NCBI RefSeq assembly: GCF_024713945.1
Contig: NC_134685.1
Location: forward strand, 1,550,001 to 1,614,000
Origin: Dermatophagoides farinae
Taxonomy: Eukaryota > Arthropoda > Arachnida > Sarcoptiformes > Pyroglyphidae
Direction: 5' to 3'
Length of the DNA: 64,000 nt
A program made the position numbers and the translations under genes. Positions 1-64,000 of this stretch are shown piece after piece. Every line of letters begins with the position of its first letter. The first letter of the stretch is position 1. Below the pieces are notes generated by a model. That model was not told the DNA's origin. It was given only the letters and a program-made list of their open reading frames with translations, and did no database searches.

Positions 1-420
1 TAGCAATCATCAATCAACACCATGTATGATCAAAATTCTTTCACCATTAAATCCATGGTATATATGTTTCAATAAAAATGATGATGATGATGATTGAAGA
101 AAACGGAAGGAAGAAATTTATCATTTTTTTTGTTGTTGTTGTTGCTTGATTGTCAATATTAAACTCGGGAACAAAAAAAAAAGAAACAAACAATTGAACA
201 TGTTCATTCGGGTGAAAAAAGTAAAAAAAAAACACAAACACACAGACACAGACACACACAAATCATATGTAAATAATCGAAAAGAATCGATCGAAAGAAA
301 GAAAAAATGAAAAAAAAATTATTTTTTCCGATTTCTTTTCATAAACAATCCATAAATAATAAATTCCTAGTGCCATGTTGACCATTTGCCATCGACCATT
401 CGTCGTCGTCGTCGTCGCCG

Positions 421-458
<38 letters not shown>

Positions 459-1091
459 GATGATGATGATGACGATGGGTCAAGTTTTTTTTCTCGTCAA
501 TTTAATCGGAAAAAAATAATGACAAAAAAAATTGAAAATTGAAAATAGAAAAAAAATAGTCCTCCAGGTCCTTCCAATTGAAACATTCTATAGAATCGGA
601 ATGGAAAATTGGATTAAAAAAAATTGGAAAAAATTGAAAGAAAAAAAAAGAATTTCACCATTTTGATGATTTTTGATGGATACATTTTTTTGCGTTTGGA
701 ATGAATCGCCTTTTGGCAAATCTCTGATGATGATGATGGTGGCAAATGTTCGGTTATTATTTTTTTGTTGCAGCTTATTCGTGAGAATTAGAAGAAGAAA
801 AAAAAATTGACAAATTGAATGTAAACATGTGCATGGTTTTAATAGACAGCGAGAGAGAGAGAACCACAACCATTTTAATTTCAAAAAAAAATTTTTTGAA
901 AATTCTTCTTTATTATGGTGATAGATGGCGACACTAGTCCACATGTTTTTCTTTAATTTTGATGATGATGATGATGATAAACAAAACAAGGCTCATTTTT
1001 TTCTCTCATGGCTAAATGATTCTTTTTGTAATTGCGTTTGTTTGTTAAATTCATCATTCATTCATTCATTCATTTTTTTTCTTTGTTGACA
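1..1091. other. Intergenic, low complexity, upstream of ALG1
   Basis: No gene is supported here. The stretch holds poly-A and poly-T runs, a GTC/GTT triplet tract at about 402-459 followed by ATG repeats, and a short GA run near 850. Open frames on either strand are phenylalanine-, lysine- or serine-rich products of these repeats. The last 180 bases form the ALG1 5' flank and contain the CTCF-like motif listed separately. Confidence 0.6.
923..937 (+). promoter_or_regulatory. CTCF-like motif upstream of ALG1
   Basis: The bases AGATGGCGACACTAG lie 155 bp before the ALG1 start codon. The core AGATGGCG recurs near other gene starts in this window and resembles the animal CTCF core (CCACNAGRKGGC or its complement). 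Binding is inferred from the motif only. Confidence 0.35.
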
Positions 1092-2690
1092 ATGACAAAT
1101 CCACATCAAACACGTAGTGTTTGTATCTGTGTTTCCGGTGATATTGGCCATAGTCCACGTATGCAATATCATTCATTATCATTGGCCGAAGTTGGTTATC
1201 ATGTGGATATTGTTGCTGATCAAGAATCACGACCACATGAAAAACTTTTATCGAATCCACGGATACGTATCCATCCATTATCTTCATATCAATCAATAAG
1301 ATGTAAATTTTTTTGGCAAACATTTTCAATTTTTGATTTTGATTTTTAAGGTTCAAATCGATTTTCTCATATACCACCAGGTTTTCCACGAATCATCAAT
1401 TATTTCTTTAAAATTTTATTCAATACAATATTTCTTTTATGGAATCTAATGCTCATTCCACGGCCCGATTATATTCTGGTCCAAGTAAGTGTGTGTGTGT
1501 GTCTGCATTGAATCGTGTTTAATTTTTTTTGTTTTGTTTTGTTTTTCAAAATATAGAATCCACCATCAGTGCCTACATTGGCAATTGTTTGGTTCGTTTG
1601 TCGTATTCGTTCTTGTAAATTCATAATCGATTGGCATAATTATGGCCATACAATAATGGCATTATCATTAGGTGCCAAACATCCATTAGTTCGTTTATAT
1701 TCACGAATTGAATTCAATTTCGGTAAACGATCTGATTATAGTTTCTGTGTTACACGTGCAATGAAAGATGATCTTCGTGAAAGGACTGGTAAAAAGTATG
1801 AAATTCAAAACAAACAAACAAAAAAAAAATTCAATTGATGTTCTGATTACATTTCTACTTATCTAGAGCAATCGTTTTATATGATAGGCCATATTCATTC
1901 TTTCAGCCAATTACATCGATTGAAGAAAAACATTTATTCCTAGTAAAATTAAAATCCGAATATTCACAGCTAGAATATCATGGCCAAAATGAAACATTAT
2001 TTACTAGATATTCATTTAAAAATGATGAATATCAAATGAAATCAAATCGTCCAATCATTCTGATAAGCAGCACTAGTTGGACTAAAGATGAAGATTTTCA
2101 AATATTATTGGATGCATTGTATGAATTTGATCAGAATTATGCCAATAAAGTTATCGGTACGGATAATGATTTGAAAATTGTCTGCTTCATCACTGGCAAA
2201 GGCCCCATGAAATCATATTATATTCGTATGGTGGAAAAATCATATTCATTTCGTCATACACGTTTTGTATTTCCATGGCTTTCAGCAGAAGATTATCCAA
2301 AATTATTGGCATGTGCCGATCTTGGTATTTGTTTACATAAATCATCCAGTGGTCTGGATTTACCAATGAAAGTATTGGATATGTTTGGTGCTCGTCTACC
2401 TGTATGTGCATATCATTATAAAAGGTTAATTGTTCAATTGGTTTCAATAGTGGTCAATTATTAATTTTTTTTTTCATCCACATTTTAGCATATCAGAATT
2501 GGTAATTGAAGATCAATATGGATTATTATTCAATGATTCTGCTAGCCTTGTTCAATGTTTGATGCGATTATTACAGGATTTTCCCACTTGTTTACAATTG
2601 AAACGTATGCAAACGAATATCGATAGCAGTTTCGATGGTAATGATTGGCATTCAAATTGGAAATTGAATGCATTGCCAGTTTTTAAATAA
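1092..2690 (+). CDS. ALG1: Chitobiosyldiphosphodolichol beta-mannosyltransferase (ALG1)
   Basis: This enzyme adds the first mannose to dolichol-PP-GlcNAc2 on the cytosolic face of the ER, an early step of N-glycan assembly. Five exons fit: 1092-1302, 1351-1484, 1557-1795, 1867-2424 and 2489-2690, giving 447 residues (human about 464). Phases match at each join. Diagnostic stretches are GDIGHSPRMQYHSLSL at the N terminus, FIIDWHNYGHTIM in the middle, and near the C terminus ISSTSWTKDEDF, ITGKGPMK and SSSGLDLPMKVLDMFG, the nucleotide-sugar side of a GT-B fold. The start at 1092 is the first ATG; an in-frame TAA lies at 1029-1031. Odd point: the N-terminal membrane anchor usual for ALG1 is absent from this model. 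The stop is 149 bp from the convergent NAB stop. Confidence 0.93.
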
Positions 2691-2839
2691 TTTTCCATTT
2701 ATATTTTTGTTTTTTAATATTTTTTTTTTTAATTTTTATTCAATCAATCATCAAATTGATTAAAGAATATATGACCAAAAAAAAGAAAAAAAAATCTTTG
2801 TGTATTCAATATGTTGTGTGTTATTGATGGTTGATTGAT

Positions 2840-5491
2840 TTATGATAGCTTAAATTCTACTGACGATGACGACGACGATGATGATGATGATGATGAAGTT
2901 GTTGTTGTTGTTGGATGATTCGAATTTGATGATTGTGTCGAGCTCAAGGCTCCATCTATCGTTGATGATAATGTTTGTTGTCGATGATGATGATGATGAT
3001 GTTGATGATGACCAATTCCATTACTTGATATTGAAATTAATGCATTCAAACTTTGTACAATTTCATCTCGATCAATTTGTATATTATCGATTAAATTATT
3101 TTTACCATTATTATTATCATCATTATGGTGATGATGATCGGTTTTACTTTGATCAGCCATCAATGTGGTGGTGGAAACATTATCGGTTGTATTCGATAAT
3201 GTAGTAGCCGAATTATTAAAATCACCAAACAATGCTTGAGCATAAAGACTTTGTTGATATAATTGCATTTGTTGTTGTATCTGTGCCTGTGATAATAATT
3301 GTTCATAGAATGTATTGGATAAATCTATACGTTCATTCATCGAATTTGTTGTCGTTGTATTCATTGATGGATGCGTATTTTTCGGTGGTCTTCCTCGCTG
3401 TCGATGATGTTGTTGTTGTTGTTGATGATGCGGATGATTATGAATTGAATTATGTGGTGTAGATGTCATTATTGGTGGTGGTTGCGGTGGCGGTGTTGTT
3501 ACACCAATCGGTTGTTCATTTTTTGGTGAACGATAATTATTACAATTATTAATATCATGTGATGATGATGATGATTGACCATTATTATTATTATTATTAC
3601 GTAATACTTCAGTATATTTATTAAATAATCGTAAATCAATATTTTCATCAATTACATGGCCCATTAATCGTAATCCTTCATCAATAACATCGTTAAGTTG
3701 TTTACCAAAATCCATCGAATCATTACTATTCGCATTGATCATCATTGATGCTGATGATGGTGTTGTTGTTGTTTGCAAACCATTTGTTTTCTTTCTATTG
3801 GCTATTTTTTCGTTATTCGAAGCGGCAACATCTGTACTATCATCATTAATGGTGTTGTTGTTGTTGTTGTTGCTGTTTGTGGCCAAATTATCATTTGATA
3901 ATGATGGTGAATCATCATGGCCACGTGATTCATGTAACAATGATGATGGCATTGATTCATTTGAATATAATGAAAATTGTGAATCTGTATCATCAGTTTC
4001 AGTTTTCGTTTCAATCATTTCTGTCATTGATTGTTTTGAATTATTTCGATTACATCTGTTTTGACAAAATATACATTCAAATTTAAAAAAATTCCAATCA
4101 TTCATTATCATTATCATTTTACTTACTTTTGTCCATCTTGACTTGTATCCTGTTGTTGTTGTTGTTTTGTTTCATTTTGTTTTTGTTGCTGCTGCTGCTG
4201 TTGTTCTAATTCACTTTTTTCATTTACCAATTGCATTTGATGATCATTTATCATTTCCAATTCATTTTGTAATTCATTTACTTGTTGAAAATTTTGTCTA
4301 TCATTTGCTTCTTTAATTTGGCTTTGTATTTTTTCCTGTTGATTGCCCAATGATTTTAATTGATCAACAATTCCTTCCAAACGATTCTATAGAATATTTT
4401 TTTTTGGTTCGTCAGTAAAGAAGAAAGAATTTGATAAAAAACAGACTTACATGTCGACGTTTACGATCTTCTTCATATTCTTTGGACATATTTTTTGATT
4501 CTTGTTGCTGCTGATTCTGCTGTTGTTGTTGTCCTTGTGCTGGACTAGATCTACTACTATTACTACTACCGCCATTATTACCATTATTATCAAGACGAAT
4601 TCGTTTAATGCTACCGATAGTATTTCCTGTGCTTGATGGATCTTCACCAATACGACAACTTTGTGATCTGAACAAATAGAAATTTGAAATCGATCCAAAA
4701 TCAATAATAATAATAATAATAAATGATTAAATTAAATACCTGGAATGTCCTTTTGAATATTGATAACCACTATCACGTACAACCTGTCTAGCCAATGGAA
4801 ATAATTCATCACGACGATAAAGTAGTTGCGGTATTTTACTACAAATCTGTGCAGCAGCTTCATTCACCGATACTTCATGTAATGTTAATGGTTTTTCCGG
4901 TTTACGTTTACAATCAAAACGGCCATAAATAGCTGCATAACGTCGTATTTCATCTATACGACGTGGATCATCATCTGACATTGACATTATGTTCTATCAA
5001 GAAACAAAAACAAAAAAAAAAAACAAAAAAAAATTTCAACCCAAAGGAAACCGTTACAAATAATCAAACCAAACCATGAAAAAAAACCAGAAATTTTTTT
5101 TTTTTTTTTTGAACACCAAAAAAAATCCTATAGTACAAACTATGTATAGAAAAAAAAACTATAATGACAGCAACCAATCCAAAAAAAAAATCCAAATTTT
5201 TTTTCAACTTGCAAGCAAACGGTTTTTTTCTGGCTCTGTGTGTGTGTGTGTGAGGGGGGTGTGGAGAATGCGCGAATTTCGTTCATTGTACTCCATCTAT
5301 ATACATGGTTGCAATGATGATGGCAGTGTGCACAACGAAAATAGAGAAAAAAATGGATCGATCCATTTTCCAGTCATCATTCATGCTTTGGGGTTGGTTG
5401 AATGAAAAAAAAAAATTTTTTTTTTCACAAAGATTCACATTGTTACAATGTGTGTGTGTTTTTTATGAAATTTTTTATGTTAATCATCATG

Positions 5492-5549
<58 letters not shown>

Positions 5550-6291
5550 AAAACATACTAAGACCCTTGTGTGTTTGCTATTACTAACCCCTAGGCGGAT
5601 CAAACTTTAGTGTTTTTTTTTCTCTATACCTAGTTATCTTGCTTTCACCTTTGACTCATGATGATGATGATGATTCATGGTATGGCATGAAAAAAAAAAT
5701 GCCATGCCCCCTTGTGATAGGCAGTATACCAATCACAACGAATCATTCAGCAAAAAAAAAAATGTTGAAAAAAAATTGAAAAATTTTTTTTCCATCACTT
5801 TGAACTTTGAACAGATGGTCGATGAAAAGCAAAAGCGAAGAGAAAAAAAAATGAATTTTTTTCCTTCTTTGATCGACTAACCTCAATTTCTTTGACAATA
5901 CGTTTCTTATTGCCATTGGTATTATTACCAATCGTTGGTTTTAGATCCAAAATGGATGCCGGTAAATTCTTTACCAATTGTTCGGCAGCTTCAGCTAGTC
6001 GCCGTATTTGTCTTTCCATCAATATGGGCGTCATTGAACTTGGACTACATGGTTGACTATATTCAGCGTTCTATAATAATGATTTGAATATCGAAAAAAT
6101 TAATAAATTACCATTTTGAGATGATAAAAAAAAACATTTACCTGAAATTGACTTGGAGATGGTGTTGTCGATTGATTACCTGTAGTGGATCTAGTTTGAA
6201 ATGATGATCCATTTGCAGCTGGACTATTATTATTATGATTTCGATGTGCATTTGGTGATGATATTGATTGAGCATTGTTAATTGTTGTTGA

Positions 6292-6325
<34 letters not shown>

Positions 6326-8925
6326 TGTTGTTGTGGTTGTGGTTGTGATTGACCATTCGGACCATTGTTCAATGTTCTTGTTGAAATAGCCGCCGATGTA
6401 TTTGATTGTCCAGTAATCGATGGTTGTACAATCGATGATGAAGGAGCCATATTGTTTGTATTATTATTATTATTCGAATGAAATGATGGCACCAATGGTG
6501 ATTGGAATAGAGCTTAATAATAATAATAAAAAAGATTACAAATTACAAATATGTGAAAAAAAACCAACAAAACAAAACAAAACAAACTTACCTGGATTAG
6601 TAGCCCATTCATGTAATGCTTTCTGTAATCGTCGTACATGTAATGGTTTAGCAGCCATACCGACTAATGCCATTATTTCAAGAAATTCTTCTTCACCTGC
6701 TTCATATAATTGTTGTACATCATCACCACCTTGACAAATGAATGTATCATAATATGCAAGCAGATTGGCACGTTGTAATACACGATACAATTGTAATTCG
6801 GATTCATTCGATGGTTGTGTGGTCATTGCAACTGTTTTCGTATGTATAAAAAAACAATAGATGATAAGATGTTGTTAAGAATTGAGAATAATAAAACAAA
6901 AATCAATAATCAATCAATCAATCAATTGAAAAAAACAACGACAACAACAACACCATTAAAACTGATAACAACAAATATCGAATGCTTCGTTTATGAATGT
7001 TTGTGTGTGTGCTGTGTTGTGTAGAAATAGAATTCGAACATTCGTTTTATTCGTTTTTTCCTGTTTCGTATAATGTGATGATGATGATGATGATGATCGT
7101 AGCAATCGATGATGATGGGCATGGTTGGTGATGGTGGTGGTGGTGGTGGTGGTGTTAAATTCATTACCCGTTTCGTAAGCAGAAGCAACCCGAACGAACC
7201 AACCAACCAACCAACCAGCCATTCAAACAAACAACAAAACAAAAAAAAATCCTATGATAATTTTTTTTTCTATTTTTGACAATAACCAAAAAAAAAAAAA
7301 AAACGTAAAACCAAAGCAAACCGAAATGAAAATGGAATGAGTTCGACACACACACACACACACACACGAAAAAAAAACATCCAAATGGGTTCTCCCTGGA
7401 ACCCACACACACAAAAACAGTTGATGTGTGTGTGGCAAGTTTTTATAATAGCCTCACACATATACATTGATGATGGAGAATAAAAATACCCGCCTATCTC
7501 TCTCTCTCTCTCTATGCAGATCATTTCTTGCACATATTAAATTCAGAATCATTCCACACACACACACACACACACACCCACTGATTCTGATGATGATGGT
7601 ACAATACAGACAAAAAAAAATAATAATACCAAAAATCATACAGCATCATTCAGAATCTGCATACAAACACAGAAACAAAGAGCAAATAAAACAAAAAATA
7701 ATTAAAATAATGGAAAATAATAATCATTATTATCAGTCATCATCAATAGAACAATTGAAAATTTGGTGAACACAAGAAGTCCAACAACAACAACAACAGC
7801 GAAAAATTCATTCATTTGTCAATCATCAATGGGGTATGAACCATATCACAATTCTTTATGCTGATGATGATGTTGGCCAGTTGTCAACATTATTGGCGAA
7901 AAAAAAGAATGTCCAGAATATTTTTAATGAAATGAGGAGAAGAGCAAGAGAGAGAGAGAGAGAAAGAGTGAAAACAAACTAAACAAACATCTCAATTTGT
8001 CATTTTAAAATTTTAATTTAGAAAAATAAAATTTTGAAAATAGAAAAAAAAAGAAATAAGAAAATCGTCAAATTCATTGCTTTCAGTTTTTTTCTATACA
8101 CATTCTGTATATACAGAATTTCCAACTCTGGTTGCTGGAAAATTTTTGGCAGTTTTTTTGTTCGTTGTTGGTCGGCCTTTTTTTCCTTCCTCCCTCCGCA
8201 GCAAGATTTGCTTATGCACATCAATTTGGATTCTGGAAATGTGAATTGTGAATTTTTTTTTGTTCGCTTATGAAAATTCAATGAAATCCAAAGGAAATTC
8301 CAATGAAACAACAATAAAAAAACGATTGATGCAATCAATTTTTTCAGGAACTCAAAATTTTTTTTTGTTTGGCCACTAATTAACAACAACAACAACAACA
8401 ACCAATCAATGAATAACATGAGTAGCATCTAGCCTAAATAGGTAATATGGTTATGGAATACCGTGTGTTTTTGATGTTGTTGTTGTTGTTGTAAAAACTA
8501 TACAGTGAAGCTAACTTTTGTCAAAAAAAAAAATGCTCCATAGACTTACTTGTACCGTTAAGATTTCGGCCCAAAATTCGTTGATGTGTTGAAAACATTT
8601 CTTCATTAATGATGATAGGTTGTTCAATAAATTGTTGTCTTTTATTTTTCACAATATTTACTGCAGAATTTGATTCAGAAATTAATGTTTTTATCGTTGA
8701 AATTGAATTCAATGGCGTCGAGCAAATTGTTTTTGGTGTTTCAATTTCGAATGAATTCGAACCAACACTAGCATCATATTCATTGCTCGAGCTTGAATTA
8801 CCGTTACTGCCACCATCAACATCATCATCACCATCATCATCAACGACATCAGCATCCTTGATGGTATCGGGTTCAACATCAACATCATCATCATCATTGT
8901 TGTTGTCCGGCTGATTCTTCATCAT
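2840..8925 (-). CDS. NAB: NGFI-A-binding protein (NAB) transcriptional co-regulator
   Basis: NAB proteins bind EGR/Krox zinc-finger factors and mostly repress their targets. Eight exons fit, in transcript order: 8550-8925, 6592-6831, 6142-6512, 5882-6070, 4740-4993, 4451-4667, 4127-4386 and 2840-4055; every phase agrees and the product is 1040 residues. Exon 2 carries the NCD1 domain, nearly identical to vertebrate NAB ([37 protein letters not shown]). Exon 5 carries NCD2 ([40 protein letters not shown]). Exon 7 is a glutamine-rich coiled coil. Exon 8 is low complexity, with an AT-hook-like RGRPPK and an ordered segment around [20 protein letters not shown]. It is about twice the length of human NAB1, through homopolymeric insertions. 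Exon 1 is acidic with no known domain; it is assigned because its donor is in phase with exon 2 across a 1.7 kb intron. A shorter product could start at 6826. Confidence 0.88.
5494..5537. repeat. GA dinucleotide microsatellite
   Basis: An uninterrupted GA repeat of about 22 units lies inside the NAB intron at 4994-5881. GAGA tracts bind GAGA factor in flies, but nothing here shows that this one does. Confidence 0.9.
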
Positions 8926-9229
8926 TTGGTTGGTTAGTCGATAGTGGACCTTCCCACTTTGGTTATAATGATGCACACACACAAGCAAAGTACTTTTTTT
9001 CGAGTAACCAAAAAAAAAAAAAAATTCTGAATCGAATTAAATAATGTTTTTTTGCGCAGTGGTAGAATTTTTCGAAAAACTCATCGAAAAATGACGATGA
9101 AATGATAAAAAAAAGGGTTGAACACACACACACACACCCAACACACACAATCAAGAATATATGTGACTATATACACCGTTGGTCAAATTCTAGTTCTTCT
9201 TCTTCTTTTCGTTGTTGTTTAATGTAATG

Positions 9230-9250
9230 ATTCGAGCTTATAGCTCGAAT
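9230..9250. repeat. Perfect inverted repeat (hairpin)
   Basis: ATTCGAGCT, a three-base TAT loop, and AGCTCGAAT form a perfect 9-bp stem, followed within five bases by a T tract. It lies about 300 bp upstream of NAB exon 1. It could be a binding site or chance; no role is shown. Confidence 0.6.
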
Positions 9251-11201
9251 TTCGTTTTTTTTTTTTTGGTCCAAACAAATGAATCGCAGGCTCGTTCGTT
9301 GTTGTTTTTATTCTTTTTTTTTCGTTAAAATTCTAGCTTAAATTTTTTTTTAATGAATAAAAAGAATGGAATGGAATAATGTCATTATTCAGGGAGAGAA
9401 TGAGAGAGAAAGAGAAACGGCAGCCATAATAATTTATATAATACCATTAAAGAAAGGAAAAACAAGAATAAAAAAAAACTCAAAATATTCAATTTTGGGT
9501 TCGAGCTCAAAGTCGAGGTTAAATTTGTTTTTGTTTGTTTGTTTGTTTGTTTGTTCCAACACAAAAGTGGACACAAGTTTCACAACGCAAAATATATTGT
9601 AGAATGCAGTAAATTGAATTCAGATTCGTTGTCTTTCACTCTATTTATTCACACAAACAACGGCAACAATATTTCAGTAGAATCGATATATTGAAATGAT
9701 CACTATTCACTATAATGAATAAATGAATTTTCGATGAATTATGCTATGACCATCGAGTGAAAAGAAACATGAAATCAAAACATTTTCAAAATCCAAAAAC
9801 CCAATCCATTTATATAAGAAAATTTTTTTTTTTGAAATTTCAAAATTCGTAGGTGGAATTCATACAATACAACAGCATAGCACAACAACAGGCAGCAAAC
9901 ACATCAAGTGCAAGTACAAGTAATTTGGACATTTTCGAAACAAAAAAAGAAAAAAAATTTGGATCTCATGACCAATGAGAAAAAAAATCTTGGGAACACA
10001 GACACACCTTATTATATCAAGGTTCCAGAAAAAAATGGTAACAAAGACATGAGAACCAAACTTTTGTGTGTGTGATTTCTTTCATTTTCGAAAATCAAGA
10101 CAAAAAAAAAATAAATGTCCTCATTCTCACACAAACACAAATACCGCCCGCGCACATTTTCGGTAATTGATCTTTTACTTTGATTCGTGTGCAGTGCAAA
10201 AAAGAAGAACAAGAAAAAACCCAATGTCAACCCTTTTTTTTCATCTATCACCTCCCTCGCTTTTGATTAATATTCAACATTTCAGGTGTTTCACACATTG
10301 ATGATGGATAATAATGGTTTGTATGTCGGTGTAATCCAAAGTAAAGACTTGAAAGATTGGCAGTGTGTGTGTAAAGAAAAGAAAAAAATCCAACACGAAG
10401 AAGATTCCCATCACATTGGATCCATGGAATGATTTTCATCATTTCATTTCATTCATTTTGAAAGAAACCAAAAAAAAAAAATCCGTTTTAAAATATTTTT
10501 GTCGTTATTTTTTTTTTTTTATCCGACACTCTAAACGACAATCTCACGATTTGATTTGATTTGATTTGATTTGTTTCTCACCAAAATGAATGAATGAATG
10601 AATATGTCATACATACCCATTGGATTGTAGTCGTAAGTTTGTTGATTTTTTTTTTGATGCATAAAAAAAACTTCGACATTTGAATTCAAAGGGTTCCAAT
10701 TCAAATGAATGGTTGGAAAAGATGTCCCGGTTTTCACTCATCAATCATCATATGATGATGATGATGATGATGATTAGGTGAAACCATGGAACCAATGGGT
10801 GAAATAGTTTGTCCTTTTTTTTCCTCAACTAAACTGAATCCATCTAAGGCCAAAGGTTTCTCTGTTTCTCTCTCACACAGCTAAATGTACACAGTTTTTT
10901 TTTCTATATAGATCAACAGAGTTATAGAGTCGTTTTCGTTGGTAGCCAAAAAAAAACGACGACGACGACGGGTTAACGACAAACAATTCACAGCAACTAT
11001 TTGATACGATTCAGTTATATTCAATCAAGTTGATCAAGAAGAGAGTGAATAAGACAAAAAAAAAATTCAAATTTCAATCTTTTCATCCAAGTTTTTTTTT
11101 CGTCATCTAAAAATCACACGACTATACCATCCGAAATTACAAACAAGCAAGCCATAATAATACAACAGTGACAGATGTGTGGTATATGAGTCCGGGTTTG
11201 T

Positions 11202-11204
<3 letters not shown>

Positions 11205-11236
<32 letters not shown>
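11205..11236. repeat. Poly-T tract of 32 bases
   Basis: An uninterrupted run of T in the NAB-PSMD3 gap. I saw no LINE or SINE body attached and no target-site duplication, so it is reported only as a homopolymer. Confidence 0.85.
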
Positions 11237-11237
<1 letters not shown>

Positions 11238-11307
11238 ATTACCCGTGTTTATTATCCATTTGACATACGATATATAATAACACCGTTTTATAATTGTAGA
11301 ACCACAA

Positions 11308-11324
11308 CTGCCATCTATTGGGCG
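11308..11324 (-). promoter_or_regulatory. CTCF-like motif in the NAB-PSMD3 gap
   Basis: On the minus strand the site reads CGCCCAATAGATGGCAG, sharing the AGATGGC core seen upstream of ALG1, PSMD3 and POLR3C. Together with the site at 11477 it forms a close pair between two tandem genes, a position expected for an insulator. Inference only. Confidence 0.3.
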
Positions 11325-11476
11325 AGATTGAAAAAAATTTGGAACTTACTTTTTTTGTTTTGTTTTGTTTTATAAATTGCACAAAATTTGATAATCATCG
11401 GATGAAATGTTTGAATTTTAGTCAATCAATTGAATTGGAATTGGAATTGAAATATTGCAAATGTTGTTATTGATTG

Positions 11477-11490
11477 CCGATGGCGGCACA
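11477..11490 (+). promoter_or_regulatory. Weak CTCF-like motif, second of a pair
   Basis: CCGATGGCGGCACA keeps GATGGCG but not the flanking CTAG of the better sites. It lies about 170 bp from the site at 11308. Confidence 0.2.
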
Positions 11491-12459
11491 GAGACGAATT
11501 TAAACAACAAAATTATCATCATCAACATGACGAATAATGAAAAACATTAAAAATGACATGACATGACCGTTTTTGTTGATGACATGAATATGAATAAATT
11601 TGATGGATGGATGGATGGATAAAACGATGCTTCAAGGTGGTCGAAAAATGATGATAACTTTGGTGGTCGACAATAATATAATAAACCCGGTTATTTTAGT
11701 GATATACATAAAATGAAAAAAATTAAGGAAACAATTTTTGATGAAACAAATCATAATATAACATCGCCGTTGGTGGTTATGGTAGTTGATGGATATACTG
11801 ACGATGAAACTAAAATGAAATTTAGAAAAAAAAAATTTTTCGATTCCAGAAAGATTTTCCTATGCATGTGTGGTGATGTTTTTTTTTTTTGTTTTGTCTT
11901 GTTTTTGATTATGGTCGGGCTGCAATATAACCCTTTTTTCTGTTTTTTCTCTTTCATTTCTGTTTGTTTGTCATTTTCAAATTGTGTTTTTTTTTGCACG
12001 TGAATAAATATAACAACAACCCTACACAACAGCAACAGCAACAAAAACGAATCAAAAAAAAAAAAAAATCATCCCCTTCGGTTACTCCTAGGGTCGTGGG
12101 TCTGTCTCAGCCTTAGTGTAATGTAATGGAAAAAAAACCAACACAACATACATACATACAGACAGACACACACACGCGTGCACGAGTTTCAGGGTGACAC
12201 ACGTACAAATGGGATGTTTAAAAATGACCTGTTTGACATTGACCATCGGGTCAACGAGCTTGACTATTGCATACAATGACAATACATACGAACACACACA
12301 CACAAACAACGAAGTTCATTTTTTTTTGAAATAAATTTATTCAATAATTTCTTTTAGTGTTTCTTTAAAAAATCTCCATACATTGATTATTATTATTTTG
12401 GACTGAAAAAATGAATTATTTCAGCAAAAAACAGGTAGAAAGTAGCATGTTTGTTTGTT

Positions 12460-14525
12460 TTATGTGAATCCATCATCCTCTTCATCAGCCATCTCTTTTG
12501 CATATTCAAGATCTTGTTGTTCACGTTCACGGCGATCCTAATTTTGTGGAAAAATCAAAAAATTGAAATCAATGAAAATCAATCAAATATAATTGGATAT
12601 ATGCAAAACAGATGAAAACATGCAAGGAAAATGAGAGATAAAAAGTTTTTGTTTTGTTTTTTAATTTTGTCACATTGAAAATTTGCAAGAAATACATGTC
12701 CAATAAAAGGATCCAAAATTTTTTTTTTAAAAAAAGGAACGTCCACGTTTGTCTTGTACATAGACTGGGAAATTTTTTTGTTTGTTTGTTTTGTTGTATG
12801 AATCTAATCGAAATCTTTTTGTTTTAGTATTTTTGGTGGTGGTGGTGGTCTTTCACCCTAATTAAAAATGGAATTCAATGTAAAATGTGGATATAGATTA
12901 ATTAATCATGCAGAGAATTATTATTTGAACATAAAAATAAAATCACAAAGGATTCAAATGGAAAACAAATTCAAATCAATATATCGTTATACAGGTTAGA
13001 GAATAAGTTTAGTCAAACATACCTCAGCACTTTCTAGATCTTTATTATATGATCGTGGTGGAAAACGCATCGCTTTCACTGATTGATTATGAATATCCAA
13101 ACAGAACGATATACGACTATTGAATGCATTCAATGGTTCCGATGTACAATAGATATCGGTAGTTTCTTTTGATTGCATAAATTCACGTTCATGATCAATT
13201 GTTGCTTCAATAACACCATCACGTATTGCTTTCGAAACAATATATTCAGCATCTTCTACATTGTCAAGCATTAATTTTTCAGCCACATTTTTCAGATAAA
13301 TACGTGAATATGATTGATTTATCATACGAATAGCCGTTTTGATGACATTATGTCGTAAACGTATGATCAACGTATAAGTATGATCAGTTTGAAATTTTGT
13401 ACCAAATTTATCCAAAACTTCATTGAATCTTTTTAGATTTCCTGTACGAACAGCTTGTGTTAGTTGAAAATATGGTGATAATGGACGATGAAGTGTAGGA
13501 TCACGAAAAATTGCCCGTTCCGGTATATCACCTAACAATAGATCAACAGTGATGGCTAATTTATGAACAATCTGTTTGAATCCAATAGCCGATTGTTGTG
13601 GTGCTTTACGTATTGCTTGCAATAGATTTTTTCGAGCTTCCGAATATTCCAATTGAATAGCTTTAATACGTCCTAAATAGTAAAAAAATCGAGCCCATTC
13701 ATTATTGGATGCACTTTCAGGAAATGTAGATTTCGATACCAATTTTGATGCCTGATCATAGAGATTATAATGTAAATAGATTCGCAATAATGAATTCAAT
13801 AGGACAGCTTGGCCTTCATAATCATTACGTAAGGTAGCTGTTTGTAAACGGCTATGAAAAAATGATTTCGTTTCATTTAGCTGTCCATTCAATTCATAAC
13901 AACGTGTATGATAATAATAGGCTTTTGCAGCCAACACATCCAATGTTCGACGATTGTGTTTACAAATTTTTGCCATCAATGAATCCGAACAAGTGATAGC
14001 CTGAAATTTATGGAAAATGGAAATATTTTAGTCAAGGTTTTTTTCGAATATATAAGAATAAAAACATACACTTTTATAATTATGAAGATCAAGAAGATAG
14101 AGTACTACAAGCAAATGAAAATAGACATCTTGTTCAGGTGATAATGATGATACAGAAAATTTTGGTTTCGATTTCACCGTACCAGTTCCTGTATCCATCG
14201 GTTCTTCAATATAAGCCAATAATGTTTGTCGCTGTTCGGGAACACTTTGATAGAATATCGATATGACACGTCGTAGAATGGCGGCATTGATATTCTTACG
14301 TGTTGCATTCAATGAACGAAGTACACGAAGTATGAATCGTTGTTCTTTGGCCGATACACCTTTTTCAATCTGTTTTGCATGTTCACGTAGTTCTTCAAGA
14401 ACAAAATTTTCTCGTTCCATTTTTTTGGCCGCTTCATCAATAGCTGATGAATCGGTGTTGGTTGATGTTTCACCAGGTGATTTCATGTCAACATCTTCAA
14501 CGATATCTTTTTTATTTTCAACCAT
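12460..14525 (-). CDS. PSMD3: 26S proteasome regulatory subunit 3 (PSMD3/Rpn3)
   Basis: A PCI-domain subunit of the 19S lid, needed for lid assembly. Three exons fit: 14070-14525, 13023-14000 and 12460-12537 (phase 0 at both joins; donors GTATGT), giving 503 residues against 534 in human. Exon 2 matches human closely over its length: SSIE-type helical repeats, then [38 protein letters not shown], the PCI winged helix with [16 protein letters not shown], and [19 protein letters not shown]. The last exon gives [20 protein letters not shown], the acidic tail typical of the family. The N-terminal 60 residues are acidic and variable. The start is the only in-frame ATG that gives a full N terminus. 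TATATATA lies about 60 bp upstream, too close to the ATG to be sure that it is a TATA box. Confidence 0.95.
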
Positions 14526-15796
14526 TGTTTTGAGTTGTTTTTAATTTTTTGTTTTTTTGTATTTGAGCTTTTAAAACCGGTGTTGGTATATATAATCAAT
14601 TTGAACGTCAAATTTTTTTAAAATTATTTTTACACACTGGCACATTCAATGTTCGATTTGAAAAAAAAAGAAATCATCACAACCAACAGCAGCCAGCAGC
14701 CAGCAGTGAGTAAGCAAGTTTTTTTTTTCTTTGTGTAACCACAATACAGATGTGGTGCCATCTAGTGATTGCTAACCGAATCGATTGAAATATTTCATTC
14801 GAAAAAAATTTTGTTCATCATTTTTGTTGTTGTTGTTGTTGTTTTCGAAAGAAAAAAAATCAATCAATTTTTATTCAATCATAATTTATTGGAACAAAAA
14901 AAAATCATCATTAATCAATTGATAAATATAGAGCTATATTATTATTGTTGTTATCATCATCGTTATTGTAATTAATATGGCCACCAATACACACAAAGAG
15001 AAAAACAGAGATAAATACGCCCGGTCGTCGTCATTACAAAGAACAAAGAAAAAAAGAAACAAAGAAACAAGCAAAAAAAAATTGTTGTTATTGATCACAA
15101 AAAAATAAAGAAGACGGTGATAATAATCAATGAATTCTAAATATAAAGTGGGTGTGGATAGGTGTTCCAACAGTTGGTAGTGGTGGTGGTGGCGGTGGCG
15201 GTTGTGGTGATAGTGGCCATATATATTCAAATTAAAAAGAGAAGAAAAAGAAATAAAATAATGATGTGTTTGTGTTATTGATAAAGAAGAAGAAAAAAAT
15301 TCCTTATGAATTGGTAAACATGGATTTTCAGATTATCGTATCGATCGATCGATTGATTGATTGATTGATTTTGTATATAAGCAACAAATTGATATATCAT
15401 GTGTATGTGTGTGTGAATCCAAGAATTTCGTTTTTTTTCTCTCATATCATGTGAATAAAAGTGGTGAATAAAATTCGAATGGCACTTAAGTATAATCTCT
15501 TCATATATTCTGTATTTGTGTGTGTGAGTGTGATCAAAAAAAAAAAAAAAAACAAAGATTGTGAAAGTGGAAATTTTGAATTCTGAATAAAAAAAAAAAT
15601 TCCAACGTATTCTTTTTATTCGATTATTTCAAAAAAAAAAAAAAAAAAATCCTCGTCGATCCTAAAATGAATTTGAATCGTGAACAGTTATTATTATTGG
15701 CTTTAATTCCAATAATAATACTCTATATCTCTATTTATCTCGGTTTTAAAAATCGCCATATTTATATTCGAATAATAATAATAATAAAGATGTTTT
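14526..15796. other. Intergenic: PSMD3 promoter side and amphiphysin 3' flank
   Basis: No gene is supported. The left 250 bases are the PSMD3 5' flank, with a CTCF-like site at 14754. The rest should be mostly amphiphysin 3' untranslated sequence on the minus strand; it contains TTGA tetranucleotide repeats near 15353 and several A runs of 15-19 bases near 15540-15648. Confidence 0.55.
14754..14768 (-). promoter_or_regulatory. CTCF-like motif upstream of PSMD3
   Basis: GGTGCCATCTAGTGA is the best CTCF match in the window: it fits the GCCMYCTRGTG core in full. It lies about 230 bp upstream of the PSMD3 start codon, between the promoter and the amphiphysin 3' end. Confidence 0.45.
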
Positions 15797-16471
15797 TCAA
15801 ATTGGCCTTGTAAAATTGGCTGGAAATAGACCTTTTTCACCGGTCAATTCACGTATACCCATTAACCATCCTTCTTCTTGTTCTTCAGGATCTTCATATT
15901 GTATTACATGCAATATTTCACCACTTTCGAATGTCAATTCATCACTATCTTCAGCACCATATTTATATGTTGCTTTTACCTTTGATTTTTTAAACAAAAA
16001 AAAAATAATAATTAAATCATCAAAATCAATTTTCATACATCAAATTTACCTTGTATAATACACCAGGTGGTAGATCCGTAGTCGTAGCTCCAATGGGAAT
16101 TTCATAAAGTTCTTCCTTTTTATCATTTTTGTGATTCTTTAATAAAAAAACTGATTAATTTAAGCAAACAAACAAAATTCACCATACCATTTCATCGTTA
16201 CAATTTCCATTCGATTGTTTGATTGCATCATTATGTTCACCGTTTGTATCATTATTTATGGATGTATTTTTTGTTGCTGATGTTGTCTTTGCCGGCGGTG
16301 CTGGTGGTGATGAATCCAAATCTGATTCATTTGATTTATTCAAATCAATAGAATCAGATTCTGAATTCACATTCTGTTGTTGTTTTAACATGGCATCATT
16401 TAATGATTGATTATTATCAACATCACCATCATCAATCGATTTATTCATAGCTAATGGTGAATGTTGTTGTT

Positions 16472-16502
<31 letters not shown>

Positions 16503-19500
16503 TTGTTGTATTTGGCTCAAATAACGGCCAGCATCCGATTGAAATGTACCTTTTGCAGCTTCTATTGCCAATTGTTCAATCATTTCGGCTAATTTATGAT
16601 CCACTTTTGAGTATTCCTGATGAAAATGTGTCTCCGAATTGAATAATGTTTGAAACATATTTATATAGAATGGTATACGGCTATCATATAATGCTGGCAA
16701 TTCTTCATGTAGCTCTTTATTCAAAACTTCATATAAACGTCTTGATTCATCCATCTGTTCACGTGCTTTTGTTAATTTTAAATCATCACGTTTTTTCGAT
16801 GCTGCATGTATTGTTTCATGATTATGGCGTGCAGCATCATAATCCAATAATTTTCGGCCACGTTTATCGATTTTATTCTTTATTGAAAAAAAAAGTTGAA
16901 CGAAAGAGAGAAGAAACAAACAAACAAGCAAACAAACAAACAAAAAAATTAGCACAATAAAATCATTGATGACTAAGGTAAAGAGGAAAAAATTGATAGA
17001 CGGAACAGATTGGATTTTGATGATTATTATCATCATCATCACGATTATAAAACAGAAAAAAACAACAACAAAAAAAAACTTACTCGAATTTCAGAAAATT
17101 GACTGAGATATGTGCTCAATGGTATTGTACATTGATCATTTAATTTATGGCACAAATCTCCCCATAACATTTCAATGGATTTTATACGATCCGGTATCAT
17201 TGTTTGGCCAGGCCAATCATTTTCATAAAGATCGGCCATACAATCCAATAATGACTTAGATGCTGATTGCATTTCACGTGCACATGTTGCATAATTTTTC
17301 AATTCTTTCAACAATCTAGTTGCATTCGATTGTTGTTTATTGAAATTTGTTTGATAAATTTCAAACAATTCATCCGTTGTACGATCTTTTTTGCCAAAAT
17401 TTTGTAGAAACTAAAAATGCATATAGACAAACAGAAAAAAAACCACAGATGAGAAATTTTCCAGAAAAAACAAAACAAAAAAATTAATTAATTAATGATG
17501 ATTGACACATAAACGCCTAATCTGTTGTCATGATCATCAAAAATCAAAATTAAAAAAAAAAGATTATCCTTTTTCTAACATATGAACAAATTGAAAATAA
17601 GCCCATGGCAAACTACACAACCGTTTATTGATTTGTTTATCTAATAATAATAATAAATATATGATGATGATAATCATTTGATGAATATTTTTTTTTGTTC
17701 CCCGTAAAGATTCCCAGTTTCCGATTCGAATGTGTGTCATACGTCATCATCATCATCATCATCATCATCATTTTGATCACTTGAACGCAGCTTTTTAGCA
17801 ATACACACACACACACACAACAACAAGGTTAACAAGGTCGAACAAGTTTTTTTTTCCTTCTTCATCACCCCTCTCTTTGTACTCTCTTCTTCTTCTACTT
17901 TTGCATTAATACAAACTACTTGACCAAGACGACTACGACGACTACGGCGATGATGATGATATTACTTGTTGGAAGAAGAAGAAGAAAAAAGTTATGAGAT
18001 GAGATTATTTTCATTATTTTTTTTCATATATATCCTTCTTGTTCATTACATAAACATGTGTTGTGTAATTTATATAAAGAAAAAACATCATCTATTAACG
18101 GTGAATTAACCCACCAATATTGTGTGTGACCTAAATATATTTTTTTTTTTTTTTGGCCATTATTCTTTCGAACAACACATACATTATGAATGATTGTTGA
18201 AGCAAAACAACCAATTTCGATCGATCAATCGATCAAAAATCGAATCGATCATCATCATCAACATCATCATAATTAATCCATTCAACAAAAAAAAAATGTA
18301 TTCTTTTCATAATAATAATAAAAAAATCAAATCGATCCATTTCTTTTTGAATCATCAAACTAGAATTCAGTTCAGTAAACTATAGATGATTATCATCATT
18401 GCGGTTTGTTCGGTTGACATTCGAATTTCTTTTTTTTTTTTTTTTAGATGTCATTGCATCTTTGCCTGTCATTTATGAATGGATTACGTGTCTGTCATTC
18501 ACGTTCGAATATTTGAGATTTTTTTTTCAAAAAAAAAAATCCGGAAACCTGATTTCATTTCATTTCATTTCTCTCACCTCTATGTTGACCTTCAGATTCT
18601 TAGAATGATAAACAAATAAATAAATATCAACCAACCAGGTAAGTTAGTATGTAACATAATCATTGGTTATGAAAAAAAATAACTCAACAACACAACCTTC
18701 CCCCCCATAGGATCATTATCATCATCATCATTAAGAAGTGAGAAAAAAATGTTTTTTTTCTTCCTTAATTTTCAAAACTTCAAGGAAAAAAAAACTTGAC
18801 AATCATCATCATCGTAGTCGACTTTTTTTTCGATTTGTGAAATTGAACTTGCATACACACATACACAAAGAGTCCATCATCAAAAAGACATTCTATTTAA
18901 TAATGATTAAAAATAGCCATCATCGTCAACATCAACATTTATGGGAGAATCGAATAAGAAAAAAAAACAAGATCATCAGGAGTTATCATTATGATGTCAA
19001 ATGTCAAAAAAAAAAAATGTTTAGATGCCTCTGCTATTCGGTTATCATTCAAATCAACAACAACAACATTAATTTTTTTTTTTTGGATTTGCAAAAAAAA
19101 AAACTTATTGAAGATTTTTCTCCATCAAATGGATCATCATCATTTTTTTTCAATAGAAAGCAATACACACACACAAGGAAAACATTGAAATGAATCATCA
19201 TCATCATCATCATCATTGGGATCTTTAAATGGTAAAAATTTAAAGAGGAAAAAAACAACATTTCTTGGTCATAACCTTGGAACATATATAAATAGACGCA
19301 CACACACACAAAAACAAACACAATGACATTGATTGAAAATGGAAATTTTGTCCAAAATTGGGTTCCTCTCTCTCCTTTCCAAACTATATATAATAATTGG
19401 ATTTTTATTTCGAACGAAGAAAAAAAAATGCCCTTCTTTTTTTTCCTCTAATCACTGTTACCATATGGCCATAATGATGATGATGATGATGATAAGGTCA

Positions 19501-21094
19501 ACCACACACATACACACACACACACATAGACAATGATAATGAGACAATTTATTCGATGACAAACAAATGAAAAAAAAACAAGAATGAATTCATTTAATTC
19601 AAATGGTAAATTCATCATCAATGGATGATGATGATCATAATCATCATCAAAGACTTTATTTGGTCAAACATACAAAAAAACATTCGAAAATAAATTCCTG
19701 TCAGTATCATCCATATATGATGTGTCATCACACACACACAAACAATTGTGTGTATGTGACGTTTTAGTGGTCAATCATCATCATCATCATTCATTGTCTA
19801 TTTGTTTTTGTTTACCTGTTTTTCACTTGTTTCAGATTAATCTCATGTGTGTGTGTGTTGTAATATGTTATTCAATCGGTGTGGATATAAACTTGAACAT
19901 GCAACATGATTGAATGATTTATTTTTTTTTTTTTTCACCATCCTATTCGTTGTTTCATTTCGGTAATCGAATATAGCCATTAATTGAAAATTGCGTAGGA
20001 TGGATGGATGGATGGATGGATGAATGAATGAAAGAAAAATCATTGAAAATAATCATCATCATCATTAATGTACATCACTAATTTTTTTGTTCTGTTTCTT
20101 TAAAATGATAATCAATTCTATTGTAACATAACTGCGTATCTGTCTACCTACCTGCCTACCTACCTACATATATTAATCTTTGGTGAAATAGTTAAGTAGG
20201 TGTGTGTTTTGTTTTAATAATTTGATTTAATTTACTCAGTTCGTGTCAATGTCAAATCATGTATTTAATGATGTGATATATTTAGGCACACACACACAGA
20301 GAGAAAAAAATGAAAACTTTTGTCGCAGGTGTGTGAATGGTTATTTGAAGATCAATGAAAACAATGATATACATGTGAAACGGAAGGCCATTTCAATGTC
20401 ATTAAAAAAAATATACATTGTCTGATAACTACTGATGATTATTATGATCATAATCATTTATCATTGTCGATCATCATCATCATGTCACGAGCATGATGAA
20501 TCAATTTTTTTTTCAATAATAACAGTAAAATTAAATTCAATTCATTTTTAAGAATTAATGTGATCATAATTAATGAAGCACAATTCGAATGTTTTGTTTT
20601 GTTTTTTTTTCGTTATGCGCGGCTATGAATGTCCATTTTGTAAATTAAAATGATAATAATAATAAAAACAAAGAAAGAGATGGATATTCACATTGATTGA
20701 TTTTATCATTAGGAAAAAAAACAACGACAACAAAGATTTGCATCAAATCAAATCAGTGTGTGTGGTGTGTGTAACCAAGACATTAAAGATTAAAAAAAAA
20801 CCACTGGGTTGTAACCATCATCAAATATATCGACAACGACAACAGCAAACAAGCGAAAAAAAAACCAGGAAGAAACTATATCTCAATACCAGGGCAAAAG
20901 CCTCTATTTTTTTTTTTTATTATTATTATCCTAAATCGAATAAAACGGTTGGTGGATGGCAACAGAGAGGGGGCAACAACAACAACAACAACACAAAGAC
21001 AACGAAATGATGATAAAAATAATTCGTTTTTTTTCTTCTATTTGATTCAAATGCGAATAAGAATCAGGGAAGAATTTTAGAATCCTGTTTTTAG

Positions 21095-21129
<35 letters not shown>

Positions 21130-21282
21130 TTTGTTTTTTACCCCAGTTGGTTTTTTTTGGCTTTATTTCAAAATCTATCTATTTAGTAGTGAAAAAACAA
21201 AACAAAAACTTACCCGTTCTTTTGCACGCAATGAATGTTTGGCCACCACTTTGGAGAAACCCGATGCTTTTGAATCGGCCAT
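15797..21282 (-). CDS. Amph: Amphiphysin (BAR and SH3 domain protein)
   Basis: It bends and tubulates membrane; in flies it organises muscle T-tubules. Five exons fit at phase 0: 21214-21282, 17084-17410, 16188-16877, 16050-16136 and 15797-15979, 451 residues. Exon 1 encodes the amphipathic N-terminal helix (SKVVAKHSLRAKER, like the fly protein). Exons 2-3 encode the BAR domain, with FLQNFGKKDRTTDE, KRGRKLLDYDAARHNHET and LHEELPALYDSRIPFYINMF. A polyglutamine and low-complexity linker follows (16440-16515). Exons 4-5 give a C-terminal SH3 with ATYKYGAEDSDELTFESGE, GWLMGIREL and GLFPANF. No clathrin/AP-2 box was seen, in line with insect amphiphysins, which are not endocytic. The first intron is 3.8 kb, a likely home for regulatory elements. 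Start choice: an in-frame ATG at 21294 adds four residues. Confidence 0.94.
17411..21213. other. Long first intron of amphiphysin
   Basis: No exon was recognised. It is dominated by CA/GT runs, GGAT tetranucleotide repeats at about 20000-20022, ATG triplets, and long A or T tracts. Hydrophobic open frames here are repeat translations. Confidence 0.55.
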
Positions 21283-22611
21283 ATTGTGTACCATTTTATA
21301 TATATTTTGTAATGTGAGTTTGAATGAGTAATGAAATTTTTTTTTTTCACAGCCACAGCCAGAGAGATGGGAGTTTTCGATACAAATTTGAATAAAAATG
21401 ATGATGCTGATGGTGATGATTGGTAGTGGTCGATAATAATTAATTATAATGATGATAAATAAATAATATAAAATGACCAAAAAAAAAAAAAAAAAAAAAG
21501 AAATCACAAAAAAAGCACACGATATAAGATGATTGTGTGTGTGTGTGTGTAAAAAAAAATTGGATCAAACACCACAAACAACGCCCAAAAATGAAAATGA
21601 AATATTAATTTCGAAATTAATATCAACAACCAACCAACCAACAACAACAACAACAACAACCAAAAATCGATTGCAATCTCAATCACAAAAAAAAATACAA
21701 CAAACACCAATATGAATTGATGAAAAGAATACAAATAGAGTGAGTGAGTCAATGTGAGTGAGAGAGAGAGAGAGAATTATGTATTTCGAACGAATGTTGT
21801 GCGATGAAATTTTGTGGACAACAAAACGAAAATTTCATAAAATTCTTCTTCGTTTTTGTTTGCGTAGGTGTTTTTTTTTGTTGTTGAAGCAGGTAGTATA
21901 GGTAGGAGTGGTAGGTGGTGGTGATGGTGCCGATGCCGATGATGATCGTGATGATGATGGTGAATGTGAATGTAGTTATGTGATGTCGTAAAATTTTTCA
22001 AGATTCTCTAAATATGGTCGATTGATTGTATTCGATTGATTGGATCATCAATCGATTATAGTCGTAGTTGATTTGAAACTTGGCAAAAATCAATATTCAT
22101 CAACAACATAAACAACAAATACACTCGCACATTTGTCATCGAATTTTTTTTTTCGTTTTGTTTAACAGTTATACCGACATTGGCCACTGAAATTCAACAA
22201 CAAACAAAACATCTGTGTGACTGGTGGTTGTGATTATGATGATGAGATATAAGTCTGATGATGATGTCTGCTGCATTTGCCGCTTGTGTTTATTATTGTT
22301 GTTGTTGTTGTTGGCTCATACAAAGTTTTTTTTTGGTTTTGTTTTGGCTTGCGTGTTTTCAATCATCGTTCTCGTTTTTTTTTTCATTTGCTGCTCTTGC
22401 TGCTTCTTGTTCTCTCACCATCATCATCATCACTTGTATTTTTAGCAAATTTTTTTTTCTACTTCATCCAAATACTGGGCCACTTCTATTTCGAGAGAAA
22501 AAAAAAGAAATAGACAGACGTCTGAAGAGAAAATGGGAAGATTCATTCTTTGAATTTTTTTTTTTTTATTTCTGTAGAATAGAAATTGGCTTATTGGTGT
22601 TTGCTGTTAAC

Positions 22612-22644
<33 letters not shown>

Positions 22645-24236
22645 CATCTATACATACAAATACCATATATATGTGGACATTGTATCATGTATTTCTCTGT
22701 TGATTTTGTCCATTTATTTAATTCTGTACCAAATATTTATATAAACATTATTATTCTTGAACACAACTTGCTTCTATGGGGGGGATATATACCGGTCATT
22801 GGTTGATCGGTATGCAGGTTTTTTTTTTCTTACTTCAGGAGTATAAAAATTATATGGTGTATTCGTATTGCGTATAACTGGATTAATCGAGGCGTGTGTG
22901 TGTTTATTTGATTGATTCAAATTAAAAACACTCTTCATACACATATACAGTGATTATTCGGTTCTTTAACCCGTTGTTTACTATAGGAACGACAAAATTG
23001 TGAAAAACAAAACAAAGAAAAAATTCCAATCTAAAACTAAAAAGAATACACACACACAATGGCTTTTGTTGTTTTTTCTTTACAAAATTTATGGTCTGTC
23101 GATTTATTTTTTTTTCTCATCGGATATCCGATATCAGATATTCGGATACAAAGTTGAAAATTAAAATTCAACAATTTACAGTTAAAAATACACATGCATG
23201 CACACACACACACACACACACACACATACATTCGAAATTCAACCATTCAATGTCATCAACCATAACGAAATTCTTGAATTCTTGAATTTTAAAATATATA
23301 CAATTTTGTCATTGTCGTTGTCGTTGGTTGGTTACCATTGTATATGATAATACTAATTGTCTATATAATACACACATGCATGTATATGGATGAATGACGA
23401 CAACAACAACCCAAAAAACATTTTGGTTGCCATTTCTGTTTTTTTCTTCCCACCCCCTTTTTTTACCTCGATTCTTAACGATGATGATGATGATGATATT
23501 CATTTTGTTGTTTTCTGCCATTTCATTCGTTTGTTTTGTTTTGTTTTGTTTTGTTTTTTTTCTGTGCTATGAATTCAATTGAATGAATTAAAAATGAAAG
23601 AAAAAAGTAACATCGTCATCATCAACGAATTGTATGCGTATGGAATTAGGAATAAATTGAACAAAAGAAGAAAATTTCTAAAAATAATTTTTTTCCATTT
23701 TATTCTTTTTTATCATCAACAAGAATGCGACTGGAATGTCTGTTCGTACATGTGTGTGTGTATGTGTGTTTTATTCGAATATTTGATTCAAAATTATCAT
23801 TAACTTTGATGACATTATTCCTATATAGTGTTCATCCACAACAAGAATAATGTAGATTTTTACATGGAAATTCTTATATTCTTGGATGGTGAAAAAAAAA
23901 CACAAAAAAAAATCTATCGTCATCATCATCAAGTTGTCGTTCTTGTTTTTAACCCGATAGAGAACGAAAAATTGAGCCATGAAATAAGTAAATGGGGAAA
24001 AATCGGTAACAAAAAAAAACTGGTGGCCTAAATTAAAATTCAAAAAAAAAAATTTGTTTTTTTTTTGATCTCGAAAAATGATGATGATGATGATGATAAT
24101 ACACAGAAATTGAAAAATCTAATTTTTCAAATGCCACCACCACCACCACCACTGCCACCGTCACCATCACCACCACCGAGAGAGCGTTAATCTTGTTTTT
24201 GATCTTTTGATCATCATCATCATTCTCATGATCTTC

Positions 24237-24271
<35 letters not shown>

Positions 24272-24533
24272 TTCGGTCAATGTCAATAGCGGTAAATTTT
24301 TTTTTTCGTTTCATTTCAACCAAAAAAAAAAAACTCATTTCTGCCCTTATCATCATTTGAATATAAAATTGAAACAAAATTTAAGAAAATTGAGGTTATC
24401 CACATAGTTTAATCATTAATTATTTAGTCCGATTAGTGAGTGATAAATAAAAAAAAAATTTCATGATGATAATGTGATGTAAGCAGCAGCAGCAAGATTG
24501 ATCCACACATATATATGATATACACACAAATGT
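21283..24533. other. Intergenic between amphiphysin 5' end and NUP155 3' end
   Basis: About 3.2 kb with no supportable gene. It holds the presumed amphiphysin promoter (near 21300-21600), a 25-base A run near 22613, CA microsatellites near 23200 and 24238-24267, and a 12-bp palindrome TCGGATATCCGA at 23120-23131. The NUP155 3' untranslated region ends it. Confidence 0.55.
24238..24267. repeat. CA dinucleotide microsatellite
   Basis: A clean CA run of about 14 units downstream of NUP155. Similar runs lie near 7350, 21098, 23200, 38890 and 63472. Confidence 0.85.
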
Positions 24534-27500
24534 TCATTTAACAACATTACGTTCCAAATAAATTTTCGTTCGATTCAATTCATTACGAATTTTCACCAAT
24601 CTTGTTTCGGTTGAATCAAACAATGATGAAAATAATAACAAATCGTTGTTATAGCCAGATATTAGATCCAATGCTTTGGAAGCGAAAAATTGTCTTTGAT
24701 CGAAAAAAATTGAATTAAAAAAAAAATTAGCCACAAAAAACAACAACATACAACACACATACCTATCAATAGAATTCATATGGCAATTATCCAATTGATT
24801 AATCAAATAGATTAAAATGTCCAATAAATTGATTGGATCCAATGTGATACCGCCAGTAGATTTATAATTGATTCGTGATTTATAAATCTTGTGATAAATT
24901 TCAAACAAATTAATTAATGGAATTTTTAATGTCAACAATGTTTCCACTAGCCAATATGGTTCATATGTTTGATTTTGATTAGCTATTGATGATGGTGATG
25001 ATGATTCCAGTATGGTGATTATCAATTCTATAGAGAAAAAAAAAGAATTTAAAATAAAATTTCAAAATTCAATTATCAGCTGCTACCTAGTGGAAAAAAT
25101 TTCTCTGTATTCAGATAAAGAGCACCCAATTCTTTGATTTTATTACGCAACAATGTTTGCCGTGTTTGTGAATCAGCCAAACGAACTGAACATAATTCCA
25201 TATCCAGAATATTACGCCAAATATTTTCAATTAAACTAATATCATCATGACCGGCACAATATAATATTTTCAATTGACATTCATAAAGTTGAAATGGTTC
25301 AGCAAAATCCTGATATAATGATGTTACATTCAATAAACGTTGATTAAGCATCTGTATAGCTTCTTCATATCTTGATGGTTTTATTTTTTCCAATGTATTC
25401 AACAATTGCATCTGTATACGTGCTACTTCGATTTTTTCTTCCAACATATGTAGAAATTCACCAGCCGAACCATATGAACTATTCGTAATTAGACGTGCAT
25501 CTAAACTTTTCATACAAACAATAGCACGGCTTAAATATTCAATCCGTTTATATAATGGTATTTCAGTAGAATTTTGTTCCGCTAATTTTGCCAATATTTG
25601 TGCTGCAGCATTAAAATGGCCATTACGTTCATAATAAAGCCAAAGAAAATCCATTAATGCAATTGAATCATTAATTTCCGATGTTTTCTCCTTTAAATAT
25701 GCTTCTAGATATGGTGATTTAATTTCCAATAATTTATCCATCTGATTATGTTCATAAAGCCAATTATAAAGTGTATAATGAAATAATTCATCATTCGATT
25801 GTGTTGCCATACGTAGAATGGTCAATGCAGATTGTTTAGCTTCATCAGGATTAGGATAATCCACCATTGATAATTTTGTTGCCGATGATGATGATGATGA
25901 TGATGACGATGATGATGATCGTGGACTAAGCAATGATTTACTTTGTTGTACAAGACGACCATATACATCTAATAATAGCCGATAACATTCGATACGAGAA
26001 TCATAGACATTTTTCACTTGTAAATCGGCATCCATTTTATCTCGATTTTTATAATAATGTAATGCTAAACTTTGTGGATCACGTTGTTGTCCAGTATTAA
26101 GACAAATATCAACAATAGCTTCATACCAATTAATCGATTGAAATAGATCACAAATGGCTTGTAGATTGATTCTTGGACCAATTTTTTTACATAATTTCAA
26201 TGCATTATCTAATAAAATTTTACGATCATTTTCATTGGTATATGATTTAGATTTCAATACCATTTCATGTACTTTGGCATGTAAAGCATTTTCATTTTTA
26301 TAAATAGATGGACATACATCCTGTAGACGTCGATTAATAATATCAGTTGTTGAATGATCTTCAATAAATCGTTGTACCAATGCACTGGCCAATAATGTTG
26401 TCATTTCATTACCATAAACTGTTAATTCTTTAAAATTCATATTTGATAATTGATTCTGTTTATCTGTGGTCAAATTGGCAACAATCACATGGAATTGATG
26501 TATGCATAATAATTTCCATAGATTCAATACTTCAAGACAATGTTCAATCAATTTGAATAGACCAAACAATAGATTACGTTCAAACATTTGTTGTTGATCA
26601 TTGATAGCGAATGATGTTGATGATGATGAATTCAAATATTTATCCGATTCTATTTCTGTGAATTTCATATTTTTCTTCAGAAAACTATATAAAGATGTTA
26701 AACGAAGTAGATATACTTTAATTTCATCTACCGATATATTACTGGTAAGTAATTCTTTTGGTCCTTCTGGTGTTTGTTTTTGATTTATTGAAATTGCTTT
26801 CAAATTCCATATAGGTCGAATGATACGTGAAAAATAAATGAAAAGACCACGACATTTTCCCGAACAATTTTGCAATGGAAAATGAGCTTGTTGTGATTGT
26901 TGTTGTTGTTGCTGATGCTGTTGTGGTGGTGGTGATAGTGATGATAATGGTGTTTGTTGTTGATTCATATCAAAACGATTCATTAGATTCGTCTTATACG
27001 GACTATCATATGGACGTACAGGACTTGGTAATTGATCTTGATGTCCAACACCTGGACTTATTGTCATCAATGGACTGGCCAAAGGAGTCGATATGAATGG
27101 TGTTGATGTTTGTATATTCGATTGATGTATTGGATGTTGTGTTGAATTTAACATTTCAGATCCATAATGAAAAAATGCCGATGTTGCCCATTCAATTAAT
27201 TTTTCTTCACCAGTTGGTTGTGAATCACAGGCCAATATCAAAGCAAATACACAGGCATTCGATTGAAATGAACCACTATGTAGATGAAAAAATGATTTAA
27301 CCGCATCATTATCGTAGCCTTGATTTTCCATCAACAATTGTTTCAACTGGTCAACTAAACGTGGTTTATAGCCAACAATTACGCCCTGTGCGGTTAGGAA
27401 AACAAATTTTTGTGGCATTTCAATATGCTGTGTAACGATGGCCGGTGTTTCTAATGCAAATGTTTTATTCTTAAAGAATAAACTTTGATATGGTTTATAT

Positions 27501-29215
27501 TCAACAATCTGTGGTTCTTCAGCCATTGACCAGATTCTTGTTTTCAATGGTATAATCGTATATAATTCACTTAATTCATTTCGAAATGCAAATGAATCCG
27601 AACTTAATGTCCATAATGTATCTTTGTTATCAGTTTGATATGAAATGAAAATAAAATTTCCTTTCTTATAATGAGTTTGTTGTACGGCTGTTGGCCGATG
27701 TTGACCACATGAGGCTGCGAAACCAGGTGGTAACCGAATATGTAATAATGTTAAACCGAATGGTCGTTGTTCCGGTGTATTCAATGATGTCGTAGTGAAA
27801 TAAAGTCGAACACCAGTTTTTGTAACGGCAACTAAATTTATATAAATTGATTCACATTCTTCCATTGAATTAATCGATACGATTGATTTGAAATTCATTT
27901 CATCGATAGCAGATGCTGCAGCGATCGCTTCACGTGTTATGGATGTAAGTGATTTTTGTACAACACGTTGAGCCGATTTACCATCAATGCCAAGATCGAA
28001 TACTTCGATATCACCTTCTTCATTCAATGTATATAGTATATTACGTGTTTTATCAATTTGAATCTGTATAATGGGTACTTGTTTATAGTTTTTCAATATT
28101 TTAGGCACCAAAAACGATAAATAACTAGCTGAATGATTAATTTTATGGCAACTTTTTCCACCAAACCAACCATTATCAGCTTGATAATGAATTTCATAAA
28201 GTGATCCATCATTACCACCGAAAAATATTCGACCATCATCAGTAGATTGAATAACTTTCACTTCAACATTATCCGTTGGTAATGTAAATAATGGATCAGG
28301 CATAACCAACAAATCTCCCTGATCACCATCAGGATTATTCACATCACCACTGAAAGTGATGCCCAACAAAATGATTTCGGTAAATGTAACCAATACGAGA
28401 ATGTATTTGATGTGTGATTTAAGAACACCTTGTTTGGGTTTCACCAATTCTACTTTGATTATCATACGTGAAAGAGCATCATAATAGGCAACATCGGTAC
28501 CGGTATCATACTTCCATAGATAAACATTTGTATCGATAGCCAGCCAAGCACGTCCAATATTGGCAAAGATACCCATTTCACATCGTTGAACCATTTCTTT
28601 TTTAATGAATGAAAAAAATATATGATTAAACAATAAGAAACTAAGGTTAACACAACAATAAAAAAAAACTTACGACCAAATTGTTCAATCAAAAGTTTAG
28701 GCAATGGAATTGTTTTAAGACCAACAAATTGTGAAAGTGTTTTCAATGAATTACCATATTCTTCAAGATTTGGATAATCAAAATCTCGTCGTCCAGATAT
28801 CGATACGAATCCTATTGGAATTTTATAATTAAAAATTCATTATTATAAACAACCTGAAGAAATCATCAAATAACATTGTTCATAAGTTACCGGGTGAAAC
28901 TTTTAATAATTCATTTAATTGTGGAAAAAAAGAATCAGCTTGTAAGAATGAATCCACATAATTGGTGATAATATCTAAATTATGACCAGCCGATATTGTT
29001 TCGGCTAACGGTGATGACGATGTCATCATCATCATGTTCATCATTTTCATCGAATCATCGGCTATTGGCGGTGGCTGTGATTGTGATTGTGGATGATGAT
29101 GATGATGGGGTGATTGTATTGTAGCATTACCGCCTGTAATAATACTTGCACCAATGCCGGTATTATTATCAACATCATAATCTAAAGCAACAGTCGGCAT
29201 TGAATCCAATAGCAT
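24534..29215 (-). CDS. NUP155: Nuclear pore complex protein Nup155
   Basis: A scaffold nucleoporin of the inner ring. Five exons fit: 28891-29215, 28674-28811, 25087-28596, 24763-25027 and 24534-24693, total 1465 residues (human 1391), phases consistent. Exon 1 has a histidine- and methionine-rich insert, then ends with the start of the conserved region. Exons 2 to 3 join as LLIEQFG-QMVQRCEMGIF, followed by IGRAWLAIDTNVYLWKYD, PDPLFTLPTDN and INHSASYLSFLVP, the N-terminal seven-bladed beta-propeller. The rest is the helical solenoid (AAAQILAKLAEQNSTEIPLY, LARLITNSSYG-type stretches), with serine- and glutamine-rich insertions in disordered loops. The gene is divergent from DIMT1. Part of exon 3 (HIKYILVLVTFTEIILLGI) is hydrophobic, but it is a propeller strand region rather than a membrane segment. 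Confidence 0.95.
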
Positions 29216-29589
29216 AATTTATTTAGCAAATAAGCAAACAAACAAAAAAATCAACTATACATCCACTGTAATGTGTACTATTCAATGACAATGATAATGA
29301 GGAGGATGATGATGATGATGATGATCACGATGCAGACACACAAAACTGCATTATAATGATGATTTGATGAAACCGCGAATGAAGAAAAAAAAACGGCTAC
29401 CAAAAAAAAAAAAAAAAATGTGGAATCATATGAGATACATTCAAAATAAACGTAACGCATTCATTCATGCCACGTGATTTGTCATTTACGTGTGTGTGTG
29501 TGAAACATTCTACGAAAAGAATTCTTTTTCAGATTTTCTCAAATTCTGTTCGAATTATTCAGTGAATTCAAAAAGAACAAAAAAAAAAA
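29216..29589. promoter_or_regulatory. Shared NUP155/DIMT1 divergent promoter region
   Basis: The two start codons are 374 bp apart on opposite strands, so both promoters must lie here. It contains ATG repeats and two A runs; no TATA box or recognised core motif is clear. Confidence 0.5.
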
Positions 29590-30593
<1,004 letters not shown>

Positions 30594-30653
30594 TGTAGAA
30601 GTGAAGATTTGCTTTTTTTTGTTGTTTTATTTTGTTTTGTTGCTCGATTTAGT

Positions 30654-32236
30654 TTAATCAAGATTTTTAAGAAAATTTTCGATCGCTTTAATCAATGATC
30701 TTGGATATGTTGTTGTTGTTGTTGTTGTTGCCCTTCTTCTTGGTGTTGTTGTTGCACGTTTCAAAATCATCATTGAATGTGGACGTTGTTGTTGTTGTTG
30801 TTGTTGTTTGATCGAATCATATATTCTCGACATTGGTCGAAGATTTTTTTTCCATATTAATATTGATGGTGATTGATCCTGTTGTTGTTGTTTCCATGCT
30901 TTACGAATGTTCTTGTTGTTGTTGTTGTTGTTGTTGTTCCTATTCTCTTCATTATCTATTTTAGTTGTATTTGTACGAATTGTCCCCGTTTCATCATGAT
31001 GATAATTATAATTGTCCTCTATTAATTTTTTTCTTTGTACACGATGATGTTGATGATGATGATAATTTCGGCCATCGATCTTAAGATTTTTAATATTCTC
31101 AATAATTGTCGATGTTTGTTCTTTTGGATCATTGATCATCATCGTTGAATAACAACGATGGGAATTATCATTGTCATCATCATTATCATTTTTGTTATTT
31201 ATAATAAATTTTTTCTTTTCATCTGCTGCTGCTGCTGCTGCGGCTGCGGCTGCCATCAATATCATTGATGGTGTTTTTAGTGATTCAATCTTTTTACCAC
31301 TACTACCTGTGGTTTTCATTAGTTTTTTTTGTTTCATTGATGTTGACCAATCCTTATTATCCTTATTATTATTATTATTATTATTCAAACATTTATTGGT
31401 CGTTTGTGGCGGTGATGGTGATTTTGGCGATTGTTCCATAGTTGTTGTTGTTGTTGGTAAAGGTTTCTGATATCTAAATCTACGACTAGAATAGATAATT
31501 AAATTGGATAAATTCAAATTATTTTCTACAATCATACACTTACTCTCGGGTACGAGGAAGATTTATTGTTCGTTTTCGTCTTGTTTTTACAATTGCATCA
31601 GTTTTTTCCATCGATTTTATCGCTGATAATAATGGTTCATCAAAATCTTTGGCTGGAAATAGTGTTGTTGTTGTTTTTGATTTGATTTTAGTCAAAACTT
31701 TTGTTTTTGATCGTTTTTTAAATAAGATATCTGGTGGTCGTTTTGATTCCGGATTCGCAACGACAGGAGAAAGAGGAGTAGGTGGTACTGGTGGTGTTGG
31801 TACTGGTGGCGGTGGTGATGGTGATGGTGTAGCAGTGAAAATTTTTTCAATATCCAATAAAACCTGCTGTTTAAGCCATAAATCCGATGGATACAATACT
31901 GAGGGTATATGTTTGACAATTTTATTATTATTATGATGATGATGATAATGATGATTCTTGAAATTATCTAAAATCAAGGATTTTAACATGAAAAACACAT
32001 GTGAAGCATTTAAAACAAAACAAAAAAAAAAATTAAAAGGAAAATTCCCAAGAAAAGAAAATAAAATAAACAAACTTACTTGATAAATGATGATCATTTT
32101 TAAGGTTATTGAACGAATTAGATGAAGGTGGCAATTGATGCTGCTGCTGATGCTGTTGTTGTTGTTGACCATAGTTTTGTTCATCATGATGATGATCAAT
32201 ATCACTATAATCATCATTATCATCATGACGTTCCAT
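30654..32236 (-). CDS. Unrecognised low-complexity protein A (orphan pair member)
   Basis: I do not recognise this gene. Three exons fit: 32080-32236, 31544-31967 and 30654-31485, 470 residues, phases consistent. The protein is hydrophilic, rich in His, Gln, Asn and Ser, with no signal peptide or membrane segment. Two short segments look constrained: KHIPSVLYPSDLWLKQQ with LLDIEKIF (about residues 70-96), and the last 17 residues, YPRSLIKAIENFLKNLD, an amphipathic helix. Basic patches (KKRSKTKVLTKIKSK, KTRRKRTINLPR) suggest a nuclear or nucleic-acid-binding role, which is a guess. The gene at 41310-42287 shares both segments and a phase-2 splice site before the last exon. The third exon is longer here because of poly-Asn, poly-Gln and poly-Ala insertions. 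Confidence 0.7.
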
Positions 32237-33532
32237 AACCAACAACAAATACAAAAACACAAGTGATTATCTGTGTGCGTTCGCGAATTGAATTCCAACA
32301 ATGAAACCATATGAAATCACAGAGCATTTTATTTCCAAAAAAAAAAAAAAACAAGATCTGGTAATTGATAATCGAATTTTTTTTTCATAAAGAATAAGAA
32401 TTAATTAATTAGCGAATGAAATAATTATAATCAATTTAATGTTACAAGGTTACTGTTTTTTTTTATTGCATGAACGAGTTAAATTCTATTTATAGCAATC
32501 AATTTATCAATGATCAATGATGATGAAAATCGAATCAAGAAATCAAATACAATTCTTGCTGTTGTTGTTGTTGTTGTTGTACATTTTTTTTTTTTGCAAA
32601 TCGAACGATTAAATTTTTGTGTCAATCGATCATATTATCGATAATCAGTGTATGTGTGTGTGTTTTTTTTTGTCAGTTTTTTCCGATGAAATATTTTGAA
32701 CAAAAAAAAAAATTTCCAATAAAAAATTAGAATTTGATAAGATTTTTCTAATTATAGAATTATCATCAATATGTGCGTGTCTGAATTATGACATGTGAAG
32801 AATTATTTTTATTTATAATTTTATTTTTATGATGATGATCGATTTATGTTAGATTTGAAATTGACCTTGTCATTATGAATTCCGTCATCATTCAATCATC
32901 ACACATTATGATTTCTCCCAAAATCAAAATCAAAAAAAAAAAAATTCTCATTGCGAATCTGATTATCATCATCAAGAATAATAATCAGAGATGTCAAAAA
33001 GTCGGTGAAAAAGTGATGGGGGATGCAATCGATTGTGACGACCACGATGATGATGATTACGCCAAATGATTGATCAGATTTATTTGGATGATGATGAAAA
33101 AATAAAAAAAAATAAAAAAATGGAATCAAATATTCCATTGAATGATAAAATGCAATATATAATTGATATATGTAGTAAAAATAGTAAAAAAAAACATCAA
33201 ACGCCTCGAAGGCCACAAATTATTCTCATTTGCACATTTTCAATCGATTGAGATGAAGGCAAAACAGAAAAGAAAAAGACGAAGAAGAGTATGTATGTTT
33301 TTTTAACGAATCCTTATATTTTGAAAAAGGAGAATAAAAAGCTCGATCAAATGTTTGCATGAAAAACATTTTTTTCAAATTTTCCTAATTTGTTTTTTCA
33401 CCTGTTTTGTCGAAATTTTTAATTTAAAAAAATACTATCGATTATCGACCGTCAACCATCGATTCGATGATTCGAATTTCTGTATTTTTCTCTCTCTCTC
33501 TAGTTCGATTGTTTTCATTGATTGAATTAAAA
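32237..33532. other. Intergenic, between orphan gene A and the secreted protein gene
   Basis: No recognised gene. Two small plus-strand frames (32875-33069 and 33066-33251) contain charged, non-repetitive stretches such as KMQYIIDICSKN, but have no homology or splice support that I can name. The left part is the presumed promoter of orphan gene A. Confidence 0.5.
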
Positions 33533-34457
33533 ATGATCAACAAATCATTATTTTGGATAATAAATTTATTATTATTATCATTGCTAATCACATTGATTGC
33601 CATGAATTCGGTGTATGCGGAATCACGTTATCTATTGAAAAATCGAACAAATTGTACGGAAAATAATCTGAAACAGATTGAATTGAAAGTTGCAAAAATG
33701 ATGCCAATTGGAACATTTGCAAGAAAATTGCCAGAAAATTTCAATCAAGCTAAAGGATTTTGCAAGTAAGTTGTTTGTATGTGGGTCAAGTAATTTTTAT
33801 TTCATTTTCTAAAAACAAAAAAAAAATTTCAGAGAATCAATTCGTTTGGTACGTGAAACGGAACAATTTTTTCTTCATTGTTATAAAAAAGAAATGGTCG
33901 ATCTGGCCAAAATTATCATCTATACATTGAAACAGAATATTAAACTTTATTGTCGTAAAAATACAAAACGTTTGGCAAAATTATTAACAGTGGCACCGTG
34001 TGTTAATAAACACATTAATCGTGCTGATCATTGTATTGGAAATTTTATGAATCAAACAAAACAATTGGTTGGTTTCAAAAATGATAAAGATAAAATTAAA
34101 TATGCTTGCTGGTAAGTTGATATTAGAATGAATTTGATTTCAATTCCAATATTAATTGATTTATTATCCATTTTTTTTCTTAGTAATTATGTTGAAGGAA
34201 TGAAATGTGCACGTGTTGTACTCGACGATGTTGTCTGTTCGGAAGAGAATAATGATGAATTAATTATGGATTCTATACGCGGTTTAACCGGTAATTTTGT
34301 CAATTTTGTTTGTGGTGATTTTGATGAAACAACCACATTGTGTGATCAACTTGGGCCACAGCCACCATTGGATAAACCGATCACTAAACAATATTATACG
34401 CCAATTTTTTTGCTTGTCGATCTTATGGAATCGATGAAAAGTTTTCAAAGTCTTTGA
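33533..34457 (+). CDS. Secreted cysteine-rich protein, family uncertain
   Basis: Three exons fit: 33533-33765, 33833-34111 and 34184-34457 (phases 2 and 2), giving 261 residues. The N terminus is a clear signal peptide: a hydrophobic run of leucines and isoleucines ending near NSVYAES. The mature protein has twelve cysteines spread over predicted helices (CTENN, GFCKES, LHCYKK, LYCRKN, APCVNK, DHCIGN, YACCNY, MKCARV, VCSEE, FVCGDF, TLCDQL) and two potential N-glycosylation sites (NRTNCT, NQTK). The pattern recalls arthropod and nematode secreted all-helical cysteine families (27-kDa haemolymph glycoprotein or DUF19 type), but I cannot assign it firmly. The C-terminal 35 residues have no cysteine. 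Conserved splice phase and the signal peptide argue for a real gene. Confidence 0.82.
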
Positions 34458-35008
34458 TCCAAAATTAATAATAATAAAATTCATTCATTCATTTGTTGTT
34501 TATTTTATAGAAAAAATGTTTGCAAATAAAAATTTTTTCCACCAAAAAAAAAAAAAAGATAAATTTCCGCTATGTCATATTTGTATGACCGCGGCCAGAA
34601 AAAAAAATTAGGGTAAAAAAAAATTTGACCGTTGCCGAAATTAAAAAAAAAAATACGCAATCTGGTATCGGGTCACATTCACACATGAATACATGAATGA
34701 AAGGCGGAGCCATTCATTGCTCATCATCATTTGATGGCTTGTTGCGCCAGCTGCGAACCTTTTTTTTTTTGGCAGCTGTTGCTGCTGCTGCTGCTGCTGC
34801 TTGCTGTCACCCAAATATCAAACCGAAATGTCCAACAATCCCGACACATTTACACACACACACACACATATGTTGACAATTTTATCCCGACGTACAAGAT
34901 AAAATGTGAATCATTGTTTGCCTGTCTTTTTTGTGTGTGTGGACAATTTTTTTTTATTGAAATCTAAAGGTCTAATCTAAAATTATTCTGTGATAAATAC
35001 TAAAAATA
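34458..35008. other. Intergenic between the secreted protein gene and DEPDC1
   Basis: Short gap holding AATAAA signals just after the secreted gene stop (about 34472 and 34524), a CTG run near 34775 and a CA run near 34855. A leucine-rich open frame here is a repeat translation. The right end is the DEPDC1 5' flank. Confidence 0.6.
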
Positions 35009-37617
35009 ATGACAACGACGACGACGACGACAATGACAACCGAATCCAATCATAAATTTCGAGATCTCAACAATTCCAGAATGTCTTCATCAGCATCATC
35101 ATCATCATTGTTGAATGATCAATTCAAAGCAACCAAAATGGTGAGTCTAATCAAAAGTTGTTTTTTTTTTTTGGTTTTGTTGAAACAAAAAAAAAAAAAA
35201 AAAAAAATCCCCACTACAGTGGAACGATGTATTACATGCATTTTATTTGGGCATCGAATTGAAAAAACATCGTAGACAATTGAAATCATATGCAGATTGT
35301 TTTACAGCATCCGATGCTATTACGTGGCTTAAACAATATCTTAAAAATCAACAACGTTTTAATGGAAATAAAATTACAAGGTAATTGATTGATTTTTTTT
35401 TTGTTTTATTTTGATGATGATTTTTTTTTCGTCAATCAATTAGATTTCAAGCATTGAATTTATTACGTAAATACTATGAATCGAACATTATTGAACATGT
35501 CATCATGAATGGTGAAATGAAAGAAATCAAAGATAATAATGATCTATATCGATTTACGGCGAATGAAAATTTTTCATTTTTAATACGAAAAAATAATGAT
35601 GATGATCCAGTGGATGAAAATAGTAAAGAATCATCATCATCATCAACAAAATTAAAATTTGAATTAGATGTTCGTGAAAAAATTGATATTTATAAACAAA
35701 TTATTTGGTCTGAATTGAATCGATTGTGGCCATCAATTGTTGATGACAATCATGATATCAAATTGCAAACAATAGATGGTCAAATTGTATTGAATAATGT
35801 TACTCGTGTCAATACAAATGGTATTGTACAGTTGACAGATAAAAATGAAGATTTACCACCATGGATAATGTCGGCAATGAAATGTTTAGCAAATTGTAAG
35901 TCAATATAATCTATTTTTGTTTTTATGATTTAAAATTAAATTATCAAATAATAATTATGATTAGGGCCAAAAGCAACAGGCAGTGCTAATTGTCTGCCAA
36001 AATATCCTGGATTCGAATCCGATGTATTCAAATTGATTCGTGAATATTTTACAAATATGGAACAACCGATTATTCCATCATCATATTATTCAGTTTTCAT
36101 TCATGTTCATCGCTTATATTTATCGAAATCTCATTTGAAAATCAATAATGGTCATACTAAACATATTAATGATGATCTAGGTTTACCAGCTAATTGTGTA
36201 TATGAAACTATATTTTCAAGTAAAGAACCTGTTACTAAAATTGTTCCTATCGATGAATTATCAGCTGTTTTTCCCAGTTTTCTGCATTATTTTCGTCAAC
36301 AACAACAACAACAACAACATTCGAATCCAAATTCGTTTGTATCATCACCATTATCCAGTTCATCAATCAATCAATTTACTAGTAATACATTTAGAGCTCT
36401 GTCGACAATACCGAGAAAAAGTCGAAATAATAAAAATTGTTTCACAACGACGACAACAACAACACCAAACACAACTGATGATCGACAAAAATTTGAAAGT
36501 CCACCTGAAAATGGTGAATATATGTTCAATAAAACGTTTGATGATGATTGTTCATCCAAACGACAATTTTATTCATTACAAAGACGTAAAAGTGATAAAA
36601 TAAGTTCTCAGCTATTGAATGAAATGGAAACGGAAATGGAATCTATTGATCATCAAAATCATTATGAACTTTTACAATTGTTACTAATTTTATTGCCAAA
36701 TGTAAATCGACGATATCTACAGCTATTGATACGGCTATTTGCACGTATTCTGTCCAATAAGGAAATTTGTTTACTTACCAATGATTCATTAACATTGAAA
36801 GAACATGTATGTAAAACATGGAATTTTTTTTTAAAATTATATTCAATTTAAATTTCAATTTCACAAATAACAAAATTTCCAACAGATTGTAACCATATTC
36901 ACTCGTTGTATATTGCGGCCAGAAAAGGAACGAGATTTTGATGAATTACAATCGAAAGAATTTGTCACTTTTCTAATTGATGAATGTTGGGATATATTTC
37001 GAATCCCCCGAAAATTTCATCAAGAAATTGATAAATTAATGGTAAGTTTGCATGTGTGTGTGTGTTTGTGATTCATAAAAATAAAAAAATCTAATCTAAT
37101 CATGTTTAACATTAGAAAAACAAATTGAATGAAAAACAAAATGATGATCAATCATCAAATGATTATTGTCATAAAATATCGAATGAAGAATATGAATTAC
37201 AACGTGATGCATTATCCGATATGGCATTAAGTGATCTATTACAAAGTATAATGCGTGATGATACACTAAGTGAACGTGATAAACTTAAATGGATTAAACA
37301 GGTAATAAAAAAAATTATCCAAATTTCATCAAATTTAATTGATTTTTTTTTATGAACAGTTCAAAATGTATCATCCAGATGTATATGATGTTTATTTTAC
37401 CAATTGTAATGTATTATCGGCTGCCGAAAAACAACAACAACAATGTGATGGTAAACAAAAAACTACAACAGGAAAAAGAAATCGAATCCACCGATCAACT
37501 ATATCATCGCCACCATCATCATCTCATCATCATCATCGTATTCATTCAATCGATACATTGAAACATGATACAAATCGTTTATTTAAACGTTTTTTTTCAC
37601 TAAAGATTGTAAAATAA
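35009..37617 (+). CDS. DEPDC1: DEP and RhoGAP-like domain protein (DEPDC1 family)
   Basis: Seven exons fit with consistent phases: 35009-35140, 35220-35380, 35444-35895, 35965-36806, 36886-37041, 37116-37301 and 37360-37617; 728 residues. The DEP domain runs over exons 2-3 (ATKMWNDVLHAFYLGIELKK, CFTASDAITWL, LNLLRKYYESNIIEHV, LYRFTANE). The RhoGAP-like domain spans exons 3-4 (LPPWIMSAMKCLANWPK, KYPGFESDVFKLIREYF), and its second half (LLILLPNVNRRYLQLLIRLF, IVTIFTRCIL) runs into exon 5 after a low-complexity insert. The C terminus has the family's Lys-rich motif (KLKWIKQFKMYHPDVYDVYF). Vertebrate DEPDC1A/B act in mitosis and Rho signalling, and their RhoGAP fold lacks the catalytic arginine; I see no clear arginine finger here either. 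The start gives a threonine-rich N terminus; a later ATG at about 35081 is possible. Confidence 0.92.
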
Positions 37618-39286
37618 ATAAAAATAAGATATTATATTCAAAACACAACAAAAACACCCTGTAAAGAATCGAATCTAACAATTTGACAAGTGAAGCAAAT
37701 ATCAATTGGGAATTCACATTTGAGAATCCACTAGAGTTACTGAATTGCCCAAGAAGATGTCTATTTTCATGGATGACAAAATAGCAGTAGTTGATTTTTT
37801 CCTATATAGACCCAATAATGATGCCTGTGTGATTTATATTTATATTTATTTTCATTCGAATCGTCGAATATTTTATTTCACTCCCTATCACCACTCTTTC
37901 TTATTTTTCTTCTATTTTTTTTTAATTTTATTTCTTTTCTTTTCTTTTTTTTGTCTGTTTGTTTGATTATCATTTTCATAGTCAATTCAACTCGATTCAT
38001 CATTGTCATCACAAGTAAGCAAACAAACACACACTTACGCAAGACCCTATAGAATATCAAAATCACGAATATTTTTTTTTTTTTTTTTGTTGAAAAGTTT
38101 TTACTGCCGTGTATAGAGAGAGAGAGAAAGAAAGAATTGATTTCATATATTAGATGGATGGATTCTGCGCCCGAAAAGAAAATAACCCTAAAACCCATCA
38201 TCATCATACTATACAATGGGTACCATATATGTGATGGCACCATTTTTTTTCTGGGTTAATAATTCTGTATATACGATTATTTATAAATGAATGGATAAAT
38301 TTTAACATTTTGATTACCACATCTGTATCATGAATGACCCAACCAACCAAACAACTATATATAGACAAATATGCGAACAACAACGAAAATTCTTGGGCAG
38401 TCAAAGTGTTAAACCAAAAAAAAAGAGAATTAATATTGAAACAATTATGATTTTGCCTCTTTGGCTCCCTGTTTACAAACACTTTTATTCTTTGTTTTGT
38501 GTGTATTTTGTTCATACACAACTACGAATATTCTTGTTCAACGACTACAACGCCGATTCTATTGAAAGTTGTCGTCGTTGTTGTTGTTGTTATAAAAGCT
38601 CAAATGAAAATAGAGCAAATAGATTCACACACATACCATACAACACGCATAGTGAGTAGATCAGTGAACAGAATCGACAGAATGAACGTTCTTTATTTCT
38701 TTCTTGGGTTTTATATTGTGAATTTTGGTGTGTGTGTGTATGTCGTCATTATCATTACCATTTTAATATTTTTGTTTGTCGTATTCTGTGATCATCATCA
38801 TTCTTGTCATTCCGTTACATTTTTTTTTCAAAGTGATCGAGAAAAGTCATTGAGACAATTGTGTGTGTGTGATAATAACTGGGGTATAAACACACACACA
38901 CACACACACACACTATATACACACAAACACACACACACACATATAAAGTAATTATAAACGGATTCTTTACATTCATCTAAATTAAATTTGTCTGTTTTTT
39001 TTTTGTTTTGTTTTGACATTGACAAATAGTGAAAAAAAATTTTTTTTTGCTTCAATCCGAAATCCATTTTATTAGCAAAAAAAAAAAGAAATCCCCACTT
39101 TATCTCAATTATTTCTTATCAGCATCCTTTTTTTTTGATGCCATCCAGTCTTGACATGACTTGATCCAGGAACAAACAACAAAATAATCAACAACAACGT
39201 GAGCGCAACAACAACAACAAAAAAAAAATTTCAAAACATCAAGTGAGATTCAATTCAATTTGATCAGATAATTTTGTTGCCAAAAG
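37618..39286. other. Intergenic between DEPDC1 and the Ly6 gene
   Basis: Mostly repeats: TTC/TTTTC tracts near 37900, CA microsatellites near 38890-38940, and poly-T. Only the short minus-strand candidate exon at 39109-39159 stands out. Confidence 0.5.
39068..39159 (-). CDS. Candidate orphan terminal exon with poly(A) signal
   Basis: On the minus strand a T-rich tract and an AG at 39161-39160 are followed by 17 codons (39159-39109) reading SCQDWMASKKKDADKK and a stop, with AATAAA 36 bases further on (39073-39068). It looks like the last exon of a small lysine-tailed protein, but I found no upstream exon for it between here and 41.3 kb. It could be chance or a small gene whose other exons are hidden. 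Shown as a candidate only. Confidence 0.25.
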
Positions 39287-40476
39287 ATGGCTGAAATGGA
39301 AAAAATTTGGCCATTCATCAATTCATCATCATCATCATCATCATTATCGTCATTTATTGTCGATAAAAAATTATGCACATTAATAAATCTATGGTGGTGG
39401 TGGTGGCGTTGGTGTTGGCTACTGATAAAACGTAAATTATCATCAACATTAACAACTATCTATGGCCATCATAATAATCGCCTTCAATCATTTAATATCA
39501 CAGCCAATGCCACAATATATCATCATCTACCGAATGCCAATGGTATATCGTTTTTTTTTTACATATATGAACAATCTTTGTGATCAATTAATTTTTGTTC
39601 GTTTTTTTTCACAGTTTTATTTCCAGTTTTATTCATATTGATAATCAGCATATTTATACCGATGGCCAATTGTGAAGAAGAATGTTTACGTATGTTTTTG
39701 TTTTGTTTTCGAATCTATTTTATTCTAATCGGAACATTTATTCATATATGACGTTTATATTATGTAAATTAGGATCCAAAGTTTGGTGTTATGAATGTGA
39801 ATCAATCAACGATCCATATTGTAATGATCCATTCAATGTTAGTTTCGATATGAGCTTGATGAAAATGTGCGAAGGTTGTTGTGTAAAGATTGTATTGGAA
39901 AAAAATACACGTAAGTCTTTATCGTCAATTCCATTAATAATAATCTTTATTCTTTATATTATCATGAATATAGCTCAAAAAAATATATGGCGAACATGTA
40001 CATCAAGATTACAGATAAATCTATTTATGGTTGATCATGTTTGTATGGAAGAATCCGGTGGCCAAGGACATATGTGTTTCTGTGAAAGTGATGGCTGTAA
40101 TGATTCAAGATCCATTCATCATCATAATTATTATGGCCATTCAACAAATAGTTGGATAACAATCATATCAACAATATCAATTATATTCATAATAGCCGTG
40201 ATTAATGAAACGATTACATCATTTCTTATTACTTCATCATCATCATCATCATCATTGTTATTATTATTATTATTAGCCATAGATCATTGGCTGCCATCAT
40301 TATCATCACCATCATCATCATTATCTATTAAATTTCCTTTGAAATTCCTTCATATTCTATTGCTACTGTTGATGATTCCATTAATACTACTACTACTAAT
40401 ACTACTTTTTCTCAATCGAAACATAATTGATTTGAATAATTTTCGATATCATTTTATTGTTGATGAGATATTATAA
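39287..40476 (+). CDS. Ly6/Quiver-like (three-finger) membrane protein
   Basis: Four exons fit: 39287-39542, 39615-39689, 39773-39910 and 39974-40476, all joins in phase 1, 323 residues. The core (exons 3-4) is a Quiver/UPAR-Ly6 domain: KVWCYECESINDPYCNDPF, MCEGCCVKIV, RTCTSRL and the terminal GHMCFCESDGCNDS, with the ten-cysteine pattern of the family. Members are usually GPI-anchored and modulate ion channels or receptors. A hydrophobic stretch in exon 2 (PVLFILIISIFIPMANC) looks like the signal peptide. It lies about 95 residues into the protein, after a Ser-rich segment and a run of tryptophans, so exon 1 as modelled is doubtful. The C terminus holds two or more long hydrophobic segments, far more than a GPI signal needs; the protein may be membrane-spanning, or the stop may be read from a longer exon than is used. 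Confidence 0.78.
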
Positions 40477-41309
40477 TATTTTTCTTTCTTTTTTTCTTTG
40501 TTCTCCTTCATCAAATTGGATATTTTAAAATGTGATAAACACTCTCCAATCAATCAATCAATCAATCAACTATATTGTTGTTGTTGTTGTTGTTGTTTTT
40601 CCTATTTTTTTCATCTCCAATTTTAATACCATTGTTACAGCCATCATTATTAGGATATATATGTAACAAAATAGGAAATGCCAAACGAAATAAAAAAAAA
40701 ATATAAGTCATTCTTTCGTAACATCTATACATTGTATGTATGTATTTCATTTGTATATATACAATTATTTTCTCATCATCATCTATATCTTGCCATAAAT
40801 GAGTTCGATAATAAAATTAGCATATTTATATGATGAAAATAATCTGATTATAAATATTCGGGAAATTTGCCAGAAAAAAAAGATGAATCAAACACACACA
40901 CATACACACACAAACGAAAATCCCGGTAAATATGCTCAAAACATTCGAATTCGAACATTTCAAAAAAAAAAAAAAAAAAAACAAACATCCATCATCATCA
41001 TCAAACACACAAACAATTTTAATTCTGTTGTTGTTATGATTTTTGTTTCTAAATTCTCGTATTTTATTTGTAAAATTGTATAATTATTCAACAAAAATCA
41101 ATATATAAATCAAATAATATATAGACAACACATGTGAATGAAAAAAAAGGTATTTGTTGACAATTTTTTTTTTGCCCATTTATTCTACTAATTATACTAT
41201 CTTCTCATTCTAAATTTTTATGATTCAGAAAAAAAAAACCACAGAAAAAAATTCTACTAGAAATTCATTCATTCTTCTTTCTCTTTCCACCACCACCAGC
41301 TTGGATTGA
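40477..41309. other. Intergenic, no gene seen
   Basis: Repeat-rich gap between two convergent genes, with a GTT run near 40575, CA repeats near 40893 and an 18-base A run near 40962. It should hold both 3' untranslated regions. Confidence 0.6.
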
Positions 41310-42287
41310 TTATGGTAAATTATTTAAAAAATTTTTAATTGCTTTTATCAATGTTTTCGGTATACCACCACCACCACCACCTACACCTTTATAATGACGT
41401 AATTCAGTCACCGTTGTTGTTGTATCTTTTTGTTGAATAGTACCGCCACCGGTAGCTGCCGGCATTGTTGCTGTAGGTGATTTTAATGATTCGAAACGTA
41501 ATTTTTGACTATTTATTATCACCGGTGATTGTTGTTGTTGTTGTTGTTGCAATGATGGTAATGGTAACATTTGCAATGAACTTGGATCATTTGTATTCCG
41601 TTGATGCCGTAATGATGTAACTGTTTTTTCTTTACCAATTCGTTTTTTGCTTTGACTGGCCAAAATCGATTTATAAACCAAAAAAAAAAAAAAAAAATTT
41701 AATCAATTAATCGAAACACATTATAATGAATAATTTACATACTTATTTTCACGATGATGATGATGATGATGACGATGACTATGATGTTGATGTGGTTTTC
41801 TTCGTGTACATTGCTTCAATCGATTTAATGATGAACATTGTGTTATAGGCATTACCGGTGTTTCAAAAATTGGTTGCTGTTGCTGTTGTTCATCATTGTT
41901 CATCATCAATGTTTTCGAACATTTATCTAAAACAATTGTTTCCTGCTGCTGCTGCTGTTGTGGTTGTTCTTGTTTTGTAATAGAATTTTCACGTTGTTGT
42001 TGTTGTTGTCTTACTTTTGATTTAAAAATTGATTCCAAATCAATTTGTTTGACAATCAAATCATTTGTTGTCAATTGTGATGGTATATATTTACTAATAT
42101 GATAATCAGTCATTGTATCATTGGATTTTATTTCATCAATAGGTGAATGTGGTGATTGTGGACTATTGTGGTCATTGTCATCATCATCATTGTTATTATT
42201 AAAATCATTATTATTCTTTACATCATTAATTTTCACCAATCGATTTTCATTGTTGTTGTTATTATTCGTGTTATTGAATGTATCCAT
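41310..42287 (-). CDS. Unrecognised low-complexity protein B (orphan pair member)
   Basis: Two exons fit, 41743-42287 and 41310-41655 (phase 2), 296 residues. The N-terminal 60 residues are Asn/Asp-rich. A constrained segment follows at residues 67-90 (KYIPSQLTTNDLIVKQ, then IDLESIFKS). Poly-Gln and poly-His stretches lead to the splice site, and the last 17 residues read IPKTLIKAIKNFLNNLP. These two segments match the orphan gene at 30654-32236, and TRRK precedes the last splice in both. No signal peptide, membrane segment or enzyme motif is visible. The function is unknown; the two genes look like ancient paralogs about 9 kb apart. The product is shorter than A, chiefly because the last exon lacks most insertions. 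Confidence 0.68.
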
Positions 42288-42505
42288 ATCACGTGGTTAA
42301 AAATAGATACGTTAGCTGCGTTTATTTATTTTCAACAAAAAAAAAAAAAAAAATATTCCACCAAAATGAAAATCAAACACATTTGGTTTTTATATTCCAA
42401 AAATATATTTAAATTTGTTTATGGAATTTTTTTTCTCTTTGTTAATTAAATGAAATGTTTTTGTCGTTGTTGTTGTTGTACAGCCGAAATCAATCAATCA
42501 ATCAA

Positions 42506-43128
42506 TCAATTTTCATTACGTCGTCTTTTGTTGATTGGATTCCTTGGATCATAAATATCGTACCAATCTTCTTCATTACGAATATTTGCATCACGTGCCA
42601 GTACAATTTCATCATCACCAGTACATTGCATTCGATGTGATAACCATGATGTTTTGAAATTGACCAATGGGCCACCACCATCATCATTATTGTCGTTGTC
42701 AATAATTTTTTCTTCCTCATGGTCTTTATCTTTTTTCGTTGAATGTAAACGATCTTTGAATTTCTGTAACAAATCCAAACATTGTTGTTCACGGCCATTA
42801 CCTTTTTTTCGGATTTTTTGATTAATTTCTTTAAATTTTTTTGATTCAGCTTCAAATTCAGCAACAGCATCATTGATGATTGGTTTTGATTGATCATTGT
42901 CGGATGCAGTAGCAGTAGTAGTAGTAGCAGCAGCAGCTTGTTCTTCTTTTCGTAATTTTTTTAGCATTTGTTTTTTCAATTTTTGAAATTCATTTTTGGC
43001 TTTTTCACTGGATGTAAAAAGAGAGAGAGAGAAAGAATTCGTTACAAAAGAAATTTAACCATAAAAAAAACTTACATTTCTTTGGCTTTCTTTTCAAGTT
43101 TTTCTTCAGTGAAAAAATCTAATTCACC

Positions 43129-43161
<33 letters not shown>

Positions 43162-44055
43162 GTCGTTGTCATCATCATTTTTTCTCAATGTTCCCTTGTC
43201 AAGTTTTGCCTTAACATTGGCCAAACGTTTTTGTCTGTCTGAATCATTTTCATTGGAATGTCGTTGTTCATGATCATCATTTGGATCGTTGCTCAATTCA
43301 TTTGGATCAACAACAGGTATTGAACTTAATTTATCATCATCTTTAAGTAGATCATGACTACTTTTACTTTTATTTTTAAATACTGCTGATATTTTTGTTA
43401 TTTCTTCCTCTTCTTCTTCGGCTTCATCACCGAATGATAATAGTGCAAAATTTTTACTACCTTTCAAACGTTCACGTGCACGATCTTCTTTGGATTTTTC
43501 TTTTACTTTTAATCGTTTTTCACGTGGTTCAATATCATCAAATGGATTATTGAGTATTTCAATGGAACGAATTTTATGTGGATAAACAGGACGTTCATTA
43601 CGATCAATTTCTCCTTCACCTAATCTTAACATATTGTATAATGTTTTACCAGATATTTTTCCAAATATCGTATGTTTATTCTGTAATTCAGGTGTTGATT
43701 CTAATGTAAAAAAGAATTGACTACCATTATCATCTTTTTCACCACCATTGGCCATTGCCACTAATCCACGACGTACAAATCGTAATCTTGAATGAAATTC
43801 ATCTTTAAATGGTCGTCCATATATGGATTCACCACCAAATCCGGTACCAGTTGGATCACCTGTTTGTACAATGAATCCTTTAACTAATCGATGAAAAATA
43901 CAATTATCATAATAGCCTTCCATACAAAGTTGTATAAAATTTCGACAAGCTAATGGTGTTTCTTTTGACCATAATTCAATATCGATATCACCGACAGTTG
44001 TCTTTAGCAATACTTTACCACATGTAGGTGGTTCTTGAATATAAATATTGCTCAT
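42506..44055 (-). CDS. CWC27: Spliceosome-associated cyclophilin CWC27
   Basis: A cyclophilin-type protein of the activated (Bact) spliceosome that pairs with CWC22. Two exons fit, 43076-44055 and 42506-43007 (phase 2), 493 residues (human 472). The N-terminal 170 residues are the cyclophilin domain: TTVGDIDIELWSKETPLACR, FHRLVKGFIVQTGDPTGTG, FVRRGLVAMANGG and NGSQFFFTLESTPELQNKHT. The position of the catalytic tryptophan of cyclophilin A reads Glu (PEL before QNKH), as in other CWC27 proteins, which are reported to be inactive isomerases. The C-terminal half is a charged, lysine/glutamate-rich helical region with poly-Asp and poly-Gly runs, ending in IYDPRNPINKRRR. It starts 300 bp from the divergent spermine synthase gene. 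Confidence 0.95.
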
Positions 44056-44355
44056 GATGATGATGATGATTCAATTTATTTTTGATTGTCAAATTATCAA
44101 AAAAATTTAAACACATGTGATGTGATGTGAAATTTTTTGTTTATCGAATTTGTTTATTTGTTTGTTTTTTTTGTGTACAAGTGTTGAATAGTGGCGACAT
44201 CGCGTAGAGACCGATATAACTAATGTGATTTTCACAATGGTTATACTTTGTAACATACAATGAATGTAGGTCATACATGGATGGACCAAGCCCGTTATCA
44301 TCGTTACAGTTATATTATTTTTTTTCATTATTATTCTTGAAATCATCAAAACAAA
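44056..44355. promoter_or_regulatory. Shared CWC27/spermine synthase divergent promoter region
   Basis: The start codons of the two divergent genes are 300 bp apart. A motif GAATAGTGGCGACATCGCG near 44187 resembles the CTCF-like sites elsewhere but is weaker. ATG repeats lie next to the CWC27 start. Confidence 0.5.
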
Positions 44356-45643
44356 ATGCCATTAAAATCATTTTTATTGAGTTTCCGTTTAACAGATTGT
44401 CCTGATCGAATATTTTGGCAATCATTAGACAAGATAATACGTGAAGAATTAGCCGATTTAGATGAACATCGATGTATCGGTACATCTATAAATGGCGATA
44501 ATGGTAACGACAATAAATCTATACATTTGTATACATCAAGTAGTAAGGAAATTTTTCTTACCATTCGTTATTATGATTTCAATGATGATGATCGTAATCA
44601 TCATCATAAGAAATTAATTTCCATAACTGGTGAAATGTCACAAAATTGTGGTGAATTATTTCGAATGAATAATTTGGTTGAAAAACTCAAAGATCGATTG
44701 AATACATTGTGTATCGGATCCGATCACTGTGCCGGACAACAACAACAACAACAACAGCAGCAAAAAATGGATCATGTTGAAGCTATACCAATATTGAAAC
44801 GTGATAATCTGGTACCATCATATTTTCTAACATCCGATGGTCGTGTATTGGAATATGATTTTGATAAAGTTCTTGTGAATGAAACGACACCATTTCAGAA
44901 TATTAAAATTTTACATTCACCTAGTTTAGGTAATTGTCTTTTGTTGGATGATATGCAAAATCTAGCCGAAGCTGATCTACCATATACACATGGATTAATG
45001 AATTTTGGCAAAAATAATTATAAAGGTAAGATTATTATTATAAAGTAGAATTGATTTCCTTCATTCATTTATTCATTCATTCATTCGTATGGTTTAAGAC
45101 AAAGAAATTCTTATTCTTGGCGGTGGTGATGGTGGCCTATTACATGAACTGGTTAAAGAATCACCAAAATTTGTAACAATGATCGATATTGATGAAAAAG
45201 TTATGTTACATTGTCGTAAATATCTTCGTGGTGCATGTGGTGATACATTGGATTGTTTCGATGGTTCAAACTACAAAGTAATTGTTGGCGATTGTATTCG
45301 TTATATGCATGATTATATTGAACAAAAACGAACATTTGATGTTATTTTCAATGATCTAACGGATATACCGATCAGTACACGTGAACATCGTGATGTTATT
45401 GTTGAAGATAATCAAAAACTTTGGTCATTTGTTCGAGAAATATTACAGCTTTCAATGCAAATTTTACGTCCAAATGGCCTTTATCTGAATCATGCTATCG
45501 GTGCTAATTGTAAACAATCATTGGCTGATTATGAACAGGTCGTTAGTGAATTGTCCAATGTACAGCTGGATATATCATCACATACACGATATGTACCTTC
45601 GTTCATGGAAGATTGGGTTTTCTATCAGCTTCAGAAACGTTAA
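44356..45643 (+). CDS. SMS: Spermine synthase
   Basis: It transfers aminopropyl from decarboxylated SAM to spermidine to form spermine. Two exons fit, 44356-45025 and 45099-45643 (phase 1), 404 residues (human 366). The N-terminal domain is the SAM-decarboxylase-like fold typical of animal SMS. A glutamine-rich insert lies at about residues 128-136. The catalytic domain has YFLTSDGRVLEYDFDKV, LGNCLLLDDMQNLAEADLPY, the nucleotide-binding loop LILGGGDGGLLHELVK, MIDIDEKVM, and the catalytic aspartate in FNDLTDIPIS. It ends VPSFMEDWVFYQLQK as in animal SMS. It starts a run of plus-strand genes with short gaps. Confidence 0.96.
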
Positions 45644-45775
45644 TCGTATTTTCAAAAAAAAAATCATGCATTTATCGATACAAAATTCGTTTTTATATAA
45701 TCTAGGTTTTTTCGGGCCAAATTTTTCGGAAAAAATTTTATAATTTCTTTAATGCACGTTTTTGTCATTCGGAAC

Positions 45776-45790
45776 GATAGATGGCGTTCC
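45776..45790 (+). promoter_or_regulatory. CTCF-like motif upstream of POLR3C
   Basis: CGATAGATGGCGTTC lies about 100 bp before the POLR3C start, in the gap after spermine synthase. It shares ATAGATGGCG exactly with the site upstream of ALG1. Confidence 0.35.
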
Positions 45791-45887
45791 ACACACACAC
45801 ACAAAAAGAATTCACATGTTATTTCACCGAATTTTTTTTTGTTTCAGATTTTTTTTTCCAATAAACGATACAAAAACAATCCCAAAA

Positions 45888-47438
45888 ATGATTCATAATC
45901 ATGAGAAAATTCTTGTTAAATTAATTGAAGAATATCATTCAATAGTGCCGGCTAAAGTGGCCAAAATTCTTCTCCATTGTGGTGCGATTACAATGAAAAG
46001 AGCACTATCATATTCAACATTAAGACGTAATGATTTTGAAAAAGGACTCGATATTCTTATACGTTGTGGCTATGTAATGGTCAATGTGATTGGTGAAAAC
46101 AAACAACGAATATTTGAAATCGATACAGAAAAAGTGTTAAATATTCTATTCTATCCATGTTATCTTAAATCTATGGCCAAACGATTCGGTGTCGAATGTG
46201 TTTCATTGTTGAAAACATTATTTATCTGGGGCCAATTATCGGCCAACGATCTAATCGAAAGAACATTGTATCATATAATACAAACAAATTCATTGGATTT
46301 TATTGACGATCAAATGCAACATTTTATCAATGTTTTATATGAAAAATTAAAAATCATGATGTCAAAGAAAATCATTGTATTTGCCGGAAAAAATGAAGAT
46401 GACGACATCGATAATTATGATGCTGATCTTGTGTTCGAAGCACTTAAACGTAATACTGAACCGAATTCTGAGTATGGTGTTTCGAAATTCATTTCAAAAA
46501 CATGTCGATTAAAATTCAATGTTGATGCATTAAATTTTTTATATTTCATCGAATTATTTCCATATTTATTGGGCGATAAATTCAACAATCCAGATGCTGA
46601 TTCTATTTTTCAAATGCTACTTGAATTGAGTTTCGAACAATCGGTTCGAATAAAATATATGACATTTGAAATGCAACAATTATACAAACGATATCGTGAG
46701 AAACATGGCGACGATGATTGTTCATTACGTCAAATTCAATGGAAATTATCGTTTGCCGCACATTACTTTGCACCACAATTCCTATTGATCAGTAAATCAA
46801 ATTGTTCATTAGATTTTGAAGCATTTTTCACTAGTCTGGTCAAATTTATTGTCAAAGAATATCTGCGTAAAAATTTTGGTGAAAATTCTGTAAAAATTTT
46901 CGGCGCTTTACAGGAACAAATTTGTTTGTTTGAAAATAATCTTCTCACCATGTTGAAGATTGATTCAAAAGAATTGCATCGAAATTTATATATAATGGAT
47001 CAGAATCGTATGATTAATATAAATTTTTATTCCGAAACAAATCAATCATCAACATCATCGGCTAGAAATGTAAAGAAAGCATTCTCAGTGAATCTTGCCA
47101 ATGTGGTCGATTGTATTGTTAAACGTATACAGTATACCATATACACTATACATCATCGTCGTTTTATAGAAATGAATGAACAAAAAGAATTGATTGCACG
47201 TAAAAATCATATTGAAAATTATAAAAAAATAATCAAAGAACAAGTCGATGATCAAGAGGAAAGAAATCGATTAATAAATACTGCACATAATTTCATGTCC
47301 GATAATGATCATAAAAAAGCCGAATCATTACTTGCATATGATATCAAAGTGGATAAAGTAGAATATCATCTTGTCAATTATCTTTTTATCATGAATTTAT
47401 GGCAGAATTTATGTAAAAATCAAGATGATGTTCAATAA
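45888..47438 (+). CDS. POLR3C: RNA polymerase III subunit RPC3 (POLR3C)
   Basis: A single-exon gene of 516 residues (human 534). RPC3 belongs to the Pol III-specific RPC3-RPC6-RPC7 subcomplex that helps open the promoter. Matching stretches include VPAKVAKILLHCGAITMKRA and LILIRCGYVMVN-type wing sequence at the N terminus (first winged helix), KTCRLKFNVDALNFL and AQFLLISKS-like sequence in the middle, and the C-terminal coiled coil with the final winged helix. The start is the first ATG giving the conserved N terminus; upstream in-frame sequence is repeat-derived. An AATAAA overlaps the stop codon (47434-47439), with another about 30 bases on (47467-47472). PPP1R11 begins 160 bp after the stop. 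Confidence 0.92.
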   Translation: MIHNHEKILVKLIEEYHSIVPAKVAKILLHCGAITMKRALSYSTLRRNDFEKGLDILIRCGYVMVNVIGENKQRIFEIDTEKVLNILFYPCYLKSMAKRFGVECVSLLKTLFIWGQLSANDLIERTLYHIIQTNSLDFIDDQMQHFINVLYEKLKIMMSKKIIVFAGKNEDDDIDNYDADLVFEALKRNTEPNSEYGVSKFISKTCRLKFNVDALNFLYFIELFPYLLGDKFNNPDADSIFQMLLELSFEQSVRIKYMTFEMQQLYKRYREKHGDDDCSLRQIQWKLSFAAHYFAPQFLLISKSNCSLDFEAFFTSLVKFIVKEYLRKNFGENSVKIFGALQEQICLFENNLLTMLKIDSKELHRNLYIMDQNRMININFYSETNQSSTSSARNVKKAFSVNLANVVDCIVKRIQYTIYTIHHRRFIEMNEQKELIARKNHIENYKKIIKEQVDDQEERNRLINTAHNFMSDNDHKKAESLLAYDIKVDKVEYHLVNYLFIMNLWQNLCKNQDDVQ

Positions 47439-47597
47439 AAATGTTTGTGTAATTTTAAATTTCAAAAATAAAAAAAAACTTTTTTCAACCTTGTCAACCT
47501 TTTCTAGTCGAGATAGTCGATAGTAGCAACCCACAAATCAACACAGCTGTTTGCAACACAGATTCTCGGGAATCATATTTTTTTCTTCAATGCAAAA

Positions 47598-48073
47598 ATG
47601 GATGACCATCTAATGGAAATTCCTTCATCATCATCATCTACCACTGTGATAATCACAGAACAGTTGGACGAACAAAATGATTGTCAAGAACCATCATTGA
47701 AAATTAAATTAAAACAATCGGAAGATGATAAAACAAAAAAGTGAGTGCTCAATGCTTGGTTTGTTTTTATTTTCATTACACTACGATGACAATTTTGTTT
47801 TGGTTTTTTTTTCATTTATATAGCGACAAAAAAGTAAAATTTACCGAAGGAACTATCGATAATGAACATTTAAATCGTAAAAAATCCAAATGCTGTTGTA
47901 TATATGAAAAGCCTAAAATATTTGGTGATCCATCATCGTCATCTTCATCCGATGATGATGATGATGATGAACCTGATTGTTGTCCCAATCATTGTCATGG
48001 GCCTAAACATTATCATAAACAAGTTTATCGTAAACAGAATGGCAATGTTAATGATGATGATAAATATGATTGA
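47598..48073 (+). CDS. PPP1R11: Protein phosphatase 1 inhibitor subunit 11 (Inhibitor-3)
   Basis: A heat-stable PP1 inhibitor with reported E3 ubiquitin ligase activity. Two exons fit, 47598-47740 and 47824-48073 (phase 2), 130 residues (human 126). The PP1-docking motif KVKF opens the conserved block [19 protein letters not shown], followed by IYEKPKIFG. Beyond an Asp/Ser run come [14 protein letters not shown], the Cys/His pairs tied to inhibition and ligase activity. The N-terminal 45 residues are acidic, with a Ser run. The gaps to the neighbours are about 160 bp upstream and 480 bp downstream. Confidence 0.94.
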
Positions 48074-48549
48074 TTAATTGATTGTTAGAATTGTATTTTT
48101 TGTTTATAATTTCATATCCATTTTTTTTGTTGCCTGCATTTATTTGATCTAATCAAACATCCTTGCATCCAAACACCCTCTCATCTTATCATCATCATCA
48201 ACGCTTTATAGAGCTATTTATTTGTTTCAATTTTATGTAAATGGAATTTTGGAAAAACTTAGCTATAAAAAAAATATATGAAACGAATATATATAAATTG
48301 ATTGATTGATACGTTGTCTATTAGCGGCCAATAATAATAATTTTATTTACGAATTTAATGACAACACAATCAAATCATGTGTTTGTGTTTAAATTTTTCA
48401 TATTTTTAATTATTAAATTCAATTTTAAATGAAATTATAATTCCAAAACTAAAACTAAAAAAAAAAAAATCTACATTGATCAAATTATTTGAGCTGCAAT
48501 TCGTTGTTATTGTTGTTGTTGTTTTTTTGTTTGGTTTGTTGCCCAGCAA

Positions 48550-50353
48550 ATGATGACTGTCGATAACGATAATTTTAGTGCAACAACAACATCCAAAATG
48601 ATGGTCCAAATGAATGTTCCATGTATTATGGTGGATGCTAATAATTTCGTTCGATGGTGGCCATCCATTACGAAATGTATGCAACAAAGTGATTTCATTG
48701 CCATAGATCTGGTTTGTAAAAAATTTATTAAAATGGTTTGAAATGACATTTATTTTTTTTTTAATTTTCATTTTCCATTTCAAAGGAATTTTCCGGTCTT
48801 GGATCAAAAGATATATTTGCATCGTAAATATTGTTATTAAACTGACAAATTTTTTTTCACTGATAATCTTTTTCATCATTTATCTCCTATAGCCAAATCG
48901 ATGAACGTTATGAAGCGATTCGAAAAGCGGCCACAACTCGATCAATATTGTCGATGGGTATTGCTTGTTACAAGATTGATGCAACAAAAGGTTTTTTCAA
49001 ACAACAACATCAATCAAATAATGAACATCAATTGATTATGAAACAGATTTCCGATTGTTTGGAAGCTGATGATGAACTTTCTAATGATAGTATTTTAAAT
49101 ACTGATGATAATGATAAAGACAATGAAAACAATGATGATAAAAAATTTCATATAACTGTTAATGTTTTTCATTTTCTTACATTGAACAATACGGAATTTG
49201 TTATGGAAACACGTTCAATGAAATTTTTGGTCAAACAAGGTTTCGATTTTAATGAACTTTCAACCAATGGTATTGCATTTTATCCTGGTAATGATAATCC
49301 ATCGATTGAATCATCATCATCATCATCATCAACAGCAACACAGCCTTCATTACGAAAATTGATTGAATTATTGATTTCATTGAAATTACCATTACTATTA
49401 CAAAATGGTTTCATTGATTTGGCTTTTCTTTATCATAATTTTTATGCTGAAATTCCAACAAAACTTGAAACATTTATGGCTGATCTGACTGAAATGTTTC
49501 CCAATGGTATATTCGATACGAAATATATAGCCGTAGCACATTTGTCTTGTTCATATCTGGAATATTTGTTTCAATTTGCACAACGAAATAATTATTTTCG
49601 AAAATTGAAAAATATTCATCATTTAGTGCTGAAATTTGATCAATATGATGATGAAAAATTCGTTAACGATATAAGAATATTTGATCTTAGTCCAAAAATT
49701 ATGCAGAATACAACAACAAATAATGGTGGTAAAATTTGTGAACCATATTCGGTGAGTTTATTATTTTTTTTTTTTTTTGAATTCGAAAATTGGTTGAATT
49801 TTTTTTTTGCATTTACAGAAATATGGTTGGTGTGAAAAATCCGATCACTGTGAACAATCACATAATATTGATCTAATATTGGATGAAGAGCTACGATCAC
49901 AACGAAATAAGAAAAGTAAACTATTAGTAAATCAATTGTTAGAGATACAACAACAACAACAATCAGCAATAAATCAAGAAGATTCCAATATCGTTAATGA
50001 TCTTGATAATGAGGATGATGATGATGAAAATGATCATGATCATGATCAACAAATCAACAATATTCAATGTGAAACAAAAGAAGAACCCATTACATAGAAA
50101 AATTGGTTTACATCATGCCGGCAATGATGCATTCATGACTGGATATTATTTTCTCTTTAATCTTATTGCCAATCATAAATCAGTGGCTAATATAAAAGAA
50201 TTTCGAAAGCTAAATGAATTATCAAGATTCAGGAATAAAATATTTCTATCATCAAAACCAAGGCCATTGAATGTAATGAAAAGTGCATATGTTAAATGTT
50301 CGAAAGGTCATAATGAAAAATTGTCCAAAATTAAAATGAAATATAATATTTAA
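48550..50353 (+). CDS. TOE1: Target of EGR1 protein 1 (TOE1), DEDD deadenylase; frame change near C terminus
   Basis: A Cajal-body 3' exonuclease that trims small nuclear RNAs. Exons 48550-48711, 48786-48823, 48893-49751 and one from 49819 fit in phase. The nuclease is well conserved: IAIDLEFSGLG carries the first two acidic residues, QIDERYEAIRKAATTRSILS follows, then LLLQNGFIDLAFLYHNFYAE and MFPNGIFDTKY. Exon 4 adds the CCCH zinc finger (YGWCEKSDHCEQSHNIDLIL). That frame stops at 50095-50097. The next frame resumes the conserved TOE1 C terminus (IGLHHAGNDAFMTGYYFLF, through KCSKGHNEKLSK) and ends at 50353. An extra short intron with an odd donor, or an assembly indel in the GAT repeat, would explain this. 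Read without it, the protein has 445 residues and lacks the last domain. Confidence 0.9.
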
Positions 50354-50599
50354 TAATACAAAAGTAGATTAGGCAACCATTTTGTGGCTGCATTGCCAAA
50401 TTACATTGCCGACCATTGATTTATATGATGTGATAATGAAAAAAAGACGTTTTTTTTAAGAAAAAAAAAATTCATTTGCATAATTCACAGATTGAAAAAA
50501 GTATAAAATGATTCATTTATTTATTCATTTTTATTTCAATTGAAATTTTTTTTTTTGTACACACAAAAACATAGATCAATTAATTAATTAAGTAATTAA

Positions 50600-51972
<1,373 letters not shown>

Positions 51973-53607
51973 GTTGAGAAAAAAAAAATTCAAAATTTAA
52001 ATAAAACTCGAAAACAATGGAAAATGCAAAAACGTCAGAGTGAGAATGAATTGGCAAAAAGATGTTTATAACAAATATATAAGGTTCCCGTTCATATAGG
52101 ACGGGATAGTTGACGTAAATTTTTTAGTCTCAATGGCAATATAAATCATACAGTATGCATTATGACTTTATATTCGAACAACGATTGCATATTGTTAAGA
52201 ATGATATTAAACACATTATTTTAATTCACAAGCATACGTTCACATTGTGACTGTAATTTATCGTTTGGGAAAAAAATGACATGGCGCCAACTTGACATAT
52301 TTGATTCATTGATCAAAAAATCCAAAAATCCAATAAATTCAATTATTCCATTGCGGTTTGTAAACAAACACATACACACACACACACACATCTTATTCAA
52401 TCCCAAGAGACTAATTGTTTTATTTGATTTAGATCAATGGCAACAACAAGAAGAAAAAAAACTAATATTAGCCAAATTGTTTTTTGATTTTCTTGCCGAT
52501 CATTGCGTTTGAATTGTGATGTTTATTTCTTTTTTTTTGTGTGTGATGGCTGATAATAATTAAATTAGCCATCTGGGATATCGCATTCATAAACAACAAA
52601 ACAACAACGACAACAACAACAACAACAACAAAAAATGATCAAAACATTAAAAGAATATGAAAATTTCTTGAATAATAAGAAAGGAAACGGCGAATGAATT
52701 GTCATAATTTTTATTATTATTATTATTATTATTGACAATTTTTTTTCTCATAATTTGATCGAAATGAATACATTTGATTTACATATATAGATGGTAGAAA
52801 AAATAAATTCAACAATCATATAATCAGAAGAAGAAGAAGAAAAAAAAGAAATAACAATCAGAACAAGAACAACATTTTTTTGTATTTGTTTTGATTTACA
52901 TTACAATTTTCGATATACATCGATTATTTCGTTCATCATCGAATCATTTGTTCAATCCAGTGATTCATTTTTTGTTTGTTATTGTTGTGTTAGTGGTGAG
53001 TTACAAATCATAATATATTTGCACATTTGACAAAAAAATAAAATAAAAATTTTTCTTTGTTTTTTTTTCTTTTCACAAATATATCAACCTAATTCATTCA
53101 TTTCATTCAATAAATATATAGAATAGAATAATTAATGTAAGTAGTAGATAAAATAATCAATAAGAATATTCTGTGTGTGTGTGTCAATTTTTTTTCATAT
53201 CAATCAAATTCTGTCTGTATGTTTTTTTTTCATCATCATCATCATCCATCGATTTTTTTTCTATACATTTATTATATTAAGAATTGATTAGAATTGGAAC
53301 CTATTCATTCATTCATTCATTCGAAAAAAATAAGAATCTTTTCAAGTGTTTATATATTATGTTTCATTTTCAAGCAAGAAAAAAAAATAATAACATATTG
53401 ACAACGACAATGATGATGTTTTGAATTCACATTTTTTTTTCTCTTTTTCTCATCAATTTATTCCTATTCCTTGAAATTATTTAATTCAATCGATTCTGTA
53501 GGTAGTAGCAGTATCAGTAGTAGTAGTTTGTAGTTTGTAGAAGTAGTAGAAATATAGTTTCTTGAATAAGCTCTCTCTTGTAGTTTACATTTTGTATTTT
53601 GTTTTGT
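51973..53607. other. PSMC2 upstream region and intergenic gap
   Basis: Contains the PSMC2 promoter side and, further right, 1.1 kb of AT-rich sequence with CAA, TTA, AGA and TTC repeats that is probably the 3' untranslated region of the STAC gene. One small frame at 52276 is listed separately. Confidence 0.5.
52276..52512 (+). CDS. Small hypothetical ORF, divergent from PSMC2
   Basis: A 78-codon frame that starts MTWRQLDIFDSLIKKSK and ends LAKLFFDFLADHCV. Its two ends use ordinary codons, but the middle crosses a CA repeat. It begins 304 bp from the divergent PSMC2 start, so it could share that promoter. The minus strand here also reads a plausible peptide (52406-52221, containing WRHVIFFPNDKLQSQCER), so the coding strand is uncertain. 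No family is recognised. Confidence 0.25.
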   Translation: MTWRQLDIFDSLIKKSKNPINSIIPLRFVNKHIHTHTHILFNPKRLIVLFDLDQWQQQEEKKLILAKLFFDFLADHCV

Positions 53608-54859
53608 TTATAATGTTATCTCTTGAAGATATTTCGATGGACAGGGAACAATTTTATCGTTGATGCCCGTACGTACCATTATGATGCCACTCATCTCTTC
53701 CGATACTTGAATGACAATCTGAAAAAGAAAAAATTTTTTTTTTTTATAAATTATTGAAATGAGAATAGAATGAATGGAGAGAAAATGGTTATGTTATTGG
53801 TTTGGTTTTTTTTCCAGTTAATTTGAATTTCAAATTAAATGAATATAAATGAATGATAATTGAAAAGTTTTTTTTTCTTTCTTTCTTTTTTTATATATAG
53901 AAAAATCAATGAATGAATGAATAAATAAACGAATGGAACAACAACAACAACAACAACAACAAACCTGTTCACGAAGCAATTTAATAGCAAATTCACCATC
54001 GGTCAATTGAACTGTATGTATTACTTGTAATGGACGTTCACCGGGAAATAATTTTGTTACATATTTTGATGGAAAGAATCCTACTTTTCCCATACATTTA
54101 CCTTGCCACCAATCTGGATCGGTTGTGTCGACTACAGTGACCATATAACCAGCTCTGTACATAAATATGGAAAAATTTGAATCAGACACAAAAGTTAATT
54201 ATTTTTTTTTTTTTTTTTTTGACAAATTCAATATATATACCTTAAATTAAGCTCATCAATTTGTCGGCTACGAAAATTGTATAATACAACAAATATGTTG
54301 GTCGGTAATAGACGTTGTGGTTTCTATTTCAATCAAAAAAAAAAGAAAACAGGTAAATTATTGTAATCATTAGAATAATAATAATAATATAATAATAATT
54401 TACCGGTGATGGACATGGTGACATTGAACATGGTGGTAGATCCTGTACAAATATCTGATCATCACGTTCAAATGATCTCATACGGCCATGTATACCTAAT
54501 TTAAAACGTTTTGATATTTGATATTGATTTGATGATGCGGCTGCTGCTGCTGCTGCTGCCACTGTTTGTTGTTGTTGTTGTGATGTTGATGATGGTTGCG
54601 GTGGTGGCAATGGTGGTGGAGGTGCTTGAACAGTTGATGGTTGCTGCTGCTGTTGTGATGATTGTTGTGTGGCCGTTGTTGGATGCTGGATGGATACATT
54701 CGATGATTGTGATGATAATGTTGCCGCTGCTGCTGCTGCCGCTGTTTTTGATATCGATATCATTGATTGTTTATTATTTGATTCATTCAATTTTTGTTGT
54801 TGTTGTTGTTGTTGAATAAATATTGGCGGTAAATAATAATTGTATGGTTTAATCATCAT
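53608..54859 (-). CDS. Stac: STAC-like adaptor, SH3-containing 3' half
   Basis: Four exons fit: 54404-54859, 54241-54323, 53965-54154 and 53608-53718, 279 residues, phases 0, 2 and 0. The first SH3 spans the last three exons: NIFVVLYNFRSRQIDELNLR, AGYMVTVVDTTDPDWWQGKC, VGFFPSKYV. A second SH3-like segment ends the protein (REQIVIQVSEEMSGIIMVRT, IVPCPSKYLQEI). This tandem arrangement is characteristic of STAC proteins, adaptors of voltage-gated calcium channels in muscle and neurons. The first exon is rich in Gln, Ala and Pro and starts at an ATG (54859). No AG lies upstream on this strand for 280 bp, so it must be a transcript start rather than an internal exon. It may be a short isoform of the gene to its right. 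Confidence 0.8.
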
Positions 54860-55871
54860 TTTGTTGTTGTTGTAGAATAAATCCAACAACAGTCAACAAT
54901 AACGACAACCGAACAGTACGACAGCCAATTTCAAAATGATCCATTCATTCATTCCATGATTCATAAGACCATCGAATGATGAAAGATTTTATGATCCAAA
55001 AATAAACATAATGATGATGAACGAATGAATGAATGAAGTTTTTTTTTGACAAAATATAAATGAAAAAAAAAATAAAATGTAGAGAAAAAAAAATTTGGGA
55101 AACAAGATTAATACAATCAATAATTCATGTAAATGGGCCTCTCATACTCTGGTACTAGGGGCTAGTTGGTTGGTTGGTTGGTTGTTGGTTGTGGTGTTTG
55201 TTTTCCAGTGAAAAAAAAACTATATAAACCTGAATAACTATTTCAACTAACCAATGAACAACAACAAATAAAAAAAGATTATAGTTCATGTTATGGCCCA
55301 AGAGACCAATGATGATGATGATGATGATGACACAAGATTCTAATAAACAAACATACACACACAAGAGACAAGAAAAGGATTACCGTTTTTGTAATCATAT
55401 ATATACACACCGGTACTCATTCTGGGAATCGTTCATTTTTTTCTGTCTTTTTTTTTGGGAGTTCATCATAAATTCTTTCTTTTTTTCATTATTCCCATAA
55501 TCATCATCATCATAACTAATTCATTTTCATAACTTGATCTTGGACGATTGCAAAATGAGAAACGAAAAGAAAAAAAAATGAAACTTTAAACCATACCATA
55601 ACCGGTAATAAGAATATATATGTATAGAATACTGGAAAGAAAAGAAAATTTCTAGTTTTTTTTTTGTGTGTGTGTATGTGATATTGAGATGTGAATGAAT
55701 TATTTATTTATATGTACCGGAAACGATTCTATTGGAAATTTTTTTTCTTATTCTGTTTCTATCGTTTTTTTTTTTTTTTTTTTTTTTTGCTTGGTATAGA
55801 ATTCATTATTGCCAGGGAAAATGATGTACTTTTTTTTCTTAAATTCATGCGAAAATAATCCATGTACATAC
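54860..55871. other. Gap between the two STAC halves
   Basis: AT-rich with TTGG and ATG repeats and a 24-base T tract near 55765. On the minus strand no AG occurs from 55138 down to 54841. No exon was recognised; a small linking exon cannot be excluded in 55140-55860. The start of the SH3-half transcript should lie here. Confidence 0.45.
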
Positions 55872-58800
55872 ATTTATATGGTGAATAATGATTAATCATT
55901 TCATTTGAATCATAACGTGGTGGTGATTGGCCAACAAGACCAACTGTTGGTGGTAATGATGATGATGATGATGATGGTTCAGCAACAGTTTTCATCATAT
56001 CACGACGATGTTGTGAATGATGATGAGGATGATGATGATGATAATGATGAGCGGCGGCAATGGGCGGCAATGGTGGTAATTGTGGTGGTATTGGTGGTGT
56101 AAAATTTGGCCTTTTATCTTTTAATGTTTCAGCCGATTCTGGACTATCTAAACTTAAGCTTTTCATTCGTAATGTTAATTTCTTTTTATGTGGACTATGT
56201 GGTGCCGAATAAGCTTGTTGTTGTGTTTGTGATATTGTTAATAATGTAGGTGTATTATGATGTTGTTGTTGTTGATGAATGATTGGCACGGATGATTTAT
56301 TGATTGATATTGGAACAATACCACCACCACCATTACCATTGTTATTATGATAGGCAAAACCAGGTAATGTTCGATTAGTTATCATTGGTGATTGTTCATT
56401 GGAATTATTCATCGATGAATGACCACTACCATAATGTTGATAACGGATATCCGGCTGTTGTTGTTGTTGTTGTTGTTGTTTCATCATTGAACCATATTGT
56501 TGTTGATGATATTCAATAGTTGATTGATGAAATTCTGAATCCGAATTTCTATGTGTCATTTTTATTGTTGGTGGTGGTGGTTGTGGTTGTTGTTGTTGTT
56601 GTGGTGGTGGACATGAAGATGATGATGTTTCTTGTTGACGATGTTGATGATGTTGTGGTTGACAATGTGTTAAACTTGTTTGGCTACCAACTAAACTATC
56701 ATTACTATCTTGATGTTTACCACCACCACCACCACCACCAGAATTAGATGGACCATTACCATATGTTTGTTTAATCGAAATAGAACCTGAACTACCACTT
56801 CCGGAAGAATCATGATGATAATGATGATGATAATTATTATTATGTTTATGTTTACCACCACCACCACCGCCACTACCACCACCACCACCATTATAATTTG
56901 AATAATGTTCCGTTACATATTGTGCACATTTACGAGCATCAGCAGCAGCACGTAGTGATTGATAAACAGGATCATAATTTTGATATTCTATAATCATAAA
57001 ATCAATAAATTCACGGTAAATACAAAAACAAAAACAAAAAAAAAAAGAAAAAGAAAAAAATGGTAAAATCGATTGAATAATTCCAGGAATAAGAATGAAA
57101 TTAGAGAAAAAAAAACACAAGAAAATGGTGAAAATGAAACACATGACCACAATGGATACAACGACAAAGATTGTATTTAATCTATTCATATATATACAAT
57201 GTTTGTGTATGAATGTATGTGGTGAACAATTAATTGTGGAAAAAAAACAATGAAAAGAATGCAAAAAAAACGAAACCATTATCCAGAATGGAAATAAAAA
57301 GAATCCATACATGTATGTGTATTGTGTTAGCTACACATATTTTTTTTATTTTTTTTTTAATTTGACTAATGAATGGAAATATAATTTTCTCTTGAGTAAA
57401 TTCATTAAACAATTGACCAAACGATAACGGCAAAAGCAGCAGCAGCAGCAACAACAACAACAACAACAATGCGATAAATGAAACAAACAAACTAAACACA
57501 TGATGATGACAATGATATTTGGACAACATTATCGCCATTATCAACAACACAGTAACAATAACAATAACCTGTTAAGAATGCCCAACACACACACACACAC
57601 ACACAAACCAAACAAAAACAAAGAAAACCGAAAACTTTGGAAATAAATAATAACAATGTATAGACAATGTTTTTGTTGATGTCATAATAATAATGATTAT
57701 AATACGCCCAGAATTTGTGGAATTTGTTTGTTTTCTGGGTAGTGCAACAAACAAAAAAAATGAAACCCAAAAACAAAAAAAAATGAGATATTCTTTGTCA
57801 CTATCTGTCTATTTCTATTTGTGTGTGTGTGTATGATATTTTTTTTTGTCAGAATTTCTCTTATCCGGTTATTACTATTATTATTCGGGTTTCGCCTTTA
57901 TGTCATTGTTAGTGTCAGGTTTTTTTTTTTTTTGGTTGCTGCTGCCGTCGTTTGTTGTTGTTGGAATAGATTTACAATATATTAATATGGATACACCTGG
58001 TGCACCTGAATTTTTTTTTTTATTCAGTATTCTTTTTGGCTACCACCGTCATTATATTGTGTGTGTGTGTTACATACATTGTTTATGGTTCATTGAAGCT
58101 CAAGAAAGAAAAAAAAATTCTTTCCCATTCCACATTGGAATAATGATTTTCAAGTGTGTTTGTGTATGTGTGTGTGTGTGATGTGGATTCTGTAACCCGA
58201 ATTCCATACATAGGCAAAAAAAAAATAATTTCTGACCAAACACCAACACACCACTTACTTTCATCATCAATCTGTGGTATGGTTATTTTTGTCTCCAATT
58301 CAGATGCTGATTTCTGTTTTCGTAGTAAACGTGGTTTAGGCTATAAATGATGAAAAGAAAAAAAAAGAAAAAAAGAGAGAGAGTGAGAAAAATGGTTAAC
58401 AACAACAATGAAAATTGAATTAAATTATTAAAAAAGGAAGCAGATAATAAAAATGAAAATTTTTTTTTTGTACAAAAAAAACGCCTAGGCCCATTCAATT
58501 CCAGTTGTCAAATACACACTTTCTTTTCAATTTTAGCTATCCATGAAACTCGATCCATTTCCAGGACCCGGAGATGATCCGGAATGAATTTTGACAGTTT
58601 TTTTTTTGCTCTAATTTCTGACCCCGAAACATTTAAATACTGTATTATGTAATACTGGATAATGTAGTCATATTTATCCCAAATAACCTAGCAATAACCG
58701 GGCAACAACAATAACAACAACAACAAAAACAGAATTTTTCCTTTTCGGTATCGATATTGAAAATGAATTTTTTTTTTATTCAGGACAGAATCCAGAATTG

Positions 58801-60857
58801 AAAGAATGAATGAATGAAAAAAATCCAATCATTTTTCCAATCATATAATCTACGAATTGAATGATTGAAAAAAAATTCATTGATCTTGTACGATAGAAAA
58901 AAGGCAAAAATGTTTCATTCTGTTTGTCAAATGAATCAAATTATATCAAACTTTATAAGTGGAAACAGCAACAACAACAACAACAACAACAGCAAAAATT
59001 TCCATTCTCAATTCATTTTTTTCTCTCGCATTCAAATTATTCATCATGATTGCTGGCAATAAAACTTTTGGTCCAGAAAATTGTTATAGAGCAATTTGAG
59101 AAACTTGGTGGTGCTAGTGGTGGTGGAAAAATTTATTCATAGATCCATTGCAACAACAAGCAGTGATTGTGTGGTGCCAAAAAAAAAAAAAAACAAAAAA
59201 ACAAAAAAACAAAAAAGTTTACAAGAATTTGTAAACTTTATTCTGTAATTGTTTTACATTCATTATATTTTCCATCATTATGTGTTGTTTGTTTGCTTGT
59301 TTGTTTGTGAAAAGTGAAAACATTCATTTTTTTTTGTCTGATTATTTATATGCATGTTGTGAATATTTAAAAGTTTTATCTGAATTTTTTTTTTCGTTGT
59401 TGAATTTAATTATTATTATTCAAATTATGGTGAAAATCATTATTTAAAAAAAACAAAAGAAAAAGAGAAAGAGAAAAACGATACAAGAAGTTAATTACCA
59501 TTTTTTAAAAAAAGGAAATAGATAATTGGAGTATGAATAAACGAAATAAAAAACCAACCAAGGTCAAGAAATCAAAAAAGCTCAAAGAATCGAGACCAAC
59601 AAAAAAAAAATGCAGGGCAAAACAAAACAAACTACACACTAATACGACTAATTCCAATAGACCAATTGTTTTTGGACAAATTCTTGGAAAAATCAGAAAG
59701 AGATTACAATGTCCAATTAGAGTATTTTTTTCCACATTCTGTGTGTGTTTGTGTGTGTGTGGGACTTGTGGGTGGAAAAAAACTGGTTTTTTCTCAGAAG
59801 CAACAAAAAAAAAAATTATTCATTCATTCATCTATATGACGTACCTGCATGGATTGCAGAAAAAAAGATTTAAAATTTAAATTTTCATTTGAATTTGAAT
59901 TTCCTGAAAAAAAATTATTAAACAAAACAAACAAGATGATCAATGATTACAACACACACACACATCAACCACTAGAATATTCTTGTGAGCAATTCATTTA
60001 TTAGAATTCTCAAATTAAGATGGACATCGTCATCAGCAGCATTAACAACAACAACAACAAAAAAGAATAAAGAATTCTAGATAATAAAAAAAAAATTTCC
60101 CAACTGCAGAACTTTATTTTTGTTGTTGTCTTTACCCATTCTTTTTTTCATTCTTGTTTACTGTCAATTTTTTTGTTTTCATCATTGTTTTTATTCCGAA
60201 AAAAACGAAACAAAAAAAATTGATTGAACAAAGAGAATGAAGGAATCAGCAGAATGCTGTTCATTAATTTTTTTTTTGTTTCTTCTGTATTGAAAGAAAT
60301 CAATATCTGTCAATCAATCATCAATCAATTTAATCAAAATTGGACTTTTTCTCCATCATCATCATCATCATAAATGCAATTTGTATGACATTCAAATGTT
60401 TCATTTGTTTTTATTTTTTTTTTTTTTTGTTTTCATCATTTTTGCTGTTGATTTGACAATTTTTTCTTTGTTCAATTTGATTTGAAAATTAAAGAAAAAC
60501 AAAATAACCAGATGGTGAAATCGATATCGATCCAATAACCGATCCAATATCCGTACACACAGACACACACACACACACACACATACTTGTGAGACCAAAA
60601 AAAAAAGTATATATTGTGATTACCTTTGATTCTGAATTCTCCAATGAGAAACAAAAAAAAAATGCATTGAGGGAAAGCAAACATTCATGTATGGTGCATG
60701 TATATATATATTTATATATTATTGCACAATTATCGAACAAAAATGAATCACATTCAAGAGAAAAAAAAAGTAAAGCAAAGAATCGATATCAATGTCATCT
60801 GATTATTATTGGTCGATGGATAATTCACCATTTTGTTGTTGTTGTTGTTGCTGCTGC

Positions 60858-60891
<34 letters not shown>

Positions 60892-62700
60892 AATAACCAA
60901 ATAGAATGCAGCTGGTTGTTTGTCATTCATCGCTATATATCGGAAAACAGAAACATAGAAAGAGAGAGAGAGACACCAAGAATAAACATAAAAAAATGAC
61001 GTTCGAATGTAATGATATAGAATATCCGTTTTTTTTTTTTTTTTGATCAACAACAACAACAACAACAAAATAATTAAGCCGATTGAGTTCATTTTTTTTA
61101 TATTTTTTTTCGCTATCTCTCAAAACATTTCAAGATTGCTTCATCAAAAAGCTTTTTTTGGCTGTTTGTTTGTTTATATGAAATGGAAATCCTTTCTATT
61201 GAATCAAATCATCAAACTAATGATGAACAAACAAACAAACTGATGAAAAAAAATACTGGACAAAACTTAAATCCATGTGTGTGTGTGTAGAAAATTTTTT
61301 TTTGTGATTTGAAATGTAAACAACATAAAAAAGTGAAAAAACACACACACAAGAAATTTTGTCGCCACATATATTCCTTTCCGGGTTTTTTTCTTTCTTC
61401 TTTAGAATCTAGAATCTATGATGGTGAAGAAAATAGAATTTCCGTTGTAGCGAAAAAAAAAATTGCATTACATTATACTGAATGTTTCATTATCATCACT
61501 TTTGAATGATGATTTTTCATTCATTCATTCATTTCAATACCAGAAAAAAAAACATAAATGGCCAATAGCCATGATTCCTACACACTATGCCATCGCTTAT
61601 GGATGTGCCATATGAAAACACGTCATGTATGAGCAGAGAATTTAGAGAATTTGACTTCATCGTCATCATCATCATCATGTATATTAATATGGCGATTTGA
61701 ATAATAATAAAAAAAAAAAATACGGAACCATGTATGTACGGATATATAATTTTATTATCGAAAAAAAAATGTTTACCTAATTAGATTTTTTTTGTTTATT
61801 TTTTCTGTCCCCATTTTTTTCCCTCCCAGTGAGTCTTTATTTAGAACGCACACACACAAGCAAAAATTTATGAATATGATGATGAGCTTCAATATACAAT
61901 CACAATACGTGTCAGATTAATTATAAGCCGGTGAAAAAAAAAATAAAAATAAAAAATTTTCCCCCCAGTTCATATGAATCAATTGAATTGAATTGAATGT
62001 TCTGATTGAATAAATTATATCCTAATATACGAAAAAAACGAGGGGTAAAAATATCCAAATATAACCAAAATCAAACATTCCATTCCATTCCATTCATTCA
62101 TATAAATGAAATGCCATTCTGATTCTATTTATTGTTATATTATTGTTATATTTGTAATAAATAAACACATGGTATTCAATTCATTCATTTTTATTCATTT
62201 CTAACGGGCTTTGTCTCTTTTTCTCTTTCTCTCTCTAAAATGAAAATGAAAAAAAAAATCACAAATTCCATTGAATTGTTTTATATTCATTTTAAAATTT
62301 TTTAAATGTCAAAATGTTAGTCGAGATAAACAGTAACAGCATCAACAACAACAACAAACGAATGAAATTCATTTAAAAACATACCTGACATTTTGGTGCA
62401 TTTTCCTGGCATTGGCCAGCATGTACATTCATTTTACATAATTTACATTTAAGTCCTTGACGAGAATGACCTTTATTTGTGAAGAATTTTTTTTTTTTTT
62501 TTGAAATCAGATAATCAATAAATGATCAATAAACAATCAATTGATATTTTGACGAAAAAAAATACATACCACGTAAAATTTCTCTACAAACATCACAAGC
62601 TGTAATTTTTTTATACGTATATTCTTGAAATGCATGTACGCCCAATTGTACGGATATACGATATGTACGTTGTGCTTCTAAATCGGCCAGATCATTATTC
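55872..62700 (-). CDS. Stac: STAC-like adaptor, C1-domain 5' half (continues past the window)
   Basis: Four exons are clear: 62570-62700, 62385-62470, 58259-58340 and one starting at 56987; earlier exons lie beyond 64000. The first two carry a C1 zinc-binding domain: HAFQEYTYKKITACDVC, then GHSRQGLKCKLCKMNVHAGQ and CQENAPKC. The third reads PKPRLLRKQKSASELE, like the linker after C1 in STAC proteins. The fourth begins YQNYDPVYQSLRAAADARK, matching the vertebrate STAC segment DPVYETLR. It then becomes a very long Gly/His/Gln/Ser-rich region. The end given is a GTATGT donor in phase 1 at 55872; the frame stays open to 55759. None of the known SH3 exons starts in that phase. Partial at its 5' end. 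Confidence 0.75.
56988..58258. other. STAC intron
   Basis: Repeat-rich, with CA runs near 57590 and GT runs near 57822 and 58150. No exon or RNA gene recognised. Confidence 0.55.
58341..62384. other. Long STAC intron
   Basis: 4 kb of repeats and AT-rich sequence with no exon that I can support. It includes an interrupted A-rich minisatellite (A7C units) at 59180-59216, a 10-bp inverted repeat at 59215-59238, and a GTT/CTG tract at 60835-60892. Hydrophobic open frames come from T and GT runs. Confidence 0.55.
59215..59238. repeat. Perfect inverted repeat in the STAC intron
   Basis: AAGTTTACAA, four bases, then TTGTAAACTT form a perfect 10-bp stem directly after the A7C minisatellite. GTAAAC/GTTTAC is also a forkhead-type core, so paired factor binding is possible. 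Not tested. Confidence 0.6.
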
Positions 62701-63467
62701 CTATATATTTAATGAGTGATGGATATAAAAGTATACAAAACGAGAGAAAAATTAGTACAGAAAACACGCACACACACGCATTTTTTTCTGTTGTTGTTGT
62801 TCCTTTCTAACCAAATGATAAACAACACAATGAATAAAATTCAAAAACATTCAATTCATAATCAAAAATTATCATCATGCCTATGGGCTCGTCAGTAAGT
62901 GCTAGAATATTCTGTATATGCGTTTGTGTGTGTGTGTGTGTGTGAATAAATTGTAATATAATTGTTATGATGAATAATTTTTCATTTCATTTCAAATGAA
63001 TAAATGGATGAAAGAATAAAAATGAAATAAAAACAGAAACCTTGCATCTTCATTATCATCACCATCATCATCATCATCATCATAATCATAAAATTCCTAT
63101 TTATTCTTTATATTCAGGTTTTTTTTTTATTTTCCTGGCCTGTGAATTTTATTCCTGGAATGAAAATCGAATAACAAAAAAAAAAGAAGAAAAGAAAAAA
63201 CGATAATAGGTGATAAGAGTGTTCGGGTCCCGCACATACACCCACATGCACACACACGCACACATGGAGTAAATTTATTATCATCATTAAAGTTGATGAT
63301 GATGATGATGACGATGATACCTGCTTGTTTGTCTGTGTCAACCTATTATATATATGAATACCGACAATGTGTGTGAGTGTGCATATAATACCAAAAAAAA
63401 AAAAAAAAAAACCATTTTCACCAAGTGAATAAATGTGAACAGCTTAACAACAATACCATTTTGGCCC

Positions 63468-63499
<32 letters not shown>

Positions 63500-64000
63500 C
63501 AGTATTTGATATGAGCCATATTCGCAATTATTCTAATTGGAGCCATAATCATCATCATTATCATCATCAACATCACAATAATGGTGAAAGCAATTTTGAA
63601 ATGATAATGATTCTTGCATTGATTATAGACCAAAAAAAAAAAAAAAAAAAATGAAAGAATAAAAACGAACGAACAACAAACACCAAAATGAATCGATTAT
63701 ATGTATATACAGGTTTTTTTTGGAATAAAAAAAAATTGTTTTTTTTCCACAATCATCATCGTTGATGTTGGCGATTCTTTTTTGTTCTTCTGATGATTGA
63801 TGATTAACAAAAAAAAAAAAAAGAGAATGACATTATTCTTGGTTTTGTTTTCACATTGATTAGAAAAAAAAGGACAATTTTGAAAGAATCGATTGATCGA
63901 TTGATGGTGGCGGTAATAATCGTAATAATTTGATTAATTTGATCATCATGGATAAATTTGTTTTTTTTTATTCGCAAAAACATCATCATCATCATCATTT
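62701..64000. other. STAC intron running off the window edge
   Basis: Contains GT and CA microsatellites (62926-62944, 63472-63499), ATG runs and A tracts. No exon recognised. Confidence 0.5.

Follow-up and report, generated by a model that had tools for sequence, protein, structure and literature searches.

Adaptors that are disordered and carry short linear motifs are a general kind of protein, and among anchoring helices the AKAP type follows a strict hydrophobic spacing in which one position has to be A, V, L or I; the two proteins analyzed here have F at this position. A further point of comparison is INCENP, of which residues I872, L875, L877, I880 and F881 bind αC of Aurora according to a published account, which also reports putative INCENPs of yeast and Arabidopsis without the TSS motif (PMC6639382). 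The genes considered in this work, A and B, lie in a 64,000-nucleotide stretch of the Dermatophagoides farinae genome (assembly GCF_024713945.1, contig NC_134685.1, positions 1,550,001 to 1,614,000; the whole stretch is called the window), where a preliminary description had proposed that they form an undescribed family of two members. A 108-residue part of a group 2 allergen gene in the assembly agrees with an origin in D. farinae or a very close relative, since it aligns with Der f 2 chains over its full length, differing at one residue from 1ahk and at two from 1xwv, and scores less well with Der p 2. Given the results presented below, we lean toward the reading that A and B are diverged paralogues which encode disordered, probably nuclear, putative adaptors with two docking elements.

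The gene models and coordinates proposed in the preliminary description proved correct for both genes (Table 1), since each frame is open after splicing and all introns are bounded by GT and AG; gene A has 3 exons and encodes 470 amino acids, and gene B has 2 exons and encodes 296. The last intron is in phase 2 in both genes, so the phase-2 splice that had been described as opening the last exon holds for each of them. The TRRK stretch noted shortly before this junction is also present, 9 codons (A) and 17 codons (B) upstream of the split codon, but it carries little weight because both stretches are basic. Read-through of the first intron of gene A yields a hydrophobic stretch.

Table 1. Positions, in the window, of the features of genes A and B.
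Feature	Position	Strand	Evidence or remark
Gene A	30654..32236; exons 32236-32080, 31967-31544, 31485-30654	-	spliced open frame, GT/AG, codon use
Gene A first intron	31968..32079	-	phase 1; no counterpart in gene B model
Gene A internal motif IVKHIPSVLYPSDLWLKQQVLLDIEKIF (aa 69-96)	31837..31920	-	BLASTP, shuffle test, 264 kb scan
Gene A last intron	31486..31543	-	phase 2
Gene A possible third block IESLKTPS, weak	31266..31289	-	BLASTP E 0.08
Gene A C-terminal block PRSLIKAIENFLKNLD (aa 455-470)	30657..30704, stop 30654-30656	-	genome pattern, shuffles, moment
Gene B	41310..42287; exons 42287-41743, 41655-41310	-	open frame, GT/AG, codon use
Gene B internal motif ISKYIPSQLTTNDLIVKQIDLESIF (aa 64-88)	42024..42098	-	BLASTP, shuffle test, 264 kb scan
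Gene B intron	41656..41742	-	phase 2
Gene B possible third block FESLKSPT, weak	41472..41495	-	BLASTP E 0.08
Gene B C-terminal block PKTLIKAIKNFLNNLP (aa 281-296)	41313..41360, stop 41310-41312	-	genome pattern, shuffles, moment

The coding character of the two genes is mixed, as synonymous codon use favours coding on average, though not cleanly. Scores per codon were 0.114 for A and 0.201 for B, compared with an intergenic mean of -0.115 (sd 0.161) and an intergenic maximum of 0.189, which B exceeds and A does not; the last exon of gene A scored just 0.034, and one antisense frame of gene B reached 0.219, above that of the true frame. Both chains are rich in Q, N, H, T and P, and are indeed mostly low complexity, as had been stated.

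Within these chains, two blocks are shared in the same order, and their likeness exceeds that of shuffled controls, in agreement with the two ordered motifs of the preliminary description. The internal motif reads I.K.IPS.L...DL..KQ followed by [LI]D[LI]E.IF, with a 3-residue gap between these parts in B, and its local score of 54 (low complexity masked) compares with a best of 49 among 3000 shuffles. The C-terminal block reads P[RK][ST]LIKAI.NFL.NL, after which both proteins have one more residue and a stop, and its end-anchored ungapped score of 54 compares with a best of 35 among 200000 random draws; the block that had been described as a 17-residue shared C terminus is therefore real, but is 15 residues long with 11 of them identical. 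A BLASTP comparison of A and B returned the two blocks at E values of 3e-4 and 6e-4 (single-comparison E). The statement that all else drifts is largely borne out, except that a weak extra pair, [IF]ESLK[ST]P, lies between the blocks in the same order in both proteins (BLASTP E = 0.08). A and B are thus a genuine pair whose likeness is not due to chance, because shuffled controls were exceeded, mismatch-free matches to a genome-wide pattern were confined to these two genes, and the runners-up in a 264 kb scan fell at the level of controls (see below). The proposed two-member family is supported as a pair of paralogues by the ordered blocks, the shared intron phase and this genome pattern.

Four blocks (48 codons) were compared, in which A and B agree at 30 of 48 residues and differ in codon at 12 of these 30; for the C-terminal block alone, the codon differs at 6 of 11 identical residues. 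The corresponding estimates, dN 0.33 and dS 0.91, are an indication and not a measurement, since the codons are few and the blocks were picked for agreement, which lowers dN by construction, and this estimate of constraint comes from two sequences, A and B.

The C-terminal block is also the part of the pair with the clearest predicted structure. In a single-sequence AlphaFold2 model of the last exon of gene B only, the one helix of at least 4 residues spans residues 100-111 of 114 (KTLIKAIKNFLN); the confidence is 96 and 86 in the ten-residue blocks that contain this helix (86 for residues 111-114) and 49-71 in the other ten blocks, and the pTM is 0.20. The hydrophobic moment of LIKAI.NFL.NL is 0.77 in A and 0.74 in B; among 20000 shuffles, 1 attained the value of A and 21 that of B, and 6 of 2471 12-mers from five neighbouring proteins attained that of A. 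The C-terminal helix of the preliminary description is thus recovered, as a confidently predicted helix in the last exon of B and as an amphipathic segment in both genes. Its further proposal, that this peptide docks into a partner, survives in part: docking to a putative partner is a fair inference, because the helix is strongly amphipathic and is the sole confident element in the last exon of B. Both chains are probably disordered, a property that is modelled for the last exon of B and would extend to the remainder of the pair, and their basic patches suggest that the proteins may be nuclear.

The 62.4 Mb assembly (22 contigs) was searched with a DNA pattern for the C-terminal block, which occurred without mismatch at 2 places, A and B. 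With up to 2 mismatches, the pattern matched 85 times on the forward and 88 times on the reverse strand, which is background when compared with a control (80 and 84). Twenty loci were drawn from the approximately 100 places listed, and thirteen of them were translated, namely the two members and 11 others (L007, L009, L010, L014, L016, L018 and L019 were left out), and none of these 11 continues to x-N-L and a stop. A scan of the 264 kb around the pair gave scores of 66.5 and 65.5 to the helices of the pair, compared with 27.5 for the runner-up and 31.0 for a reversed control, and scores of 69.5 and 65.0 to their internal motifs, compared with 25.0 and 25.5, respectively. Protein queries with the internal motif and the helix of A matched only themselves in the genome at E values up to 10; they cannot exclude other members, because they missed the known paralogue B, so the DNA pattern and the 264 kb scan are the better evidence on this point. 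A family size of two is therefore a lower bound in this genome, as protein searches could not reach one member from the other. In viral contigs, where the search was limited to the internal motif, none of 61 pattern matches was a relative.

Neither gene resembles a known family in the databases searched. Proteins A and B and seven fragments had 0 matches in Pfam (hmmscan, E up to 10). By sequence, gene B gave 99 weak matches in the PDB, none of them credible among the 60 listed (best E 0.025), many of which begin or end near the His-rich residues 169-178 and look like tag-derived noise. None of the remaining PDB matches was credible either, whether from a 137-residue fragment of A (one match, E 0.63), a profile of the internal motif (two matches, E 0.52 and 0.54), or a helix profile that includes the C terminus of A (two matches, E 1.3 and 1.6). 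The assertion that the pair belongs to no known family consequently stands for Pfam and the PDB, while its designation as an undescribed family is unproven.

The proposed history of the pair begins with an old local duplication that would have produced A and B, now approximately 9 kb apart on the same strand. Twenty neighbouring frames were scanned, and those that matched Pfam belong to unrelated families and lie on both strands, with a RhoGAP frame and a Quiver frame between A and B. Because these neighbours are unrelated, the duplication would have been local without including them, or its flanks would have been rearranged afterward. Selection may then have retained two elements, an internal linear motif that ends in [LI]D[LI]ExIF and the C-terminal amphipathic helix, while the linker drifted. 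A protein of this kind could bridge two partners or hold a single partner by a two-point grip. We infer purifying selection, docking and bridging in this pair. If so, A and B illustrate that little more than two short docking blocks may persist as a disordered pair diverges, and the two blocks in fixed order provide an exact query for this family in other mites.

Other readings of the same features were considered. The C-terminal helix might be a generic amphipathic anchor, to PKA in the manner of an AKAP, to calmodulin or to a membrane, as its hydrophobic moment is very high, it is at the chain end and the C-terminal block of B has a net positive charge. The strict AKAP pattern is matched by neither helix because of the F noted at the outset, and a relaxed AKAP pattern does match but carries no weight because 2471 places in 264 kb also match it, so an AKAP assignment is not supported. 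In addition, conservation of 10 of 12 residues in an otherwise changing chain is not what one would expect of a generic anchor, which makes this reading unlikely. It is far less probable still that the helix is a lone F-box helix 1 (LPxxLLxxIFxFL) that recruits Skp1, even if the likeness of [IY]PxxLIxxIxxFL to this helix has some numerical basis: A and B score 8.2 and 10.8 on a helix 1 profile, compared with a best of 8.1 among 2466 13-mers from five neighbouring proteins. Of 19 F-box places reported genome-wide, none of which is at A or B, 13 were fetched and 12 were used (L056 was dropped, as its match begins inside helix 1); A and B score below all 12 (lowest 11.9), although these also built the profile, which favours them. 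Those 12 D. farinae F-boxes carry F, L or Y after the central I/V, where A and B have E or K; both proteins end one residue past the conserved block and so lack F-box helices 2 and 3, and the Pfam F-box model PF00646 has no match to either protein at E up to 10. An F-box helix 1 was accordingly rejected, on the charged residue at the F/L/Y position and on scores under those of every F-box compared. A different possibility, that A, B or both are decaying or mispredicted and that their likeness is left over from the duplication, draws on the weak codon bias of A's last exon, the antisense frame of B that outscores its true frame, and the extreme low complexity of the chains; it is very improbable when set against open frames with GT/AG introns of equal phase in both genes, and against a helix block that is intact in A and B with the codon changes at identical residues described above.

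The internal motif leads to a more specific alternative, in which it is a core similar to the INCENP IN-box that lies along Aurora αC, with the helix anchoring elsewhere, which would make A and B proteins that dock onto Aurora, or even a remnant INCENP. The sequence [LI]D[LI]ExIF matches human LDLEDIF (confirmed on PDB chains) at L875, L877, I880 and F881, and a hand alignment to the human αC-contact positions finds hydrophobic residues at all five positions in B (V, I, L, I, F) and at four of five in A (Q at the first). When the motif built from the two sequences was compared with the human IN-box in hhalign, IDLESIFKS was placed on LDLEDIFKK (11 columns, probability 43), the score of B against the IN-box was reached by 24 of 5000 shuffles (7 of 5000 with cheaper gaps), and [LIV]D[LIV]Ex[ILV]F, a pattern written from the motif, occurs 2 times in a six-frame translation of 264 kb, both in A and B. 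The IN-box was, however, chosen after the motif had been seen, and these figures are uncorrected for this choice; A is no closer to the IN-box than expected by chance (402 of 5000 shuffles, or 199 of 5000 with cheaper gaps). Pfam PF03941, which matches the human IN-box at E 7.7e-10, has no match to A, to B or to fragments of the motif even when E values as high as 10 are admitted, nor does Pfam INCENP_N match A or B at this threshold. The motif is in mid-protein and not close to the C terminus, and both TSSxxW and IPxWA are absent from the two translations, although absence of TSS has also been reported, in the account cited above, for the putative INCENPs of yeast and Arabidopsis (PMC6639382). 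No IN-box exceeds the Pfam cut-off in this genome, so a true INCENP is unaccounted for; the searches were run without a positive control and would miss an intron-split domain, so that their silence shows little, and they returned one low-complexity place below the cut-off for the IN-box family, none for INCENP_N or Borealin_N, and none with the human IN-box as query. Searches of the genome located BIR domains at 3 places, and an RTSSAxW pattern at 8 places compared with 12 in a control; the sole one of these 8 that was fetched, RTSSADW at C11:594874, has no IN-box in the 301 bases analyzed. A and B are not filed as INCENP because the comparison is post hoc, A is at chance level and TSSxxW is absent. 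Identity as Aurora-docking proteins or a remnant INCENP is thus a distinctly doubtful reading, and the IN-box likeness serves as a lead on how the motif might work, not as evidence of INCENP membership. A more elaborate version, in which A and B would be a mite-specific Aurora-docking pair that kept only the αC-binding core and gained a C-terminal targeting helix while the INCENP role was split or replaced, is best regarded as speculative and highly improbable. If the Aurora lead were true, one would have to ask how the chromosomal passenger complex is organized in dust mites. Marks of INCENP and Borealin were not found in this genome by the searches made without a positive control.

Three known systems come closest to A and B, namely the INCENP IN-box, F-box helix 1 and disordered adaptors in general. 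The core [LI]D[LI]ExIF of A and B resembles that of the INCENP IN-box, with hydrophobic residues, by hand alignment, at four of the five reported contact positions in A and at five in B, but they are without IPxWA, TSSxxW or a Pfam match, and in both proteins a long tail and a C-terminal helix follow the motif. They have the [IY]PxxLIxxIxxFL spacing of F-box helix 1, but they differ from it in the charged residue, in the lower score and in the lack of helices 2 and 3. What A and B have in common with disordered adaptors that carry short linear motifs is a low-complexity chain, isolated conserved blocks and a terminal amphipathic helix.

Across the whole genome, no INCENP ARK-binding region was found above the Pfam cut-off in a search run without a positive control, and the searches for INCENP_N and Borealin_N, likewise made without one, returned no matches anywhere in the assembly. 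A whole-genome search did, by contrast, detect BIR domains.

The surroundings of genes A and B, the diverged paralogue pair, include housekeeping neighbours identified by Pfam matches and two domain-bearing frames that lie between the pair (see table). Besides A and B, the window holds two long low-complexity frames, at 55759-57312 (517 aa) and 2840-4117 (425 aa) on the minus strand, neither of which had a Pfam match at E 0.01.

Features neighbouring or lying between genes A and B
Feature	Position	Strand	Remarks
PSMD3	12996-13979		housekeeping; Pfam match
Nucleoporin, Nup133/Nup155 kind	25076-28633		housekeeping; Pfam match; 1185 aa, single frame
rRNA adenine dimethylase	29757-30593		housekeeping; Pfam match
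RhoGAP domain match, frame	36033-36851	opposite to A and B	between A and B
Quiver (u-PAR/Ly-6-like) domain frame	39682-40476	opposite to A and B	between A and B
Proteasome ATPase PRS7	50600-51829		housekeeping; Pfam match

Elsewhere in the genome, a locus on contig C1 (L044, C1:5872227-5872556) constitutes a second group 2 allergen-like gene, which is clearly diverged from both Der f 2 and Der p 2.
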